A stretch of 64,000 bases of DNA from Pseudarthrobacter siccitolerans (lineage in GTDB: Bacteria; Actinomycetota; Actinomycetes; Actinomycetales; Micrococcaceae): the NCBI RefSeq assembly GCF_030823375.1, contig NZ_JAUSXB010000001.1:1984001-2048000 (forward strand), in the 5' to 3' direction. The stretch's first letter is position 1. Each line of letters starts with the position of its first letter. Below, one piece after another: positions 1 through 64,000 of this stretch. The position numbers and the translations under genes are program-made. The notes below the pieces were generated by a model, which was given only the letters and a program-made list of their open reading frames with translations, was not told the origin of the DNA and did no database searches.

Positions 1-1
1 G

Positions 2-241
2 ACGGTCAGCGCCATCTTCCTGCGCTGGCTCCCCCGGCACGGCCTCCCGATCCTTTTGCTGTTCGCCGTGTCGGCTGCCGCTGCGCTGGCCATTTACGTG
101 ACGCAGCGGCGCCGGTACAGGGCCAGCTCCCGCGGCCTTTTGAGGGAAAAGGTCGACGCCGACATCACTGCCGTGCTTTGGACGGCTTTTGCGGGCGTTG
201 CGCTGGGCGGCCTGGGCATCGCGGTGGTCCTCACGGGCTAG
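2..241 (+). CDS. Membrane protein, 3' end only (5'-truncated by window edge)
   Basis: The frame is open from base 2 and ends at TAG 239-241, giving the last 79 residues of a protein that starts upstream of the window. Two hydrophobic stretches (about residues 15-35 and 58-78 of the visible part) flank a basic segment rich in Arg (QRRRYR), as expected for a small integral membrane protein with a positive cytoplasmic loop. I do not recognise the family. An internal TTG at 56 could be mistaken for the start, but the frame continues upstream without a stop. Confidence 0.55.
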   Translation, partial: TVSAIFLRWLPRHGLPILLLFAVSAAAALAIYVTQRRRYRASSRGLLREKVDADITAVLWTAFAGVALGGLGIAVVLTG

Positions 242-258
242 TGCCCGCGGCCAAAACC

Positions 259-657
259 CTAAAACATCGGCAGGACGAAACCTGCGAGCAGCGCCACGGC
301 ACCGATCGCGGTCAGGCAACGTCCCAGCACAGCAGCGGTTCTGCCCGGTTCTTCCGGCACCGCCGTTTGCCACTGCGTAGGCCGCTTGGGGTGGTAGTAG
401 ATGGGGAGGGTATCCCCCACGGCCATGTCCTTGATGTCGTGCGGCGACATCGGCGCGTGGTGCACCTGGTATTTGCGGTCGAACCATCGGAATCCGACCC
501 CGCTGTTGTCCGAATAGACCACGGCTTCGGCTACATCCCAGGGGTGGACAAAGCGGCGCAGGAAGCCTGTATAGAAGAGAAGGCCCAGCCCGACGGGCAG
601 GCACAACCAGGTGAGCATTTCCAGGATTGGACCTGCCATATCAAGCACGGTGGGCAT
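259..657 (-). CDS. Hypothetical membrane protein, DUF3592-like
   Basis: This 132-residue protein has a hydrophobic segment near the N-terminus (about residues 8-30) and another at the C-terminus (about 108-130). Between them is a soluble part with GFRWFDRKYQVHHAPMS and GDTLPIYYHPKRP. The layout of two membrane helices around a small beta domain with a 'G..v.vyYdP..P' motif resembles DUF3592 proteins. The function of that family is unknown. The frame is open further upstream, but that part would overlap the divergent gene at 713, so I took the ATG at 657; no strong ribosome binding site is visible there. Confidence 0.6.
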   Translation of the reverse strand: MPTVLDMAGPILEMLTWLCLPVGLGLLFYTGFLRRFVHPWDVAEAVVYSDNSGVGFRWFDRKYQVHHAPMSPHDIKDMAVGDTLPIYYHPKRPTQWQTAVPEEPGRTAAVLGRCLTAIGAVALLAGFVLPMF

Positions 658-712
658 GAATTTGATGGTACAGGCGTACGCTGAGGGAAACGTTCCTGCG
701 GAAGGGGTAAAC

Positions 713-949
713 ATGAACGACGAAGATCTTTTGGCCCGCATCCAGGCCCTGGTGGAGGAGGAACACACCCTCCGCGAAGGATCCGGAGACGGCCAGGCGC
801 CGGACCAGAACCGGCTCCGGCAGGTTGAAGAACGGCTGGACCAGTGCTGGGACCTGCTCCGCCAGCGCCGGGCCAAAGCGGAGTCCGGAGAAAATCCCAA
901 TGACGCCGAAGCCCGGCCCGTCAATGAAGTCGAGGGCTACAAGCAGTAG
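713..949 (+). CDS. DUF2630 family protein
   Basis: This 78-residue acidic, probably helical protein opens with MNDEDLLARIQALVEEEHTL, a pattern I associate with the actinobacterial DUF2630 family. It continues with a second helix (RLRQVEERLDQCWDLLRQRR). No catalytic motif is present and the family function is not established. The ATG at 713 has a good ribosome binding site (GAAGGGG). An open frame reaching back to 611 overlaps the divergent gene and lacks this signal, so I rejected that longer form. Confidence 0.8.
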   Translation: MNDEDLLARIQALVEEEHTLREGSGDGQAPDQNRLRQVEERLDQCWDLLRQRRAKAESGENPNDAEARPVNEVEGYKQ

Positions 950-1023
950 CCGCTGCCTGTTCCCTACACCTCTGGCGGTATCGTTGCCAGAGCGTGCAGC
1001 AGTGCGAACAGAAGGAGCTACCC

Positions 1024-1818
1024 ATGCGTCTGGCAGTCGCCCAGATCATCAGCAGCGCAGACCTTGAGGCCAACCTGGAGTTGATCCGGGAATATGCCAC
1101 CGAGGCCAAGGCAGCCGGGGCGGCCCTGGTGGTTTTCCCGGAAGCTGCCATGCGCGCCTTTGGCCACTCCTTGAGCGACATCGCGGAACCGCTGAACGGT
1201 CCGTGGGCTGAAAAGGTCCGCGCCCTCGCCAACGAACTGGGCATAGCGATCGTGGTGGGGATGTTCACGCCCGGGAAGGACGGCCGGGTCCGCAACACCC
1301 TGCTGGTCACCGGCCCCGGTGTGGAAACGTCTTACGACAAGGTGCACCTCTTCGACGCTTTCGGGTTCCAGGAGTCCAGGACCGTGGACGCGGGAACGGA
1401 CCCGGTGACCTTTGAAGTCAACGGCACGGTGTTTGGCCTGGCCACCTGTTACGACGTTCGCTTCCCTGCCCTGTTCACGGCCAATGCCCGTGCGGGGGCA
1501 CAGGTGAACATCGTCTGCGCCTCGTGGGGAGCAGGGGAAGGCAAAGCCGAACAGTGGGACCTCCTGGTGCGGGCCCGTGCACTGGACAGCACTTCCTTCG
1601 TGGTGGCCTGCGGCCAAGGTGACCCCGAAACCGTCGGAGCCGGCCCGGCGGGCGCAGCGCCGACCGGCATCGGCCACAGTGCCGTCATCACTCCCCTGGG
1701 TTCAGCGGTAGTTGCGCTGGGCGGGAAGCCCGAACTCGCCGTCGTCGATATTGATCCCTCAGCGGTGGACGAAGTACGCACCAGGCTTCCAGTGCTGGCC
1801 AACGCCCGCCAGTTCTGA
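1024..1818 (+). CDS. Carbon-nitrogen hydrolase (nitrilase superfamily)
   Basis: This 264-residue cytosolic enzyme carries the nitrilase-superfamily triad: Glu40 (VVFPEAAM), Lys106 (YDKVHLFDAFGFQES) and Cys142 (LATCYDVRFP). Such enzymes hydrolyse amide or C-N bonds through a cysteine thioester. The LATCYD.RFP nucleophile motif and the HLFDAF segment are typical of the Nit1/Nit2-like omega-amidase or deaminated-glutathione amidase branch. The substrate cannot be fixed from sequence. ATG 1024 follows AAGGAG at good distance; the upstream in-frame GTG at 994 is less plausible. It seems to be a single gene with a hairpin behind it. Confidence 0.85.
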   Translation: MRLAVAQIISSADLEANLELIREYATEAKAAGAALVVFPEAAMRAFGHSLSDIAEPLNGPWAEKVRALANELGIAIVVGMFTPGKDGRVRNTLLVTGPGVETSYDKVHLFDAFGFQESRTVDAGTDPVTFEVNGTVFGLATCYDVRFPALFTANARAGAQVNIVCASWGAGEGKAEQWDLLVRARALDSTSFVVACGQGDPETVGAGPAGAAPTGIGHSAVITPLGSAVVALGGKPELAVVDIDPSAVDEVRTRLPVLANARQF

Positions 1819-1869
1819 TCCGTCAGGGATATGTCCCGCAAAGCCTCTCCCTGGACGCTGAACGACGAC

Positions 1870-1893
1870 GGCCGTGAACTTCCGTTCACGGCC
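1870..1893. terminator. Hairpin after the nitrilase gene
   Basis: A perfect 10-bp inverted repeat, GGCCGTGAAC / GTTCACGGCC with a TTCC loop, lies 51 bases after the nitrilase stop codon. No U-run follows directly, so this is a probable but not canonical intrinsic terminator. Confidence 0.5.
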
Positions 1894-2015
1894 CGGTAAT
1901 CTGCGGGATTTTACGTACGACGGCGTCATCTCACCGTTGGTTCCTCAGCCCGCCGGGGTACAGCAGGGCTTCCCGCCCCTGATCGCGCAGCTCACTCCCT
2001 CGCGGATGGCGGCTG

Positions 2016-2053
2016 TTTACATACCCGAAACATTGCCGACACGGGGACTTCAC
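2016..2053 (+). promoter_or_regulatory. Putative GlnR box upstream of the ammonium transporter
   Basis: Four pentamers spaced 11 bp apart read TTTAC-N6-GAAAC-N6-GACAC-N6-TTCAC. The actinobacterial GlnR box is usually written gTnAC-N6-GaAAC repeated twice, so the spacing is exact and three of four units fit well. It lies about 140-180 bp before the transporter start. The otherwise gene-free stretch 1819-2191 holds this box and the hairpin at 1870; nothing else was recognised. Binding is inferred. Confidence 0.45.
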
Positions 2054-2191
2054 ACAGAGGCCATTTCTGTAACCTGAGCGCAACTTTGAGGCGCCTTTCC
2101 CGAAACACGGACCGCGAAAGATGGACTGCGGGGGAAATGCGAGGGCCGGATGAGCGCCCCGCTTCGAGGCGCAACGCGAAGGGACCTTCAG

Positions 2192-3544
2192 GTGGAGATT
2201 TCTGCCCAACAAGTCTGGCTGATGATCTCAGCGGCGATGGTACTGTTGATGACCCCCGGGCTTGGCCTCTTCTACGGCGGCATGACCCGTGCCAAGGCAG
2301 CCCTGAACATGATCATGATGAGCTTCATCTCCGCCGGGATCGTCGGCGTCATCTGGGTTCTGTGGGGCTACTCCATGACCACAGGCGACGGCGTGCTCGG
2401 CATCTTCGGCAATCCCTTCGCCAACTTCGGACTGCAGAACCTGATGGGCTCCCCGGACCTGATCAAGGCCGGCTACAGCGCCACGTTTGCGATCATCACC
2501 GTTGCCCTGATCAGCGGCGCCATTGCCGACCGCGCCAAGTTCAGCGCCTGGGCCGTTTTTGTGCCCATCTGGATCACCGTGGTGTACTGCCCGCTCGCCT
2601 ACATGATCTGGGGCGGCGGCCTGATGAGCGGCGGAGCCATCAGCGCTGTTTTTGGCCAGGTCATCGACTTCGCCGGCGGCGCAGTGGTGGAGATCAGTTC
2701 CGGCACGGCGGCCCTTGTCCTTGCCGTGATCGTCGGCCAGCGCCACGGCTTCGCCAAGGACCCCAACCACCGCCCGCACAACATCCCCTTCATCATGCTG
2801 GGCGCTGCCATCCTCTGGTTCGGCTGGTTCGGCTTCAACGGCGGCGCCGCAACCTCCGCGGAACAGGCCGGCCTGATCTGGATCAACACACTGGTGACGC
2901 CCGCTGCCGCCATGCTCAGCTGGCTGGTCGCGGAAAAGATCCGCCATGGGCACCCCACCTCCCTTGGCGCAGCCTCCGGTGTTGTGGCCGGCCTGGTTGC
3001 CATTACCCCTTCCTGCGCCAACATCAGCCCGGTGGCTGCTATCGGCCTGGGCCTGGTGGCTGGAGCGGCCTGCGCCGTCTTCGTGGACCTCAAGTACCGC
3101 TTTGGCCTGGACGACTCCCTGGACGTGGTGGGAGTGCACCTGGGCGCCGGCCTTATTGGCACCCTGGCACTTGGCTTCATCGCCTTCCCGGTGGACGGCC
3201 AGGGCGGTGGGCTCTTCTATGGTGGCGGCGTACAGCAGCTCATTGCCCAGACCGCGGCCGTGGTCATCACACTGCTGCTTTCGGGCATCGGCACCTTGAT
3301 CATTGGCCGCGCCATCAACAAGACCATCGGATTCCGGGTCAGCCGCGAGGCAGAGACCGCGGGTGTGGACCTGTCCGAGCACGCCGAGAGCGCGTACGCC
3401 TTCGGGGAAACCGGCAACGGTTTCCGTCCCCTGAGCCACGCCATTCCCCACGCCGCTGCCGCCTCGCACGCTCCGGCCGAATCCAGTTCTCCGGCCAACG
3501 GAAACACTGCACAGCGGCACGCCAAGGAAGACTCCTTCGCCTGA
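2192..3544 (+). CDS. amt: Ammonium transporter (Amt family)
   Basis: This Amt/Mep/Rh channel of about 450 residues has eleven expected membrane helices, the signature LLMTPGLGLFYGGM near the N-terminus and a cytosolic C-tail rich in Ala, His and Ser. It would move ammonium into the cell for assimilation. The pore position equivalent to the first of the twin histidines is Glu167 (GGAVVEISSG), while the second is kept as His316 (VVGVHLGAG). I chose GTG 2192 because AAGGGA sits 7 bases upstream and the protein then begins with the usual short periplasmic N-terminus. ATG 2150 is an in-frame alternative. No glnK gene follows; the next gene is convergent. Confidence 0.93.
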   Translation: MEISAQQVWLMISAAMVLLMTPGLGLFYGGMTRAKAALNMIMMSFISAGIVGVIWVLWGYSMTTGDGVLGIFGNPFANFGLQNLMGSPDLIKAGYSATFAIITVALISGAIADRAKFSAWAVFVPIWITVVYCPLAYMIWGGGLMSGGAISAVFGQVIDFAGGAVVEISSGTAALVLAVIVGQRHGFAKDPNHRPHNIPFIMLGAAILWFGWFGFNGGAATSAEQAGLIWINTLVTPAAAMLSWLVAEKIRHGHPTSLGAASGVVAGLVAITPSCANISPVAAIGLGLVAGAACAVFVDLKYRFGLDDSLDVVGVHLGAGLIGTLALGFIAFPVDGQGGGLFYGGGVQQLIAQTAAVVITLLLSGIGTLIIGRAINKTIGFRVSREAETAGVDLSEHAESAYAFGETGNGFRPLSHAIPHAAAASHAPAESSSPANGNTAQRHAKEDSFA

Positions 3545-3550
3545 GTCCGG

Positions 3551-4189
3551 CTAGTCCGCCAGGATTTTGTAGAGCGCGCGGCGGGTCTCGTCCAGCTTTT
3601 CAATGGCAGCAGCCCGCTGTTCCTCGGTGACACCGCTCCGGAACTGATGGATAGCGGCCATCAGCTTCCCGATGCTCTGGTGGAAGTCCCGGTCCGGACT
3701 CTCCGGTCCGGTGTTCCAGGCGTTCTCCAACTCCTCGGCGTGCTCGTCCACCCACGCCCTTCCGGCGTCCGTGAGCGAGAACTCTGTCCCGCGGCCTTCG
3801 GTGAGGGGCGTGATGAGTTCCTCATCGACCAACTGCTGCAACGTGGGATAGATGGATCCGGGACTTGGGCGCCAGGCCCCGTTGGTCTTTTCGGCAATTG
3901 CCTTGATCAGCCCGTAACCATTGGAGGGCGCTTCGGCCAGGAGCGAGAGGATGGCAGACCGGACGTCGCCCCTGCTGGCCCTGCGTGGGCCGCGGCCAAA
4001 ACCGGGCCCGAATCCAGGGCCAAAGCCTGGTCCGGGACCGCCGCCAAAACCGGGCCCGAATCCGGGACCGAAGCCGGGTCCGAAGCTGCCGCCCCTGTGC
4101 CCGTGCGGTCCGCGCCTTCCCCTGCCACGTTCAAACCGGCCCCCGCCGTGCTGCTGGCCGGGGAAATTTTCTTCTGAAATGCCTTTCAT
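3551..4189 (-). CDS. PadR family transcriptional regulator with GPGF-repeat N-terminus
   Basis: This protein has 212 residues. Residues from about 73 form a PadR winged helix: RSAILSLLAEAPSNGYGLI, then GSIYPTLQQLVDEELI and a TEFSLTDAGRAW wing. A C-terminal helical dimerisation part follows. The first 70 residues are unusual: a basic stretch followed by repeated GPGF/FGPG units rich in Gly, Pro and Phe, probably disordered. PadR proteins generally repress nearby genes and themselves. A perfect palindrome 45 bases upstream (4235-4264) fits autoregulation and could also affect the divergent penicillin-binding protein gene. The start is supported by AAGGAAG upstream. Confidence 0.85.
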   Translation of the reverse strand: MKGISEENFPGQQHGGGRFERGRGRRGPHGHRGGSFGPGFGPGFGPGFGGGPGPGFGPGFGPGFGRGPRRASRGDVRSAILSLLAEAPSNGYGLIKAIAEKTNGAWRPSPGSIYPTLQQLVDEELITPLTEGRGTEFSLTDAGRAWVDEHAEELENAWNTGPESPDRDFHQSIGKLMAAIHQFRSGVTEEQRAAAIEKLDETRRALYKILAD

Positions 4190-4234
4190 GATGGCATCTT
4201 CCTTTCATTTTCATGATTGTCGCCGGTCCTTCGG

Positions 4235-4264
4235 CGATAGTTAACGATATGTCGTTAACTATCG
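4235..4264. promoter_or_regulatory. Palindromic operator between padR and the PBP gene
   Basis: This is a perfect inverted repeat with 13-bp arms (CGATAGTTAACGA and its complement) around a TATG spacer. It is AT-rich compared with its surroundings and lies in the divergent promoter region. The inner part resembles ACGATAT-type dyads I recall for PadR regulators, so it is the likely binding site of the neighbouring PadR protein. The assignment is inference; the symmetry is directly visible. Confidence 0.6.
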
Positions 4265-4367
4265 GTGAGTCAATAGGAGAATTGATCAAATCATGACCTT
4301 CGATCCTCTGGATCGTCCGTCCGGACCGACGTAGTCTTGTGCCATTCCTCAAAGTCGAGGCTGGAAA

Positions 4368-6545
4368 ATGGCGAAGAAAAAGAAGCGCAGGCGTCGTGCC
4401 GGTTCCGCCGTGGGAAGGATCCTGGGATTCCTCGCGGCGAGTGTTATGTGCGGTGTGCTGGCGGCCAGCCTGGTGGTCCCGGCAGTAGCAGCGGCGGGGT
4501 TCGGAGTCAGCACCTCCATCGGCTTTTTCGACAGCCTGCCGGAGGAACTCACAGTCCAGCCGCCGTCGCAATCCACCAGGATGCTGACCTCGGATGGCCA
4601 GCCCATCGCCACCTTCTATGCGGAGAACCGCGTCAGGATCCCCCTGGACCAGATGTCGCCTTACATCCGGGATGCTGTTGTTGCCATCGAGGACAGCCGG
4701 TTTTACGAACACGCAGGCCTTGATCCGCAAGGGATCCTTCGGGCGGTAGTGGCCAACCTGACCAAGGGCGACCAACAGGGCGCGTCCACCATCACCCAGC
4801 AATACGTCACCAACGTAGTCAACGAGGCGCGGCTGTCCCAGGACCGGCCGGATGAGGTGATTCTCAGCGGCCAAAAGGACATCGGCGACAAACTGCGGGA
4901 GATGAAACTCGCCGTCGCGCTTGAGAAGAAGTACACCAAGGACCAGATCCTTGAGGGCTACCTGAACATCGTCTTCTTCAACAGTGACGCGTACGGCGTG
5001 GAAGCTGCAGCCCGGTACTTCTTCAGTACCTCTGCCAAGGACCTGAACCTTCCGCAGTCTGCCCTCCTGGCCGGGCTTGTGAACAGCCCCACCTTCTACA
5101 ACCCCGCAATCAACCCGGAGAACTCGCTAACCCGCCGCAACCAGGTGCTCGACGAGATGCTCCGTCTGAAGAAGATCAACCAGAAAGAGCATGATGAGGC
5201 CGCTGCCGCGCCTATCGAACTGAAGCTCAGCCCGGAGCGGCAGGGCTGTGCCAACGCCTCCATGGCGCCGTATTTCTGCGACTACATCTCGCATCTCATC
5301 CTGAACAACCCGGCGTTTGGTCCCAACCAGAGCGAACGCGAGCGGAAGCTCTACCGGGGCGGCCTCACCATCATCACCACCCTGGACAGCAGGCTTCAGG
5401 CCGCGGCCCAGGCGCAGGTGGATGGAACGGCGGGGCCCAACCCAGACCGCTGGGGTGCGGCCCTCACAACCATCCAGCCCGGCACGGGCAAGATCCTGGC
5501 GATGGCCCAGAACACAGTCTTCCTGCCGGAGCCGGGGAAGTTCGATACCCAATTGAATTTCAATGTGGATGCGAAGGACCCGCAAGGCAACGACCTGAAC
5601 GGTGCCGGCGGGTTCCAGACCGGGTCCACCATGAAGCCGTTCACGTTCGCTGAGTGGTTGAACGAGGGCAAAACCATCACTGCCCAGGTGGACGCCTCCC
5701 GCCGGGTCTATCCCCTGGGCTTCCCGTGGCGCGACAGCTGCGGAAAGGTCTTGGGCGCCTACAGCACCGCGCAGAACAACCCTCAACTGGGCGCGGCCGA
5801 TGACCTGCAAAACGCAGAAGAAGGCTTCTACCGGCCAATGCCCGTCAACTACGGCGTCTACAACTCCATCAACACAGCCACTTTTGCCTCGGCTGCCCAA
5901 CTGGACTTCTGCGGGATCCAGAAGATGGTGGATGCAGTGGGACTCCACAGCGGCTTGGACGGCTCTCCCATCAACATGCACCAACTCGGAAACCTGCTCG
6001 GCGCCACCGGAGTTGCTCCCCTCCATATGGCTAACGGGTTTGCCACTTTCGCCAACGATGGCCGCTACTGCAACCCCATTGCCCTGCTGGAAATTACCGA
6101 TGCCAACGGCGGCAAGCTGCCGGCGCAGTCGACCGAGTGCCGGGACGCGGTAAAGCCGGATGTGGCACGCGGAGTCAACTCCGTGCTCCAGGATGTGCTG
6201 AAGAAGGGCTCGGGTGTCTGGATCAACCCGAAGGTGCACGACAAGGTTCCTACGGCAGCCAAGACCGGAACATCGAACAACAACGGGTCCACCTGGGTGG
6301 TTGGTTACACCTCGGGACTTGCAACGGCTTCCTTCTTCGGGGACGCCCTGGAGGGCCAGAAGCGGGCAGGGCAGAACGTCACCATCAACGGAACCTTCTA
6401 CCCACGCCTTGACGGCTTCATGATTGCCGGGCCGCAGTGGGCCAACTACATGGTGAACGTGGCTCCGCTCTACCCGGCTGCACCGTTCCCGCCGCCTCCT
6501 CCGGCCATGATGGGCTCGAATCCTTCGCCCACTCCCACCCGGTAA
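4368..6545 (+). CDS. Bifunctional penicillin-binding protein (class A PBP)
   Basis: This protein has 725 residues. A lysine/arginine-rich cytosolic tail (KKKKRRRR) precedes one membrane helix (about 17-44). A GT51 glycosyltransferase domain follows with catalytic Glu108 in EDSRFYEHAG. The transpeptidase domain then carries S420-T-M-K, S500-I-N and K632-T-G, all three active-site motifs intact. The protein polymerises and cross-links peptidoglycan outside the membrane. It ends in a Pro-rich tail (PFPPPPPA). Class A PBPs of this size are normal in actinobacteria. The ATG at 4368 is the first in frame; the ribosome binding site is weak. Confidence 0.93.
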   Translation: MAKKKKRRRRAGSAVGRILGFLAASVMCGVLAASLVVPAVAAAGFGVSTSIGFFDSLPEELTVQPPSQSTRMLTSDGQPIATFYAENRVRIPLDQMSPYIRDAVVAIEDSRFYEHAGLDPQGILRAVVANLTKGDQQGASTITQQYVTNVVNEARLSQDRPDEVILSGQKDIGDKLREMKLAVALEKKYTKDQILEGYLNIVFFNSDAYGVEAAARYFFSTSAKDLNLPQSALLAGLVNSPTFYNPAINPENSLTRRNQVLDEMLRLKKINQKEHDEAAAAPIELKLSPERQGCANASMAPYFCDYISHLILNNPAFGPNQSERERKLYRGGLTIITTLDSRLQAAAQAQVDGTAGPNPDRWGAALTTIQPGTGKILAMAQNTVFLPEPGKFDTQLNFNVDAKDPQGNDLNGAGGFQTGSTMKPFTFAEWLNEGKTITAQVDASRRVYPLGFPWRDSCGKVLGAYSTAQNNPQLGAADDLQNAEEGFYRPMPVNYGVYNSINTATFASAAQLDFCGIQKMVDAVGLHSGLDGSPINMHQLGNLLGATGVAPLHMANGFATFANDGRYCNPIALLEITDANGGKLPAQSTECRDAVKPDVARGVNSVLQDVLKKGSGVWINPKVHDKVPTAAKTGTSNNNGSTWVVGYTSGLATASFFGDALEGQKRAGQNVTINGTFYPRLDGFMIAGPQWANYMVNVAPLYPAAPFPPPPPAMMGSNPSPTPTR

Positions 6546-6678
6546 CCACGCCCGAAGCCAAGGGGAACCAGGCAAGGGGCAGCCAGGCAGGGGGAAATCA
6601 GACAAGGGGAAGCCACAGGTCAGGGGCTATGGGCGGCAACCCGCTTTTCAGGGATGGAGTGGGTGTTCACGGCTCGTT

Positions 6679-6742
6679 CAAGCACCTGAACCGGCGGCTT
6701 CACCTGAACTCAAGCACCTGAACCGGCGGCTTCACCTGAACT
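6679..6742 (+). repeat. Perfect 32-bp tandem duplication
   Basis: Bases 6679-6710 and 6711-6742 are identical 32-bp units beginning CAAGCACCTGAACC. They lie at the 3' end of the HNH relic read on the minus strand. The unit length is not a multiple of three, so the duplication changes the reading frame of that tail and places its final stop codon. Confidence 0.85.
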
Positions 6743-8205
6743 GAGGGCTTTCCCCTGAACGGGTGGCCTCACCCGATCAGAGGGCATCCCTTGAGCAGTG
6801 GGTCTTACTGCCGTTGTGAAGGCGCTACCGGGGAGCGGCGGCACGCTTGCCCTGTACGTGTGGCCGGTGGGTGTTCGTGTTTCGACGGCATGCCGTTGCC
6901 CTGGCCCGGAAACAGTTGTGGCGCCCCACCGGGTGCTTCTTTGGTGTGGTTACAGGCTTCGCAGAGGCCCTGGCCGTTGGTGCTGGTGGTTGGGTGCGTC
7001 GCAGTAGGGGGTGCGGCAGGTGTCATCCCGTACCTGAATAAACCGGCGGAGCCCTGGCGGGAAGAGCCGGGCCTTGGAGTCCATCCCCACCAGCTCGCCA
7101 CTGGCGGGTGCGGTGTAGAGCCGGCGCAGCCAAACTTTGAGTTCTTTGCTTTCCACGGTTCCTGCTGAGGGCGCGGTTCCCGGGCCGCCAAAACGAACGG
7201 CCCCCGTGCCGCTGTCTGCAGAATCATCTGATCCCGGGCCTGCTGGTCCTGGACCAGCCGCCACAAAACCGGTGGATCCTGCGCCAGCCATTTGCCCACC
7301 CAGGATGGCTTCCCTGGCCCATTCGCCTGGAACGATGCCGTAGCCGGTGAGGCGGGCGGGTTCGCTGTCGCCTTGGAAGAGGGTGCGGTCCGTCATGACG
7401 AGCTGGAGGTCGATGCCGGTGTAGCCGCCCGGGGTGCCGGTGATGCACTCCACGAGCTGATCGGCCATGATCGCTCCCTTGGAACGCTCATCACCGGAAG
7501 ATTTCTGGGTGTCAGCGTGGCGCGTGAGGGCTGCGTAGGCGGCCACGCCTTGGGCGACCGGGAGCAGTGCCGTCAGGCGGGTCATCGTGTCAGGTGCCGG
7601 ACGGAGGGTGATAGTCCGCTCACTTACGGCATGAGATGCCCGCTTCACGACCGACTGGGGGTCCCGCCGGTACGCTGCCGTTCGGACGCACGCGACAACG
7701 GCGCGGTCTCCGGCTCCGGTCAAGGTCCCGGTATCGGCTGCGATCTCCTCGTCCACTGCGCACCGGTCCTCGATGGACAGGCAGGCAGTTTCCTTCACCA
7801 CCAAGGTGGCCCGCCACTCGTTCAACTGGCCCGATTCGAGCGCTGCCAGCGCGTGGGGCATCTCGGTGACCAGGGCTTTCCCCAAACCCAGCAGCCTGCC
7901 GCCCCGTGACGGCGACTCCCGCCGGGCGAGAGCGATTTCCGCGCCCACCCCGGCACCAAGCTCATCGGCGGGCACACCGGCTGCGGCCTGCTCCTGACGT
8001 GTTGCGAGGTCGTAGGCCACGGCGATCCGGGCCTGCTTCGCAGATACCGCAGACTTCAGTCCTCCAACTCCCGCATCTGGTCAATCATTCTTTGCCGGTC
8101 AGCAGCCACAGGAATGGAAGCCAGCGATGCAAGGACGTCAGGGACGGAAGGGACAGCACGGTTCCCCACCGGGACCGCCCCTATCGATAACTGATCCGCT
8201 TCCAT
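6710..8205 (-). pseudogene. DUF222/HNH endonuclease relic with several frameshifts
   Basis: The remains of a DUF222-HNH nuclease are spread over more than one frame. The N-terminus starts at ATG 8205 and stops near 8064, where restoring one base rejoins ...RELED with [20 protein letters not shown] in the next frame. The body then runs to about 6995 ([19 protein letters not shown]). Just after that, the segment that should hold the catalytic DH...H..GG core is missing and the frame changes into [20 protein letters not shown] third shift near 6935 leads into the conserved tail TPTGHTYRASVPPLPG. The gene is certainly inactive as a nuclease. An intact family member lies at 60523-62040. Confidence 0.85.
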
Positions 8206-8312
8206 AAACAAAGTCTTCCAGCAGGGTCAGACAAAACCCCGCTACCAACCTGGCTATGTGGATAACGCGGATATCCTTCACGGGCGCCCCGGCAGAGTGG
8301 CAGGATGGCGGG

Positions 8313-8918
8313 GTGGAAAGCCTCGAAACCAAGCGGCTGATCCTCCGCCCATGGGAGCCGGAGGACGCCGACTTCGTGCTGGACCTCTACTCCCGCTGGG
8401 AGGTGCAACGCTTTATCGGCAACCAACCACGCGTGATGAGGAAACGTGCTCAAGCTGAGGAACGGATCCTTACGTGGCGATCCATGGGCAACCCCTTCCA
8501 CGGCGTCTGGGCCGTTCAGCTGAAAGAGCCAGCCCCTCTGCAGGACCCGGCCCTTCTGCAGGAGCCAGCCCAGCTGAAAGACCCAGCCCAGCCCCAGAAC
8601 AGTCCGCCCCTGGCCGGCACCTTGCTCCTCAAGTCCATCCCGGCGTCGGGCGAAACGCTTCCGCTGCAGCCCTCGGGTGAGACCGAGATTGGTTGGCACT
8701 TCCACCCCGATCACTGGGGGCACGGTTACGCGTCGGAAGCAGCCAGCGCGGTCCTCGCCCACGCGTTCGACAACGGGCTGGACAGGATCGTGGCGGTCAC
8801 GGCCCCGGCCAATACTGCATCACAGAGGGTCTGCCTGCGCATCGGAATGACCCACCGGGGACAAACCAACAGGTACTACAACGCAACCTGCGAGCTCTTC
8901 GAAGTCACATCACCCTAG
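8313..8918 (+). CDS. GNAT family N-acetyltransferase (RimJ/RimL type)
   Basis: This 201-residue protein begins VESLETKRLILRPW, the usual opening of RimJ/RimL-like acetyltransferases. It contains the GWHFHPDHWGHGYASEA acetyl-CoA loop and the NTASQRVCLRIGM helix-strand. It would transfer acetyl from acetyl-CoA to an unknown amine. Between beta strands, about residues 69-98, is an insertion of hexapeptide-like units (LKEPAP, LQDPAL, LQEPAQ, LKDPAQ), encoded by 18-bp imperfect repeats and unusual for the fold. GTG 8313 is chosen from homology and AGGA upstream. The stop overlaps the convergent gene by four bases. Confidence 0.82.
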   Translation: MESLETKRLILRPWEPEDADFVLDLYSRWEVQRFIGNQPRVMRKRAQAEERILTWRSMGNPFHGVWAVQLKEPAPLQDPALLQEPAQLKDPAQPQNSPPLAGTLLLKSIPASGETLPLQPSGETEIGWHFHPDHWGHGYASEAASAVLAHAFDNGLDRIVAVTAPANTASQRVCLRIGMTHRGQTNRYYNATCELFEVTSP

Positions 8919-9523
8919 CCCGGCCCCTTCCACAGACGCTGCCACCACGAGCGCGGCGGTTCCGGTTCCGGCGGCGGAAGCTCCTGGGCCCGGGCGGCAC
9001 GGCGCTGACGCCACCGGTCCACCTCTTCGTCCACGTCCCGGGTCTTGGTGATCACCGGCGGGCCGCCCTGGAGCTGGCGCCGGGCGTCGATGACACGGCG
9101 GTTGAAGTCCTGCAGCATGTCCCTCACCTGTTGCTCGGTGTACTGCGCGTCCAGTTTGGCGTCCAGTTCGGCATCATGGGTGCGCAGCAGGAGGGCGGCC
9201 GGTCCGAGGCCACTGATGTTTTCCCGCTGGATGAGGCCCTTGACCCACCAGTCGGGGTCGTATGACTCCCCCAGGCCCGGGATCGGCTTGCCCGCATATT
9301 TGAGGTTGTCGAACTTTCCGTGCGCCATCGCATCCCGGACCAGGTATTCCGCCCGTGCGGCGTCGCTGACCTTTCGGCGCTTTTCACGCTCCTGCGCGTC
9401 AAGGGCGTCGAGCGCGGCTTCCTCCTCGGAACTGATGCCGGCTCCGCGGTAGGACCGGACCTCGGCGGCACGCTCCAGTCGCTTCCGGAAATCCTCCGCA
9501 CCGCCGCTCATCGCCGCCACCAC
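8915..9523 (-). CDS. DUF1992 (DnaJ-homologue C28-like) family protein
   Basis: This protein has 202 residues. The central part (about 62-140) has the DUF1992 pattern: AMAHGKFDNLKYAGKPIPGL, DPDWWVKGLIQREN and a following helical pair. This conserved domain is shared with human DNAJC28 but has no J domain. Flanking regions are charged, and the C-terminus is Pro-rich then Trp-rich (PEPEPPRSWWQRLWKG). Its biochemical role is unknown. MSGGAEDF at 9511 is an alternative start. It appears to be transcribed alone. Confidence 0.82.
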   Translation of the reverse strand: MVAAMSGGAEDFRKRLERAAEVRSYRGAGISSEEEAALDALDAQEREKRRKVSDAARAEYLVRDAMAHGKFDNLKYAGKPIPGLGESYDPDWWVKGLIQRENISGLGPAALLLRTHDAELDAKLDAQYTEQQVRDMLQDFNRRVIDARRQLQGGPPVITKTRDVDEEVDRWRQRRAARAQELPPPEPEPPRSWWQRLWKGPG

Positions 9524-9636
9524 CCCTCGAAATGTTGCTTCCTTCCAGTATTCAGAAGCTTTTCGTCCGGTTCAACGCCCTCCCGCCAGCACGCATTCCG
9601 GGCGGTCCTGGACCTCCCGGCCGGGGGCGAAGGAAT

Positions 9637-9670
9637 GCGTACGACGGCGGGAGGTGCCGCCGTCGTACGC
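9637..9670. terminator. GC-rich inverted repeat, copy 1 of a four-member family
   Basis: Arms GCGTACGACGGCGG / CCGCCGTCGTACGC enclose a 6-base loop, directly after the stop of the SRPBCC gene on the minus strand. The core matches three other copies in this window (20958, 47227, 50607). Position and stability suggest an intrinsic terminator. Confidence 0.65.
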
Positions 9671-9691
9671 TTTCCTTGGATGCCGTGAAGG

Positions 9692-10189
9692 TCAGGCGTT
9701 GGCGTGCTCGGCGAGGATGGCGTCGATCTGGCCGACGGCCTCCCGCATACCTTCCTCCATGCCCATCTGGACCATCTGCTCCATCTGTTCTTCGGATTCG
9801 AAGGTGGAAACGATGGTCATCCGGGTCCCCCCGCCGGTGTCCTCAAGGGTGACCGTGGCGTGGGTGGTGCCCATGGACTCGACCGGAGCCCCGTTTTCGT
9901 CGGCGAAACCGTCGTCGAACTCCAGCTTGCCGGGAGCCTCGATGGCAGTGAAGCGCCACCAGCCGCCGGCCTTTTCACCCTCGGGCCCGGTCATGTAGTA
10001 GCCGGCTTTTCCGCCGGACTCGAAATCGAACTGTTCAAAAGTGGCAGGCCAGGTGGGCGGACCCCACCAGCGCTCCAGCTGGCGTGGGTCTTCCCAGAGC
10101 TGCCAGACGCGTTCGACTCCAGCGTCGAACTCCGCAACGAGAATGAAGCTGAGCGCCTCAAGATTCTTGGTGGAACTGATAACCGGCAT
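9692..10189 (-). CDS. SRPBCC (AHSA1-like) domain protein
   Basis: This 165-residue protein has the SRPBCC/AHSA1 hot-dog-like fold signature: VAEFDAGVERVWQLWEDPRQLERWWGPP at the start, GGWWRFTAIEAPGKLEF in the middle and a long C-terminal helix. Such proteins bind hydrophobic ligands. In two-gene units with an ArsR-type regulator they are common in actinobacteria, but their ligands are mostly unknown. It follows the regulator at 10205-10537 after 15 bases, so both are probably one transcript, ended by the inverted repeat at 9637. Confidence 0.85.
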   Translation of the reverse strand: MPVISSTKNLEALSFILVAEFDAGVERVWQLWEDPRQLERWWGPPTWPATFEQFDFESGGKAGYYMTGPEGEKAGGWWRFTAIEAPGKLEFDDGFADENGAPVESMGTTHATVTLEDTGGGTRMTIVSTFESEEQMEQMVQMGMEEGMREAVGQIDAILAEHANA

Positions 10190-10204
10190 TGCAGAACCCT
10201 TTCC

Positions 10205-10537
10205 TTATCCTTCAGCCAGAATGTCAGCGATCCGGCCTACGCGCTGCCGCCAGATCGCCTCGTACTCATCGAGCAGCCGCCGGGCCTTTTGCAGCCCTTC
10301 GTGGTTACCGCGCACGATCTGCTCCCTTCCGCGCTTCTCCTTGGTGACCAGGGAGGCGCGCTCCAACACCGCCACGTGCTTTTGGACGGCAGCGAAACTC
10401 ATGGCGTAAAGGCCCGCGAGGCCGGAGACCGAATACTCACCAACCATCACCCGCCGGACGATGTCCCGGCGCGTGGAATCGGCGAACGCCTGGAAAAGCC
10501 GGTCAAGTTCGGTTTCGCGGAGCTGATCTACAACCAT
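10205..10537 (-). CDS. ArsR-type winged-helix regulator
   Basis: This 110-residue protein carries a compact winged helix (DRLFQAFADSTRRDIVRRV, then SFAAVQKHVAVLERASLV and a KEKRGREQIV wing). No metal-binding CxC motif is seen, so it is unlikely to be a metal sensor. The context, upstream of an SRPBCC protein in one operon, is the common ArsR-SRPBCC pair, in which the regulator usually controls its own operon. The first visible start is kept. Confidence 0.85.
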   Translation of the reverse strand: MVVDQLRETELDRLFQAFADSTRRDIVRRVMVGEYSVSGLAGLYAMSFAAVQKHVAVLERASLVTKEKRGREQIVRGNHEGLQKARRLLDEYEAIWRQRVGRIADILAEG

Positions 10538-10610
10538 CTGGTTGTACGATAGTCCTGGCGGGTACAGGTGTCAATGGGTTTCCTACAAGGAGCACCTGCG
10601 CAAGGAACGC

Positions 10611-10802
10611 TTGTACAACGAACACGCGGCCTGGATTGCCGTGGTGGCCGCCGTGGCTGCGGATGAGGGTACGGCGCTTTTCCTGCCCGACGGCGGAGCC
10701 CCGGTCTTCGAGGTGAGAGGCAGCGGCAGCTGTTGGGACATCCGCAGGACCAGGGGAAGGCTGGAGGGTGGCCGTCCGGACGGCAAGCGACAAGGTGCCT
10801 AA
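10611..10802 (+). CDS. Possible small hypothetical protein
   Basis: A 63-residue frame from TTG 10611 has AAGGAA just upstream and begins LYNEHAAWIAVVAAVAADEG. It then has a GTALFLPDGGAPVFEVRG stretch and a basic tail. The composition is protein-like, but the start is rare and there is no family I recognise. It lies alone on the plus strand between two minus-strand genes and overlaps the stop of the GAF-ANTAR gene by four bases. It may be spurious. Confidence 0.35.
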   Translation: MYNEHAAWIAVVAAVAADEGTALFLPDGGAPVFEVRGSGSCWDIRRTRGRLEGGRPDGKRQGA

Positions 10803-11533
10803 GCGTCGAAGTGTGTCTGGATGCTGGTGCCCTGCAGCTGTTCAATCAGTTCCGTGGCCACGTCCCGCAGCTTCCGGTTGCGGTTGCTGGAGACCTTGGT
10901 CAGGATCTCCATCGCTTCTGATTGCGAGCACCTGTTCTGCGCCATGATTACACCACACGCGAGGTTGATGGCGGTCCGGCTTTGCATTGCTGCTTCCAGG
11001 TCTTCCGCCCGGTTTTCCGCAGTTTTGATCCGGACCGACAGATGCAGCGTGCTGTGGGCGGCGGCGCCAAAACCCACGGCCTTGTCGTAGACGTTGGGGC
11101 TGAAGACGCCCGGCCTGGACGCGAAGAAGTTCAGTGCCGCGCTTGCTTCATTGTTGATTTCCAGGGGCACACCCAGCGAGCTGTAGACGCCTGACTCGGC
11201 GAATCTTTTGGCCAGCTCTGGCCACCGGGAGTCCGAGGAAACATCGTCGATAATCACCGGCGACATCTCCTTCAGGGCCCTCATGCAGGGCCCATCACCG
11301 ACGGCCTGCTCGATGCGGTCGAGCTCGATGGCCCGATTGCTGCTGCCGGCAACCGTAGACGGCCTGCGCCGCAGCTTGACGGTCACGGCGCACTCAACGG
11401 CATCCCCCGACGCTTCGGAAACCGCTGCAGCGGCCAGCCCGGAGAGCCCCGACAGGAACTGCAGGCCATCCTCCGCCCCCACCAGGATGTCTTGAAGCTG
11501 CGCGACCGATTCGTTGTCCGATGAATTCGACAT
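10799..11533 (-). CDS. GAF-ANTAR regulator 1
   Basis: This 244-residue protein has a GAF sensor domain (about 15-165, with the DGPCMRAL and SRWPELAKRFAESGVYSSLGVPL signatures) followed by an ANTAR domain (SRTAINLACGVIMAQNRCSQ.EAMEIL, then KLRDVATELI). ANTAR domains bind paired stem-loops in nascent RNA and prevent termination. The GAF part senses an unknown ligand or redox signal. It ends in THFDA, a tail shared with regulators 2 and 6. It is preceded on the same strand by the DUF2254 gene (gap 51 bases), so the two may be cotranscribed. Confidence 0.88.
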   Translation of the reverse strand: MSNSSDNESVAQLQDILVGAEDGLQFLSGLSGLAAAAVSEASGDAVECAVTVKLRRRPSTVAGSSNRAIELDRIEQAVGDGPCMRALKEMSPVIIDDVSSDSRWPELAKRFAESGVYSSLGVPLEINNEASAALNFFASRPGVFSPNVYDKAVGFGAAAHSTLHLSVRIKTAENRAEDLEAAMQSRTAINLACGVIMAQNRCSQSEAMEILTKVSSNRNRKLRDVATELIEQLQGTSIQTHFDA

Positions 11534-11584
11534 AGGCCCATCTTATGTGCCACCCATAAAAGCGGGGGCGTTGGAGTATTAGAG

Positions 11585-13054
11585 CTAGGGACGGTTGTGT
11601 TCCAGGGCTGCCGCCTCGGGTTCGTCCGAGGGCTTGGGCATCATCCTTTCCGATGCGCGCCGGATCGCTTCCCGGGCATGTGCCAGTCTTCGACTATCGA
11701 GTCCTGCCCCGTGCAGCGCAGCTTCCAGTTCGGTCATGGCATTGTGCAGTGCCGGCGCATCCGGGTGCTGGATAACAGCCGGCATGCAGGCATCAATGGC
11801 GGTCTGGAAGCTTTCCACGTCGCTTGGGTGCAGCCTTGGTGCAAGCCGGGTGAACGAGCGGACCAGTTCGGCACAGGTTTGGACCTGGCGCGACTCCGCA
11901 CTGGCAATAACGAGGTTGGAGAGGGCCGAAAGTCCGCGGGCCACCGCTCCGTCCGTATAGACAATGGGAAGCTCCTCCCGATCCTTTGAACGGTCCGACC
12001 GGTCCCGTTCACCACTGATCAGCCAGCGCCCGAGGAGATCTGAGAGCGACCGCACAGCCACTATGGCTGTGCTGGGACTCTGGCCTGCGCTGGTGGCCGT
12101 GGCCCAGGCAATGTTCTCCAGCTGGTCCAAGGCATAGCCCGATTCCGCGTCAACGTCCCGAACGTCGTCGATGCCAAAAGCGGAGAGGACGTCTGCGTCG
12201 TACGAATCGTCATCTGCGTCCACCCCCACAACCCGCGCCACCACTTCGGCGAAGACGAGGTACTCACCGAGCCTGCCCTCGATGAGGATCTCAGCGTTCC
12301 TGCCGACCCGACGCGCCACTTCGGCCAGTTTGGGAAGGTCAATGGTCACCACGTATCCGCTGTCCAGCACCTTGACTGATCTTTCGGCTGCGCCCGGGAA
12401 CGTCCGCCGTTCAACCCTGGTACTGCCCAACAGGCGCAGCTCGCTTTCCCTGGCCTCAAGGGCCAGTTCATGGATAGAGCGCATCACGGACTCGGGCCGC
12501 ATCTGGTCGATGGTGGCGTGGATCAACATCAGCAGGACAACCAAGGCAACGATAGTCAAAAGCAAGGTTATACATGCGCCGTAAACAGGGGCCGGCCCCT
12601 CCTCCCGGGCAAGGCCGAGGACCAGGAAAGTGAAGGCGGAGGCGCCAACAAAAAAACCGAAGTAGGCCTGGTTCGGCTTGCGACGAAGAAACTGGTCCAG
12701 GACTACCGGAGTGAGGGAACTCGCTGTTTGCTGCACTGCAAGCAGCAGTACCGAGAACGTAATTGATGTGACGGTCAACAGGCTCGTTGCCACAGCGGAC
12801 ACGAAGTCGACCGCTCCGCCGCCAGGCACCAGGCTTTCAGCCGCGGCACGCAGCCCCGAGCGGCCGGTGGAGGAAGCATCCAGCACCGATACCACCACAC
12901 CGGCAACGCAAAAAGAGATTGTAACCATCAGTGGCAGCCGCAGAAACTCGGCAACTCCGCGCTGAAGCCGGCTCGCCTCATGCATGCCGCCCGAGCTGCG
13001 GAGAGGATCCCGGAGCGCTGCTTTCCGCACCGCAGGTTTGTCCGTGTTACTCAC
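11585..13054 (-). CDS. DUF2254 family membrane protein
   Basis: This protein has 489 residues. Four hydrophobic helices in the first 170 residues are arranged as in DUF2254 proteins, including SITFSVLLLAVQQTASSLTP, a hallmark of that family. A long soluble C-terminal region follows. The function is unknown; the fold suggests a membrane-anchored domain possibly related to ion transport or stress. I selected GTG 13054 because GGAGGTG precedes it; an open frame back to 13120 lacks such a signal. The gene sits inside the GAF-ANTAR island. Confidence 0.8.
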   Translation of the reverse strand: MSNTDKPAVRKAALRDPLRSSGGMHEASRLQRGVAEFLRLPLMVTISFCVAGVVVSVLDASSTGRSGLRAAAESLVPGGGAVDFVSAVATSLLTVTSITFSVLLLAVQQTASSLTPVVLDQFLRRKPNQAYFGFFVGASAFTFLVLGLAREEGPAPVYGACITLLLTIVALVVLLMLIHATIDQMRPESVMRSIHELALEARESELRLLGSTRVERRTFPGAAERSVKVLDSGYVVTIDLPKLAEVARRVGRNAEILIEGRLGEYLVFAEVVARVVGVDADDDSYDADVLSAFGIDDVRDVDAESGYALDQLENIAWATATSAGQSPSTAIVAVRSLSDLLGRWLISGERDRSDRSKDREELPIVYTDGAVARGLSALSNLVIASAESRQVQTCAELVRSFTRLAPRLHPSDVESFQTAIDACMPAVIQHPDAPALHNAMTELEAALHGAGLDSRRLAHAREAIRRASERMMPKPSDEPEAAALEHNRP

Positions 13055-13223
13055 CCGCCCACACCTCCGGATCTGTCCGTCCGTCCCCCATCCACGAATT
13101 AAGACCGCCTGCCTGACCACTTCGAATAACTACAAATACTGAGGATCAATGTTTACTTACCCGGCCGTCCGGGCCTTATTCAACGGGCCCGGACAGCAAC
13201 GGATTCTTTGGCGAGCCAAGCGC

Positions 13224-13448
13224 CTATTCAGGAAGTTCCATCTGGAAACCGCACTGGCAGTGCAGTACCTGCGTGGTGAGGTAGACGTCCAAGGCGTCTT
13301 CAAACGGCCCGTCAGTGAAGGCCGGCATGCTGAGCCGGCGCAGTTCGGAGCCGGTTTTCCGCATGGGTTCCCCACAGTGGATGTAGTGCCTGCCGGAGGC
13401 AAGCACACCTTCGATGCGATTCCCGGGTCCCTCCGGATGGATGGACAT
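13224..13448 (-). CDS. Small Cys-containing conserved-looking hypothetical protein
   Basis: This 74-residue protein has two cysteine-containing clusters, HYIHCGEPM near residue 24 and a C-terminal HCQCGFQMELPE. Spacing of Cys and His suggests a possible zinc site, but I know no named family. ATG 13448 starts two bases after the stop of the upstream gene (13451-13708), so the two form a tight operon. Frame composition (high G/C at third positions) supports real coding. Confidence 0.6.
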   Translation of the reverse strand: MSIHPEGPGNRIEGVLASGRHYIHCGEPMRKTGSELRRLSMPAFTDGPFEDALDVYLTTQVLHCQCGFQMELPE

Positions 13449-13450
13449 TG

Positions 13451-13708
13451 CTATGCGGCGGCCGGGTAGCTGGACAGGATGTAGTCGGCCGCTGCCGGGC
13501 CCACCATCCGGAGTTTGGTGTCGTGGAGGTCGACGCCGGCCCGGTGCATCGCTGCGCGGAAGGCGACGTCCGTCTTGGCTAACATCCCCTGGAGCAGGCA
13601 CCAACTGACGTAAAGCCCATAAAGGCAATCCGCAGACATAGGGCAGTCAGTGTCGAATTCCGGGACGGTTGCTTCAGCAAGGAACTTTGTGAAATGCGAG
13701 TCAGCCAC
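13451..13708 (-). CDS. Hypothetical protein, first gene of a two-gene unit
   Basis: This 85-residue protein starts at GTG 13708 with AGAGGG upstream. It contains three cysteines (TDCPMSADCLYGLYVSWCLLQ) and a helical C-terminal half (FRAAMHRAGVDLHDTKLRM). I do not recognise the family. It may bind another protein or a metal, but nothing in the sequence proves this. It lies upstream of the 13224 gene in the GAF-ANTAR island, on the same strand as regulator 2. Confidence 0.6.
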   Translation of the reverse strand: MADSHFTKFLAEATVPEFDTDCPMSADCLYGLYVSWCLLQGMLAKTDVAFRAAMHRAGVDLHDTKLRMVGPAAADYILSSYPAAA

Positions 13709-13892
13709 GATGGCCCTCTTTCGCCGGTGTGCATTTTTCCGCCGTCTTGCTACAGCGGTCACTCCTGAAAGGCCCTGCACATGGCCCGGAGGGGTAAGTC
13801 ATCAAAATAAGTGACGCCTACCACTAAGAATTTACGCACTGGCCGTACTTCTGTCCAATCGCATTTGTGGCGTACCCGCTGAACTCAAGGCA

Positions 13893-14681
13893 TTACTCAT
13901 CGAAGTGTGTACGCAGCGCGGGGTCCGGCGAGACTGATTCGATGACCCCTGCCGCCACATCCCGCAGCTTGACGTTGCGGCTGTTGGAGGCCTTCCTCAA
14001 AATGGCCATCGCTGCGGCCTGGCCGCATCGGTTTTGAGCCATGATCACGCCCACGGCAATGTCGATGGCCGTCCGCGACTTCATGGCAGCCTCCAGGTCC
14101 TCCTTCGCATCCCTCAACTGGGCCAGGCGCAGTTCAAGCCGGAGCGTTTTGGAAGACTGCTCGCCAAAAAACTCGGCCTGTGCGATGTCCCCAGGTGAAA
14201 AACCCTGAGCTGCCGATGAATAGACATTCAGGGCAGCCGAGGAGTCCCCCTCGAGTTGCAGGGGCACACTGAGGATAGAGCCGACACCATAGGCTGAGAC
14301 TGCCTGGGAATACTCCGGCCAGCGGTGTTCGCTGGCAACATCTGCCACGTAGATAGTCTTTCCGGTCCGCATGGCCGCCAGGCAGGGCCCGTCACCATAG
14401 GCGTACTGAAGCTCATCCATGACCCGGGCCCTGGGCGTACTGGAAGCGACGGTGATGGGGCGCTTCCGGCGCACCACCGTCACGTTGCAGTGGAGTTCTC
14501 CGCCGGGCGGGGCCAGGAGGGAGGCCGAGAAAACCGCGAGTTCCTCGAAGAAGTCCTGGGCGTCAGCGGTTTGCAGGACGAGGTCCTGCAAACGGGATAC
14601 GATCCCGTCCTGAATTGCAGCGGCAGCGGGCAAAACGTCTGCTCTGATGGGCAAAGAGGCTGTGTCGGGCTGGGCGTCCAT
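13893..14681 (-). CDS. GAF-ANTAR regulator 2
   Basis: This protein has 262 residues. After a variable N-terminus comes a GAF domain (about 50-190; YGDGPCLAAM, HRWPEYSQAVSAYGVGSILSVPL) and a full ANTAR domain (MKSRTAIDIAVGVIMAQNRCGQ, KLRDVAAGVIES). The tail is TRTHFDE-like (LRTHFDE), as in regulators 1 and 6. It is predicted to be a cytosolic RNA-binding antiterminator. ATG 14681 has AGGGA 8 bases upstream, better than the TTG nine codons earlier. It diverges from regulator 3 across a region of about 240 bases. Confidence 0.87.
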   Translation of the reverse strand: MDAQPDTASLPIRADVLPAAAAIQDGIVSRLQDLVLQTADAQDFFEELAVFSASLLAPPGGELHCNVTVVRRKRPITVASSTPRARVMDELQYAYGDGPCLAAMRTGKTIYVADVASEHRWPEYSQAVSAYGVGSILSVPLQLEGDSSAALNVYSSAAQGFSPGDIAQAEFFGEQSSKTLRLELRLAQLRDAKEDLEAAMKSRTAIDIAVGVIMAQNRCGQAAAMAILRKASNSRNVKLRDVAAGVIESVSPDPALRTHFDE

Positions 14682-14920
14682 TTCGATGTCCCTGAAATTG
14701 GGCTTCAACCGCAGCGGTTTCCCACGCGGCCTTTAGACGCCCACTTCCAAACGCTTTCCCCAGACTACATCGAGTCGACGTTCTTACGGAAAGCCGCTGT
14801 GCGGAACCCGGCGCGGCGGCATCTGCAGGGGCTATGCTGGTAATGGATCGAAAAAGTTTTTCCGGTCCGGCCCAGCAGGGGGCATCCCACAGCAATGTCC
14901 GCCGCAGAAGGTTGGCTACC

Positions 14921-15649
14921 ATGCCACAACAGCTCCCCCTGGATGATCTCACTCTCGCATTGGCCCGCATTAATGACCTGCTCCTGACCGAGGAGAAGGT
15001 AGACAGGGCCGTCCAGTTGCTTGCCGAAGGCATCCGTGATGCCTTTCCCGGAAGCTCCGGTGCCGGCGTATCGCTCCTGGACGAAAAGGGCACCAGAACC
15101 AGCACAGGAGCCACGGACCCCGTTGTCCTGGAGGCAGATTCTGCCCAGTACGAGCTCGGCCAGGGACCATGCCTTACCGCCTGGGCCAGCGAACGCACTG
15201 TACTGATCGACGACGTCTTCACCGACGACCGCTGGCCCTTGTGGTCGCAGGCGGTCAGGGACCTGTCCATCCGGTCCGTCATCAGTTCACCCCTCATGGC
15301 AGGCAGGCGTTGCCTGGGGGCATTGAAAATTTACTCATCCCAGCCCGGGGCCTTCGACACTTCCACCTCACGACCGCTGGAAAAACTTGTGGTGCCGGCG
15401 GCTACCCTCTTGGACAACATCCAAAGCTCGGACTCCCCTCTTCGCTTTACCAGGGTCCTGACCTCTGCCCTGGACAGCCGGGATACCATCAACCGTGCCC
15501 AGGGCTTCCTGATGCGGCTGCACGGCTTGGACCAGGGCGAAGCCCTCAAGAAACTGGTAGAGCTATCCAGGACCTCCAGACAGTCACTTCTCAGCGTCAG
15601 CAGAGAGATACTCAACGGGACGAAGAACCTCTCCGATGACGGAACATGA
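14921..15649 (+). CDS. GAF-ANTAR regulator 3
   Basis: This 242-residue protein opens MPQQLPLDDLTLALARINDL, a leader shared with regulator 4 (MAQQLPLDEL...). The GAF domain has GAGVSLLD, GQGPCLTAWASE and RSVISSPL. The C-terminal ANTAR part (SRDTINRAQGFLMRLHGLDQGEALKKL) is diverged but keeps the helical spacing. It overlaps the small protein gene at 15636 by 14 bases, and the P450 gene follows, so translational coupling in a three-gene operon is likely. The frame is open upstream to 14834, but ATG 14921 matches its paralogue. Confidence 0.87.
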   Translation: MPQQLPLDDLTLALARINDLLLTEEKVDRAVQLLAEGIRDAFPGSSGAGVSLLDEKGTRTSTGATDPVVLEADSAQYELGQGPCLTAWASERTVLIDDVFTDDRWPLWSQAVRDLSIRSVISSPLMAGRRCLGALKIYSSQPGAFDTSTSRPLEKLVVPAATLLDNIQSSDSPLRFTRVLTSALDSRDTINRAQGFLMRLHGLDQGEALKKLVELSRTSRQSLLSVSREILNGTKNLSDDGT

Positions 15650-15926
15650 CAGGAGCAGCCCCGATCCCTCGGCTGGAATTGAGCAGGAACAAAGCCGGCT
15701 CCTGCGCAAAGCCCTGCTCCGCTCCGGCCTGAAGCATGGGGACCTCTGGCTGCGCTACTTCAGCATCGGAGGCACGGTGGGTGAGTACGAAGTGGATGCC
15801 TACATCCAGTCACTGCTGTCCCTGCCGCCGGGTCAACGGGACCTGCTGGCCCACGCAGCAAATGAACTCATCGACGAACTTCCACCATTGCCCCGCGCAC
15901 CGTACTTGGAGGACCTCACCAAGTAA
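15636..15926 (+). CDS. Small partner protein A (paralogue family with 18152 and 19397)
   Basis: This 96-residue acidic protein has the core DLWLRYFSIGGTVGEYEVDA followed by YIQSLLSLPPGQRDLLAHAA and NELIDELP. Two further genes in this island encode clear paralogues, each directly after a GAF-ANTAR gene. The fold looks all-helical, with no catalytic residues and no membrane segment. The function is unknown; the fixed position suggests it acts with the regulator, for example as a modulator. ATG 15636 lies inside the end of the GAF-ANTAR gene. Confidence 0.8.
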   Translation: MTEHDRSSPDPSAGIEQEQSRLLRKALLRSGLKHGDLWLRYFSIGGTVGEYEVDAYIQSLLSLPPGQRDLLAHAANELIDELPPLPRAPYLEDLTK

Positions 15927-15941
15927 GAAGGAGCCCGATTC

Positions 15942-17318
15942 ATGAAAAGCCGCACCGGCCTGCCCAAGGCCACCGCGTTGGAGTCCGCCGCTTTTTTCTT
16001 TGATGTGTTCCTGCCAACCACGGCGAAGGGCCCGATCATCCGCCGGCCAAAGGTGGAGGCAGGAGCGGAACGGCTGGGCCTGGATGACCGGGCAGTCCGC
16101 CGCATGGCCAAGCTCGCCCGGAAATACCGTGAGGGGCCGCTCATGCTCCGGCTCCCGGGGCGCGAGCAAGCCGTGGTGCTGCAGCCGGAACACCTGCATT
16201 ACGTCCTGGCCAACTCACCGGAGCCTTTCTCCCCGGCGAGCAGCGAGAAGAAAGCGGCGCTTGCGCACTTCGAACCACGGTTTGTGCTCATCTCCGAAGG
16301 CCGGGAGAGGACCGCGCGAAGGGCGTTGCAGGAACAGGTCCTGGACGCGCACAGTCCTATTCATCACCTTGCAGCATCCTTCATACCCATCGTCCGGGGA
16401 GAGGCGGACCAGCTGTTGCGGGGCATCAAGGACGGAAGCCCGGCTGGAAACATGGAATTGGGATGGGACCACTTCATCCAGACGTGGGACCGCGTGGTGC
16501 GGCGAAGCATCTTCGGGGATCAAGCCCGTGATGACCACGAACTGACCGACATGCTGGCCAAGCTCCGGGAAAATGCGAATTGGTCTTTCCTCAAGCCCAA
16601 GGACAAGGGTCTACGGACGAAGTTCCTCAGCCGCGTTGAGGACCGGATGAAGAATGCTGAGCCGGGCAGCCTGGCATTTTCCATGGCAAAGATGCACCCC
16701 GGCCAGGACGCGGCGCCGGTAGATCAGATCCCCCAGTGGCTGTTCGCCCTTGAAACGACAGGTATGGCCACCTTCAGGACGCTGGCACTCCTGGCCACGC
16801 ATCCGGAACACTTGGCCGCGGCCAAGGCGGAAGTGGAGCAGGACAGGACGGAACGCCGGCACCTGCCCTTCCTGCGCGCTTGTGTCCTGGACTCTCTGCG
16901 GTTGTGGCCCACGACGCCCATGATCCTCCGCCAGAGCACCAGGGAAGTAGAGTGGCCCGATGGCGACATGCCAGCCCGTTGCGGTGTCCTGATCTACGTC
17001 GCCTACTTTCACCGGGACGAAGCCCACGTCCCCCAGGCGCATTCCTTCACACCGGAGCGCTGGCTGGACAAGAACGGCGATGAGGGCTGGCCGCTGGTCC
17101 CCTTCAGCGATGGTCCGGTGTTCTGTCCCGGACGTCAACTCGCGCTGATGCTGAGCAGCGCCATGCTCGCCTCCCTTATTGAAAAGAGCTCTTTCACCCT
17201 GTCCTCCCCGCAGGCGCTTGGCCCGGAAAGACGCCTTCCCGGTGCGCTCAACAACTTCTCCCTGCGCTTCACCGTCTCCGGCAGCCAGCCGCATCCCAGC
17301 CGGGAGCCGAGTGCCTGA
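15942..17318 (+). CDS. Cytochrome P450
   Basis: This protein has 458 residues. The heme-thiolate loop PFSDGPVFCPGR is complete, with Cys395 as axial ligand. The K-helix, normally E-x-x-R, reads D317-S-L-R (CVLDSLRLWPTTP), a conservative but uncommon change. The I-helix region LFALETTGMATFRTL retains acidic-Thr-Thr. It would be a haem monooxygenase needing ferredoxin partners, none of which is nearby. It follows partner protein A by 15 bases, with a ribosome binding site (AAGAAGGAG) in the gap, so it is probably in the same operon and under GAF-ANTAR control. The substrate is unknown. Confidence 0.88.
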   Translation: MKSRTGLPKATALESAAFFFDVFLPTTAKGPIIRRPKVEAGAERLGLDDRAVRRMAKLARKYREGPLMLRLPGREQAVVLQPEHLHYVLANSPEPFSPASSEKKAALAHFEPRFVLISEGRERTARRALQEQVLDAHSPIHHLAASFIPIVRGEADQLLRGIKDGSPAGNMELGWDHFIQTWDRVVRRSIFGDQARDDHELTDMLAKLRENANWSFLKPKDKGLRTKFLSRVEDRMKNAEPGSLAFSMAKMHPGQDAAPVDQIPQWLFALETTGMATFRTLALLATHPEHLAAAKAEVEQDRTERRHLPFLRACVLDSLRLWPTTPMILRQSTREVEWPDGDMPARCGVLIYVAYFHRDEAHVPQAHSFTPERWLDKNGDEGWPLVPFSDGPVFCPGRQLALMLSSAMLASLIEKSSFTLSSPQALGPERRLPGALNNFSLRFTVSGSQPHPSREPSA

Positions 17319-17422
17319 ACGCGCGCGCCCGGGGAAGGCTCCCGCCGTCGTCATCGCTTCATGCCCGCAGAATCCCTGTGAGCCAAGGGACGGCGGGAAC
17401 GCCTTGGCCCTATGCTGGAACT

Positions 17423-18142
17423 ATGGCGCAGCAACTTCCCCTCGACGAGCTCAGCACTGTGATCGCTCGAATCCAGGGGTTGCTGCTGACGGAAGAAAAG
17501 GTGAAAACGGCCGTCCGGCTCTTAGCCCAGGCGGCCAAGGAGTCGGTTCCGGGCACCATCGGAGCGGGGGTATCCCTCCTGGATGCCCGTGGGCGCCGCA
17601 TCAGCAGCGGTTATACGGACAGGATCGTGGCTCAGACCGACGCCATGCAGTATGAATGCGGCGAAGGCCCCTGCCTGACCGCGTGGGCTACGGAAAAGCC
17701 GGTTCTTCTCGAGGACATCCGGGAGGAGTCCCGGTGGCCGGACTGGCGCAGGGCAGTGCAAGGGCTGCCAGTGCGCTCGGTGGTCAGCGCTCCCCTCATT
17801 GCGGGCAGGGAGTCCATCGGCGCACTGAAGTTGTATGCCGCGGCCCCCAACACTTTTGACGAATCCAGCACCGCCTTGCTTCAACTTTTTGCGGCGCCGG
17901 CCGCCACGCTGCTCTCGCACATCCAGGCCAGCGAGGCACCCCACAAAATGACCGAGGGCCTGCAGACATCCTTGTACAGCCGTGACCTTGTGAACCGTGC
18001 ATGCGGCGTGCTGATGGAGCGCCTGGGGATCAGCCACGAAGCGGCCCTGCAGTGGTTGATCAGGCAAGCGCGGGACGAGAACACAGCATTGCAGGACATC
18101 AGCGCGCACGTCCTGGCCGGGACGCCGGCGCCCGGGTCGTAG
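17423..18142 (+). CDS. GAF-ANTAR regulator 4
   Basis: This 239-residue protein is closely similar to regulator 3 from its first residues (MAQQLPLDELSTVIARIQGLLLTEEKV in two blocks). The GAF domain has GAGVSLLD, GEGPCLTAWATEKPVLLEDI and RSVVSAPLIAG. The ANTAR helix is YSRDLVNRACGVLMERLGIS. It probably arose by duplication of the regulator-partner module. ATG 17423 is chosen by paralogy; the ribosome binding site is weak. Partner protein B starts 9 bases after its stop. Confidence 0.87.
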   Translation: MAQQLPLDELSTVIARIQGLLLTEEKVKTAVRLLAQAAKESVPGTIGAGVSLLDARGRRISSGYTDRIVAQTDAMQYECGEGPCLTAWATEKPVLLEDIREESRWPDWRRAVQGLPVRSVVSAPLIAGRESIGALKLYAAAPNTFDESSTALLQLFAAPAATLLSHIQASEAPHKMTEGLQTSLYSRDLVNRACGVLMERLGISHEAALQWLIRQARDENTALQDISAHVLAGTPAPGS

Positions 18143-18151
18143 GAAGCGCCC

Positions 18152-18499
18152 ATGGGCTTTGATCCTAACGAACCCGAACAACGGCGCAGGCTGCGTTCAG
18201 CCATGAGGGCCGCAGGCATCTCCGTGTCCGAGTTGTGGCTGAAGTATTTCGGCATGTCCGGAGACGCCGGCGAATACGAGGTGGAGGCATACCTGCAGGG
18301 GCTCCTGTCATTGCCACCGGTACAGCGTGACCTGCTCGCGTTGGCGGCCAACGAGCTCATTGACGACCTTCCCCGGCCACGGGCACCGTACTCTGACGAT
18401 TTCGACGGTGGTCCAGGCCCCAGCCCAAGCACCTCCGGTCCCGCCGCACAAGAGATCCGGAAAGATGGCACCGGCGCGCAATCGGAAGCGGACGAGTAG
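18152..18499 (+). CDS. Small partner protein B
   Basis: This 115-residue paralogue of the 15636 product has the core ELWLKYFGMSGDAGEYEVEA, then YLQGLLSLPPVQRDLLALAA and NELIDDLP. About 30 extra residues at the C-terminus are Gly/Pro/Ser-rich, then acidic, and probably unstructured. Nothing indicates an enzyme. It directly follows GAF-ANTAR regulator 4, repeating the same gene order as the 14.9-15.9 kb pair. Confidence 0.78.
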   Translation: MGFDPNEPEQRRRLRSAMRAAGISVSELWLKYFGMSGDAGEYEVEAYLQGLLSLPPVQRDLLALAANELIDDLPRPRAPYSDDFDGGPGPSPSTSGPAAQEIRKDGTGAQSEADE

Positions 18500-18668
18500 A
18501 TCGAAGGACCGGGCGTATCAATAGGTCCGGCACCGGCGTAGTGTCGGTAGTAGGAGATTTCGGGATAGCCAACAGATCCAGAGGTTGAATGATCGGGTTC
18601 CCCGCGTAGAGAGCGGAGGCCGCCAGCCAGGGGCATGTGCCCACGGCGCACCCATGGATCGAGGGCCG

Positions 18669-19400
18669 ATGGCCCAGGACAGCAGCCTTACCACTTCGGA
18701 CCAGATGCAGGATTTGCTCCTCGAAAGTCCCGGGTTCCCTGAGTTCCTCCTGGGTTTGGCCACTATCTCCGCCTCGTTGCTCGGCTCCGACGGTCTGGTC
18801 ACCTGCACCATCACCGTGGAGCGCGACGGAGGCCCTGCAACGGTTGCGAGCAGCAGCGAGGAGGGGCGGCGGCTGGATGAAACGCAGTACGCGTTCGACG
18901 ACGGCCCCTGCCTGACTGCCGCACGGCAGCAGCGCCTGGTGTTGATCCCGGACCTGAAAAGCGACCAGCGCTGGAGCGACTATCTGGACGCCGCACTCCG
19001 GGAAGGCGTGCGCTCCGTACTGGCTGTCCCCATCCCCACAGACCCCTTTTCGCATGCCGGATTGAACTGCTATGCAAGCACGGTGGGCGCCTTCAACGAG
19101 GCGACAATAGCGCTTCTCGGACAGCACGCGGCGGCCATGTCCCGTGTGCTCCGGATCGCCCTGCGGCTGCACGGGGCGGAAATCCATCCGGACCACCTCC
19201 GTGCTGCGCTGAAGTCGCGGGCCGTGGTGGACGCGGCCGTGTCGCTCATCATGCTCCAGCAGCACGGCGGACGGGAAGGCGCGCTGGAGGTGCTTCAACT
19301 GGCCGCGAAGTCCGGTAACCGCAGGATGCAGGACATCGCCACTGACATCGTCCGTGGAGCCGCACTCCCCGGAACCCAGCGAGACGGAGGGCAGGAATGA
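18669..19400 (+). CDS. GAF-ANTAR regulator 5
   Basis: This protein is 243 residues from ATG 18669 (GAGGG just upstream; 18654 is an alternative). The GAF domain has FDDGPCLTAARQQRLVLIPDL and GVRSVLAVPIPT. The ANTAR segment is KSRAVVDAAVSLIMLQQHGG then RRMQDIATDIV; it keeps the helix pattern but lacks the usual G-x-[IL]-M glycine (VSLIM). Its last codons overlap the start of partner protein C by an ATGA junction, so the two are translationally coupled. Confidence 0.85.
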   Translation: MAQDSSLTTSDQMQDLLLESPGFPEFLLGLATISASLLGSDGLVTCTITVERDGGPATVASSSEEGRRLDETQYAFDDGPCLTAARQQRLVLIPDLKSDQRWSDYLDAALREGVRSVLAVPIPTDPFSHAGLNCYASTVGAFNEATIALLGQHAAAMSRVLRIALRLHGAEIHPDHLRAALKSRAVVDAAVSLIMLQQHGGREGALEVLQLAAKSGNRRMQDIATDIVRGAALPGTQRDGGQE

Positions 19401-19648
19401 ATCCCTTTGAAACTGACGGCCCGGAGCCAGCGGACCGGGCCTTCGAAGAACGGCGGGGCACAGCGGAGCGTTTCCGCAAGACCGACCTTCCGCTGGCCCA
19501 ACTGTGGACGTACTACTACGGGCTGGGCGGCGGAATCGACGAGACGTCCCTGGATGCCTATCTTCACGAGGCACTCGACATCCCGGCCGGGCAAGTCGCG
19601 CTGATCGCCATGGCTTTGACGGAACTGATGGAAGGCGAAACCCAATGA
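19397..19648 (+). CDS. Small partner protein C
   Basis: This 83-residue member of the partner family is more diverged: QLWTYYYGLGGGIDETSLDA, YLHEALDIPAGQVALIAMAL, TELMEGE. It keeps the LW..YY/F.GG...E....DAYL pattern and the final E-L motif. It is locked between two GAF-ANTAR genes by ATGA overlaps on both sides (19397-19400 and 19645-19648), the tightest arrangement of the three modules. Confidence 0.78.
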   Translation: MNPFETDGPEPADRAFEERRGTAERFRKTDLPLAQLWTYYYGLGGGIDETSLDAYLHEALDIPAGQVALIAMALTELMEGETQ

Positions 19649-20433
19649 CGAACCACGAACCCATGGCCGGAAACTTTGGCGCCTTGCCTCAGGCCGCCCC
19701 GGCCATCCAGGCATCCCCGGACATGGAAACGCGGCTGCAGGGACTGGTTCTGGCCAGCAAGGATGTCATCAGCTTCCTGACCGATCTCGCGGTGCTGGCC
19801 TCCTCCAGGCTGTCCTCCCCGGGCAACCGTATCCACACCGGCGTCACCGTTATCCGGCGCAAGAGGCCCGAAGCCCTTGCCAGCAGCGATGCGGCGGCCA
19901 GAGCACTGGATGAGCTGCAGAACGGGTTCGGCGACGGTCCGTGCCTGACGGCCCTTCGCAACGGAACCACCCTCCTGGTTCCCGACCTGACCGACGAGCG
20001 GCGGTGGGCTCCGTATGTCAAGGCCGCCCGGGAGCATGGCGTCTGCTCGATCCTTGCAGTACCAATGGATCTGGCCGGCGAGGCCGAAGGCGTGATGAAC
20101 CTGTATTCCGGCTGCAGCAGCGGGTTCACTGCCGAGGATATTTCCACCGCGGAAGCGTTCGCCAGCCAGGCCGCCAGTTCACTGCGGCTGGTCCTTCGGA
20201 TCGCCCAGCTCAGTGAGGCCAGAAACGACCTCGCAATAGCGATGCAGTCCCGCACCGTGATCGATATGGCCATCGGAGCCATCATGGCCGAGAACAGGTG
20301 CACCCGGGACGTGGCCTTCAACATCCTGACCAAGGCCTCCAGTGCCCGTAATATCAAGCTGCGCGAAGTGGCGGCTGCCGTCATTTCATCCATTTCGGGC
20401 GAGAAGCAGATCGACACCTACTTCGACGAATAG
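19645..20433 (+). CDS. GAF-ANTAR regulator 6
   Basis: This 262-residue protein resembles regulators 1 and 2 more than 3-5. The GAF domain has VIRRKRPEALASSD, FGDGPCLTALRNGTT and GVCSILAVPMDLAGEAEGVMN. The ANTAR domain is QSRTVIDMAIGAIMAENRCTR then KLREVAAAVISS. The tail is IDTYFDE. ATG 19645 overlaps the stop of partner C. It probably works with regulator 5 and partner C, since all three are coupled. Confidence 0.88.
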   Translation: MTNHEPMAGNFGALPQAAPAIQASPDMETRLQGLVLASKDVISFLTDLAVLASSRLSSPGNRIHTGVTVIRRKRPEALASSDAAARALDELQNGFGDGPCLTALRNGTTLLVPDLTDERRWAPYVKAAREHGVCSILAVPMDLAGEAEGVMNLYSGCSSGFTAEDISTAEAFASQAASSLRLVLRIAQLSEARNDLAIAMQSRTVIDMAIGAIMAENRCTRDVAFNILTKASSARNIKLREVAAAVISSISGEKQIDTYFDE

Positions 20434-20745
20434 ACACGTGGCCGGCGTCGCCCTCCCTTGCCGACGTGATGAGTCTCACCTGCAACAATTGCCGGTTTCG
20501 GTTGTGGCGCTTCGCCGGCTCTGGGCACTATGGAAAAGCAGGGCAGCCGCCGCTGGGTTCACGCTCCCGGCAGCCTGGTGTGCTTGGTCACATCAGCCCT
20601 GTCCCGGTTGCTAATACTTAAAGCAACCTGCACCATGGAAGTACGGGAATGCGCTTTCCCACCTGCAGTCCATCCTCACCGACGAGGACACGGCCCGGGC
20701 AACGAAGACTCCGGACCGCCAACCGCATGAAATGGAAGTTGAATA
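20434..20745. other. Gene-poor stretch between regulator 6 and a small ORF
   Basis: No gene with a credible start was found here. A plus-strand frame from about 20629 reads ...YGNALSHLQSILTDEDTA... and ends with TAA at 20744-20746, overlapping the next ATG as TAATG, but it has no start codon. It might be a decayed 5' neighbour. Nothing else was recognised. Confidence 0.3.
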
Positions 20746-20940
20746 ATGACGTTCGATGCCAATAACTCCGTGACCCTCAAGATCTGGGACCGGTCAGCCC
20801 TCCACCACACGCTTGACGCCGCGGTGAGTGACCTCTCGGCCCGCCACAACACCACTTCGTGCCGCATTGCCGTCACCTGCAGCGGGCCCAACACGTTCAC
20901 GTTGAGCGTCCGTGACGAGGGCGCCCTCGCATCGGCCTAA
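20746..20940 (+). CDS. Small hypothetical protein
   Basis: This 64-residue frame starts at ATG 20746 with a weak GGAAG upstream and alternating strand-like segments (NNSVTLKIWD, SCRIAVTCSGPNTFTLSV). I do not recognise the family. It ends just before the inverted repeat at 20958, which would terminate it, and this supports real transcription. Confidence 0.5.
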   Translation: MTFDANNSVTLKIWDRSALHHTLDAAVSDLSARHNTTSCRIAVTCSGPNTFTLSVRDEGALASA

Positions 20941-20957
20941 CTTCCGGAAAACAAAAC

Positions 20958-21000
20958 TGCAGCGGACGACGGCGGGAGGTTTCCGCCGTCGTCCGCTGCA
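20958..21000. terminator. GC-rich inverted repeat, copy 2 (bidirectional terminator)
   Basis: Perfect 18-bp arms (TGCAGCGGACGACGGCGG and complement) flank a 7-base loop. It sits between the convergent 20746 gene and the arsenic operon, so it can end both transcripts. Confidence 0.75.
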
Positions 21001-21058
21001 GTTAATTGCCGCCCGGGTAGGTGCTGCTCATGGCCGCTGGCCGGCACGATGGGGGTGA

Positions 21059-21136
21059 TCAGCAGCAGTCCTGATCGTCGTCGCAGCAACCGGAGTCGCC
21101 GCAGCAACCGGAGTCGCCGCAGCATCCTGTCGTCAT
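21059..21136 (-). CDS. Cys-rich 25-residue peptide at the end of the arsenic operon
   Basis: A short frame from ATG 21136 to TGA 21059-21061 has a strong ribosome binding site (GGAGGGGGTGAG about 5 bases upstream). It encodes 25 residues, eight of them Cys in four CC pairs: two repeats of CCGDSG, then CCDDDQDCC at the end. Two 18-bp direct repeats underlie it. The stretch follows trxB by 29 bases and precedes a strong terminator, so it should be the last gene of acr3-arsC-trxB. Paired thiols with acidic residues suggest binding of arsenite or another soft metal, like a miniature metallothionein. That role is inference. Confidence 0.6.
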   Translation of the reverse strand: MTTGCCGDSGCCGDSGCCDDDQDCC

Positions 21137-21165
21137 TCCGCTCACCCCCTCCCCTGTTCCGGATC

Positions 21166-22170
21166 CTAGCTGTGGGTTGGTTCCTCAACCAGCGCGGTGG
21201 CGATGCTGTCCGCATCCTCCAGCGCCGCGAGGTAGCGTTCGGCGTCGAGGGCGGCCGCGCAGCCGGTGCCCGCGGCGGTAATCGCCTGGCGGTAGCGGTG
21301 GTCCACGGCGTCGCCGCAGGCGAAAACGCCGGAGAGGTTGGTGACGGTAGTGGGGGCGTCCACCTTGATGTAGCCGTCCCCGTCCAGGTCCACCTGGCCG
21401 GTCAGCAGTTCGGTGCGCGGCACGTGCCCGATCGCGACGAAAATGCCGGTGGCCGAGTGTTTCCGGGCCTCCCCGGAGCGGGTATCCGTCAGCGTGACGC
21501 CATTGACTTTCCCGTCACCGTGGATGGCGGTGACGGCGGAGTTCCAGGCGAACGTGATCTTGGGGTTGTCCTTGGCCCGCTGCGCCATGATGCGGGAGGC
21601 GCGGAGTTCGTTTTTCCGGACCACGACGGTGACTGACTTTCCGAACCGGGTCAGGAACATTGCTTCCTCCATGGCCGAATCACCGCCGCCCACCACGATG
21701 ATGTCCTGTTCGCGGAAGAAGAACCCGTCGCAGGTGGCGCACCAGGAAACACCGTGGCCGCTGAACTTCTTCTCCTCCGGCAGGCCGAGTTCCTTGTACG
21801 CCGAGCCGGTAGCCAGGATGACGGCCGGGGCGCGGTGGGTTTCGCCGCCGCCGGTGACCACCGTCTTAACGTGGCCCTTCAGCGAAACCTCCGTGACGTC
21901 GTCGAACACTACCTTGGCGCCGAACTTCTCAGCCTGCTCCTGCAGCCCGTCCATGAGTTCCGGCCCCTGGATGCCGCCGGGGAAGCCGGGGAAGTTTTCC
22001 ACTTCGGTGGTGTTCATCAGCGCACCGCCGGCGGTGACGGATCCCGCAAGCACCAGCGGCGCAAGGCCCGCGCGGGCTGCGTAGATCGCGGCGGTGTAGC
22101 CGGCGGGGCCGGAACCGATGATAATCAGCTGTTCGGTTGCGGGATGCTGGTTGTTCGCGTCAATGGTCAC
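21166..22170 (-). CDS. trxB: Thioredoxin-disulfide reductase
   Basis: This 334-residue flavoenzyme has an FAD-binding [18 protein letters not shown] at the N-terminus, redox-active C144-A-T-C147 ([11 protein letters not shown]), NADPH-binding [12 protein letters not shown] and the closing [17 protein letters not shown] motif. It uses NADPH to reduce thioredoxin. The operon position after arsC suggests it supplies electrons for arsenate reduction. It may be a dedicated copy; a housekeeping trxB is expected elsewhere. GTG 22170 has GGAAG upstream. Confidence 0.93.
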
Positions 22171-22207
22171 GGCAGGCTTCCTTTTGCGTAGGGCGTTTGG
22201 GAACAGG

Positions 22208-22642
22208 CTACTGGGCGTCCGGGTGCTGCGCGGGCACCAGTTCAGTGATCAGGTTCTCGATCCGGGTCTTGATCTCATCGCGGATGGGCCGGACGGCGTC
22301 CACGCCCCGGCCGGCGGGATCCTCCAGGACCCAGTCTTCATAACGCTTTCCAGGGAAATACGGACATTCATCGCCGCAGCCCATGGTGATCACCACGTCG
22401 GATTCCTTCACCGCCTCGGCGGTGAGGACCTTCGGCAATTCGGCGGACATGTCGATGCCCAGCTCTGCCATGGCTTCGACGGCGGCCGGGTTCACTTTGT
22501 CTGCGGGCCGGGAACCTGCCGAGCGCACCTCCACTGTGCCCTTGGCCATGGTAGTCAGGAACGCGGCGGCCATCTGGGAACGGCCCGCGTTGTGGACGCA
22601 GACGAACAATACGGAGGGCTTCCTGGCGGTTTCGGGGATCAT
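22208..22642 (-). CDS. arsC: Arsenate reductase, low-molecular-weight phosphatase type
   Basis: This 144-residue cytosolic enzyme has the P-loop [11 protein letters not shown] with nucleophile Cys15. The [25 protein letters not shown] segment carries further cysteines and the catalytic Asp of DPAG. It reduces arsenate to arsenite for export by the Acr3 pump. The electron donor could be thioredoxin (trxB is next) or mycothiol, the usual actinobacterial thiol. ATG 22642 has AGGAGA upstream and lies 23 bases after the acr3 stop. Confidence 0.92.
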
Positions 22643-22665
22643 GGTCTCTCCTGGGATTCGGGGGT

Positions 22666-23763
22666 TCAGCGGGCGCCGGGAGCGAAGGCGAAGTAGCGCC
22701 TGCGCACCCACAGAGCCGCGTATACAAGTGCAACAAGTGCGGGCACTTCAATCAAGGGTCCGACGACGCCGGCGAGCGCCTGCCCGGACGTCACACCGAA
22801 GGTGCCAATCGCCACCGCGATGGCCAGTTCGAAGTTGTTGCCGGCGGCAGTGAACGCGAGGGTGGTGGTTTTGGCGTAGCCAAGGCCCAGCCGCTTCCCC
22901 ACCAGCATGCCCGCCGCAAAGACCACCACGAAGTAGACCAGCAGCGGCAGCGCAATCCTTGCCACGTCCAGGGGCTTGGAGGTGATGCTGCCGCCCTGGA
23001 GGGCGAACAGCAGGGTGATGGTGAAGAGCAGGCCGTACAGCGCCCATGGCCCGATTTTGGGAAGAAAAGCGGATTCATACCAGTCCCGGCCTTTTGCCTT
23101 TTCTCCGACGGTCCGGGTGAGGAAGCCGGCCAGCAGCGGGATTCCCAGGAAGATCAGTACCGAGGCTGTGATAGCTCCGAAGGCGAAGTCTGCGCTGGTG
23201 GCGGGCAGGCCCAGCCAGGACGGCAGGAGTTGGAGGTAGAACCAGCCCAGCGCTCCGAAGGCGAGCACCTGGAAGATGGAGTTGATGGCTACGAGGACGG
23301 CGGCAGCCTCACGGTCTCCGCAGGCGAGGTCGTTCCAGATCATCACCATGGCAATGCAGCGGGCCAGCCCAACGATGATGAGTCCGCTGCGGTACTCAGG
23401 CAGGTCTGCCAGGAACAGCCAGGCCAGGACGAACATAAAGGCCGGAGCCAGGAGCCAGTTGATCACCAGCGAGGAGACCAGCAGCTTCCTGTCCCCGATG
23501 ATGCGCCCGGCCTGGTCGTAGCGGACTTTGGCGAGCACCGGATACATCATCACCAGCAGCCCGATGGCGATGGGGAGCGAGACCTCCCCCACCTTGACGG
23601 CTTCGAGCGCCGTGTCCAGGCCCGGGACCAGATTCCCTAGAGCGAGGCCCAGCAGCATCGCCGCAACGATCCAGACGGGAAGGAACCGGTCCAGCGTGGA
23701 GAGTTTTCCGACGACCGCGGCCTCTCCCGGAGCAGGTGGCGGCGGTTGGGTCTGGGTGCTCAC
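22666..23763 (-). CDS. acr3: Arsenite efflux transporter, ACR3 family
   Basis: This protein of 365 residues has ten predicted membrane helices. The conserved ACR3 motif GLARCIAMVMIWNDLACGD, with the functional Cys in helix 4, and the later FTAAGNNFELAIAVAI motif are present. It expels arsenite across the membrane. GTG 23763 follows AGGAGA closely. The frame continues upstream to 23850 but would overlap the promoter. It is the first gene of acr3-arsC-trxB-Cys peptide, transcribed away from arsR. Confidence 0.92.
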   Translation of the reverse strand: MSTQTQPPPPAPGEAAVVGKLSTLDRFLPVWIVAAMLLGLALGNLVPGLDTALEAVKVGEVSLPIAIGLLVMMYPVLAKVRYDQAGRIIGDRKLLVSSLVINWLLAPAFMFVLAWLFLADLPEYRSGLIIVGLARCIAMVMIWNDLACGDREAAAVLVAINSIFQVLAFGALGWFYLQLLPSWLGLPATSADFAFGAITASVLIFLGIPLLAGFLTRTVGEKAKGRDWYESAFLPKIGPWALYGLLFTITLLFALQGGSITSKPLDVARIALPLLVYFVVVFAAGMLVGKRLGLGYAKTTTLAFTAAGNNFELAIAVAIGTFGVTSGQALAGVVGPLIEVPALVALVYAALWVRRRYFAFAPGAR

Positions 23764-23798
23764 GGTTCTCCTGGGAGGCTCAGCCGGGACTGAACAAG

Positions 23799-23851
23799 AT
23801 TGATGGCTATCGATACGTGCAGTATGACCAGCTATATCGATGGATGTCAAT
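23799..23851. promoter_or_regulatory. ars divergent promoter region with ArsR-type dyad
   Basis: Half-sites ATTGA-N5-ATCGAT (23799-23814) and ATCGAT-N5-TCAAT (23836-23851) form an inverted pair. For acr3 a minus-strand TTGACA (23845-23850) and CATACT (23821-23826), 18 bases apart, lie within it. For arsR, TTGATG (23800-23805) and TATGAC (23823-23828), 17 apart, lie on the plus strand. One ArsR complex could thus close both promoters. The role is inferred. Confidence 0.6.
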
Positions 23852-23870
23852 CTGTTGCATAATGGGGTTC

Positions 23871-24221
23871 ATGGCAGCCCAGCAGACCCTCGAACCCGTG
23901 GTTGACGACTCCTGCTGCGTTCCTTCCGGGAAGCCTGCCTTGGGCGCCGAGGATGCCCGGCAGAAGGCACAGGTCTTCAAGGCGTTGGCCGACCCCAACC
24001 GGCTGCGCCTGCTGTCCATTGTTAAAGCCGGGGAGTCCGGAGAGGCCTGCGTGTGCGACCTGACCGAGCCCTTGGACCTCGGGCAGCCCACTGTCTCACA
24101 CCACTTGAAAGTCCTCGTGGACGCCGGGCTGCTTCACCGTGAGAAGCGGGGCACGTGGGCCTACTATTCCCTGGTTCCAGGTGCACTCGACGAGGTGGCC
24201 GGACTCCTGGGGACGCTGTGA
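23871..24221 (+). CDS. arsR: ArsR family arsenic-responsive repressor
   Basis: This 116-residue winged-helix protein has KALADPNRLRLLSIV, then C60-V-C62-DLTEPLDLGQPTVSHHLKVL as recognition helix region. The CVCDL motif is the usual arsenite site; an extra DDSCCVPSG pair lies at the N-terminus and might add a third ligand. Arsenite binding would release it from the divergent promoter. ATG 23871 has GGGG upstream; ATGs at 23844 and 23862 are in frame but less well placed. Its TGA overlaps the GTG of the next gene. Confidence 0.92.
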   Translation: MAAQQTLEPVVDDSCCVPSGKPALGAEDARQKAQVFKALADPNRLRLLSIVKAGESGEACVCDLTEPLDLGQPTVSHHLKVLVDAGLLHREKRGTWAYYSLVPGALDEVAGLLGTL

Positions 24222-25078
24222 ATCAGCAACCCGAAGCGGAAGCCCGACTCCGCGGGGCGCGGCCCGCTGGGCTGAACCGTGCGTCACTGAACCGTGCATC
24301 AATGAACCTGGTCCCGGCGGGGCTCGTTTCGGCGTCGGGCTTTCTGCTGTTTGTCCGTGAGGACCGCCTGTCCGGCTTCCTGCTGCTCGGCGCCGCCCTC
24401 GTGCTGGCCGGGATCATCAGCCGGCAGTTGTTAGTTGACCTGGCCCTGGTTGCCGTGGGGTTGGCTGCAATGAGCCTGGTCCCCATCACCACGGACATCA
24501 GCACCGGGCACATGGCCGTGATGGGGACGGCGATGGTCCTGGCCGTCGGTGTCCCGTATGCCGTTTCGCGCTTCGCCACCAGGGACCACGCCATCCGGTT
24601 TCCCGTCCGGACCGGCCAGCCTTGGACCCGCGCTGAGAAGTGGTACCTGCCCGCGGTCCTGGTGATCGGGTATGCGCTGATGCCCGTCTACATGATCCGG
24701 ACCGGCGTCTACAACAACTGGCCGGCCGTCAGTGACCCGGAGGGCATCGCCAGGCTTTTCCTCGGCACCAACGTGCTGGGCATCTGGGATGAGCTGTTCT
24801 TCATCTGCACCGCGTTCACGCTCCTGCGCCGGCATCTCCCGGACTGGCAGGCCAACCTGCTCCAGGCTGTGCTCTTCACGTCCTTCCTGTGGGAGCTTGG
24901 ATTCCACGCCTGGGCGCCGTTCTTCATCTTCCCGTTTGCGCTGCTGCAGGCCCGGCTGTTCACCATCACCCGGTCGCTGTCCTACATCGTCAGCGTGCAC
25001 CTGCTGTTCGACTTCGTACTGTTCCTGGTCCTCATCCACGCGCACAACCGCGCATGGATCGACATCTTCCTGTACTGA
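24218..25078 (+). CDS. Polytopic membrane protein, CPBP protease-like
   Basis: This protein of 286 residues has seven or eight hydrophobic helices. The region GIWDELFFICTAFTLLRRHL, then FTSFLWELGFHAWAP and SLSYIVSVHLLFDFV has the Glu/Arg and His spacing of CPBP-type intramembrane proteases, though the canonical EE..FR pair is imperfect (DE...LLRR). GTG 24218 overlaps the arsR stop (GTGA), so it is translationally coupled and probably arsenic-induced. A role in resistance is not established. The N-terminal 25 residues are hydrophilic and repetitive (LNRASLNRASMN). Confidence 0.7.
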   Translation: MNQQPEAEARLRGARPAGLNRASLNRASMNLVPAGLVSASGFLLFVREDRLSGFLLLGAALVLAGIISRQLLVDLALVAVGLAAMSLVPITTDISTGHMAVMGTAMVLAVGVPYAVSRFATRDHAIRFPVRTGQPWTRAEKWYLPAVLVIGYALMPVYMIRTGVYNNWPAVSDPEGIARLFLGTNVLGIWDELFFICTAFTLLRRHLPDWQANLLQAVLFTSFLWELGFHAWAPFFIFPFALLQARLFTITRSLSYIVSVHLLFDFVLFLVLIHAHNRAWIDIFLY

Positions 25079-25125
25079 CTCCTTTCACTCTGGACGTGCA
25101 CTGATGCGGCGCCCATAGTTGAAGC

Positions 25126-25401
25126 GTGCAGACACCTGACCCTGAACTTGAGGCCCTCCGGAAGCGCGCGGAGCACGGTGATTCCGATGCCGTCGATGAA
25201 CTGGTGGAACGCGCCGCCGAGCGCGGGGATCTGGCCGAACTCCGCCGGCTTGCGGACTCCGGCAGCAGGGACGCTCTCGACCAGTTGGTCGAATCGGCCG
25301 GCGAGCAGGGCGACCTCGATGAGCTCCGGCGGCTGGCGGCCGGCGGAAACCGGGACGCCGCCGAGGTGCTGGCCGAGATTGAAGACGACGACGGCTCCTA
25401 G
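25126..25401 (+). CDS. Small helical repeat protein (28-residue units)
   Basis: This 91-residue acidic protein is built of two full 28-residue repeats and a partial third. Each has the pattern LR[KR][RL]A..G..DA[VL]D.LVE.A.E.GDL.E, i.e. helix-turn-helix units like Sel1/TPR solenoids. Such modules bind other proteins; the partner is unknown. The start is GTG 25126 with GAAG nearby. It lies between the ars-linked membrane gene and an NTF2-like gene on the same strand. Confidence 0.65.
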   Translation: MQTPDPELEALRKRAEHGDSDAVDELVERAAERGDLAELRRLADSGSRDALDQLVESAGEQGDLDELRRLAAGGNRDAAEVLAEIEDDDGS

Positions 25402-25414
25402 CCCGGGGGGAATC

Positions 25415-25843
25415 ATGAGTGTAGTCATCGACAACTTGGCCGCCGCCTTGAATGCCCACGACTTGGAAGGGGCGGCAGCTCTTATTCACGAGGACTACCG
25501 CAGCGAGCAACCGGCCCACCCCGGCGCGGCCTTCGTCGGGCGCGCTCAAATGCACGCCAACTGGCAGGCAATGTTTGCCGGCATTCCCGATTTCCACGCC
25601 GCACTGATCCGCTCGGTTGATGACGGTGACACCACCTGGAGCGAGTGGTCCTGGTCCGGGACGCGCAGTGATGGCCAGGACTTCCAGGTGCGTGGCGTGA
25701 CACTCTTTGAGCTCAGGAACGGCAAGATCACCGCCGGCAGGCTCTATATGGAGGAGGTGGACCGTCTAGCCGTGCGTATCGAGCAGGCCGTGGAGAAGCT
25801 GTCGGGACAGCGGCCGGATACGGCGCCGAACCCACAGCAGTAA
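25415..25843 (+). CDS. SnoaL/NTF2-like domain protein
   Basis: This 142-residue protein has the NTF2-like cone pattern: a first helix pair (LAAALNAHDLEGAAALIHEDY), FVGRAQMHANWQAMFAGIPDFHA and strands TTWSEWSWSGTRSDG, VRGVTLFELRNGKITAGRLYMEEV. Members include polyketide cyclases and ester-hydrolysing or ligand-binding proteins, so the precise role is open. ATG 25415 has GGGGGGAA upstream and lies 13 bases after the preceding stop, suggesting cotranscription. Confidence 0.82.
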   Translation: MSVVIDNLAAALNAHDLEGAAALIHEDYRSEQPAHPGAAFVGRAQMHANWQAMFAGIPDFHAALIRSVDDGDTTWSEWSWSGTRSDGQDFQVRGVTLFELRNGKITAGRLYMEEVDRLAVRIEQAVEKLSGQRPDTAPNPQQ

Positions 25844-25973
25844 CAACCAAATTTCCGGCCGGTCAGCAGAGAACACCCCAGGACAAGCCACTGGCTAGAA
25901 ACGGATGGCGTCGATGACCTTGTGTTGATCCTCAATTCCTGCCAGGCCTCCACAAGGGCAGAAACAACCCCGG

Positions 25974-26257
25974 TCACGCGCTGGCTCCCGCCGGGACGTC
26001 CGCGGCCATGAGGACGCCGGATTCGAGCCGGTAGCCGGCCCGGGCAAGGGCTGCGACATTCACGTCGTGGGTGATGGTGACCAGGGTGGCGCCGATTCAG
26101 TGGCCACGGTATCCAGCAGTGCCATCACTGCCTGTCCGGTATCCACGTCAAGGGCGCCTGTAGGTTCATAGGCCAGGATCAGCCGCGGACGGCGGACCAG
26201 GGCACGTGCGACGGCAACTCTTTTCCCCAGAGCAATCTGGGGGAGCCCACCCAGCAT
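25974..26257 (-). pseudogene. ABC transporter ATPase fragment (MacB/LolD-like)
   Basis: Only the C-terminal third of an ATPase remains: [41 protein letters not shown] and, in a second frame, [29 protein letters not shown] split in two. A shift near 26095 joins them. Walker B reads LILAYEPTG instead of LILADEPTG, and the ABC signature LSGGQ is lost. The Walker A half is absent upstream. This is a decayed gene. Confidence 0.75.
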
Positions 26258-26323
26258 ATACGGCGAGTATTCCCGACCTTGTCACAGGTATTCGCGGAGT
26301 TGTCACACGGCGGGCATTAGCAC

Positions 26324-26341
26324 CACAAGTTGCCACTTGTG
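26324..26341. promoter_or_regulatory. Short palindrome upstream of the sugar operon
   Basis: Perfect 7-bp arms CACAAGT / ACTTGTG surround TGCC, 25 bases before the predicted -35 box. It could be an activator or repressor site. The otherwise featureless stretch 26258-26439 contains this and the promoter at 26366. Confidence 0.35.
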
Positions 26342-26365
26342 CGGACCCCACTCGCCGGGAGGGGG

Positions 26366-26399
26366 TTGACAGGTTCCCGCTTATGTCTAATGCTTAGAC
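26366..26399 (+). promoter_or_regulatory. Promoter with overlapping 15-bp palindromic operator
   Basis: TTGACA (26366-26371) is followed after 16 bases by TAATGC (26388-26393). A perfect palindrome GTCTAATGCTTAGAC (26385-26399) covers the -10 box. A repressor bound there would block RNA polymerase; the ROK protein encoded last in the operon is the best candidate. Confidence 0.55.
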
Positions 26400-26439
26400 G
26401 AAAGTTTGTGCAGTGGCGCACACTCGATTGGAGCAGTCA

Positions 26440-27783
26440 ATGAAAGACATGTACTTCCAGCCCAAGCACGCCGCAATCTCCCGCAGAAGCCTTCTTTTGG
26501 CCGGACTGGGAACGGCCATGTCGGCCCCCTTCCTGGCTTCGTGCGCTGGCTTTGACACAAGTGGCGCGTCCGCCGGGGAAGGAACTGTGGGCTTCTTGTC
26601 CACCCAGTTCACACCCGTGGAGGAGAAACAGCGATATGAGGCGGTGCTGAAGAAATTCGCTAAGGCACCCGTCGCTTACAACTCCGTGGATCCGGGTGTC
26701 TTCTCGTCCACCGTCAGCACCCAGGCTTCCGCCGGCAACGTCAAGACTTCCCTGCTCGGCGGGCTGCATGGCGAGCTTGCCCCGCTCGCGGAGTCCCTCG
26801 AGGATGTGGACAACCTGCTCCGCGATCTGTCCGGCCGTGGTTTCACCAAGGAGATGCTCGAGCTGACGAAAGTGGGCGGCTCTGCGTCCCGCTACGTCCC
26901 CTGGATGCAGGCCACGTACGTAGTGGCCGTGAACAAAAAGGCCCTCGAATGGCTGCCGTCGGGAGTGGACGTCAACGATTTGACCTACGAGGGTTACCTT
27001 GCGTGGGCGAAGGCGGCAAAACAGGGAGCCGGGCGTCCGGTCTTTGGCATGCCCGCCGGCCCCAAAGGTCTGCATCACCGTTTCTACCAGGGCTTCCTGT
27101 TGCCGAGCTTCACTGGTGGCCAGATCACCACATTCCGGAACGAGGACGCCGCCACAGCCTGGACCTACATGCAGGAACTGTGGTCCGCCCTGACACCTGC
27201 CTCCACCAACTACGACTACATGCAGGAGCCACTGGCACGCGGCGAAGTACTGGTGGCGTGGGACCACGTGGCACGGCTGGTCAACGCACCGGCCAACAAC
27301 CCGGATGAGTGGATGATGGTCCCCGCACCGCGGGGCCCCAAGGGCCGCGGTTACATGCTCATCATCGCCGGCCTCGCACTGCCGAAGAATGGCAAGGAAA
27401 GGGACCTGGCAGAGAAAGCCATCCGGGCTCTGTCCGAACCGTTGTCCCAGATTGAGACACTGCGAAGCAATGCCTTCTTCCCCGTTGTCCAGACGGAACT
27501 CCCTTCGGACCTGACAGGGGCCATTGCGCTGGAAGCCGCGGCAGTCCGCCGGCAGCAACGGTCAGCTGGTGCCCTTCTTGCCCTTCCCCCGGTGGGGCTG
27601 GGCCCGAAGGAAGGGGAAGTCTCCCAAATCTTCAAGAACTGCTTCCAGCAAATCTGCCTGGAAAACCGCCCGATCCGGCAAGTCCTTGACACCCAGGCGA
27701 CACAGCTCAACACCATCTTGCAGGGCCTGAACGTGCCGTGCTGGGAACCCGATCCGATCTCAACGAAGTGCGAGGTAGCGTAA
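26440..27783 (+). CDS. Carbohydrate ABC transporter substrate-binding lipoprotein
   Basis: This protein has 447 residues. A twin-arginine-like SRRSLLLAGLGTAMSAPFL signal is followed by lipobox LASC, so export as a lipoprotein, possibly by Tat, is likely. The mature part has the two-lobe binding-protein pattern (GEVLVAWDHVARLVNAP, MVPAPRGPKGRGYMLIIAGLALPK). It captures a sugar or sugar glycoside outside the cell and hands it to the permeases encoded next. ATG 26440 has GGAGC upstream; GTG 26413 is an alternative. It is the first gene of the operon up to the ROK gene. Confidence 0.88.
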   Translation: MKDMYFQPKHAAISRRSLLLAGLGTAMSAPFLASCAGFDTSGASAGEGTVGFLSTQFTPVEEKQRYEAVLKKFAKAPVAYNSVDPGVFSSTVSTQASAGNVKTSLLGGLHGELAPLAESLEDVDNLLRDLSGRGFTKEMLELTKVGGSASRYVPWMQATYVVAVNKKALEWLPSGVDVNDLTYEGYLAWAKAAKQGAGRPVFGMPAGPKGLHHRFYQGFLLPSFTGGQITTFRNEDAATAWTYMQELWSALTPASTNYDYMQEPLARGEVLVAWDHVARLVNAPANNPDEWMMVPAPRGPKGRGYMLIIAGLALPKNGKERDLAEKAIRALSEPLSQIETLRSNAFFPVVQTELPSDLTGAIALEAAAVRRQQRSAGALLALPPVGLGPKEGEVSQIFKNCFQQICLENRPIRQVLDTQATQLNTILQGLNVPCWEPDPISTKCEVA

Positions 27784-28676
27784 TGGCCGTAGAGGCACCA
27801 TCCACTCCGGCCGAAACGCTGACTCCACCCCGCCGGCGCAAGATACCTCCCGCGATCCTGCTGATCGCCCCTTCGGTGGTCTTTATGGCGCTTCTTCTTG
27901 GCTGGCCCGTCATCCAGGGAATCCTCCAGGCATTCCGCGATGAAAACGGCTTCACGCTGGACTTCGTCACGCGGATGGTCCAGGACCCCTACTTCTGGCC
28001 TGCCGTGCGGAATACCCTGCTGCTCATCGTGGTGATGATTCCGCTGCAGTTCGCGTTGGCGATCGGCATGGCGCTGATGCTGCGGACCAACCCCCGGCTG
28101 CACAAAGTCCACTTCTTCGTCTGGGCCATACCTCTGGCACTCAGCGACCTCGCGGCAGGGCTTGTCTGGCTGGCGATCTTCAACGACCGCGGCTACCTGA
28201 ACTCGGCCCTGTCATGGTTCGGCATTGAAGGGGGCTCCTGGCTGGCCTACGACAATCAGGCGAGCATGTTCACGTGCGTCCTGATCGCTGAACTCTGGCG
28301 GGCAACATCACTGGTGCTGATCATCGTGGTCGCAGGCCTCCAGGGCATACCCAAGGACTACGACGAAGCCGCCCAGGTCTTCGGCGCCACATTCTGGCAG
28401 CGGCTGCGGCACATAACCCTGCCGCTGTTGAAACCCAGCCTTCAGGTCGCCCTCATTCTCCGGACAATCCTGGCCTTCCAGACCTTTGCAGTGGCCCAGG
28501 CCCTCACCGGACAAAACTTCCCCCTCGTAGTGGGCGAGACCTACCGCTGGTACACCGGCCTGCAGAACCCCAACGTCGCCGCTGCGCTGGCCCTGGTCAT
28601 CCTCGTCGTCTCCATGCTCACCTCGATCTTCTACCTGCGGGCACTCCGCGACAAAAACCAGGGAGGGCTCCGATGA
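27783..28676 (+). CDS. Sugar ABC transporter permease (MalF type)
   Basis: This protein of 297 residues has six predicted membrane helices. The cytoplasmic EAA loop reads DYDEAAQVFGATFWQRLRHITLPLLKPSL, the contact for the ATPase. The ATG at 27783 overlaps the stop of the binding protein by one base, and the stop overlaps the next permease by ATGA. The substrate follows from the binding protein and enzymes of the operon, possibly glucosylglycerate or a related glycoside. Confidence 0.9.
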   Translation: MAVEAPSTPAETLTPPRRRKIPPAILLIAPSVVFMALLLGWPVIQGILQAFRDENGFTLDFVTRMVQDPYFWPAVRNTLLLIVVMIPLQFALAIGMALMLRTNPRLHKVHFFVWAIPLALSDLAAGLVWLAIFNDRGYLNSALSWFGIEGGSWLAYDNQASMFTCVLIAELWRATSLVLIIVVAGLQGIPKDYDEAAQVFGATFWQRLRHITLPLLKPSLQVALILRTILAFQTFAVAQALTGQNFPLVVGETYRWYTGLQNPNVAAALALVILVVSMLTSIFYLRALRDKNQGGLR

Positions 28677-29512
28677 GCACCGCAGTGGATACCACCCCCA
28701 TCGCACGGCAGAAGCGTAACCGTTTCCTCCTCCAAGCCGCTTGCATCGCCGTCTCGCTTTTTATGCTGGTCCCCATCTACCTGATCTCGCTGGCGGCATT
28801 GTCCACACGGGAGTCCCTCAATGCGTTTCCGCTGTCGCTGCTTCCCAACAATCTGTCCGTGGAGACGCTCAACGCATTCCTCGGATCCACCGGCATCTTC
28901 GGCGCCCTGGGCAACTCCCTGATTGTTGGGCTGGGAACACTGATCTTCGCCGCGGTCCTCGGAGTCCCCGCCGGATACGCACTGGCCCGCTACAGCTTCA
29001 AGGGCAAGGACCCCTACCAACTGTTCCTGCTCTTCACCCGCGCCCTTCCCATCGTGGTCCTGTCCGTCCCGCTGGCCAGGCTCTTCCTGACGGTGGACGT
29101 CTACGACACGACGTACGCCGTGATCCTGCTGCATACCGCCCTTGCCCTGCCAACCACCATCCTCATCTCGGCCAGCGTCTTCCTCAGTGTCCCTATCGAC
29201 GTGGAGGAGGCGGCCAGGCTTTTCGGATGCACACCGCTTGGGGCCTTCACCAGGGTGGTCCTGCCCATGGCACTGCCGGGCCTCGCGGCGGCGTCAATCT
29301 TCACCTTCGTAATGTCCTGGAACGAGGTCTTGGGCGCCTCCATCCTTACCTTGGACCACCGCACGTTGCCTGCCCAGGTGCTTAGCTCATTGTCCGACTC
29401 GCCACTCGCGTACCGGTTTGCCGGCGGCTTTGCCCTGGTTATCCCGTCCATCATCTTCATTGCGCTGATGCGCCGCTACCTCACCAACATGTGGGGCTCA
29501 ACCATCCGCTAG
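28673..29512 (+). CDS. Sugar ABC transporter permease (MalG type)
   Basis: This protein of 279 residues has six helices. The EAA loop is DVEEAARLFGCTPLGAFTRVVLPMALPG. It pairs with the 27783 product as the heterodimeric membrane pore. ATG 28673 overlaps the stop of the preceding gene by four bases (ATGA), so expression is coupled. Confidence 0.9.
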   Translation: MSTAVDTTPIARQKRNRFLLQAACIAVSLFMLVPIYLISLAALSTRESLNAFPLSLLPNNLSVETLNAFLGSTGIFGALGNSLIVGLGTLIFAAVLGVPAGYALARYSFKGKDPYQLFLLFTRALPIVVLSVPLARLFLTVDVYDTTYAVILLHTALALPTTILISASVFLSVPIDVEEAARLFGCTPLGAFTRVVLPMALPGLAAASIFTFVMSWNEVLGASILTLDHRTLPAQVLSSLSDSPLAYRFAGGFALVIPSIIFIALMRRYLTNMWGSTIR

Positions 29513-29552
29513 GTCCGCCCGACCTGCCACCGCACTTCAGAAGGAGCCGATC

Positions 29553-30635
29553 ATGGCTGATATCCAGATCTCAAACCTCGTAAAGACCTATCCGGGCGGA
29601 TCCGAACGGGCCACCGACGATGTATCCCTGCAGATCCAGGATGGCGAATTCACCGTCCTCCTGGGCCCCTCCGGCTGCGGCAAGACCACCCTGCTGCGCA
29701 TGATCGCGGGCCTTGAACTACCTGACTCGGGCTCCATCTCTATCGGTGGCCGGGATGTCACCTACCTGCCGCCCAACAAGCGCAACCTCTCCATGGTGTT
29801 TCAGTCCTACGCTGTATTCCCCCACCGGAAGGTCCGTTACAACATCGGTTTCGGGCTGCGCATGGCAAAAGTCCCGGCAGAAGAAATCGAGCGGAAAGTC
29901 CAGTGGGCGGCGGACCTGCTGCAGCTTGGCCCGTACCTGGACCGGCTTCCCGCCAACCTGTCCGGCGGTCAGCGCCAGCGCGTCGCCGTCGCCAGGGCCA
30001 TTGTGATGGATGCCGACGTCCTGCTCATGGATGAGCCGCTCTCCAACCTGGATGCCCTGTTGCGCCTGACCTTCCGCTCGGAACTTAAAAAGATCGTCCA
30101 GGATCTGGGCACCACCACCGTCTATGTCACCCACGACCAAAGCGAGGCCTTGTCCCTCGGCGACCAGGTGGCCGTGATGCGCAAGGGCCGGATCGCACAG
30201 CTCGGTGACCCGCTGGACGTTTACGATGCGCCGGCGGACCGCTTCGTGGGCGGCTTCATCGGATCCCCGCCCATGAACTTCATGGACGCCGCGGTCAGCC
30301 ACGACGGCGGCACCCTGGTCCTGGGCGAACAACAGCTCATGGCCCCGTCCATCCTGAGGTCCTTCGCCGGAAGGAACGTCCTGCTCGGCGTCCGGGCCGA
30401 AAACGTGACGGTCAGCAACGAACGTTCCTCCGGCGACGTCGCCGCCACCGTCCTGGTGGTTGAACCCATGGGCTCGACCATCCTCCTGACCGTGGAAGTG
30501 GACGGCCACATCCTCAAAGTCCAGGCGCCGCCGACTTTCCGGACGGCACCCCACAAGACAATCTGGCTGGGCTTCGCCCCCAACACCATGCGCGTTTACG
30601 ACCGCGAAACCTCGATGGCACTGGAGGCCAATTGA
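29553..30635 (+). CDS. Sugar ABC transporter ATP-binding protein (MsmX/UgpC type)
   Basis: This ATPase has 360 residues. Walker A is GPSGCGKTT, the signature LSGGQRQRVAVARA, Walker B VLLMDEPLSNLD and the switch His is in TTTVYVTHDQSEA. The C-terminal 120 residues form the MOI/TOBE-like regulatory domain typical of carbohydrate importers. Unlike in many actinobacteria, where a shared ATPase serves several importers, this operon encodes its own. AGAAGGAG precedes the ATG. A TTG start of the next gene overlaps its end. Confidence 0.92.
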   Translation: MADIQISNLVKTYPGGSERATDDVSLQIQDGEFTVLLGPSGCGKTTLLRMIAGLELPDSGSISIGGRDVTYLPPNKRNLSMVFQSYAVFPHRKVRYNIGFGLRMAKVPAEEIERKVQWAADLLQLGPYLDRLPANLSGGQRQRVAVARAIVMDADVLLMDEPLSNLDALLRLTFRSELKKIVQDLGTTTVYVTHDQSEALSLGDQVAVMRKGRIAQLGDPLDVYDAPADRFVGGFIGSPPMNFMDAAVSHDGGTLVLGEQQLMAPSILRSFAGRNVLLGVRAENVTVSNERSSGDVAATVLVVEPMGSTILLTVEVDGHILKVQAPPTFRTAPHKTIWLGFAPNTMRVYDRETSMALEAN

Positions 30636-32008
30636 ACCCCGTCACTTCCGTTTCCAAGGAACAGCTCCGCGCCGCCGCCATCGAGGTCCTTCGCCTCAAT
30701 GACCTCGGCACCATGACCAGTGCCGCACCAAACCTCTACCCGCACATGTGGAGTTGGGATGCCGCGTTCGTAGCCATTGGCCTGGCCCGGACCAGCGTGC
30801 CGCGCGCCGTCACCGAGCTCCGGACCCTGCTCAACGCCCAATGGTCCACCGGAATGATCCCCCACATCGTGTTCAGCGATAACGACACCGGCTATTTTCC
30901 CGGCTTCGACCGCTGGGGAACGGCGAATGCGGCAGCCCTGCCCGCAGGTGTGAAAAGCAGCGGAATCTGCCAGCCGCCGGTGCACGCGATCGCTCTTCGC
31001 CACATCGTTGACCGCGGCCGGGAAAATGGCGGCGCGGACCAGGCAGCAGCCGAAGAATTTCTTGCCGAATCCTTTGACGGCTGGCTCGCGTGGCACCGTT
31101 GGCTCGCCACCGTGCGGGATCCCGACGGTGTGGGGCTCATTGAGATCCATCACGGCTGGGAATCCGGCTTCGACAATTCCCCCCGCTGGGACGGCCCCTA
31201 CGCGCGCGTGGTGCCCGGCGCCGTCGCGCCCTTCACGCGGCGCGACACCCTCCACGTGGCGGACATCAGCGAACGCCCGGACGATGCCGAATACACAAAG
31301 TACCTGTGGCTGGTTCAGCAGATGGCGGACGTCGCCTTCGACGACGACGCCGTCCGGCAAGTGGTCGATTTCCGGGTACGCGACGTGTTTTTCTCGGCCA
31401 TCATGGCCGCTTCCAGCGCGGTGCTGGCCGACCTTGGTGATGAGATCGGAAGGGACAAGGAAGCCGGGGAACTGCGGCTGATGGCGGCCCGGTTTCAGGC
31501 CGGGGTGGCATCAACAGTGGATCCTGCCACGGGCCTGGCGAGGGACTACGACGTGCTGGCGGGACAATCGATCGGCACGGAAACAGTGTCCGGGTTCGCG
31601 CCGCTGGTATCCGGTGGAGACCCTGCCCTTCTGGCCGCCCAGCGCGAGCTGCTGCAGGGACCGCGGTGGATGGGCTTCCCGGACCTCCGGTTCCCGCTAC
31701 CGCCCTCGACCTCTCCTGCAAGCGACGCCTTCAGGCCCCGGACCTACTGGAGGGGGCCCGTATGGCCTTTCCTCAACCTCCTGCTTGGCTGGGCCGCCGC
31801 CAGGGACGGCGAACCCGGGCTCTATGGCCGGCTCAGGTCCGCTTCGCTTCAACAGTTGGCCGACCTGCAGTTCGGGGAGTACTACGAACCTTTCACTGGC
31901 GAACCTTTGGGCAGCCTCGCCCAGGCCTGGACTGCGGCTGCTGCGCTGGAGTGGATGGGAGCCGAGCCTGTCCCAGGACAATCCGAAACCCAAAAGGGCA
32001 ACCAATGA
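30632..32008 (+). CDS. Glucosylglycerate/mannosylglycerate hydrolase-like glycosidase (GH63-type fold)
   Basis: This 458-residue protein has an (alpha/alpha)6-barrel pattern. It contains NLYPHMWSWDAAFVAIGLAR, QWSTGMIPHIVF, a GICQPPVHAIALRHI segment and HHGWESGFDNSPRWD, then RTYWRGPVWPFLNLLLGW. These motifs are those I associate with bacterial MGH1-like (mannosylglycerate/glucosylglycerate hydrolase) enzymes. It has no signal peptide, so it acts on imported substrate in the cytosol. The TTG at 30632 (GGAGG upstream) overlaps the ATPase gene; no better start exists. Substrate assignment is moderate. Confidence 0.75.
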   Translation: MNPVTSVSKEQLRAAAIEVLRLNDLGTMTSAAPNLYPHMWSWDAAFVAIGLARTSVPRAVTELRTLLNAQWSTGMIPHIVFSDNDTGYFPGFDRWGTANAAALPAGVKSSGICQPPVHAIALRHIVDRGRENGGADQAAAEEFLAESFDGWLAWHRWLATVRDPDGVGLIEIHHGWESGFDNSPRWDGPYARVVPGAVAPFTRRDTLHVADISERPDDAEYTKYLWLVQQMADVAFDDDAVRQVVDFRVRDVFFSAIMAASSAVLADLGDEIGRDKEAGELRLMAARFQAGVASTVDPATGLARDYDVLAGQSIGTETVSGFAPLVSGGDPALLAAQRELLQGPRWMGFPDLRFPLPPSTSPASDAFRPRTYWRGPVWPFLNLLLGWAAARDGEPGLYGRLRSASLQQLADLQFGEYYEPFTGEPLGSLAQAWTAAAALEWMGAEPVPGQSETQKGNQ

Positions 32009-32994
32009 CCGCAGTTCCGATGCCGGCCGCGAGGGCCGACAGATCCCGCTCCAGGCCGGCGCCGCAGGAAAAGATCATCGTTGGCCTGGACATCGGCGGC
32101 TCGAAAACCCGTGGCGTCAGGATCGACGGCGGCCGGGTCACCCGGGAAGAGGTTGCGGGGAGCGCCAACGTCCAGAACGTTGACAAGTCCGTCGCCGGCC
32201 GGAACCTTGAAGCGCTCATGGCCGCCCTTGGCGGCGCAGAGGCTGACGAGGTGTACATCGGAGCAGGCGGGATCGACACTGACGAGGACGCCGGCAGCCT
32301 CCGGAAGCTCGTTTCCCCATGTGCTCCGCGCGCCACGGTGGAAATTGTCCACGACACCAGGCTCATCCTGGCAGCAGCAGGCCAGGACGTGGGGATAGCG
32401 CTGATCGCCGGCACAGGCTCCGCCGCGTGGGGCATCAACCCTGCAGGCGAAGAGGCCAGGAGCGGGGGCTGGGGTTACCTCCTCGGCGACGAAGGCAGCG
32501 GCTACTGGTTCGGCCGCGAGGCTGTACGCCACAGCCTCCGGCAGCTCAATCTGGGACTTGCGCCCGACGGGCTCACCGAATTGCTGCTGTCCGACTGCGG
32601 GCTGGACCGTCCCGAACACCTGATCAGCCAATTCCACACCAACCACGACCGACGCTACTGGGCCCAGCGGTCCAGAGTGGTTTTCGAGGCGGCAGCCCGC
32701 GGCCATGTGCTCAGTCAAGCCATCATCCGTGAAGGTGGATGGCATTTGGCGGAACAGGTCCTGCAGGTTGCCCGGCGCCTCGCCCTGGCTGGCCCGGTGA
32801 TTGTTGGCGGCGGGCTCGGCCTCCACCAGCCTGCGCTTGTGGAAGCATTGAACGCCCATCTGGCCGGAGAAGGGCTGCCTGCCGCCCGGACCCTCGCCGT
32901 CGAGCCGGTTTTCGGTGCCCTTCACCTGGCCGGAGCCCTCCTCAACACCACTGCCGGGCCGGCCGCGGGAAGTCCGGAGCCCGCGAGGAAGTAG
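32005..32994 (+). CDS. BadF/BcrA-type N-acetylglucosamine kinase-like sugar kinase
   Basis: This 329-residue protein has the ASKHA-fold phosphate-1 motif VGLDIGGSKTRGVRIDGG, the phosphate-2 motif GIALIAGTGSAAWG and adenosine motif GPVIVGGGLGLHQPAL. The family phosphorylates GlcNAc or other hexoses. Here it would phosphorylate the sugar freed by the 30632 hydrolase. The ATG at 32005 overlaps the preceding stop (ATGA). The frame is open far upstream in the other gene, but that is antiparallel shadow. Confidence 0.82.
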   Translation: MTAVPMPAARADRSRSRPAPQEKIIVGLDIGGSKTRGVRIDGGRVTREEVAGSANVQNVDKSVAGRNLEALMAALGGAEADEVYIGAGGIDTDEDAGSLRKLVSPCAPRATVEIVHDTRLILAAAGQDVGIALIAGTGSAAWGINPAGEEARSGGWGYLLGDEGSGYWFGREAVRHSLRQLNLGLAPDGLTELLLSDCGLDRPEHLISQFHTNHDRRYWAQRSRVVFEAAARGHVLSQAIIREGGWHLAEQVLQVARRLALAGPVIVGGGLGLHQPALVEALNAHLAGEGLPAARTLAVEPVFGALHLAGALLNTTAGPAAGSPEPARK

Positions 32995-33020
32995 GCTTGT
33001 AAACCGGGAAAGGGGGCGGT

Positions 33021-34205
33021 GTGACAGTTGAAAGAATGCCTGCAAGCCTGGGCGGGGCAACCTCGCACGGGCATCTTCTGGAGCTGATTCGTTCAGCGGA
33101 CGGGCTATCGCGCCAACAACTGCTTTCAATCACCGGCATGTCGCGTGCCACCCTTTATGAACGGCTGGATACCCTCACCCGCCGTGGCTACATCTACGAG
33201 GCAGAACCCCTCACTTCCACGGGCGGCCGGCCTTCCCGGAAGATCCGCTTCGAGGACCGCGGGCGCGTTGTCCTGGCGCTGACTCTGGGCCAGACCCACG
33301 GCACCGTGAGCATCACGGACACCACCGGCCGCCAGCTGCGTTCCGAGACCTTCGAACTGGAGATCAGCGCGCCGGCAGATTCGGTCCTGGCTCCCCTGGT
33401 GGACACAGGACGGAAACTATTGGCGCAGGGCACCGGCGAGACCCTGCTGGGTATCGGCGTCAGCCTTCCAGCACCAGTGGAAGCCGGGACCGGGCACGTG
33501 AAGCACCAGACCACCATCCCCGGATGGTCCCCCGATTCAGTGGTGCAGGCAGTCAAAGCAACCTGGGACCTGCCTCTGGTCATTGAGAACGACGCCCGTG
33601 CCGCTGCTTTGGGCGAAAGGGCCAGCGATGCTGAGACCGTTGTCTACGTCAAGGTCGGAACCGGCATTGGCTGCGGCATTGTGGTGGAAGGCTCCATTCT
33701 CCGTGGTGCCCATGGATCTGCCGGGGACATCGGCCACATCCGTATGTCCGCCGACGGCCCCCTCTGCCGGTGCGGCCGTCACGGCTGCCTGGCCGCCTAC
33801 AGTTCGGGGCGCGCGCTCAGGGACAGGCTGGGCCATCTGGGATTAACGAAGCTGGAGGACATCGGCGCTGCAGCGGCGACGGGAAACCCGGAGGTCCTGC
33901 AAGCCCTGACTGATGCTGCGGACGTGCTTGGCCGGGCTCTTGCAGCTACGGTCACGACGCTCAACCCTGACCGCCTGGTACTGGGCGGACAGATCGGTGG
34001 CCTGCCCTGGTTTGTGGAAAAAGTGTCCTTGCGCGTCCTCACCGACGTGGTGGAGCGGATCGCCGAAGGGATAGTGGTGGAGGCAGGCCATCCAGAGGAC
34101 CTCGCCGCCTGCCACGGGATCACTACCCTCGTCATGCGTAAGATCTTCGCCCCGGAAGCTGTTGACCAGCTCTTTGCGGATGACGCGGAGAGCGCCGCAG
34201 GCTAG
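33021..34205 (+). CDS. ROK family transcriptional repressor
   Basis: This 394-residue protein has an N-terminal winged helix (ADGLSRQQLLSITGMSRATLYERLD), then a ROK sugar-kinase-like domain with GIGVSLPAPVEAGTGHV, VIENDARAAALGER and the zinc motif CRCGRHGCLAAYSSG. ROK repressors bind a sugar or sugar phosphate and leave their operator. It closes the import operon and probably controls the palindrome at 26385. The start is GTG 33021 with GGGAAAGGGGG upstream. Confidence 0.88.
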   Translation: MTVERMPASLGGATSHGHLLELIRSADGLSRQQLLSITGMSRATLYERLDTLTRRGYIYEAEPLTSTGGRPSRKIRFEDRGRVVLALTLGQTHGTVSITDTTGRQLRSETFELEISAPADSVLAPLVDTGRKLLAQGTGETLLGIGVSLPAPVEAGTGHVKHQTTIPGWSPDSVVQAVKATWDLPLVIENDARAAALGERASDAETVVYVKVGTGIGCGIVVEGSILRGAHGSAGDIGHIRMSADGPLCRCGRHGCLAAYSSGRALRDRLGHLGLTKLEDIGAAAATGNPEVLQALTDAADVLGRALAATVTTLNPDRLVLGGQIGGLPWFVEKVSLRVLTDVVERIAEGIVVEAGHPEDLAACHGITTLVMRKIFAPEAVDQLFADDAESAAG

Positions 34206-34382
34206 GGATCCACCGGCGCATGCCGCGCCTTCAGGTAGAGGGGTTTGCCCCCATCGTCTTCGTTTCACGCCCCGTTTGTGGGAACACCCGCGCGGGGTCC
34301 GGTAGCCCCTGCGGGGATTGACGCGTGGGGATTAAGATCGGATCAGGGCCGAATGAACAGCCCTTTTCACAGGAGTGCTGCG

Positions 34383-35774
34383 ATGCTTCTTGAGCGTATT
34401 TATGACGAAGACCTCGCCCAGGCCAGCTACCTGATCGGTTGCCAGGCCAACGGAACCGCGATGGTTATTGATGGCCGCCGCGACATCGCCGTCTACCAGC
34501 ATCTCGCCCGGAAACACGGCATGAAAATTGTGGCCGTCACTGAGACCCACATCCACGCCGACTACCTTTCCGGCACGCGGGAACTGGCAGCAGCCACCGG
34601 CGCCACTATCTATGTCTCCGGTGAGGGCGGCCCGGACTGGCTGTACGGCTTCGACGGCGTGCGGCTGTTCGACGGCGCCACCATCAGCTTGGGCAACATC
34701 ACCGTCACGGCGGTCCACACCCCCGGGCACACCCCGGAGCATCTGTCCTTCCTGGTGACCGACGGTGCCTTCACCAACCAGCCGGGCTACCTGTTCACCG
34801 GTGATTTTGTTTTCTCCGGTGACCTGGGCCGGCCGGACCTGCTGGATGAAGCTGCAGGCGGCACCGAAACCCGGTTTGCGGGAGCCAGGCAGCTGTTCGC
34901 AAGCCTCGGCGACAAGTTCCTCCCCCTGCCCGACTACGTGCAGGTCCACCCGGCCCATGGTGCCGGCAGTGCCTGCGGCAAAGCCATCGGCGCCATTCCC
35001 TCCTCCACGGTGGGCTACGAGCGCCTTTACGCCTGGTGGAGTCCCTTTCTCGCGGCCAACGACGAACAGGGTTTCGTCACCGAACTCCTTGCCGGACAGC
35101 CGGATGCCCACGCCTACTTTGGGCGGATGAAACGTGAGAACCGGGAAGGCCCGGCACTGCTGGGAGAGCGTCCACCGCTGAATGAACTGCCTGCCGCGGA
35201 CGTCGCTGCCGGCATCGCCGCGGACCGGTTGACCATCATCGATACCCGTACCAGCCGGCACGTCCACCACGGCACAGTGCTGCGGTCCCTGAACATTCCT
35301 GCCGCAGCGATGGCCAGCTACGGCGCCTGGGTGGTGAATCCGGAGACGGATACAAACCCACTGGTGCTCCTGGCCAAGGACCGGGAACAGGCCCAGGACA
35401 TGCGGGACCACCTGGTGCGGGTGGGCATCGACAACGTCGTCGGATACGTCCCCCGTGTTGACGGGCTCCCCATGATTACTCCCGTCCTCATCCGCCCCGC
35501 AGAGCTGGCGGGCCTGAACGCCGCCGTGGTTCTGGACGTCCGAAACCGCACTGAGTACGCCGCCGGGCACATCCCCGGCTCCCGGCAGCTCAGCGGCGGC
35601 CGCATAATGTGGCACCTCGATGAGCTTCCTGCCGGTGGCCGCATCGTCGCCTACTGCAAAACCGGAACGCGGAGTTCGGTTGCGGCGAGCGCGCTGCGCC
35701 GCGCCGGGTACGACGCCGTCGAACTGGACGGCAGCTACGCCGGCTGGCATGCCTGGCAGCGGGCACGCGACTAA
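34383..35774 (+). CDS. MBL-fold hydrolase with rhodanese domains (persulfide dioxygenase-like)
   Basis: This protein has 463 residues. The N-terminal metallo-beta-lactamase domain has THIHADYLSG, HTPGHTPEHLSF and LFTGDFVFSGDLGRPDL, matching ETHE1/CstB-type glutathione or thiol persulfide dioxygenases. Two rhodanese-like repeats follow. The first (IIDTRTSRHVHHGT...) lacks the catalytic Cys; the second has IVAYCKTGTRSS with the Cys intact. It probably removes sulfane sulfur. ATG 34383 has AGGAG upstream. It seems to be transcribed alone and is ended by the hairpin at 35801. Confidence 0.88.
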   Translation: MLLERIYDEDLAQASYLIGCQANGTAMVIDGRRDIAVYQHLARKHGMKIVAVTETHIHADYLSGTRELAAATGATIYVSGEGGPDWLYGFDGVRLFDGATISLGNITVTAVHTPGHTPEHLSFLVTDGAFTNQPGYLFTGDFVFSGDLGRPDLLDEAAGGTETRFAGARQLFASLGDKFLPLPDYVQVHPAHGAGSACGKAIGAIPSSTVGYERLYAWWSPFLAANDEQGFVTELLAGQPDAHAYFGRMKRENREGPALLGERPPLNELPAADVAAGIAADRLTIIDTRTSRHVHHGTVLRSLNIPAAAMASYGAWVVNPETDTNPLVLLAKDREQAQDMRDHLVRVGIDNVVGYVPRVDGLPMITPVLIRPAELAGLNAAVVLDVRNRTEYAAGHIPGSRQLSGGRIMWHLDELPAGGRIVAYCKTGTRSSVAASALRRAGYDAVELDGSYAGWHAWQRARD

Positions 35775-35800
35775 GTCTCCAAGGGTTAGGGCAAACGCAA

Positions 35801-35834
35801 CGGCGGGCCGGCCCCTGAAGGTGCCGGCCCGCCG
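35801..35834. terminator. Bidirectional hairpin between MBL/rhodanese and alcohol dehydrogenase genes
   Basis: A perfect 12-bp dyad CGGCGGGCCGGC / GCCGGCCCGCCG with a 10-base loop is followed 10 bases later by a T-run on the plus strand (CTTTTTGTT). It lies between convergent genes. Confidence 0.75.
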
Positions 35835-35866
35835 TCGAGCGCTTTTTGTTACTGGTGCGTGGCGCC

Positions 35867-36907
35867 TTAGAGGGTGGCGGTGTCGATCACGAAGCGGTAC
35901 CGGACGTCCGAGGCAAGGACGCGCTCGTAGGCGTCGTTGATCTTTTCGGCCGGGATGACCTCAATTTCGGCGCCAAGACCATGCTCGGCGCAGAAGTCCA
36001 GCATTTCCTGGGTTTCACGGATGCCGCCGATCATCGAACCGGCGAAGGAACGGCGTCCGCCGATCAGCGCGAAGGCGTTGACCGGGAGCGGCTCGGCGGG
36101 GGCGCCGACGTTCACCAGTGCGCCTTCGAGGGCCAGCAGCTGCAGGTAGGAGCTGATGTCGATCGAGGCGCTGACGGTGTTGATGATCAGGTCAAAGGTG
36201 CCGGCGAGCTCCTTGAAGGTGTTCTCGTCGCTCGTGGCGTAGTAGCTGTCCGCACCGAGGCGCAGCCCGTCCTCCTGCTTTTTCAGCGACTGGGACAGGA
36301 CCGTCACGTCGGCACCCATGGCGTGGGCGAGTTTGACGGCCATGTGGCCGAGTCCGCCGAGGCCGACGACGGCGACCTTCTTGCCGGGGCCGGCGCCCCA
36401 GTGCCGCAGCGGGGAGTACGTGGTGATGCCGGCGCACAGCAGGGGTGCGGCGACGTCAAGGTCGATGCCCTCAGGGATGCGGACCACGAAGTCCTCGGTG
36501 ACGACGACGTGGCTGGAGTAACCGCCCTGGGTGATGGTGCCGTCGCGGTCAACTGCCCCGTAAGTGCCCACCATGGAGTTGAGGCAGTACTGCTCCTCGC
36601 CCTTCTGGCAGTTGGCGCATTCGCGGCAGGAGTTGACCATGCAGCCGACGCCGACGCGGTCGCCCACGGCGTGCTTGGTGACGGCCGAACCTACTTCAGA
36701 GACGATGCCGGCGATCTCGTGGCCGGGAACAAGCGGGTACTGCTGCGGGCCCCAGTCGCCGCGGACGGTGTGGATGTCCGAGTGGCAGATGCCCGCGAAC
36801 TTGATCTCGATCAGGACGTCGTGGGGGCCCACTTCGCGGCGTTCAATGGTGGTTGCAATGAGGTCATCTGCGGCAGACGGGGATGCGTAGGCTTTGACGG
36901 TAGTCAT
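35867..36907 (-). CDS. NAD(P)-dependent zinc alcohol dehydrogenase (YahK/CAD type)
   Basis: This 346-residue protein has the catalytic zinc ligands in [15 protein letters not shown] and [12 protein letters not shown], the structural zinc in [16 protein letters not shown], and Rossmann [17 protein letters not shown]. It reduces aldehydes or oxidises alcohols, probably with NADPH. ATG 36907 has AGGAGAG upstream. It lies 116 bases after the cupin gene on the same strand; it could belong to that operon or have its own promoter. Confidence 0.9.
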
Positions 36908-37023
36908 GGCTCTCCTGTGGTTTTGGGGGTTCTCTAAAATGCTAGCGGGATCGAAGTCAGGCAAACCGGCATATCGGGCCGGCAGGGGTGGCCCTGTTGG
37001 TACTGGTTCTGGCAGTCCTACCC

Positions 37024-37425
37024 TCAGCGGCCTTCGTACTGGTCATCGGTGACGTGCTCTGCCCAGATGGTGGTTACGGCGGGGTCATCATCGTTCTCGA
37101 GGATGGCGATGTGCTCCATGAAGGTTCCGTTGGCCGATGCATGCCAGTGCTCTTCCCCGGGCGGGGTGTAGAGCGTCTGGCCGGGGTGCACTTCGATGAT
37201 AGTGCCATCACGGCTGCCAAAGCGGGCAACGCCGGCGGTGACGTGCAGGTACTGGCCGCGGGCGTGGGAGTGCCAGGCAGTGCGTGCACCCGGGGCGAAG
37301 CGCACCTTGGCGACCACCGCGCGCTGTTCGGGCACATGCGGGACGGCGATCAGGTCCAGCCACACATCTCCGGCGAACTGCTCGGGCGGGTTCTTCACGG
37401 TCTCGCGGGCAGGTTCGATGAACAT
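37024..37425 (-). CDS. Cupin domain protein
   Basis: This 133-residue single cupin has metal-binding motif 1 [20 protein letters not shown] and motif 2 [17 protein letters not shown]. It often accompanies carboxymuconolactone decarboxylase-like genes and MFS pumps, but its substrate is unknown. The ATG at 37425 has AAAGGAAAC upstream; the frame open to 37545 has no such signal. It is the last gene of the MFS-CMD-cupin set. Confidence 0.88.
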
Positions 37426-37447
37426 GGTGTTTCCTTTCAGAGGGTGA

Positions 37448-37771
37448 CTATTTGGCCAGGACGCGCTTGGCCAGCATGAGCGCGGACACGGCCTTGGGCC
37501 AGCCGGCGTAGAACGCGACGTGGGTGATGGCTTCCTTGACCTCATCTTCGGTGAGGCCGTTGGTGATGCCCAGGGGGATGTGCGCTTCGAGCTGTTCGAT
37601 GTTGCCGGCGGAGACGAGGCTGCTGATGGTGATCAGGCTGCGGTCCCGCGGCGAGAGTTCCGGCCGCGACCACACCTGCCCGAACAGCACGTCATCGGTC
37701 AGTGACACAAACGTGGGCGCGAAATCGCCCATCATCTTTTGCATTGGAGTCTGTTCAGCGTTTTCAGACAT
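37448..37771 (-). CDS. Carboxymuconolactone decarboxylase family protein
   Basis: This 107-residue all-helical CMD-family protein has VWSRPELSPRDRSLITISSL and the helix LTEDEVKEAITHVAFYAGWP. Residues at the AhpD Cys-x-x-Cys site are not Cys, so it is a CMD rather than AhpD-type reductant. The exact reaction is unknown. It overlaps the MFS gene by eight bases and is followed 22 bases on by the cupin gene. Confidence 0.88.
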   Translation of the reverse strand: MSENAEQTPMQKMMGDFAPTFVSLTDDVLFGQVWSRPELSPRDRSLITISSLVSAGNIEQLEAHIPLGITNGLTEDEVKEAITHVAFYAGWPKAVSALMLAKRVLAK

Positions 37772-39056
37772 CTGCTTTTACCTCCTGGAAGGGATTGGTT
37801 TTGGTGTGGGGGCGGGCCAGGACAAGGAGCCCGAACAGGGACAGCAGCGCCCCGCCGATCATGAGCAGGGCCATGGGGACAGCCGTGTCGCTGCCGCCCA
37901 GGCCCGCGATGGGGGCGACGACGCCTGCGGTGGTCCACTGCACGAGTCCCAGGACCGCCGAACTGGTGCCGGGATGCTCCGGTACCTCCGCGGAGGCGAG
38001 GGCGCCGCCGTTGGTGTTAATCAGGCCCTGCGCCACCATGAGGGCGAAGAAGCTGCCCATGGCCAGGAGCAACGGAGTGGCCCACCACAGCGCTCCGGCG
38101 AGCATGGCCGCGCCGGCCGCCAGGGCGATGAGCTGGCCAGCAAAGATAACCTTGCGGGTTGAAACGCGCCCCGCGAGCCTGGCGGAGACCAGTGCGGCGA
38201 TGGTCATGCCGCCGGCGTTTGCGGCGAACACGATCGAATACATCACCGGCGACAGGCCGTTCATGTTCTGCAGGATGAACGCGGACGTTGCCACGTACGC
38301 GAACAGGGCAATAAAGGCCGACGACGCCACCACCACGTAGCCAACGAACCGGCGGTTGGAGAGCACGTCCTTCGCCGCGCGGCCGAATTCAGCCAGCCCG
38401 CCCGAGTGGCGTTTTCCGGCCGGGAGGGATTCCGGGACCATGAACAGGGCACAGAGGGTCATGAGGACGCCCAGGCCGGCGAGCGCCCAGAACGTCATCC
38501 GCCACCCGGTCAGCTGCAGGATGACCGCTCCGAGCAGCGGGCTGATGATCGGTGCCACGCCGCCGATGCCCATCACAATGTTGAGCACCCGGACCAGCTG
38601 TGACCCATGGGCCAGGTCGACGATGACGGCCCGGCCGATAACCATGGCCCAGCCGCCCCCAAAGCCCTGCAGGAAGCGGGCGATCATCAGGATCCCGATG
38701 TTCGGGGCAAGGGCGCAGGCCACCGATGCCGCCACCATCAGGACGGTGCCCGCCACCAACGGCAGCCGCCGCCCGCGCTGGTCGCTGAACGGTCCGCCCA
38801 CAAGCTGTCCCAGCCCCATCCCGGCGAAGAACGTGGTCAGGGTCAGCTGCACCGCGGAGGCTGTGCTGCCGAACTCCTCGGACACGCGCGGAAAGGCCGG
38901 GACGTACATGTCGGTGGCCAGGGGTGCCACAGCCGTCAGGAAGATGACGGTGGCAACCAGCGTCGCGGAAACGGCGCCGGCCTCGGGGGCACGCGTTGCG
39001 GTTGGCAGCATGGAAAAGGACTCCATCTGGTTGATGACGAAAGGGGATAGTTCCAT
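37764..39056 (-). CDS. MFS transporter, Bcr/CflA drug efflux type
   Basis: This protein of 430 residues has twelve predicted helices. The motif APLATDMYVPAFPRVSEEF near the N-terminus and GGPFSDQRGRRLPL between helices 2 and 3 are typical of Bcr/CflA multidrug exporters. Expression is likely controlled by the divergent XRE gene, now frameshifted. GGGAGG precedes ATG 39056. It heads an operon with the CMD and cupin genes. Confidence 0.88.
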   Translation of the reverse strand: MELSPFVINQMESFSMLPTATRAPEAGAVSATLVATVIFLTAVAPLATDMYVPAFPRVSEEFGSTASAVQLTLTTFFAGMGLGQLVGGPFSDQRGRRLPLVAGTVLMVAASVACALAPNIGILMIARFLQGFGGGWAMVIGRAVIVDLAHGSQLVRVLNIVMGIGGVAPIISPLLGAVILQLTGWRMTFWALAGLGVLMTLCALFMVPESLPAGKRHSGGLAEFGRAAKDVLSNRRFVGYVVVASSAFIALFAYVATSAFILQNMNGLSPVMYSIVFAANAGGMTIAALVSARLAGRVSTRKVIFAGQLIALAAGAAMLAGALWWATPLLLAMGSFFALMVAQGLINTNGGALASAEVPEHPGTSSAVLGLVQWTTAGVVAPIAGLGGSDTAVPMALLMIGGALLSLFGLLVLARPHTKTNPFQEVKADV

Positions 39057-39150
39057 CAAAGCGCCTCCCGGAAGTCCTAGCGAGGGCCCTGCTGAAACGG
39101 GTTATGGCAGACCCTCCTTACGGGTTGGCCATTCGTCGTAACGTGTCCCT

Positions 39151-40033
39151 ATGGATAACCGAGCCGAGGTACGGCAGTTCCTCTCCACCCGCCGTGCACG
39201 CATCACCCCCGAGCAGGCTGGTATCGAACCATACGGCGGGCGGCGCCGCGTGCCCGGGCTCCGGCGCGAAGAAGTGGCACGCCTCGCCGGCGTCAGCGTT
39301 GACTATTACACGCGGCTGGAACGCGGCAACCTCACGGGTGTCTCGGACAGCGTCCTCGACGCGATCGCCCGGGCCCTGGAACTGGACCGGGCCGAACACG
39401 ACCACCTCTACGACCTGGCACGCTCATCCAACACGTCCGGCCGCAAGCGTGCCGCGAGCGCCGTGCCGGCCCGCGTGCGCCCGGAACTCCAGTACCTCCA
39501 TTGACACCATCACGGCAGCGCCGGCCTTCATCGGAAACAACCGCATGGACATCGTGGCCGCCAATACCCTGGGCTACGCGCTGTATTCGGACATGTACCG
39601 CGGCCCGTCCCGGCCGGCGAACCACTCACGCTTCATTTTCCTCGACCCCCGGGCCCACAACTTCTATGTGGACTGGGAGCGGGCAGCAGCCACCAACGTG
39701 GCCATCCTCCGCCGTGAGGCCGGGCGAAACCCGCACGACAAGGGCATCGCGGAGCTGGTGGGTGAACTGTCCATGCGCAGCGACGATTTCCGCACGCGCT
39801 GGGCAGCCCACAATGTCCGCCGGCACTACGCCGGGACAAAGTTCTTCCAGCACCCTGTGGTGGGACTGCTCGAACTGAATTACCAGGTCCTCGGGCTGGA
39901 AGAGGACCCGGGGCATTCACTCACGGTCTACCCCGCTACCCCGGGAACGTCCTCTGACGAAGCCCTCAAGCTCCTCGCCTCGTGGGCGGCAACCGAGAAA
40001 ATCACAGAACTGGCGCAGGCCCACGCGGGCTGA
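39151..40033 (+). pseudogene. XRE/MmyB-like regulator with a single frameshift
   Basis: The first frame (39151 to stop near 39504) gives the helix-turn-helix REEVARLAGVSVDYYTRLERG and ends at PELQYLH. The continuation in the +1 frame, starting DTITAAPAFIGNNRMDIVAA, carries the MmyB ligand-binding domain to 40033. Removing one base near 39500 restores an uninterrupted protein of about 293 residues. There is no long homopolymer at the site. The protein would be the repressor of the divergent MFS operon. Confidence 0.8.
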
Positions 40034-40381
40034 CTAAGAGCCCCCGGCGCCCGGCTCCGACGCCCTCGGTTCGGGTTCATAGCCGATCAGCCGGTGGAGA
40101 CCATGGCGGTCAATGACCTGGCCGTCGGAAGCGCGCCGGGGGTTTAGGCCCAACCCGTTCCTGCCAGCCGTCCAGTCACATTAACCTCCGTTGCGGATCA
40201 TGGCGCAGGATTGCCCGGTTTGTCCTTCCGATGGCGCCATATGTAGCGCCGTTTCCTCACATTGAGTGTCTTTTGCAAGGTGCTGGCCAAGGCCTCGATA
40301 ACCGTGCTTAGGTGTTTCCACGGCCTCAATCGGCCACACTAAACAGCAGTAGAACCAAGCAGAAACGAACAGGAGGACCCG
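40034..40381. other. Gene-poor stretch before the sulfur operon
   Basis: The region contains no convincing gene. On the minus strand bases 40034-40150 are open in one frame, ending at TAG 40034-40036 (NGLGLNPRRASDGQVIDRHG...), without a start codon; this may be the 3' remnant of a lost gene. The promoter of the leader ORF must lie near its end, but no clear box was identified. Confidence 0.3.
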
Positions 40382-40498
40382 ATGCCGGAACCCATCATCC
40401 GCAGCCAAGGCACCCGCCCCTTCCGTTCCTTCTGTTGCGCCACGCACCGAATGTGCGCCATGCGCAGTGCCCTGCAGCGGCAGCTCCCCCGCTGCTGA
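40382..40498 (+). CDS. Cys-containing leader peptide upstream of sulfur genes
   Basis: This 38-residue ORF has a perfect AGGAGG 5 bases before its ATG. Residues 14-30 read FRSFCCATHRMCAMRSA, with a CC pair at 18-19, Cys25 and a terminal Cys38. The H-x-x-C-x-x-x-S-A pattern resembles actinobacterial leader peptides placed before sulfate/sulfonate genes. Ribosome stalling at Cys codons when cysteine is low could change folding of the downstream RNA and allow expression of the importer. Function is inferred. Confidence 0.65.
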   Translation: MPEPIIRSQGTRPFRSFCCATHRMCAMRSALQRQLPRC

Positions 40499-40564
40499 CT
40501 GCAGGCTGACAGCGCGCATCACCCCCGGTTTCCCAAGTTCCACTCCGGGCCCTCTTCGAGGGCC
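40475..40564 (+). promoter_or_regulatory. Candidate attenuator stem-loops after the leader ORF
   Basis: CAGCGG/CCGCTG (40475-40494) pairs within the last codons of the leader, and GGCCCTC-TTC-GAGGGCC (40548-40564) forms a second hairpin before the importer gene. Their position suits leader-dependent attenuation, but alternative pairing was not computed. Confidence 0.4.
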
Positions 40565-40633
40565 AGCTCGGCCGTGCCTTCCTTCCGCCTTCGCATGCCA
40601 CTTTTCCCACGCCAATCCTCCGAGAGGCCACCC

Positions 40634-41755
40634 ATGACTTTCGCCGCATCCTCACCGCCGCCGTCCGCCATCAGTCCCTCAACCTTCACCCGCCGCCGCG
40701 CCTTGGGCGCCTTCCTGGCACTGCCCGCACTCGGGCTCCTGACCGCCTGCGGAGGCTCTGCCACAGCCGGCAACCCGGCTGTTGACCAGGCGTCGCTGGC
40801 GCCCCTGGCCACGTCCGTTCCCGCCGAAACCACCATCAAAGTGGGCGACCCCACGGTGAAGGTGGCCCTGGAACTCTCTGGACTCAACAAGGAGCTCGAC
40901 GGCTTCAAGGTGGAGTTCGCAAACATTTCCGGCGGACCGCAGACCACTGAGGCGTTCCGTGCCAACGCCCTTGATGTTGGTTCCGTGGCGGACATCCCGC
41001 CCATCCACGCCACCTGGACCGGGCTCGATGTCCGCATCATTGCCAGCGCCTACCGCCAGGACGCGGTGAACCACCCGATCTACGAGCTGGGCATCGCCCC
41101 CGGAGCCGGCATTTCCTCCCTGCAGGAGCTGCGCGGAAAGAAGATTGCCTACAGCCCGGGCCAGGCGCAGGGCGCACTGGTGCTGCGGATCCTTGAAAAG
41201 GCAGGCCTTGCCCAGGACGACGTCAAACTCGTTGAACTGCCCAGCACCGGTGACACCTACTCCACCGCGCTGGCCAGCAAGCAGGTGGATGCGGCGCCGC
41301 TGGGCGGGGTACAGATCAAGCGTTACCTCGCCAAATACAAGGCCGACGGCGGCACCACCCTCCGGCACGGCCTGCGGGATGATCCGGGGCACCTCTACTC
41401 CCCCGCCAAAGTCCTCGCCGACCCCGCCAAGGCCGCCGCGCTGGCCGCCTACGTGAAGGTGTGGGGCAAGGCCCAGCGCTGGATCGAGGACCACCCCGGG
41501 GAGTGGCTTGAGGGCTATTACGTCAAGGACCAGGGCCTGTCCCGCGAAGACGGCCAGTACCTGATCGACGCCGCCGGCAAGCGGGACGTTCCCACGTCCT
41601 GGGCCGAGGGCATCGAGCGGCACCAGCAGACCATCGACCTGCTCGCCCGTGAACAGAAGAAGCCGCAGCTTAAGGCCGGGGACCTCTACGACACGCGCTT
41701 CGAGGCCATCGCCGGCACCGCCTTTGCCGAAGCAGCGAAGGGTGGTCCAGCATGA
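40634..41755 (+). CDS. ssuA: Sulfonate/nitrate/taurine-type ABC substrate-binding lipoprotein
   Basis: This 373-residue protein has a signal with TRRRALGAFLALPALGLL and lipobox LTAC. The mature part (TTIKVGDPTVKVALELSG, NALDVGSVADIPPIHATW) fits SsuA-like proteins. It captures organosulfur compounds outside the cell. ATG 40634 is selected because the frame upstream has no good ribosome binding site. It is first in an operon with permease, ATPase, two monooxygenases and a reductase. Confidence 0.85.
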   Translation: MTFAASSPPPSAISPSTFTRRRALGAFLALPALGLLTACGGSATAGNPAVDQASLAPLATSVPAETTIKVGDPTVKVALELSGLNKELDGFKVEFANISGGPQTTEAFRANALDVGSVADIPPIHATWTGLDVRIIASAYRQDAVNHPIYELGIAPGAGISSLQELRGKKIAYSPGQAQGALVLRILEKAGLAQDDVKLVELPSTGDTYSTALASKQVDAAPLGGVQIKRYLAKYKADGGTTLRHGLRDDPGHLYSPAKVLADPAKAAALAAYVKVWGKAQRWIEDHPGEWLEGYYVKDQGLSREDGQYLIDAAGKRDVPTSWAEGIERHQQTIDLLAREQKKPQLKAGDLYDTRFEAIAGTAFAEAAKGGPA

Positions 41756-42590
41756 GCGCCGCCCCCGTACTGGAACGTCCCGCCGTCGAACCCCACCAGG
41801 ACCCGGCCCTCGCGGGACGCGAAGATGTGCGCCCCACCGGCCGCCGGCTTGGCCCGGGACGCCGGCGGCGGCTGGCGTGGCTGCTGGGCCCCTCGGCCCT
41901 GCTGACACTCTGGACCATCAGCTCGGCCACCGGCCTGCTGGATCCGAGGATCCTCTCCGAACCCTGGACCGTGGTGGCCACCGCCGGCGAACTCATTGCT
42001 GATGGCAGACTGCAGGAAAACCTCGCCATCTCGGCCCAGCGCGCCGGCCTGGGGCTCTTCTTCGGCATCGTCGTCGGCGCCCTGCTGGCCCTGCTGTCCG
42101 GGCTGAGCCGGGTGGGTGAGGCACTCATCGACGGGCCGGTGCAGATCAAGCGTGCCATCCCCGGCCTTGCCCTGATCCCGCTCCTCATCCTGTGGTTCGG
42201 CATCGACGAGACCATGAAGGTCCTCACCATCACCCTCGGCGTTTTCGTTCCCATCTACCTACAGACCCATGCCGGCCTGCGCGGCATCGACCTGCGCTAC
42301 GTGGAACTCGCCCAGACCGTGGGCCTGAGCCGCGCCGCCTTCATCCGCAAGGTGGTCCTCCCCGGCGCCCTGCCCGGCTTCTTCCTGGGCCTGCGCTTCG
42401 CCGTCACCGGAGCCTGGGTGTCCCTGGTGGTGGTGGAACAGATCAACGCCACCAGCGGCATCGGCTACATGATGGAGCTCGCCCGCACCTATGGCCAAAC
42501 CAACATCATCGTCCTCGGACTGGCCGTCTACGGCATTCTCGGCCTGATTTCCGACGGCGCCGTCCGCTTCTTCGAACGAAAGGCCCTCTC

Positions 42591-42615
<25 letters not shown>
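41752..42615 (+). CDS. ssuC: Sulfonate ABC transporter permease
   Basis: This protein of 287 residues has six predicted helices after a Pro/Arg-rich cytosolic N-terminus. The EAA-type loop is YVELAQTVGLSRAAFIRKVVLPGALPGF. The ATG at 41752 overlaps the ssuA stop. Its last 25 bases overlap the ATPase gene in another frame, so translation is coupled. The substrate is deduced from neighbours. Confidence 0.9.
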
Positions 42616-43409
<794 letters not shown>

Positions 43410-43433
43410 GTTCCCCACCCAAAGGACAAATCC

Positions 43434-44813
43434 ATGACTTCCGAACACCCTTCCGAGCAGCGCAGACTCCACCTCAACGCGTTCCTGATGAGCACCGGTC
43501 ACCATGAGGCGTCGTGGCGGCTGCCGGAAAGCGACCCGCAGTCCAGCACGGACATTGAGCACTACAAGCACCTGGCCCGCACGGCCGAACGGGGCAAGCT
43601 GGACTCGATTTTCTTCGCCGATTCTCCCGTCCTTTTCGGCGAGGTGGGCCGCCGGCCGGCGGGCAAGCTTGAGCCCACCGTGCTGCTGACCGCCATCGCC
43701 GGCGCCACAGAGCACATCGGACTGATCGCCACGGCGTCCACCACGTACAACGAGCCGTTCAACCTGGCCCGTCGCTTCGCCTCCGTCGACTGGGTCAGCG
43801 GCGGCCGCGCAGGGTGGAACGTGGTGACCACTGCCGGGCCGGACGCCGCCCGAAACTTCGGTGTGGATGACCAGCCCGCCCATGCCGTCCGGTACGAGCG
43901 TGCCGCCGAGTTCATTGAGGTGGCGCAGAAGCTGTGGGACAGCTGGCAGGACGACGCCGTGCTCGCGGACAAAGCCGAAGGCGTGTGGGGCGACTCCGAA
44001 AAGATCCGCGTCATTGACCACGAGGGCAAGCACTTCAAGGTCCGCGGACCCCTCAATGTGCCCCGCTCGCCGCAGGGGCACCCGCTGATCGTCCAGGCCG
44101 GATCGTCTGAGGACGGCAAGGACCTCGCAGCGCGGTACGCGGACGCCGTCTTCACTGCCCACCAGACCCTCGCCGATGCACAGGAGTTCTACCGCGATCT
44201 GAAGACGCGCACCGCCGCCACCGGCCGGGACCCGGAGACCATCAAGATCCTGCCCGGCATCGTGCCCGTCATTGGCGCCACCGAGGAGGAAGCCCTGGAA
44301 CTGGAGCGGGAGCTGGACCGGCTGATCAAGCCCGAGTACGCCCGGATCCAGCTGGCCAAGACGCTGCGTGTGACCCCGGAGGACCTGCCCCTGGACCGCC
44401 AGCTCCCGGAGGACCTGCCCAGCGAGGACGAGATCGAGGGTGCCAAGAGCCGCTACACGCTGATCGTGCAGCTCGCCCGCCGCGAACAGCTCACGGTCCG
44501 TCAACTGATCGGCCGCCTGGGCGGCGGCCGCGGGCACCGCACCTTCACCGGAACGCCGGTCCAGGTGGCGGACGCCATCCAGGAATGGTTCGACGGCGGC
44601 GCGGCGGACGGTTTCAACATCATGCCGCCGGTGCTGCCCTCAGGGCTGGAAACGTTTGTGGACCAGGTAGTTCCGATCCTCCAGGAGCGCGGCCTGTTCC
44701 GCACCGAGTACACGGGCACCACGCTGCGGGAGCACTACGGCCTGGAACGCCCGGCCAACCGCTTCGCGGGCGACACCGCCCCGCAGCTGGCGTCGATCGG
44801 TTCGGCGTTCTGA
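43434..44813 (+). CDS. LLM-class flavin-dependent monooxygenase (NtaA/SnaA/DszA family), copy 1
   Basis: This 459-residue TIM-barrel FMNH2-dependent monooxygenase has RRLHLNAFLMSTGHHEASWR, LIATASTTYNEPFNLARRFAS and WNVVTTAGPDAARNFG. It probably releases sulfite or opens C-S bonds in organosulfur compounds. No flavin reductase is encoded in this window, so FMNH2 must come from elsewhere. The gene follows ssuB by 24 bases with AAAGGAC upstream. The adjacent gene is a related but distinct paralogue. Confidence 0.88.
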   Translation: MTSEHPSEQRRLHLNAFLMSTGHHEASWRLPESDPQSSTDIEHYKHLARTAERGKLDSIFFADSPVLFGEVGRRPAGKLEPTVLLTAIAGATEHIGLIATASTTYNEPFNLARRFASVDWVSGGRAGWNVVTTAGPDAARNFGVDDQPAHAVRYERAAEFIEVAQKLWDSWQDDAVLADKAEGVWGDSEKIRVIDHEGKHFKVRGPLNVPRSPQGHPLIVQAGSSEDGKDLAARYADAVFTAHQTLADAQEFYRDLKTRTAATGRDPETIKILPGIVPVIGATEEEALELERELDRLIKPEYARIQLAKTLRVTPEDLPLDRQLPEDLPSEDEIEGAKSRYTLIVQLARREQLTVRQLIGRLGGGRGHRTFTGTPVQVADAIQEWFDGGAADGFNIMPPVLPSGLETFVDQVVPILQERGLFRTEYTGTTLREHYGLERPANRFAGDTAPQLASIGSAF

Positions 44814-46180
44814 TGGGCAGGCAGCTCAAGCTCAACCTGTTCATCTACCCGGGCGGACACCACGAGGCCGCCTGGCGGCACCCGAAGTCCCACACTGACC
44901 GGCTGCTGGACATCCGCTTCTACCAGGAGCTGGCCCAACGGGCGGAGGCCGCGAAGCTGGATGCCGTGTTCTACGCAGACGGTCCCGCGCTGGAGAACAA
45001 CGTGCAGTACGCCACCAGGTTCCGGATCGAGCCGTTCACCTGGCTGTCCGCGATTGCCGTCGCCACGGAACGGATCGGCCTGATCGGCACCGCCAGCACC
45101 ACCTACCTGGAGCCGTACAACGCCGCCCGGCTGTTCGCATCGCTGGACCACCTCAGCAACGGCCGCGCAGGCTGGAACATCGTGACCACCGGAGCGGAGC
45201 GGGCAGCCCGGAACTTCGGGCTGGATGAGCACCCGCCGCATGCCGAGCGCTACTCCCGCGCGGACGAATTTGTCCGTGTGGCGGGCAAGCTGTGGGACAG
45301 CTGGGAGGACGATGCCGTGGTGGCCGACGCCGACAGCGGGGTTTTTGCGGACACGTCACGCATCCATCCGATCGAGCATGAGGGCGAGTACTTCCGTGTG
45401 GAAGGCGCGCTGAACACGCCGCGGTCCCCGCAGGGCCGGCCAGTGTTTGTGCAGGCCGGGTCCTCGGCCGACGGCAAGGCCTTCGCCGCCCGGCACGCCG
45501 AGGCCGTATTTACGGCCCACCAGACCCTGGAGAGTGCGCAGGGGTTCTACGCCGACATCAAGGCGCGGGCCGCGGCGAACGGCCGGGACCCGGGACAGCT
45601 CCTGGTCCTGCCGGGCATCAGCCCCTACCTGGGCTCCACGGAGGCGGAGGCGCGGGCGCTCAAGCAGGAGTTCGACGAGCTGACCCAGCCGGAGTACGGG
45701 CTGGGGATCCTGCGCAAGCTGCTGGGGGTTGACCTGGACGGCGTAAAACTGGACGAGGCCTTCCCGCCGGAGCTTTTGGCCGCTGCAGGGCGGGCTGGCA
45801 GCCGCAGCCAGCTGCTTTTGGAAGTCATCCGCCGGGAGAACCCCACCGTCCGCCAGCTGCTGCACCGGTTTGCCGGGGCCCGCGGGCATTACGTTTTCGC
45901 CGGAACCCCGGTCCAGGTGGCCGACGAAATCCAGCGCTGGTTCGAAGACGGCGCAGCGGACGGATTCAACATCATGCCGCCCTGGCTGCCCGGCGGCTTC
46001 GAGGCCTTCGCCGATGAGGTGGTGCCCATCCTGCAGTCCCGCGGCCTCTTCCGCACTGAGTACACGGGCCGGACCCTGCGCGAGCACTTCGACCTTGACC
46101 GTCCTGAAAGCCAGTACAGCGCGGACAGCAACCAACCCGCAAGCCAGTACAACAACCAACTCCTGGGAGCCTCCGCATGA
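44813..46180 (+). CDS. LLM-class flavin-dependent monooxygenase, copy 2
   Basis: This 455-residue paralogue of the 43434 product has the same motifs (LNLFIYPGGHHEAAWRHP, LIGTASTTYLEPYNAARLFA, WNIVTTGAERAARNFG, FNIMPPWLPGGFEAFAD). The two sequences are aligned end to end but clearly diverged, so the pair probably handles different organosulfur substrates or steps. ATG 44813 overlaps the preceding stop by one base; its own stop overlaps the next gene (ATGA). Confidence 0.88.
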   Translation: MGRQLKLNLFIYPGGHHEAAWRHPKSHTDRLLDIRFYQELAQRAEAAKLDAVFYADGPALENNVQYATRFRIEPFTWLSAIAVATERIGLIGTASTTYLEPYNAARLFASLDHLSNGRAGWNIVTTGAERAARNFGLDEHPPHAERYSRADEFVRVAGKLWDSWEDDAVVADADSGVFADTSRIHPIEHEGEYFRVEGALNTPRSPQGRPVFVQAGSSADGKAFAARHAEAVFTAHQTLESAQGFYADIKARAAANGRDPGQLLVLPGISPYLGSTEAEARALKQEFDELTQPEYGLGILRKLLGVDLDGVKLDEAFPPELLAAAGRAGSRSQLLLEVIRRENPTVRQLLHRFAGARGHYVFAGTPVQVADEIQRWFEDGAADGFNIMPPWLPGGFEAFADEVVPILQSRGLFRTEYTGRTLREHFDLDRPESQYSADSNQPASQYNNQLLGASA

Positions 46181-47208
46181 CCGAATACCGCAACCTTGGG
46201 TCCACCGGCCTCAAGGTCAGCCCGCTGACGCTGGGCACCATGATGTTCGGGGCCATCGGCAACCCGGACCACGAGGATTCCATCCGCATCATCCACCGTG
46301 CCCTGGACTCCGGCATCAACCTGGTGGACACCGCGGACGTCTACTCCAAAGGCGAGTCCGAAGTCATCGTGGGCAAGGCGCTCAAAGGCCGCCGGGATGA
46401 AGTGGTGCTGGCCACCAAGGTCCACGGCCGCCTGGGCGAGGAAGTGAACCAGGCGGGGAACTCACGCCGGTGGATCATCCGCGAGGTGGAGGACAGCCTG
46501 CGCCGGCTGCAGACCGATTGGATCGACCTCTACCAGGTGCACCGGCCGGAACCGGACACGGACATCGACGAAACCCTCGGGGCGCTCACGGACCTGGTGC
46601 GGCAGGGCAAGATCCGGTACATCGGCACGTCCACGTTCGAGCCGGGGCAGATCGTGGAGGCCCAGTACGTGGCGCGTGAACGCCACCGCGAGCGGCCGGT
46701 CACCGAGCAGCCGCCGTACTCCATCCTGGCCCGCGGCATTGAACGCGAAGTGCTGCCGCTGGCCCAGAAGCACCGGCTCGGCGTGCTGCCGTGGAGCCCC
46801 CTGGCTGGCGGCTGGCTGTCCGGCAGGATCAGGCCCGACGGCGCCCACAGCACCTCCAGCAGGGCCGCGAGGCAGCCGGAACGGCACGATCCGTCGTCGT
46901 CCGAAAATGCCCGCAAGACCCAGGCGGTACTGGAGCTGACCGAACTCGCCGACCAGGCGGGCCTGTCCCTGATCCACCTGGCGCTCGGCTTTGTACTGGA
47001 GCACCCGGCTGTCACGTCCGCGATCATCGGGCCGCGGACGCTGGAGCACCTTGAAGGGGCACTCGGCGCCGACAAGGTGAGCCTGTCCAAGGACGTGCTG
47101 GACCGAATCGACGAGATCGTCCCGCCCGGCACTACCCTGAACCAGGCCGACGCCGGCTACCGGCCGCCGTCGTTGACCGACCCGTTGCTGCGGCGCCGGA
47201 GCCGCTGA
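46177..47208 (+). CDS. Aldo/keto reductase
   Basis: This 343-residue protein has the catalytic tetrad in GINLVDTADVYSKGESE (Asp, Tyr), VVLATKVHG (Lys) and DLYQVHRPEP (His). The C-terminal NADPH loop includes SAIIGPRTLEHLEGAL. It follows two monooxygenases in a coupled operon and may reduce the aldehyde or ketone they release. The last 52 bases overlap the convergent gene at 47157. It ends shortly before the inverted repeat at 47227. Confidence 0.9.
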   Translation: MTEYRNLGSTGLKVSPLTLGTMMFGAIGNPDHEDSIRIIHRALDSGINLVDTADVYSKGESEVIVGKALKGRRDEVVLATKVHGRLGEEVNQAGNSRRWIIREVEDSLRRLQTDWIDLYQVHRPEPDTDIDETLGALTDLVRQGKIRYIGTSTFEPGQIVEAQYVARERHRERPVTEQPPYSILARGIEREVLPLAQKHRLGVLPWSPLAGGWLSGRIRPDGAHSTSSRAARQPERHDPSSSENARKTQAVLELTELADQAGLSLIHLALGFVLEHPAVTSAIIGPRTLEHLEGALGADKVSLSKDVLDRIDEIVPPGTTLNQADAGYRPPSLTDPLLRRRSR

Positions 47209-47939
47209 GGACCGGTGTTGCCGGGCGGCCGGACGACGGCGGGAAGCTCCCGCCGTCGTCCGGCCTGCTCACTGAAACGGCCCACAGCCCGGCGGGCCTC
47301 GCCCTCCAGGACGGGATCATCAGCGGTGGCGCGGGCGTAGGCCCCCACCGCGGTGAGCGCTTCCATCAGCTTCGCGGCCGCCGCCGCGGATCCAGCGTCC
47401 GGCTGCAGCAGGACCGCCTCCCGGTCCGCGGCCATCGTGGCCGCAAGGTCCTGCACGACGACGCGCTGCCGCAGGTCCCGGATGCGCTCCACCTCCACGA
47501 GCCTCTCGCGAAGCGGCCACAACCCGATGAAGCGGGTAAGCCATGCCCTGTGCCGTTTCTTGTGCAGACGCCCCTGCCAGTGCGGGTAATAGGTGAGTAC
47601 CAACGTAACCGGGATCAGGAACAGCAGCACCCACACTACCCAGTCGGCGTCGCCAGGGTCAGGGCCTTCCCACGCATGCTCCAGCTCCCAATACAGCCCG
47701 CCGATGGCCATGCACGCCAGGATCCAGCTGACACCCAGGATGTCACGGCGCCGCCTTTGGCCCTTCGTGGCGTACTGGACGGGCGCCGGTTCGGTGGCGG
47801 TCCGCACCTCAGCGGCGGTGAGGCCGGTGTTCAGGGCAGTGGAGGTCCCGGCATCGGGCAGTCCCGACCGGTCCGGTACTTCCACAAAAACCGGCGGAAG
47901 CTCCGCCTGCTGTGCAGGCAGGTTGGATTGCTCGCCCAT
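47157..47939 (-). CDS. Hypothetical membrane protein
   Basis: This 260-residue protein has two membrane helices (about 67-85 and 102-120) following a long polar N-terminus with Pro/Ala, then a charged Arg-rich helical part with possible coiled coil (RLVEVERIRDLRQRVVVQDL). No family is recognised. The C-terminus reads through the inverted repeat at 47227-47265 (RRRELPAVVRPPG) and into the aldo/keto reductase gene; a normal stop may have been lost here. Confidence 0.65.
   Translation of the reverse strand: MGEQSNLPAQQAELPPVFVEVPDRSGLPDAGTSTALNTGLTAAEVRTATEPAPVQYATKGQRRRRDILGVSWILACMAIGGLYWELEHAWEGPDPGDADWVVWVLLFLIPVTLVLTYYPHWQGRLHKKRHRAWLTRFIGLWPLRERLVEVERIRDLRQRVVVQDLAATMAADREAVLLQPDAGSAAAAAKLMEALTAVGAYARATADDPVLEGEARRAVGRFSEQAGRRRELPAVVRPPGNTGPQRLRRRSNGSVNDGGR
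47227..47265. terminator. GC-rich inverted repeat, copy 3
   Basis: Perfect 18-bp arms (GGCCGGACGACGGCGGGA and complement) enclose an AGC loop just after the aldo/keto reductase stop. It is part of the four-copy family in this window and probably terminates the sulfur operon. Confidence 0.7.
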
Positions 47940-48002
47940 TATTCCCCCATCAACAGCGCCCGGACTGGCCCCTCGAGTATAAGGTTCTGCGGGTTATTCC
48001 GA

Positions 48003-48815
48003 TCAGGCCGGGTGCACCCGGGTGGTGAGGTAGAGGCGGTGGGCGGTGATGACCAGCGAGAGCCACGCGGCTCCCAGCGCCCAGGCTCCCAGGACGTCCG
48101 TGAGCCAGTGGTGCCCGAGGTACACCCGGCTTAGCCCCATCGTGGCGGCGAAGATTGCTGCGGCCACCGCCGTGAGTGCGCGGGCGCGGGCAGATTTGAG
48201 GCGCAGGATGATCAGGTATGCCACGATCCCCGCGATCACCACGGAATTCAGGGAGTGGCCGCTGGGGAATGAAGCGGAATATTCGTAGGGCGGCACTGCG
48301 TCGGCCAGGTCCGGCCGGGTCCTGCCCACCAGTTCCTTGCCGGCGATGGTCATCAACAGCGACCCGAGCCCGGCCACGAGCATCAGGATGACGGGAGTCC
48401 AGGACCGCCGCCGCCAGGCCAGAAAGGCCATAACGGCCAGGGCCAGTACGGGCATTCCGACCGTTCCGCCCACGTCCGTATAAGCGGTGAGCAGGAGATC
48501 CAGGGTTGGGGACCGGAGTGTTTTGGCACCGTCCAGGACGGGGTGGTCCAGCCCTGCCACGCCGTCGGCTTCCACCACGGACTCATACACTTGGGCGAAA
48601 ACCGCCGCCAGCGAAACGGCCAGCACCGCGCCAACAATCAGGGTGAGGACCAGCGCGGTGTGGGAGCCCAGCAGGCTGCTGACTCGTTTAACTACTGACG
48701 CCAGGAACCGGCCCGGCTTGGTATCCCACCTGGTAAGGTCCTGCCCGCCGACGAAGCGGTCCTGCTGGACTTCACCGGTGACGCCGGTCTCGGCCGGGTT
48801 CTTGCCTGTAACCAT
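48003..48815 (-). CDS. PAP2 family membrane phosphatase
   Basis: This 270-residue protein has about six helices. The three PAP2 motifs are present: KELVGRTRP, SASFPSGHS and SRVYLGHHWLTDVLGA. It hydrolyses phosphate esters of lipids such as phosphatidate or undecaprenyl pyrophosphate, with the active site on the outer face. The substrate is not fixed. It lies in a cluster of membrane genes on the minus strand. Confidence 0.9.
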   Translation of the reverse strand: MVTGKNPAETGVTGEVQQDRFVGGQDLTRWDTKPGRFLASVVKRVSSLLGSHTALVLTLIVGAVLAVSLAAVFAQVYESVVEADGVAGLDHPVLDGAKTLRSPTLDLLLTAYTDVGGTVGMPVLALAVMAFLAWRRRSWTPVILMLVAGLGSLLMTIAGKELVGRTRPDLADAVPPYEYSASFPSGHSLNSVVIAGIVAYLIILRLKSARARALTAVAAAIFAATMGLSRVYLGHHWLTDVLGAWALGAAWLSLVITAHRLYLTTRVHPA

Positions 48816-48847
48816 TTCCTGGGTCCTCCCCTGCGGCAGATTAGGAA

Positions 48848-49765
48848 TTAGTAAGCAAGCTTACCTTGCCGCTCGGCGGGCTCCTCCTGCCCTTCGCCGT
48901 CCGGAGGCTGGGGTCCACTGTCCGGAGGACGGGGTTTGTAGACCCAGGCCACCAGCACCACCGAGATGATCATCAGCAGGAACCAGGAGACCAGCTTGTC
49001 CAATGGCACCGGGTGCCAGCCATTGACCTGGCTGGGGTACAGCCACGCGCCGGACCAGGTGGCGATGTTCTCGGCGATCCAGATGAACAGCGCCACCAGC
49101 AGGAAGGCGACGACCAGCGGCATCCGGTGGTGCTTCCGAAACACCCGGAAGTGCATCACGCACCGGCCGAAGATGATCACGACGGCGGCGAGCAGCACCC
49201 AGCGCAGGTCCCAGACGTAGTGGTGGCTGAAGAAGTTGACGTAGATGGCCGCTGCAACGATCGCCGTGATCCAGCGGCGCGGGTAGCCGGTAAAGCGAAG
49301 GTCGAAAAGCCGGTACACACGGACCATGTACGAGCCGACGGCGGCGTACATAAACCCGCTGAAGAGCGGCACCGCGCCGATCCGCAGGACGCCCTCGGCC
49401 TCGTAGGACCAGGAGCCGACGCCGGTCTTGAACAGTTCCATCACCGTGCCCACCAGGTGGAACAGGATGATCACCCGGAGTTCCCGGAGGGTTTCCAGTT
49501 TGAACACGACCATCAGGACCTGGATAAGGACAGCGGCGAGCGTCAGGAAGTCGTTGCGGGCCAGTCCTGCGCTGTCCGGGTACCAGAGCCGTGCGGCCAT
49601 CAGCACCGCCAGGAGGGCTGCTCCGAAAATGCAGGCCCAGCCCTGCTTAAGGCCGAAGACCACGAATTCGGTCAGCCGGGGGCGGATGCGGCTGGCCGGG
49701 TCGCTGTCCAGGAACCGACGTGCGCCGTCGTCCAGGCGCTGCTCCAGCGGGGTGGAATTACGCAT
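48848..49765 (-). CDS. DUF817 family membrane protein
   Basis: This 305-residue integral membrane protein has eight or nine helices and conserved polar residues HLVGTVMELFKTGVGSWSYE and FFSHHYVWDLRW, the pattern of DUF817. The function is unknown; the many His, Glu and Asp residues near helices may bind a metal. The ATG at 49765 overlaps the upstream MpaB-like gene by eight bases, so the two are cotranscribed. Confidence 0.82.
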   Translation of the reverse strand: MRNSTPLEQRLDDGARRFLDSDPASRIRPRLTEFVVFGLKQGWACIFGAALLAVLMAARLWYPDSAGLARNDFLTLAAVLIQVLMVVFKLETLRELRVIILFHLVGTVMELFKTGVGSWSYEAEGVLRIGAVPLFSGFMYAAVGSYMVRVYRLFDLRFTGYPRRWITAIVAAAIYVNFFSHHYVWDLRWVLLAAVVIIFGRCVMHFRVFRKHHRMPLVVAFLLVALFIWIAENIATWSGAWLYPSQVNGWHPVPLDKLVSWFLLMIISVVLVAWVYKPRPPDSGPQPPDGEGQEEPAERQGKLAY

Positions 49766-50576
49766 TCATAGCCGGGCGCTTGCCGGCACGGCTACTTGCG
49801 CGAATTTCGGCGTCCAGGCTGCGCAGGCAGTAGTTCTTGAACCAGTGCCTGATTCCCTGCGGCAGCTTCGGATAAATCACAGCCGTGGTCCTCATCGTGC
49901 GGTTGAAGCGGCTCTCGTGGCGGTCGCTCCAAGGGAGGCCAAAGTCCTTCCTAACCTGGTCGGGAAGGAGGCCCGCGGTGAGGAACCTGGCGGACGGCAT
50001 AATGGCGCGGTACCAGAGCGCTGTGTGCTTGGGATACAGCAGCCCCCGGCCGACGCGCACCCCGCCGCCCTCCGCGCGCAGCGTGGAGATGCGCCCGCTC
50101 CAGTAACGGCTGAATGACGCCCGGTCCCCCGGCCACATTCCGGGCGGAACCTGCAGGGCGGTGCCGAGCCTCGCATAGTCCTGGTACATGGCATCGGCCG
50201 ATTCGTCGTCGAGCGGGCCGTAGATCTTCTCGATGATGGTGATCGCTGTGTCGTAAAGCGTGGCGACCACCCAGAGCTGCAGTTCGGGATCGTAGGCATT
50301 GTAGCCCGGGGACTTCCCCTCGGCTTCCCTGCGGACCGGAACGTGGGCGCGGTTCACCCTGCGGCGGACCTCTTTCACCTGCTCATCCGTGCCGTACACA
50401 ATGGCGTAGACGTACGTGAGGGTGCCCTTGAGCCTGTTGACCGGGCGGCCAACGAACGTGCTGTGCTCGTCAACGCCCCGGCCCACCGCCGGATCGGCAA
50501 GCTGCAGGAGGAGAGCCCGTCCCGCACCGGCGAGCAGGATGCCTTCTGCGCCGAACTCAGCCATTCCTCGCACCAT
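49758..50576 (-). CDS. DUF2236 / MpaB-type oxygenase-like protein
   Basis: This 272-residue protein has the DUF2236 pattern (RALLLQLADPAVGRGVDEHS, RLKGTLTYVYAIVYGTDEQ, DPELQLWVVATLYDTAI). Latex-clearing protein and mycophenolic acid oxygenase MpaB share this haem-linked family, but the reaction here is unknown. A GPLDDESADAMYQDYARLG segment is also typical. Alternative ATG 50564 would shorten it by four residues. Confidence 0.85.
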   Translation of the reverse strand: MVRGMAEFGAEGILLAGAGRALLLQLADPAVGRGVDEHSTFVGRPVNRLKGTLTYVYAIVYGTDEQVKEVRRRVNRAHVPVRREAEGKSPGYNAYDPELQLWVVATLYDTAITIIEKIYGPLDDESADAMYQDYARLGTALQVPPGMWPGDRASFSRYWSGRISTLRAEGGGVRVGRGLLYPKHTALWYRAIMPSARFLTAGLLPDQVRKDFGLPWSDRHESRFNRTMRTTAVIYPKLPQGIRHWFKNYCLRSLDAEIRASSRAGKRPAMNA

Positions 50577-50606
50577 TTCAACAGGGTACCGGAGTCGCTG
50601 GCTGGC

Positions 50607-50634
50607 GACGACGGCGGGACCTCCCGCCGTCGTC
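50607..50634. terminator. GC-rich inverted repeat, copy 4
   Basis: Arms GACGACGGCGGGA / TCCCGCCGTCGTC enclose only CC, followed by CGTTTT on the plus strand. It lies after the truncated gluconokinase on the minus strand and before the MpaB-like gene. Confidence 0.7.
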
Positions 50635-50670
50635 CGTTTTCAGTTGTGCGCGCTGAATTGGACGCCGGTG

Positions 50671-50977
50671 CTAAGCCTTGGCTCCGGCTGTTGGCTTGCC
50701 ATGGAGCATGTCCAGTTCCCAGCGCGGAGCAGGCGATGATGCATGATGCCGCTCCCCCGGCCGGGTTCGCGAGGGCTGCACCGATTTCGGCGAGCCAGGG
50801 CGCCCGGTCGTCGTCGGTCAGTGGAACGCCACCGGCCATCTTGGCCTTGTTGGCGGCGGGATGGAAGTCATCGCCGTCGAAGAACGGAATGCCAAGCCGC
50901 TTCCCCAGCAGGGAACCGACTGTGGACTTTCCGCACCCCGAAACGCCCATCACCACCAGTGGCGGCCACGCGGTCAT
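50671..50977 (-). pseudogene. gntK: Truncated gluconokinase
   Basis: The first 86 residues are a normal gluconokinase start: VVMGVSGCGKSTVGSLLGKR (P-loop), PFFDGDDFHPAANKAKMAGG, PLTDDDRAPWL and IIACSAL. At about 50720 homology stops; the rest of the kinase is missing and the frame continues in unrelated sequence. One alternative frame closes at TAG 50671 (ELDMLHGKPTAGAKA). The internal deletion removes the substrate-binding and LID parts, so the protein is surely inactive. It overlaps idnD by four bases, as a functional operon member would. Confidence 0.8.
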
Positions 50978-52071
50978 GATGCGCTCCCGGCGCCGAAGCT
51001 GAGCAGGACTTTTCCGGATTCTGCGGAGTTGCGTGCGACGTTGAAGGCTTCGAATGCCTGTTCCACGGGGTATTCGTGGGTGATGACAGGGTTGATGTGA
51101 AGCGAGCCGTCGGCGAGGGCGGCGATGACGTCGTCGATCTCGTCGTTGAACCGGAACGAGCCCTTGAGCTCCAGTTCCCGGGTGATGGCCAGGGAGATCA
51201 GGACCGGCTGCGGGCCGGTGGGCAGCAGCCCGACCATGACCACGGTGCCGCCGCGGGTTGCGCCCTGGATGGCAGAGGCGAGCCCGTGGTGGTTGCCGGA
51301 GGATTCAATCACGACGTCGGCCTCCACCGCGGCGATCGCCCCCGCATCGCCGGCGGTGATGACCTGGTCCGCGCCCACGGCCTTGGCGATTTCCAGCGGC
51401 TTGTTATGCATGTCGACGGCGGTGATCCGGCTCGCGCCGGCGCGTTTCAGGACCGCGACGGCCAGCGCGCCGATGGGGCCGCTGCCGATCACCAGCGCCG
51501 TCTTGCCGGCCACGTCCCCCGCCCTGGCGACTGCGTGCCAGGCCACGGAAGCGGGCTCAATCAGCGCCGCGGTGCGCAGGTCAATGCTGTCCGGCAGGGG
51601 CCGGAGCATCCGGGTGGGCAGGTTCACGTACCGGCTGAACGCACCGTCCTGGTGCGGGAACCGCGCCGCGCTGCCGAGGTACGTGCAGCCCGGGGAAAGG
51701 TTGGGCCGGTCCGCCGGGAACCGGGCAGCACCAGGGCCGGGCGTGGCCGGGTGGACCGCCACGGGGGTGCCCGCGGCGGGCCCGGTCCCGTCGGCCGCGG
51801 CACCGACCACCGTCCCGGAAATCTCATGCCCGAGCACCAGCGGCGCCTTCAGGATTGACTCACCGGCCGCGCCGTGCAGCCAGTAATGCAGGTCGGAACC
51901 GCAGATCCCGCCGTAGTGCACCTCGATCACGGCCTCGTCGGCGGCCGGTGCGGTAAGGGCCAGTTCGTCGATCCGGAGGTCGTTGGCGGCGTGGGCCACC
52001 ACCGCCGGACCGGAAACGGGGAAAGCTGTCTCGGCTGTGGCCGGCTGAACCTGCGTTTCATTCGTCGTCAT
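50974..52071 (-). CDS. idnD: L-idonate 5-dehydrogenase-like zinc dehydrogenase
   Basis: This 365-residue medium-chain dehydrogenase has GGICGSDLHYWLHGAAG, LVLGHEISGTVVG, Rossmann GSGPIGALAVAVLKRAG and the sorbitol/idonate-type IEPASVAWHAV. The structural zinc loop is lost or shortened (PNLSPGCTYLGS holds a single Cys). It would oxidise L-idonate to 5-keto-gluconate. The operon partner idnO-like SDR makes gluconate, but the kinase that should follow is broken. Confidence 0.82.
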   Translation of the reverse strand: MTTNETQVQPATAETAFPVSGPAVVAHAANDLRIDELALTAPAADEAVIEVHYGGICGSDLHYWLHGAAGESILKAPLVLGHEISGTVVGAAADGTGPAAGTPVAVHPATPGPGAARFPADRPNLSPGCTYLGSAARFPHQDGAFSRYVNLPTRMLRPLPDSIDLRTAALIEPASVAWHAVARAGDVAGKTALVIGSGPIGALAVAVLKRAGASRITAVDMHNKPLEIAKAVGADQVITAGDAGAIAAVEADVVIESSGNHHGLASAIQGATRGGTVVMVGLLPTGPQPVLISLAITRELELKGSFRFNDEIDDVIAALADGSLHINPVITHEYPVEQAFEAFNVARNSAESGKVLLSFGAGSAS

Positions 52072-52841
52072 CAGACCACCACCGTCATTCCGCCATCAAT
52101 AAAAATCGTCTGCCCGTTTACGAAGTCAGACCCGCTGGAGGCTAGCCACACGGCCGGGCCGGCGAGGTCCTGCACCGTGCCCCAACGGTTCGCCGGGGTG
52201 CGGCCCAGGATCCAGGAATTGAACTGCTCATCGTCCACCAGGTTCTGCGTCATCTCGGTATGGATGTACCCCGGCGCGATCCCGTTGATCTGCAACCCGG
52301 ACGCCGCCCACTCCGCGGTCATGGCACGGGTGAGGTTCCGCAGTCCGCCCTTCGCCGCAACATACGGGGCGATGGTGGGCCGGGCCAGGTCCGTCTGCAC
52401 CGAACAGATGTTGATGATCTTCCCGTGCCCGCGCGGAATCATGAACCGGGCCGCCTCCCGGCCCACCAGGAACGCACTGGTCAGGTCAGTGGAGATCACC
52501 CGTTCCCAGTCCTTCACATCCAACTCCAGCATCGGCACCCGGTGCTGGATCCCGGCGTTGTTCACCAGGATCTCCAGCGGCCCCACATGCTCCTCCACCC
52601 ACGCGACACCCCGGGCCGCCGCGGCGTCGTCCGTGACATCGAAGGCGACACTGTGGATGCGGCCGGGGGCGAAGTCGACAGCCATCGCCGCCTCGGCGGA
52701 CTTCAGCCGCTCCCCATTGATGCCGTTCAGCACCACTGTTGCACCGGCGTCGGCCAGCGCGCGGGCCAGCGCATTGCCGATCCCCCGGCTCGAACCCGTC
52801 ACCAACGCAACCCGGCCCGTCAGGTCAAAAAGAGAACTCAT
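52071..52841 (-). CDS. idnO: Gluconate 5-dehydrogenase-like SDR
   Basis: This 256-residue classical SDR has VTGSSRGIGNALARAL, LVNNAGIQHR, catalytic Ser (INICSVQTDLARPTIAPYVAAKGGL with Tyr-x-x-x-Lys) and a C-terminal FINDGG-like FVNGQTIFIDGGMTVVV. It is close to IdnO/Ga5DH. ATG 52841 overlaps the preceding dehydrogenase by four bases (ATGA). Confidence 0.86.
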   Translation of the reverse strand: MSSLFDLTGRVALVTGSSRGIGNALARALADAGATVVLNGINGERLKSAEAAMAVDFAPGRIHSVAFDVTDDAAAARGVAWVEEHVGPLEILVNNAGIQHRVPMLELDVKDWERVISTDLTSAFLVGREAARFMIPRGHGKIINICSVQTDLARPTIAPYVAAKGGLRNLTRAMTAEWAASGLQINGIAPGYIHTEMTQNLVDDEQFNSWILGRTPANRWGTVQDLAGPAVWLASSGSDFVNGQTIFIDGGMTVVV

Positions 52842-53782
52842 GCGAACGGCCCTGTCTGCACCAGGTTGGCGGGAGCCTGCCCGGCGGCCAGCGCCTCGAG
52901 CTGCTTCCGGAGCAGCTTCAGGATCCGCGGCTGGAACGCCGACGCGTTGCCGCCCACGTGGGGCGTGATCAGGGCGTTGGTGGTGGACCACAGCGGGTGG
53001 TCCTGCGGCAGCGGCTCGGGATCGACGACGTCGATGGCGCACTGCAGGCGTCCGGACAGGACTTCCTTGGTCAGCGCTGCGGTGTCCACCACGGAGCCGC
53101 GGCCCACGTTCACCACCAGGGCGCCGTCCGGCAGTGCAGCCAGGACCTCTTCACCGATCAGCTGGTGCGTGTGCTCGTTCAGGGGCAGAACCGACACGAG
53201 GATGTCGTGCGTTGCGGCGAGCGCGGTCAGTTCCGAGGAAGCGTGGACCTCGCCGTGCTCATCCGTCCGGGCCGAGCTTCCCACCCGGGTGAGGGTGACT
53301 TCGAAGGGCTCCAGGCGCCGGGCGATCTCGTGCCCGATCCCGCCCACGCCCACCAGCAGGACCCGCCGGTCCGCCAGCGACTGCCGGCGCTCCGGCCGCC
53401 ACAGGCCGTACTGCTGGTCCCGGACCGCCTGGTCGATGCCACGCAGCTTGGCCAGGATCAGGCCAATGGCAAGCTCCGCCGTTGCAGCCGCGTGGACTCC
53501 GGAGGCGTTGGCAACGCCGGCCTCCGGGCCTGCGGCCTCAATGACGCCGTCGTACCCGGTGGACTGGGTCTGGACAAACTTCAGCTGCTTCACCTTGGCG
53601 AGGGATCCCAGCACCGCGCCGGCGTTGATATAAGGCAGGATAACGCCGTCGATCTCAGCCAGCGTCCCGCCGTCGGGATCCTCCTTCAGGTCCCAGACCA
53701 CTCCCCGCAGCCCTTGGGGCAGGGGTGAGAGATCGTCGAGGAGCTGCTGGTCGGGGAAGCTGACGGTGCGGACTGTTTGCAT
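52838..53782 (-). CDS. D-2-hydroxyacid dehydrogenase
   Basis: This 314-residue protein has the family signature VLLVGVGGIGHEIARRLEPF for NAD(P), then LVSVLPLNEHTHQLIGEEVL, VVNVGRGSVVDTAAL and catalytic His in NALITPHVGGNASAFQ. Most members reduce 2-keto acids such as glyoxylate or hydroxypyruvate. It starts at ATG 53782, 43 bases after the SDR of 53826. The exact substrate is unknown. Confidence 0.88.
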   Translation of the reverse strand: MQTVRTVSFPDQQLLDDLSPLPQGLRGVVWDLKEDPDGGTLAEIDGVILPYINAGAVLGSLAKVKQLKFVQTQSTGYDGVIEAAGPEAGVANASGVHAAATAELAIGLILAKLRGIDQAVRDQQYGLWRPERRQSLADRRVLLVGVGGIGHEIARRLEPFEVTLTRVGSSARTDEHGEVHASSELTALAATHDILVSVLPLNEHTHQLIGEEVLAALPDGALVVNVGRGSVVDTAALTKEVLSGRLQCAIDVVDPEPLPQDHPLWSTTNALITPHVGGNASAFQPRILKLLRKQLEALAAGQAPANLVQTGPFA

Positions 53783-53825
53783 TGGGAAACCTATCAATCG
53801 GTGGAGCTGGCTTGCAGGGCTGGGG

Positions 53826-54575
53826 CTAGCGCCGGTCGAACGTGAGGCCGCCGGGGACCTGGAACGTGGGCATGAGTTCAAGCATGCCAACATTCACGTG
53901 CCGGGGTGTTTCGATGGCGTAATCCATGGCGTTGACGATGTCGTCGGTGGTCAACGACTCGTAGCCCTCGTAGTAGGTCTTCCACGCCTCTTCCATGGCT
54001 TCCGGCGTGCCGCCCATGTTGCGTCCGAAGATCTCCGTTTCCACGCGGCCGGGGCAGATTTCAGTGACGCGGATGCGCTTGCCCACAGTGTCGTTGCGGA
54101 GCTGGCGGGAGATCTGGTGCACCGCCGCCTTGGTCGCGTGGTAAACCGTATGGCCGTAGAAGTTGTATGTGCCGGCAATGGAGCTGACGTTGATGACATG
54201 CCCCCGGTCGCGTTCCACCATGCCCGGCAGCACCAGCCGGGTCAGCTGCAGCAGGCCGCGGAGGTTGACGTCAATGAGTTCATCGATGTCGCCCTCGCTG
54301 GAGTCCAGGATGTTGCCGGGCCGGGAGACGCCGGCGCAGTTCACCAGGACATCCACTTCAAGGTTTCCGACGGCGGCAGCCAGCGCTGCGGTGTCCGTCA
54401 GGTCCACGATGTGGGGCACCGCGCCGGTCTTGTCCGCGAGTTCCTTGAGCCGGTCCTCGTTCCGGGCCAGGGCGTGGACAGTAAGTCCGTGCTTGGCCAG
54501 GCGTTCGGCGATGGCGGCTCCCATGCCGGTGGATGCCCCGGTGACGAGGGCGGTTGAGTAGTCAGAAAAGGACAT
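53826..54575 (-). CDS. Short-chain dehydrogenase/reductase
   Basis: This 249-residue SDR has TALVTGASTGMGAAIAERLA, DVLVNCAGVSRPG, VINVSSIAGTYNFYGHTVYHATKAA with catalytic Ser, Tyr and Lys. It is NAD(P)-linked; the substrate is unknown. AGGAG precedes ATG 54575. It lies between the MHS transporter and the hydroxyacid dehydrogenase in one long minus-strand run. Confidence 0.88.
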   Translation of the reverse strand: MSFSDYSTALVTGASTGMGAAIAERLAKHGLTVHALARNEDRLKELADKTGAVPHIVDLTDTAALAAAVGNLEVDVLVNCAGVSRPGNILDSSEGDIDELIDVNLRGLLQLTRLVLPGMVERDRGHVINVSSIAGTYNFYGHTVYHATKAAVHQISRQLRNDTVGKRIRVTEICPGRVETEIFGRNMGGTPEAMEEAWKTYYEGYESLTTDDIVNAMDYAIETPRHVNVGMLELMPTFQVPGGLTFDRR

Positions 54576-54624
54576 GTAAATCTCCTGGTGGATGCAGCGA
54601 AAGTGCCGCTGTGTGAAGTGGAAG

Positions 54625-55965
54625 TTAGGCGTCGCGGAGGGGCTGGTGTGCCCGGTCCTTGACGGTGCTGACGGCGGCAAGGGTGCCCAGGGCTGTGATG
54701 ACCGCGTAGAAGGCGGGCATGTAGATGTTGCCGGTGGACGAGATCAGCCAGGTCATCAGCAGCGGCGCGGTGCCGCCGAAGAGCGCCGAGGAGATGTTGT
54801 AGCCCAGGCCGTAGGCCGAGTACCGGACCCGGGTGGGGAAAAGTTCCACGATGAGGATGTGGATCACCGCGGTGTGTCCGGCGAAGACCACGGCCATGAT
54901 GCAGGCGCCGAGGATTGCCAGGCCCATCTGGCCCGTAGCGATGAGGGCGTAGGAAGGAATTCCGAGGATGGCCATGGCGATGGCAGAGCCTGCGATGACC
55001 TTCTTGCGGCCAATGCGGTCCGAGAGGGCACCCATGAAGGGGATGGCGATGCAGATGACTACCAGGCTGCAGGCCGTGACGAGCAGGGCTTCGCCAATGG
55101 TGAAGTTGAGCTGCTTGCCCTTGAGGAACGTGGGCATGTAGGAGAAGAGGACGTAGTAGCCGGAGCCGTTCATGAGCGGGATGAAGAGGGCCAGCAGCAT
55201 GGCGCGGCGGTGTTCGGCGGAGGCGAAGGCTTCCTTGAGGGGGTTCTTGGACAGGCCGCCCTCTTCCTTCAGCTTCACGAAATTGGGGGTGTCGCTGATG
55301 GCCTTGCGGATGTACCAACCGATGACGCCCATGGGGATGGCCACCAGGAACGGAATGCGCCATGCGAACGCACCGAAGCCGCCGCCGTCGATCGCTGCCT
55401 GGGTGAGCCAGGGGGACATGGAGAAGGCAACCAGCGTGCCGGTGAGCAGTGCGGCGAAGGAGGCGATCTGGGCGTAGGAGGTGATGATGCCGCGCTTGCC
55501 TTCAGGGGCGTGCTCGGCCAGGAAGGTCATGGCACCGGCGGCTTCGCCGCCCACGGAGAAGCCCTGGAGCAGCCTGAGCAGCACGAGCAGGACGGGTGCG
55601 GCGATGCCGATGGCCGCATAGTTGGGCAGGAGGCCGATGCCGGCCGTGGCAACGCTGATCAGCAGGATGACGAAGACCAGGAGCTTTTGCCGCCCGATCC
55701 TGTCGCCCAGGTATCCGCAGACCACTGCACCCAGGGGCCGTACGAAGAAGGACACGGCGTAACCGGCGAAGACGAACAGCAGGGCGTTGTCCGGGTTGCC
55801 GGGGGCCAGGAAGACAAGGGCAAGCGTTCCGGCCATGAAGGCGAAGATGCCGTTGTCATAGAGTTCCACGAATATGCCGACACAGCCGGCGGTGACCACC
55901 TTGCGGGCCTGCTTGCTGCTGAGCCGCTCTTGGTGCGGCTGGGCCGCGTGCGTAGAGGTTGTCAT
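54625..55965 (-). CDS. MFS transporter, MHS (metabolite:H+ symporter) family
   Basis: This 446-residue protein has twelve helices. It carries GIFVELYDNGIFAFMAG in helix 1, CGYLGDRIGRQKLLV and RLLQGFSVGGEAAGAMTFL, all MHS signatures. MHS members import organic acids or osmolytes with protons. The position right behind pxpABC makes 5-oxoproline or a related acid a fair guess. AAGGAAAGCC precedes the ATG. Confidence 0.88.
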   Translation of the reverse strand: MTTSTHAAQPHQERLSSKQARKVVTAGCVGIFVELYDNGIFAFMAGTLALVFLAPGNPDNALLFVFAGYAVSFFVRPLGAVVCGYLGDRIGRQKLLVFVILLISVATAGIGLLPNYAAIGIAAPVLLVLLRLLQGFSVGGEAAGAMTFLAEHAPEGKRGIITSYAQIASFAALLTGTLVAFSMSPWLTQAAIDGGGFGAFAWRIPFLVAIPMGVIGWYIRKAISDTPNFVKLKEEGGLSKNPLKEAFASAEHRRAMLLALFIPLMNGSGYYVLFSYMPTFLKGKQLNFTIGEALLVTACSLVVICIAIPFMGALSDRIGRKKVIAGSAIAMAILGIPSYALIATGQMGLAILGACIMAVVFAGHTAVIHILIVELFPTRVRYSAYGLGYNISSALFGGTAPLLMTWLISSTGNIYMPAFYAVITALGTLAAVSTVKDRAHQPLRDA

Positions 55966-56019
55966 GGCTTTCCTTACTAAGGGGATGGTAACAAGACTTT
56001 GAAGCTGAGGGGAGGGTGT

Positions 56020-57033
56020 TTAGGTTCCGGCTGCCGTGGCGAGCGTTGGCCGGACGGGCTTTCTGCCGATGCCCAGGAGGCCGAAGATGGTACTGACGGT
56101 GGACCGGAGATTTTCCAGTTCCCGCAAGGCCGCCCGGTACTTCGCTGTAGCTTCGGGAACGGTGGTCTTGCGGAAAGTTATGGTGTGGCCAGGGCGGGCC
56201 TGGGCGAGGACGTCCAGAGAGCGGCTGGTGACCACTGCCAGGACGGGATAGCCGGCAGTGACCCCACGGCCACGATGCAGCACCAGGAGTTCTTCCCGGG
56301 ACGGCACTTCGATGGCGCCCACCGGAACGCCGCGGGACAGCACCTCGGCGGTGGACTGGCGTTCGGGAAGGGCTCCGCCAAGGCGCAGGCCGATGTGGTT
56401 GCTGCGGCCGCTGACGGTGTATTCGGTGTTGAAGAGCAGGCTGGCTGTGTCGCCAAACTCGTCCACGTCGGGGCCGTCCGTCACTTCCACCACCGCGGTG
56501 CTGTTGAATTCCGGCCGGGTCAGTCCCAGGCGGAAGAGCGGCAGGTCGAAGTACGGCTGGCGGATAGGCGGGACGGTTCGTGTGGCTTTCAGTTCGGTGC
56601 CTTCCGTAAGCCGCAGGCCGAAGCCGACGACGGTGTCCGGCGCGCAGCTTCCCAGGAGGACGGGCGCCTCTACCGAGCCGTGCACGGCGATGTAGGCGCG
56701 GAGCCCGCCAGTGATTTGTCGCAGCGCTACAGTTTCTCCGGCGCGGATGGACACTGGCTCCCACTGCTGGCACTCGCGCCCGCCCACCGTGAGGTGCAGG
56801 GGTGCGCCGGTGACGGCAATGAGGAGGTCCGCGGTGGCCCGCATGCGGAAGTCCAGCGCGGTGACTTCCAGCAGCGGCGCGTTGTCCGCGTTGCCGGCGA
56901 GAATGTTGGCCGCGCGGGCTGAGAACTGGTCCAGGGCGCCGTTCACGGGCAGTCCGAACCGGGGTCCGCGGAAGCGTCCCAGGTCCGTGACCACGGAGTT
57001 GCCGGGCTGCTGGATGATCAGGGCGCCGCTCAT
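56020..57033 (-). CDS. pxpC: 5-oxoprolinase subunit C (biotin-dependent carboxyltransferase family)
   Basis: This 337-residue protein is the KipA/PxpC type: QQPGNSVVTDLGRFRGPRFG, VNGALDQFSARAANILAGN, SGRSNHIGLRLGGALPERQS and the conserved REELLVLHRGRGVTAGYPVLA. With PxpA and PxpB it hydrolyses 5-oxoproline to glutamate at the cost of ATP. ATG 57033 overlaps the pxpB stop (ATGA). Confidence 0.92.
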   Translation of the reverse strand: MSGALIIQQPGNSVVTDLGRFRGPRFGLPVNGALDQFSARAANILAGNADNAPLLEVTALDFRMRATADLLIAVTGAPLHLTVGGRECQQWEPVSIRAGETVALRQITGGLRAYIAVHGSVEAPVLLGSCAPDTVVGFGLRLTEGTELKATRTVPPIRQPYFDLPLFRLGLTRPEFNSTAVVEVTDGPDVDEFGDTASLLFNTEYTVSGRSNHIGLRLGGALPERQSTAEVLSRGVPVGAIEVPSREELLVLHRGRGVTAGYPVLAVVTSRSLDVLAQARPGHTITFRKTTVPEATAKYRAALRELENLRSTVSTIFGLLGIGRKPVRPTLATAAGT

Positions 57034-57761
57034 CGTGCTGCCTCCAGCTTCCGGCCGGCGTACTGTGCGAACTCTTCGGGCGGGATCTGGTGGAAGCGCA
57101 GGGTGTCTCCGGGAACGTAGGGAACCAGTGGTTCGCTGGCGGCGTCGAGGACTGTCAGCGGGGTCTGGCCGATGACGCACCAGCCGCCCGGTGCCATGGC
57201 CGGTGCGATGACTGCCTGCCGGCCGGCCACCGCGACCGCGCCTGCCGGCACGGACAGCCGGGGGTCCTTCAGGCGCGGCACGGGGAAGGGGAAGTCGGGG
57301 CCGTCCATCATGGGAGAGCCGGCCGGAGCGCCAAGGCAGCGGATCATGTAGGACTTGGTGGTGTGAAGCGCGATGATTTCCTCGACGGAGAGCTGCTGCT
57401 GGTCTGCCACGCGCTCCAGGTCGGGACCGTACTCGCCGCCGTAGACCACCGGGACGCTGAATTCGCGCGGTTTCCGGGCGGGGGCACCCGTGAATTCGAG
57501 CTGGCGCAGGCCGAGCAGGACGAAGGCCCGGACCTGGCGCGCGGAGGTGACACCGGGATCGAATTCCACAAGCAGTGAGTCATAGGTGGGCACTCCGCCG
57601 TGGACGCCATCGGCACCGGCAGCATCCAGCCATTCGGCGAGGGCATGAACCGTGGCCCAGTTGGCCTCCCGGTCCGTGGAGGCCGCGACGACGCGCAGTG
57701 CGGCGTCCCCGGATTCGAACACCTCCACCGGAGGCTGCGCTGGAGTTGGAGTGGCGGGCAT
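57030..57761 (-). CDS. pxpB: 5-oxoprolinase subunit B (allophanate hydrolase subunit 1 type)
   Basis: This 243-residue KipI/PxpB family protein has DSLLVEFDPGVTSARQV, VPVVYGGEYGPDLERVADQQ and HTTKSYMIRCLGAPAGSPMM, followed by RLSVPAGAVAVAGRQAVIAP. It acts with PxpA and PxpC in the ATP-dependent opening of 5-oxoproline. It lies one base after pxpA. Confidence 0.92.
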   Translation of the reverse strand: MPATPTPAQPPVEVFESGDAALRVVAASTDREANWATVHALAEWLDAAGADGVHGGVPTYDSLLVEFDPGVTSARQVRAFVLLGLRQLEFTGAPARKPREFSVPVVYGGEYGPDLERVADQQQLSVEEIIALHTTKSYMIRCLGAPAGSPMMDGPDFPFPVPRLKDPRLSVPAGAVAVAGRQAVIAPAMAPGGWCVIGQTPLTVLDAASEPLVPYVPGDTLRFHQIPPEEFAQYAGRKLEAAR

Positions 57762-57762
57762 A

Positions 57763-58551
57763 TCAGGCGGCTTTCACTTTGGCGGCGAGCACCCGGGCGA
57801 GCGGTGCGATGGTGACACCGGCGCGTTCCAGTTCAGAACGGACCTGGCGGGCCAGCTGGACGGCGCCCGGGGTGTCCCCGTGGAGCAGGATGGTGTCGGC
57901 AACGATCCGCAAGTCGGTTCCCGCGACGGTTTCGATGACGCCTTCACAGACCATGCGGATGGTGCGGTAAACGATGGCTGAAGGATCGCGGATGACGGCG
58001 CCGGGGCGGTTGCGCGGAACCAAGGTGCCGTCCGCTTCGTAGGCGCGGTCCGCGATTCCCACGATGCCCACGGGAAGCTGGCGGGCTGCAGCGGCGTCGG
58101 CGAGTTCGCCGTCCTGGGCGAGGACGATGAGGTCCGGGTTGATGCGGGTGGCCGCGTCAGCTACGGCTTCTGCGTAGTCGGGACGGGTGGCAACGAGGTT
58201 GCCGAGGCGGCCGTGCGGGGCAAGATGGACGACGCCGGTGCCATGGTAGGCGGCGAAAGCGCTCAGGGCGCCGAACTGGTACAGGACGTCGTTGCGGACT
58301 TCGTCCGCGGTGAGGTCCATGGCGCGGCGGCCGAAGCCCCGCAGGTCAGGGAAACTGGGGTGCGCCCCGATGCTGACGCCGCGCCGCACGCATTCGGCCA
58401 CGGTGGCGTTCATGATGTCCGGGTCTCCGGCGTGGAAGCCGCAGGCGATGTTGGCGCTGGAAACCACTTCGAGCAGGGCCGCGTCGTCGCCCATCGAGTA
58501 GGCACCGAAGCCTTCTCCGAGATCTGCAACGAGATCAACCATGGGTCCCAT
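57763..58551 (-). CDS. pxpA: 5-oxoprolinase subunit A (LamB/YcsF family)
   Basis: This 262-residue protein has DLVADLGEGFGAYSMGDDAALL, SANIACGFHAGDPDIM, GAHPSFPDLRGFGRR and the final DTILLHGDTPGAVQLA, a clear LamB/YcsF (PxpA) pattern. ATG 58551 has GGAGGG about 6 bases before; ATG 58542 is also possible. It is the first gene of the pxp run, facing the LysR gene. Confidence 0.92.
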   Translation of the reverse strand: MGPMVDLVADLGEGFGAYSMGDDAALLEVVSSANIACGFHAGDPDIMNATVAECVRRGVSIGAHPSFPDLRGFGRRAMDLTADEVRNDVLYQFGALSAFAAYHGTGVVHLAPHGRLGNLVATRPDYAEAVADAATRINPDLIVLAQDGELADAAAARQLPVGIVGIADRAYEADGTLVPRNRPGAVIRDPSAIVYRTIRMVCEGVIETVAGTDLRIVADTILLHGDTPGAVQLARQVRSELERAGVTIAPLARVLAAKVKAA

Positions 58552-58962
58552 CTGAGCCCTCCTTTGGAGTGTTGGTACAGCGCTGGCCAGGGGCACAGCA
58601 TCTGCTGCCGGAAGCGGAAGTGGTATGGACCGGCCTGCGGGGCTTTGGTCCGGATGCCCGGGTCACCGGGCTTGTAGAAAAAAGTCTGACACCGGGACTT
58701 TGATCACACAAAGACGTAATCCATGTCACGGGATAGGCGGCGGTTATGACGGGCATACAGTCCTCATGTGTCGACTCGTTTCCAGAAAGGTGCATTGCCC
58801 CGAACCGCTGTTCGTGAACGCACTCGATGTAGAGCCTTTACATTTCCGGGTTGTTAAAAGAAATAGCCCCGCGGGTAAAAGGACTGCTTATGCAAAATGC
58901 ATCTGACGTCATCAGGAAATCGCATGATTGCCCGGGGGTAGAATGTACGACTAGTGAATTAG

Positions 58963-59007
58963 CGTTCTGGACAGAGACGTTCTGTACCGAGACGTTCTGG
59001 ACACGGA
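58963..59007. repeat. Three 15-bp direct repeats in the LysR leader
   Basis: CGTTCTGGACAGAGA, CGTTCTGTACCGAGA and CGTTCTGGACACGGA lie head to tail, 15 bases apart, just before the lysR start. The divergent stretch 58552-59017 otherwise shows no gene; it must hold both promoters. The repeats may be regulator binding sites or slippage-generated. Confidence 0.6.
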
Positions 59008-59017
59008 GAGGGCGGCC

Positions 59018-59938
59018 ATGGATACGCGAAAGCTTGCGTACTTTGTCCAGATCGTGGATTCGGGCAGCATCACCAAGGCTGCTGCAGCGCTCCATGTGGC
59101 CCAGCCGGCGCTGAGCCAGCAGGTCTCGGCGCTGGAGACGGACCTCAAGCAGCGCCTGTTGATCCGCAGCAAACAAGGCGTGGTGCCCACGGCCGCCGGG
59201 CATACGCTGTACCGGCACGCCCAGTCCATCCTGCGCCTTGTTGAGCAGGCCCGGCAGGACGTTGCCGCATCCGGCGCTGCGCCTTCCGGCCGGGTTTCCA
59301 TTGCCATCGCTCCCTACAGCATGGCCTCGAGCCTGACTCCCAGGATCATCAGTGAAGTCGCCCGCAGGTATCCGGACATCGTCCTGCACGTGACGGAGAT
59401 TTATGGCGGCGTCCTCAGCGAAGCCATCAAGAATGGGCGCCTTGATATGGCCCTCATTTACGAGCCTGGGCCCATCCGTGGTGTCCAGTTCACCACCATG
59501 ATCGTGGAGGACCTCCACTTTGTGGTCAACGCCAGCAGGGCCGGCGTGAACCACGCGGACGGCGAGATCTCCCTTGAGGAAGTGGCCCGGCACGGGCTCT
59601 TCCTACCTGAACAGATCCATACCCTGCGCCAGGCTGTGGAGGCAGGGCTCACCAGCAAGGGGCTTCAGCTGCGGCTGGTAGGCGAGGTGGAATCCGTCCC
59701 GTCCCTCGCCCGGCTGCTGCGCGCAGACCTCGGTGCCACCATCATGCCCAAGTCCGCCGCGGATGCCTTGTTCCATGAGGAGGACTTCCACGTCCTGCGG
59801 ATCGTGGACCCGGCTCTCCAGTGCAAGATTGCCCTGTGCACGCCGGACCACGATCCTCTATCAGAGGCAGCGTCCGCGGTTCTCCTGGTCCTGAAGGAAA
59901 TGCTCCAGGAAATGCTGAACAATAAGTATGCGCGGTAG
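59018..59938 (+). CDS. LysR family transcriptional regulator
   Basis: This 306-residue protein has the N-terminal helix-turn-helix LAYFVQIVDSGSITKAAAAL, HVAQPALSQQVSALETDLKQ and a periplasmic-binding-like effector domain (FLPEQIHTLRQAVEAGL). It resembles Nac/Cbl-type LysR proteins. The divergent position suggests it controls pxpABC and the following genes. AGAGGGCGGCC precedes the ATG. Confidence 0.9.
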   Translation: MDTRKLAYFVQIVDSGSITKAAAALHVAQPALSQQVSALETDLKQRLLIRSKQGVVPTAAGHTLYRHAQSILRLVEQARQDVAASGAAPSGRVSIAIAPYSMASSLTPRIISEVARRYPDIVLHVTEIYGGVLSEAIKNGRLDMALIYEPGPIRGVQFTTMIVEDLHFVVNASRAGVNHADGEISLEEVARHGLFLPEQIHTLRQAVEAGLTSKGLQLRLVGEVESVPSLARLLRADLGATIMPKSAADALFHEEDFHVLRIVDPALQCKIALCTPDHDPLSEAASAVLLVLKEMLQEMLNNKYAR

Positions 59939-60069
59939 GCGCCCATAACACCCGCTTATTGGGGCATGCATCATTCGTCTTAGCGCCCTTGCCCTCCTGA
60001 TCCTAAAATTAATTCATGGCCGGGAAATTGCGGCCGATTCATTCTTTGTAGAATTAATTGGAGCGAGTC

Positions 60070-60300
60070 GTGAAAAAGATAGACACTCTGAGGAGAATTA
60101 CTGGAAAAGGCCTGAGCTTGATGGCCAAAACAGGTTTCCACTGCCCCGCAAATGGTTTTTGGCGTCCGGAGGACCGCTCGATGGACCCCATCTTCGTCTT
60201 CGAAGGCAGCCTCATGCCGGCTGGCCGTGGAGGGTCCACAGTCTGGCTCCTGGAGGACGCCGTGTTCGGCCCGCCGGAGTACCCGCTTCCAGCACGCTAA
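60070..60300 (+). CDS. Small conserved-looking hypothetical protein
   Basis: This 76-residue frame starts at GTG 60070, with TTGGAGCGAG upstream. It has a basic start (VKKIDTLRRITGKGLSLM), then GFHCPANGFWRPEDRSMDPI and VFGPPEYPLPAR at the C-terminus. The composition is protein-like and the spacing to the ribosome binding site is good. I do not know the family. The single Cys/Trp cluster could be a metal or ligand site. The stretches around it (59939-60069, 60301-60522) show nothing else. Confidence 0.5.
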   Translation: MKKIDTLRRITGKGLSLMAKTGFHCPANGFWRPEDRSMDPIFVFEGSLMPAGRGGSTVWLLEDAVFGPPEYPLPAR

Positions 60301-60522
60301 AAGTATCTCCGGGCGGTCCTTCCCCTTTTCCGCAGGCGGGCTGCATTTCCCTAGATAGACCTGCCTCTTCCTGGATCCGGCTCTTGCCCGCTCCGGTGCT
60401 TGCTCCCAATCTGGCTCGCCCCCTCCGGCGCTTGCTGGCAATCTGGACAATGATGCCCATCGGGTCAACCCGTCCCTGACCCTCCATCGAGGAATGTCAG
60501 ACCCCCTTGTCATGATGGGTTC

Positions 60523-62040
60523 ATGGGGAAAGCGGCGGTGGCTAAGGCGTTTGAGGACATCAAGGCCGCTCTTGCTGTGCTCAATGCCGAGGTGGATGAG
60601 TGTGGTTCGGCGCCGTTCTCGGATGCTGATCCGCTGGCCGGACTGGCTGATGGGTGTCTGGACATTCTTGCCGGGGTGCGGGTGGTGGAGGCCGGGTTTG
60701 CTGGTCTGAAGGCCCGGGCTGCGGTGACGTATGCGGACACTGCCCAAGCTGTTGCGGGGCCGGATGTCCCGGTGCAGGCGCAGGAAATGGCTGTCGCCGC
60801 TGAAATTGGCTGCCTCCTGGCCCTCGGTTCCCGGGCAGCGGGTGCGTTCCTGGCCGCGTCCCATGCCCTGTGCAAGGAGTTGCCGCCCACCCTTTCGGCG
60901 TTGCAGTCCGGGACGATTACTTGGCAGCATGCCCTGGCCATGGTGGATGAAACGGCCAGCCTTGACCCCGCCGGTGCGGCGGCCCTGGAAGCGTATTTCC
61001 TGGATCCGGATGTGAACAGGCCGCCCGCGGCTGCGCCGATCGGGGAGATGCCGGCGTACCGGTTCAAAGCCAAGGCCAGGAACTGGCGGGAACGGCACCA
61101 TGCCGAGTCCATCGAAAAGCGCCATGCCAAGGGCATCGCCGACCGGCGGGTCGAGTACCGGCCGGACCAGGACGGCATGGCCTGGCTCTCGGCCTACCTG
61201 CCTGCCCACCATGCCTTGGCGGGCTGGAACCGGCTCACGGCCATCGCCCGGGGGATGCAGGGACCGGACGAGCCCCGTACCCTGGCCCAATTGAAGGCCG
61301 ACAACTTCGCCGAGGCGATTCTTGGCACCGGCAACCACTCCGGGTGTGCCGGTGCAGGTGGCAGCGACGGAACCCTAACTCTGCCCGGCAACGGCATCGA
61401 TGCGGAAACCGGCCCCGATGCGGCGGCTGGCCCATCATCGGGGATCCGGGCGCAGGTGCTGGTCACCGTGCCGGTATTCTCCCTCCTGGGATTAACGGAC
61501 GAGCCAGCAATGCTGGACGGGTATGGTCCGATCCCGCCGTCGATGGCGCGCAAACTCGTAGAAGGCGGCGCCTCCTCGTTCTACCGGGTGCTCGTTGATC
61601 CGAGGGACGGGGCGCCACTGGAGATCGGCCGGACAAAGTACCGGATCAGTCAAGCCATGAGGAACTGGCTTAGGTTGCGGGATGGCAAATGCCCCTTTCC
61701 GGGATGCAGCAACAATTCGCTCGACAACGAAGCCGACCACATCCTCGCCTGGCATCAAGGCGGCACCACCGGGATATCGAATCTGGGACAGCCCTGCCCC
61801 AGACATCACCGGTTACGGCATACCAGCGGCTGGAAACCCACCCCGGCCACCAAAACCGCACCACCCGGCTGGACCTCACCCACCGGCAGGCACTACAAAA
61901 GCGAACACCAAGACTGGGAACCACCACACTGGCCAGGGCGACGACAGTCAGCGATCGGTGATCCGCCGGACTTTGTCTACATCGGGCTGTCGCCTGGAGA
62001 AAGCGAGCTCGAGCGGTTCCTGCATGCGCCGCCCGCCTGA
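60523..62040 (+). CDS. DUF222 and HNH endonuclease domain protein
   Basis: This 505-residue protein has an N-terminal DUF222 helical region (about 40-350), then an HNH domain: RDGKCPFPGCSNNSLDNEA, DHILAWHQGGTTGISNLGQPC and HHRLRHTSGW, with zinc cysteines and catalytic His present. Numerous copies occur in Micrococcaceae genomes, and they may be mobile-associated, but their biological role is unclear. Unlike the relic at 6710-8205 it is intact. The start is ATG 60523. Confidence 0.88.
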   Translation: MGKAAVAKAFEDIKAALAVLNAEVDECGSAPFSDADPLAGLADGCLDILAGVRVVEAGFAGLKARAAVTYADTAQAVAGPDVPVQAQEMAVAAEIGCLLALGSRAAGAFLAASHALCKELPPTLSALQSGTITWQHALAMVDETASLDPAGAAALEAYFLDPDVNRPPAAAPIGEMPAYRFKAKARNWRERHHAESIEKRHAKGIADRRVEYRPDQDGMAWLSAYLPAHHALAGWNRLTAIARGMQGPDEPRTLAQLKADNFAEAILGTGNHSGCAGAGGSDGTLTLPGNGIDAETGPDAAAGPSSGIRAQVLVTVPVFSLLGLTDEPAMLDGYGPIPPSMARKLVEGGASSFYRVLVDPRDGAPLEIGRTKYRISQAMRNWLRLRDGKCPFPGCSNNSLDNEADHILAWHQGGTTGISNLGQPCPRHHRLRHTSGWKPTPATKTAPPGWTSPTGRHYKSEHQDWEPPHWPGRRQSAIGDPPDFVYIGLSPGESELERFLHAPPA

Positions 62041-62048
62041 CTCACGGG

Positions 62049-62117
62049 GTTTCGACAGGCTCAACCACCGAAGTTTCGACAGGCTCAACCACGCGGGGGT
62101 CGAAGGCTCAACCACCG
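62049..62117 (+). repeat. Short GTTTCGACAGGCTCAACCAC repeats
   Basis: Two near-perfect copies (62049-62069 and 62073-62092) and a degenerate third (62099-62117) follow the HNH gene. I associate this interspersed motif with Arthrobacter-type genomes; its function is unknown. Confidence 0.75.
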
Positions 62118-62125
62118 GGTTCTGG

Positions 62126-62803
62126 CTACGCCTGCTCGACCAGGAGTCCCTTCGCCTTCAGTACGTCCGTCAGGTTGCACAGGTCAATGGTGGTGCCGCC
62201 GGCCTTGTACAGGCTGATGAGCTCGCGCTCGGCGTCGTCGCGTTCCTGCGAGAGACGGATGACCTCCTCGATTTCATCCCTGCGGACCACCACTACACCG
62301 TCGGCGTCGCCGCGGAGGACGTCGCCGGGGTAGATGATTTCGTCGCCGAAGACCACCGGGTGGTTGATGGGGCCGATCGTTTCCTTGACGGTGCCCTTGA
62401 TGGAGACGCTGCCGGAGAAGACGGGCAATCCGAGCTCAATAAGGTCCTGGGTGTCCCGGACACCGGAGTCCGTCACCAGGCCGGCCAGTCCCTTCGCTTT
62501 CATGGCGTTGCCGAGGACGTCGCCGAAAGTCCCGGCTTCCTCGTACTCCCCCGCCGCGGCCAGGATGACGTCCCCGGGCTCGGCATAGTGGATGGCCACC
62601 TGCAGCATGAGGTTGTCGCGGGGCGCGCAGCGGACCGTGGTGGCGGGGCCGCAGAAGGACATGGACCTGTCGATCGGCTTGATGCGGGAGCTGAGGGCGC
62701 CCTTGCGTCCCTGGGCCTCGTGGATGGTAGCGGACGAGAACTTCGCGAGCCGGCTGACGGCGTCGGCGCTGGGGCGGTCGACTGTGGTTTTAACGTGGAT
62801 CAT
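62126..62803 (-). CDS. HMG/CHA aldolase-type protein (LigK/RraA family)
   Basis: This 225-residue protein has the RraA-like fold motifs VDRPSADAVSRLAKFSSATIHEAQGRKG, PGDVILAAAGEYEEAGTFGDVL and catalytic GLAGLVTDSGVRDTQDLIELGLPVF. Members cleave 4-hydroxy-4-methyl-2-oxoglutarate or 4-carboxy-4-hydroxy-2-oxoadipate and also decarboxylate oxaloacetate. It is 25 bases downstream of the aminotransferase gene on the same strand, so oxaloacetate handling or aromatic ring breakdown is possible. Confidence 0.85.
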   Translation of the reverse strand: MIHVKTTVDRPSADAVSRLAKFSSATIHEAQGRKGALSSRIKPIDRSMSFCGPATTVRCAPRDNLMLQVAIHYAEPGDVILAAAGEYEEAGTFGDVLGNAMKAKGLAGLVTDSGVRDTQDLIELGLPVFSGSVSIKGTVKETIGPINHPVVFGDEIIYPGDVLRGDADGVVVVRRDEIEEVIRLSQERDDAERELISLYKAGGTTIDLCNLTDVLKAKGLLVEQA

Positions 62804-62828
62804 GGCGTTTTTCCTTCGGTGGGTTGGG

Positions 62829-64000
62829 TCAGTTGAGGGCTTGGACGGCCTTGTCGATGGCAGCGATGGATTCTTCGATGATGTCCAGGCTGGTGGCGTA
62901 GGAGATGCGGAAGTAGGGGCCCAGTCCGTAGGCGGATCCCTGGATGACGGCTACGGAGGCGGCCTCAAGGAGGTAGAGGGTGAAGTCCTGGTCGTTGCTG
63001 ATGACGGCGCCGTCCGGTGTTGACTTCCCGATGACCCCCGCACAGTTGACGTAGGCGTAGAAGGCGCCTTCCGGCGTCGTGCATGACAAACCGTCGACGA
63101 CGTTCAGGGCGGCGACTGCCGTGTCCCGCCTCTTGCGGTACACCTCGAGGCTGTCCCGGACGAAGCCCTGGTCACCGGTGAGGGCGGCGACGGTGGCGGC
63201 CTGGCTGACCGAGGAGGGGCAGGACGAGATCTGGGACTGCAGCTTGTTGATGGCGGCAATCACCGGTGCCGGCCCGGCCGCGTAGCCGAGCCGCCAGCCC
63301 GTCATCGCATAGGCCTTGGACACGCCGTTGACGGCAAGGATGCGGTCCTTCAGTTCGGGGGCCACCTCCACCAGGCTGGTGAGCTTGCCGTCGCCGAAGT
63401 AGATCTGGTCGTAGATTTCGTCGGTGAGTACGTGGACGTGCGGGTAGCCTGCCAGGACATCGGCGAGCGCCCGCAGTTCCGCGCGGGAGTACACGGCGCC
63501 GGTGGGGTTGGACGGCGCGTTGAGGATGACCCATGTGGTGCGGTCAGTGATGGCACCGGCCAAGGCCTCTGGAGTGAGCTTGAAGCCCACATCCTCGCCG
63601 CAGGAAACCACCACGGGCGTGCCTTCGTTGGCCAGCACCATGTCCGGGTACGAGACCCAGTAGGGAGCGGGAACGATCACTTCGTCGCCGGCGTCGAGCG
63701 ATGCCATGAAGGCGGTGAAAATAACTTGCTTGGCTCCGCCGCCGATGGTGATCTCGGCCGGGGTGTAGTGGAGCCCGGTGCGCTGCTCGAGGGTCTGGAG
63801 GATGGCCTTCTGCAGTTCGGGAGTACCGGTGACGGAGGTGTATTTGGTTTCACCGCGTTTGATGGCCTCGACGGCGGCTTCCTTGATGTGTTCAGGGGTG
63901 TCGAAGTCCGGCTCGCCGACCGTCAGGTCGAGGATGCGGCGCCCTTCAGCTTTCAGCTCCCGCACACGGGCCGCGGCAGCCACGCTGGCGGAAGACTTGA
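62829..64000 (-). CDS. Aspartate-type aminotransferase, N-terminus cut by the window edge
   Basis: The visible 390 residues form a class I fold: ILDLTVGEPDFDTPEHIKEA, VILNAPSNPTGAVYSR, PLP lysine in VNGVSKAYAMTGWRLGYAAG and GLGPYFRISYATS with the carboxylate-binding Arg. Only the first few residues are beyond 64000. It transfers an amino group between aspartate (or another amino acid) and 2-oxoglutarate in the cytosol. It precedes the aldolase-type gene in a probable operon. Confidence 0.9.
   Translation of the reverse strand, partial: KSSASVAAAARVRELKAEGRRILDLTVGEPDFDTPEHIKEAAVEAIKRGETKYTSVTGTPELQKAILQTLEQRTGLHYTPAEITIGGGAKQVIFTAFMASLDAGDEVIVPAPYWVSYPDMVLANEGTPVVVSCGEDVGFKLTPEALAGAITDRTTWVILNAPSNPTGAVYSRAELRALADVLAGYPHVHVLTDEIYDQIYFGDGKLTSLVEVAPELKDRILAVNGVSKAYAMTGWRLGYAAGPAPVIAAINKLQSQISSCPSSVSQAATVAALTGDQGFVRDSLEVYRKRRDTAVAALNVVDGLSCTTPEGAFYAYVNCAGVIGKSTPDGAVISNDQDFTLYLLEAASVAVIQGSAYGLGPYFRISYATSLDIIEESIAAIDKAVQALN

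Follow-up and report, generated by a model that had tools for sequence, protein, structure and literature searches.

GAF-ANTAR sensors paired with small acidic proteins in Pseudarthrobacter siccitolerans: a putative docking partner with sequence kinship to SpoIIE-type phosphatases

GAF-ANTAR genes in the window, the whole 64,000-nucleotide stretch of Pseudarthrobacter siccitolerans DNA analysed here, recur in two-gene couples with genes for small acidic proteins, and sequence comparison shows that these small proteins share ancestry with the domain found at the N-terminus of SpoIIE/PP2C phosphatases of other actinobacteria. They make up an unnamed domain family, helical in structure. The reading we prefer, an evenly balanced call, is that each small protein is a putative dedicated docking partner of its own GAF-ANTAR protein, that its relatives carry the same kind of docking domain within a phosphatase, and that ANTAR output is at least partly protein-directed. 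Besides the RNA binding for which GAF-ANTAR sensors are known, they may act by holding on to a partner protein. The region from 13893 to 20433 holds five GAF-ANTAR genes, with GAF and ANTAR domains found in 5/5 by Pfam, and contains the following features.

13893..14708, minus strand: GAF-ANTAR5, canonical type, without partner (Pfam ANTAR 1.9e-15)
14921..15649, plus strand: GAF-ANTAR1, sensor of couple 1 (Pfam GAF_2 8.1e-14, ANTAR 8.1e-13; coupled lineage in the tree)
15636..15926, plus strand: s1, small acidic partner of 96 aa (open reading frame, paralogy, AF2 model)
15942..17318, plus strand: cytochrome P450, neighbour of the couple (PF00067 2e-34)
17423..18142, plus strand: GAF-ANTAR2, sensor of couple 2 (Pfam GAF_2 5.7e-17, ANTAR 2.2e-14)
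18152..18499, plus strand: s2, small acidic partner of 115 aa, in frame with GAF-ANTAR2
About 18654..19400, plus strand: GAF-ANTAR3, sensor of couple 3 (Pfam GAF_2 5e-10, ANTAR 1.6e-9)
19397..19648, plus strand: s3, small acidic partner of 83 aa, with an ATGA overlap at each end
19645..20433, plus strand: GAF-ANTAR4, canonical type, 3' of s3 (Pfam ANTAR 2.9e-15; canonical clade)

The ANTAR domains of GAF-ANTAR1 to 5 scored 48.4, 53.4, 37.8, 56.2, and 56.8 bits, all above the curated cut-off of 27.3. An earlier note, made from the sequence alone, had described three GAF-ANTAR genes, each with a paralogous small acidic protein directly 3', and the open reading frames and an own-genome search bear this description out, together with its junctions: a 14-nt overlap between GAF-ANTAR1 and s1, an in-frame gap of 9 nt between GAF-ANTAR2 and s2, and an ATGA overlap between GAF-ANTAR3 and s3. 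GAF-ANTAR4, which s3 overlaps by ATGA as well, and GAF-ANTAR5 were absent from that note. The start codon of GAF-ANTAR1 is uncertain, its reading frame being open from 14834, and GAF-ANTAR3 possibly starts at 18669. This 4.5 Mb genome encodes 18 ANTAR domains, so that by simple arithmetic a same-strand ANTAR end within 250 nt upstream is expected for about 1 in 2000 genes; in the window, all three small genes had an ANTAR gene directly upstream. A promoter and terminator scan gave fewer sites than were found in shuffled sequences.

In the own-genome search with s1 as query, s2 was matched at 63% identity (E 1.6e-26) and s3 at 31% (E 7e-8). The net charges of s1, s2, and s3 are -5, -9, and -10, respectively. 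The remark in the earlier note that no named family fits the small protein was right as regards Pfam, NCBIfam, PHROGs, and PADLOC, although the homology to phosphatases could not be seen by its reader: s1-s3 have no Pfam family, the nearest being a match of s3 to DUF1206 below threshold (E 0.031), and they gave no NCBIfam, PHROGs, or PADLOC match. One search of a protein collection, in which only short proteins were eligible, returned 277 relatives of s1 among 282 candidates, and among the 120 matches listed, all relatives with a name from their source were called hypothetical or uncharacterized. In viral contigs a pattern was matched in 11 stretches, with 0 true relatives. The best sequence match to a solved structure, of AcrIF4 type (E 0.02 over 47 positions), was not credible, and a role in defence was set aside, as PADLOC gave nothing for s1-s3 and a match of GAF-ANTAR2 to ShosA (E 0.056) was disregarded. 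Alignment with hhalign revealed no kinship of the small protein to ANTAR. The AF2 model of s1 has a mean pLDDT of 88.9, and its helical arrangement would suit a DNA-binding regulator of XRE/POU-like fold for which the GAF-ANTAR gene is merely an operon mate or ligand sensor. We think this very unlikely. The HTH_3 profile, even with E values as high as 10 admitted, matched 0 of 27 family members, and hhalign to XRE domains from the same genome gave 0.6%.

Relatives of the small protein were found at the head of larger enzymes. At three loci (L067, L068, and L010, the last on a Nocardia farcinica plasmid), the domain starts a protein of just under 500 residues that ends in a C-terminal SpoIIE domain (PF07228, E 8e-28 to 5e-45). 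When residues 1 to 100 of the L068 protein were used as query against long proteins only, stand-alone copies thus being ineligible, 49 relatives were found among 121 candidates, and PF07228 was present in 49/49; those with names came from Lentzea, Amycolatopsis, Actinokineospora, Umezawaea, and Cellulomonas. A same-strand GAF-ANTAR gene lies directly upstream in seven of eight distinct phosphatase loci (L010, L067, L068, L069, L070, L164, and L166), so that the order of GAF-ANTAR followed by the domain extends beyond Micrococcaceae; at the eighth (L165), an ANTAR gene is nearby on the opposite strand. The catalytic PP2C/SpoIIE domain PF07228 was not found by Pfam in s1-s3 and occurs only on relatives elsewhere. 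In the window's own genome SpoIIE was matched twice, at sites 200 kb or more away; the partner domain was found at neither. With E values as high as 10 allowed, RsbU_N (PF08673) matched none of the 27 family members, and with a limit of 1 it matched none of three phosphatase forms; hhalign to RsbU_N was negative, a weak test with one actinobacterial sequence.

To examine the spread of the couple, genome contigs were scanned by close alignment, and the best 80 of 152 passing stretches gave 79 loci, a set that leans to close relatives, mainly Arthrobacter, Pseudarthrobacter, Paenarthrobacter, Kocuria, and Nesterenkonia, with one locus from Mycobacterium gordonae. Contigs titled Vibrio cholerae 35D among these loci resemble Arthrobacter, and their label is probably wrong. 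Within the 79 loci, 93 of 107 matches to the family profile lie behind an ANTAR gene (same strand, less than 400 nt from domain to domain); 13 of the remaining 14 have no ANTAR directly upstream, and one (L139) is continuous with it in one frame in a frameshift-like manner. Gaps from ANTAR to partner were mostly -14 to +15 nt, with a bias to small values because the start nearest the ANTAR stop was chosen. Scattering of homologues without ANTAR neighbours, which the earlier note had set against its functional couple, was seen in part: among 54 stored loci from whole-genome searches, which are less selected places, 29 had the domain directly behind ANTAR, 12 had an ANTAR within 1.5 kb otherwise arranged, and 13 had none within that distance. 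For the 38 strong matches among these places, the corresponding numbers were 27, 3, and 8. The family is patchy, being present in 17 of the 100 genomes from the same family as the window and in 10 of 394 from its class (at most 11 candidates scored per genome), in 7 of 60 genomes of the family of genome G347 (two near threshold), and in 3 of 5 of the family of genome G177. One genome (G031) carries 16 copies; of 11 places examined there, 6 were directly behind ANTAR and 5 had no ANTAR nearby. The cytochrome P450 noted after couple 1 is real (PF00067), but an orthologue was found in only 2 of the 79 related loci, and the P450 was rejected as a third component.

The inheritance of the two genes was examined in a tree of 134 GAF-ANTAR proteins, built with a quick method and rooted at the midpoint. 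A branch with support 98 set apart 59 rows, comprising 50 coupled to small proteins (the sensors of s1 and s2 included), 7 coupled to phosphatases, and 2 uncoupled. Another 12 rows coupled to small proteins fell beyond that branch, mostly in an s3 clade within the canonical Micrococcaceae group; the clade of GAF-ANTAR3 differs from that of GAF-ANTAR1 and 2. The label "small" required 11 changes on the tree, compared with 44.7 in shuffles. Over 106 pairs, left from 138 once redundancy was removed, sensor and partner distances correlated with r 0.81, a value reached by within-locus partner swaps in 0 of 2000 trials and, on the 19 multi-couple loci, in 0 of 5000. These comparisons show that the couples are passed down as units. 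The functional couple suggested in the earlier note is well supported by the 93/107 adjacency, the same order in 7/8 phosphatase loci, and the matched partner trees. The match of partner trees is no proof of contact by itself, since the swaps mix clearly different subtypes. Joint inheritance alone can produce such a match, and most loci come from one family, as would be expected if the genes had no physical link and formed a duplicated, co-transcribed block whose order is kept by descent alone. We consider this unlikely, as the same GAF-ANTAR-then-partner order occurs in Nocardia farcinica, Mycobacterium gordonae, and phosphatase genomes of other families as well as in Micrococcaceae, in two sensor clades, and also where the domain is part of an enzyme.

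Contact between sensor and partner was approached by modeling and covariation. A model of GAF-ANTAR2 and s2 read through as a single chain (the 50 alignment rows displayed cover the GAF part) was confident over most of both parts, with a pTM of 0.60, and the mutual position of the parts was unreadable. Covariation was computed from 94 of the 106 pairs (s3-type pairs removed) plus 2 window pairs; ANTAR pairs accounted for 30 of the top 100 inter-protein pairs, against a mean of 28.5 and a maximum of 40 in shuffled pairings. A first count of 46 of the top 100 in ANTAR, against 24.4 by column share, was lost against shuffled pairings, and the top score was not above the shuffles. Natural fusions of GAF-ANTAR and partner were rejected as proof of contact, since L014 (StoSoilB13 plasmid) and L139 have the look of frameshifts; a domain-restricted search for fusions yielded the protein of L014 itself and one partial match, and nothing further. 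A small-GAF protein on an A. agilis plasmid (L011) looks real, but a different GAF is joined in it.

We considered whether the ANTAR domains still have the residues for gripping RNA. RNA contacts reported for EutV are Arg142, Lys143, Lys147, Lys149, Glu160, Tyr164, Arg168, Met172, Asn173, Arg175, and Arg177; Y164A weakens RNA binding 55-fold, and N173A/R175A/R177A abolishes it (PMC8934654). NasR is reported to need R340, W362, R366, and N373 (PMC7496416). EutV numbering was transferred by matching contact residues in the alignment. Of the 55 rows of the canonical clade, s3 left aside, 54 had a basic residue at 177, 34 an aromatic one at 164, and 6 an aliphatic residue or Phe at 168; in coupled rows outside the canonical clade (n = 58), the corresponding counts were 8, 12, and 50. 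The s3 clade (n = 11) had a basic 177 and an aliphatic 164 in 11/11 and a hydrophobic 168 in 1/11. These contrasts are clade differences, not independent events. Among the window sensors, Arg142 is retained, and positions 164, 168, and 177 are altered in GAF-ANTAR1 and 2 and positions 164 and 168 in GAF-ANTAR3; GAF-ANTAR1 is basic at 142, 147, 172, and 175. The partial drift of the RNA-contact set in stand-alone couples fits an output in which protein has at least partly taken the place of RNA. Phosphatase-coupled ANTARs have Lys149 in 7/7, Phe164 in 6/7, and Lys177 in 3/7, and since these rows retain contacts, the drift does not go with coupling per se; judging from these residues, RNA binding may persist in them.

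The suggestion of the earlier note that the ANTAR protein still acts on RNA, with the small protein as a cofactor or anti-regulator that opens or blocks its RNA-binding face, is in our judgment rather doubtful. It agrees with the gene adjacency and with the basic residue at position 142 in every row of the canonical, s3, and non-canonical groups (68/68 in the last). Position 149, a Lys in EutV, is also basic in 32 of 68 non-canonical rows versus 0 of 55 canonical rows, which indicates that the canonical group lost a contact that many coupled rows retain; positions 142 and 149 both count against a simple shift of output to protein. GAF-ANTAR3 keeps Arg177, s3 adjoins the canonical GAF-ANTAR4, and in 136 of 138 pairs the partner is acidic, a property that a nucleic-acid mimic could have. 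On the other hand, positions 164, 168, and 177 are altered in couples 1 and 2, the phosphatase forms suggest a protein output, and a search of both strands of the window under a strict definition, which left single hexaloops unjudged, found 0 dual hexaloop targets, with 0.1 and 0.2 expected in shuffles. The phosphatase link makes protein-directed output at least as likely as a cofactor or anti-regulator of an RNA-binding ANTAR. RNA and protein outputs may coexist.

In the docking reading, the module would be a two-gene signalling couple, consisting of a sensor whose GAF domain is followed by a C-terminal three-helix ANTAR output, and of a small helical partner dedicated to it, which is probably co-produced with the sensor through translational coupling. 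We infer that the partner would bind its GAF-ANTAR protein, most likely at the ANTAR end, and that the signal sensed by GAF would be relayed by protein contact with the small domain as receiver. Taking the small domain as receiver is the simplest account that covers both the stand-alone and the phosphatase form. In the phosphatase form, contact with GAF-ANTAR would switch the Ser/Thr phosphatase in much the way that RsbU is switched by RsbT, a role for which a sensor from the adjacent gene would be well suited; in Micrococcaceae, the free docking domain would be an adaptor or titrating regulator, acting in trans on other proteins or back on ANTAR. In the window, s1-s3 might bring in another protein, vie for a phosphatase, or feed back on the ANTAR domain. 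A bolder version, which we put forward tentatively as a possibility, is that in one GAF-ANTAR branch ANTAR is an RNA-independent docking output that would control both SpoIIE-type phosphatases and free Micrococcaceae docking domains, with the docking domains forming a new family.

Among openly licensed papers, we found none on this small partner and none assigning targets to such actinobacterial GAF-ANTAR proteins. GAF-ANTAR proteins are numerous in such actinobacteria, and a partner shared with SpoIIE phosphatases offers a concrete and inexpensive route to what they act on, connects two signalling systems so far handled separately, and brings an unnamed domain family to light. The couples resemble the ANTAR antiterminators (EutV, NasR, and AmiR, and PAL of Nakamurella) in having PF03861 behind a sensor domain, but differ from them in the dedicated small partner gene, in some altered RNA-contact positions in couples 1 and 2, and in the lack of target hexaloops in the window under the strict dual definition. 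The likeness of the small protein to XRE/POU-type helix-turn-helix domains lies in the helical arrangement predicted by AF2, whereas the protein is acidic and has no detectable sequence kinship to them. In Bacillus subtilis, RsbT is reported to bind the N-terminal domain and linker of RsbU, activating its SpoIIE/PPM phosphatase (PMC12143880). The present domain is not RsbU_N by Pfam, its putative partner is GAF-ANTAR rather than RsbT, and the window form is without the phosphatase part; the likeness to RsbT-RsbU is that a small N-terminal domain heads SpoIIE phosphatases, here encoded behind GAF-ANTAR genes.

Six ANTAR domains lie inside the window on a stretch of less than 10 kb (10844-20433), and the whole genome holds 18 in total. 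The features concerned are as follows.

~10844-11005, minus strand, sixth ANTAR domain
13893-20433, five GAF-ANTAR genes
15942-17318, P450 gene, between couples 1 and 2

The P450 gene is likewise found behind couple 1 (a GAF-ANTAR gene with its small acidic partner) in two related loci, L085 and L086, and is absent from that place in a third, L084. Because it is present in the window, L085 and L086 and absent from L084, the P450 gene has been gained or lost inside a block that is otherwise conserved.

Small-protein family members resembling those of Arthrobacter were also present on three contigs titled Vibrio cholerae strain 35D (L118, L137, and L141), with an ANTAR gene preceding the member in two of the three; the strain 35D record is probably mislabelled. 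On an Arthrobacter agilis plasmid, the protein encoded at L011:3450-4268 carries the small domain at its N-terminus, followed by a GAF domain of a different kind, and its gene is adjoined by a convergent GAF-ANTAR gene.

A separate orphan subfamily of the small protein, with the core [DE]LWLRYFSLGGNAGEEE[IV]DAYLYSSLLLP, was represented at L121, L133, L141, L150, L157, and L162, where ANTAR was not found within the retrieved flanks; its hosts include Arthrobacter agilis and A. bussei, among others. Within a single genome of the same family as that of the window (G031), the small domain occurs 16 times, and 5 of the 11 copies examined were without an ANTAR neighbor. This copy number is a lineage-specific expansion.
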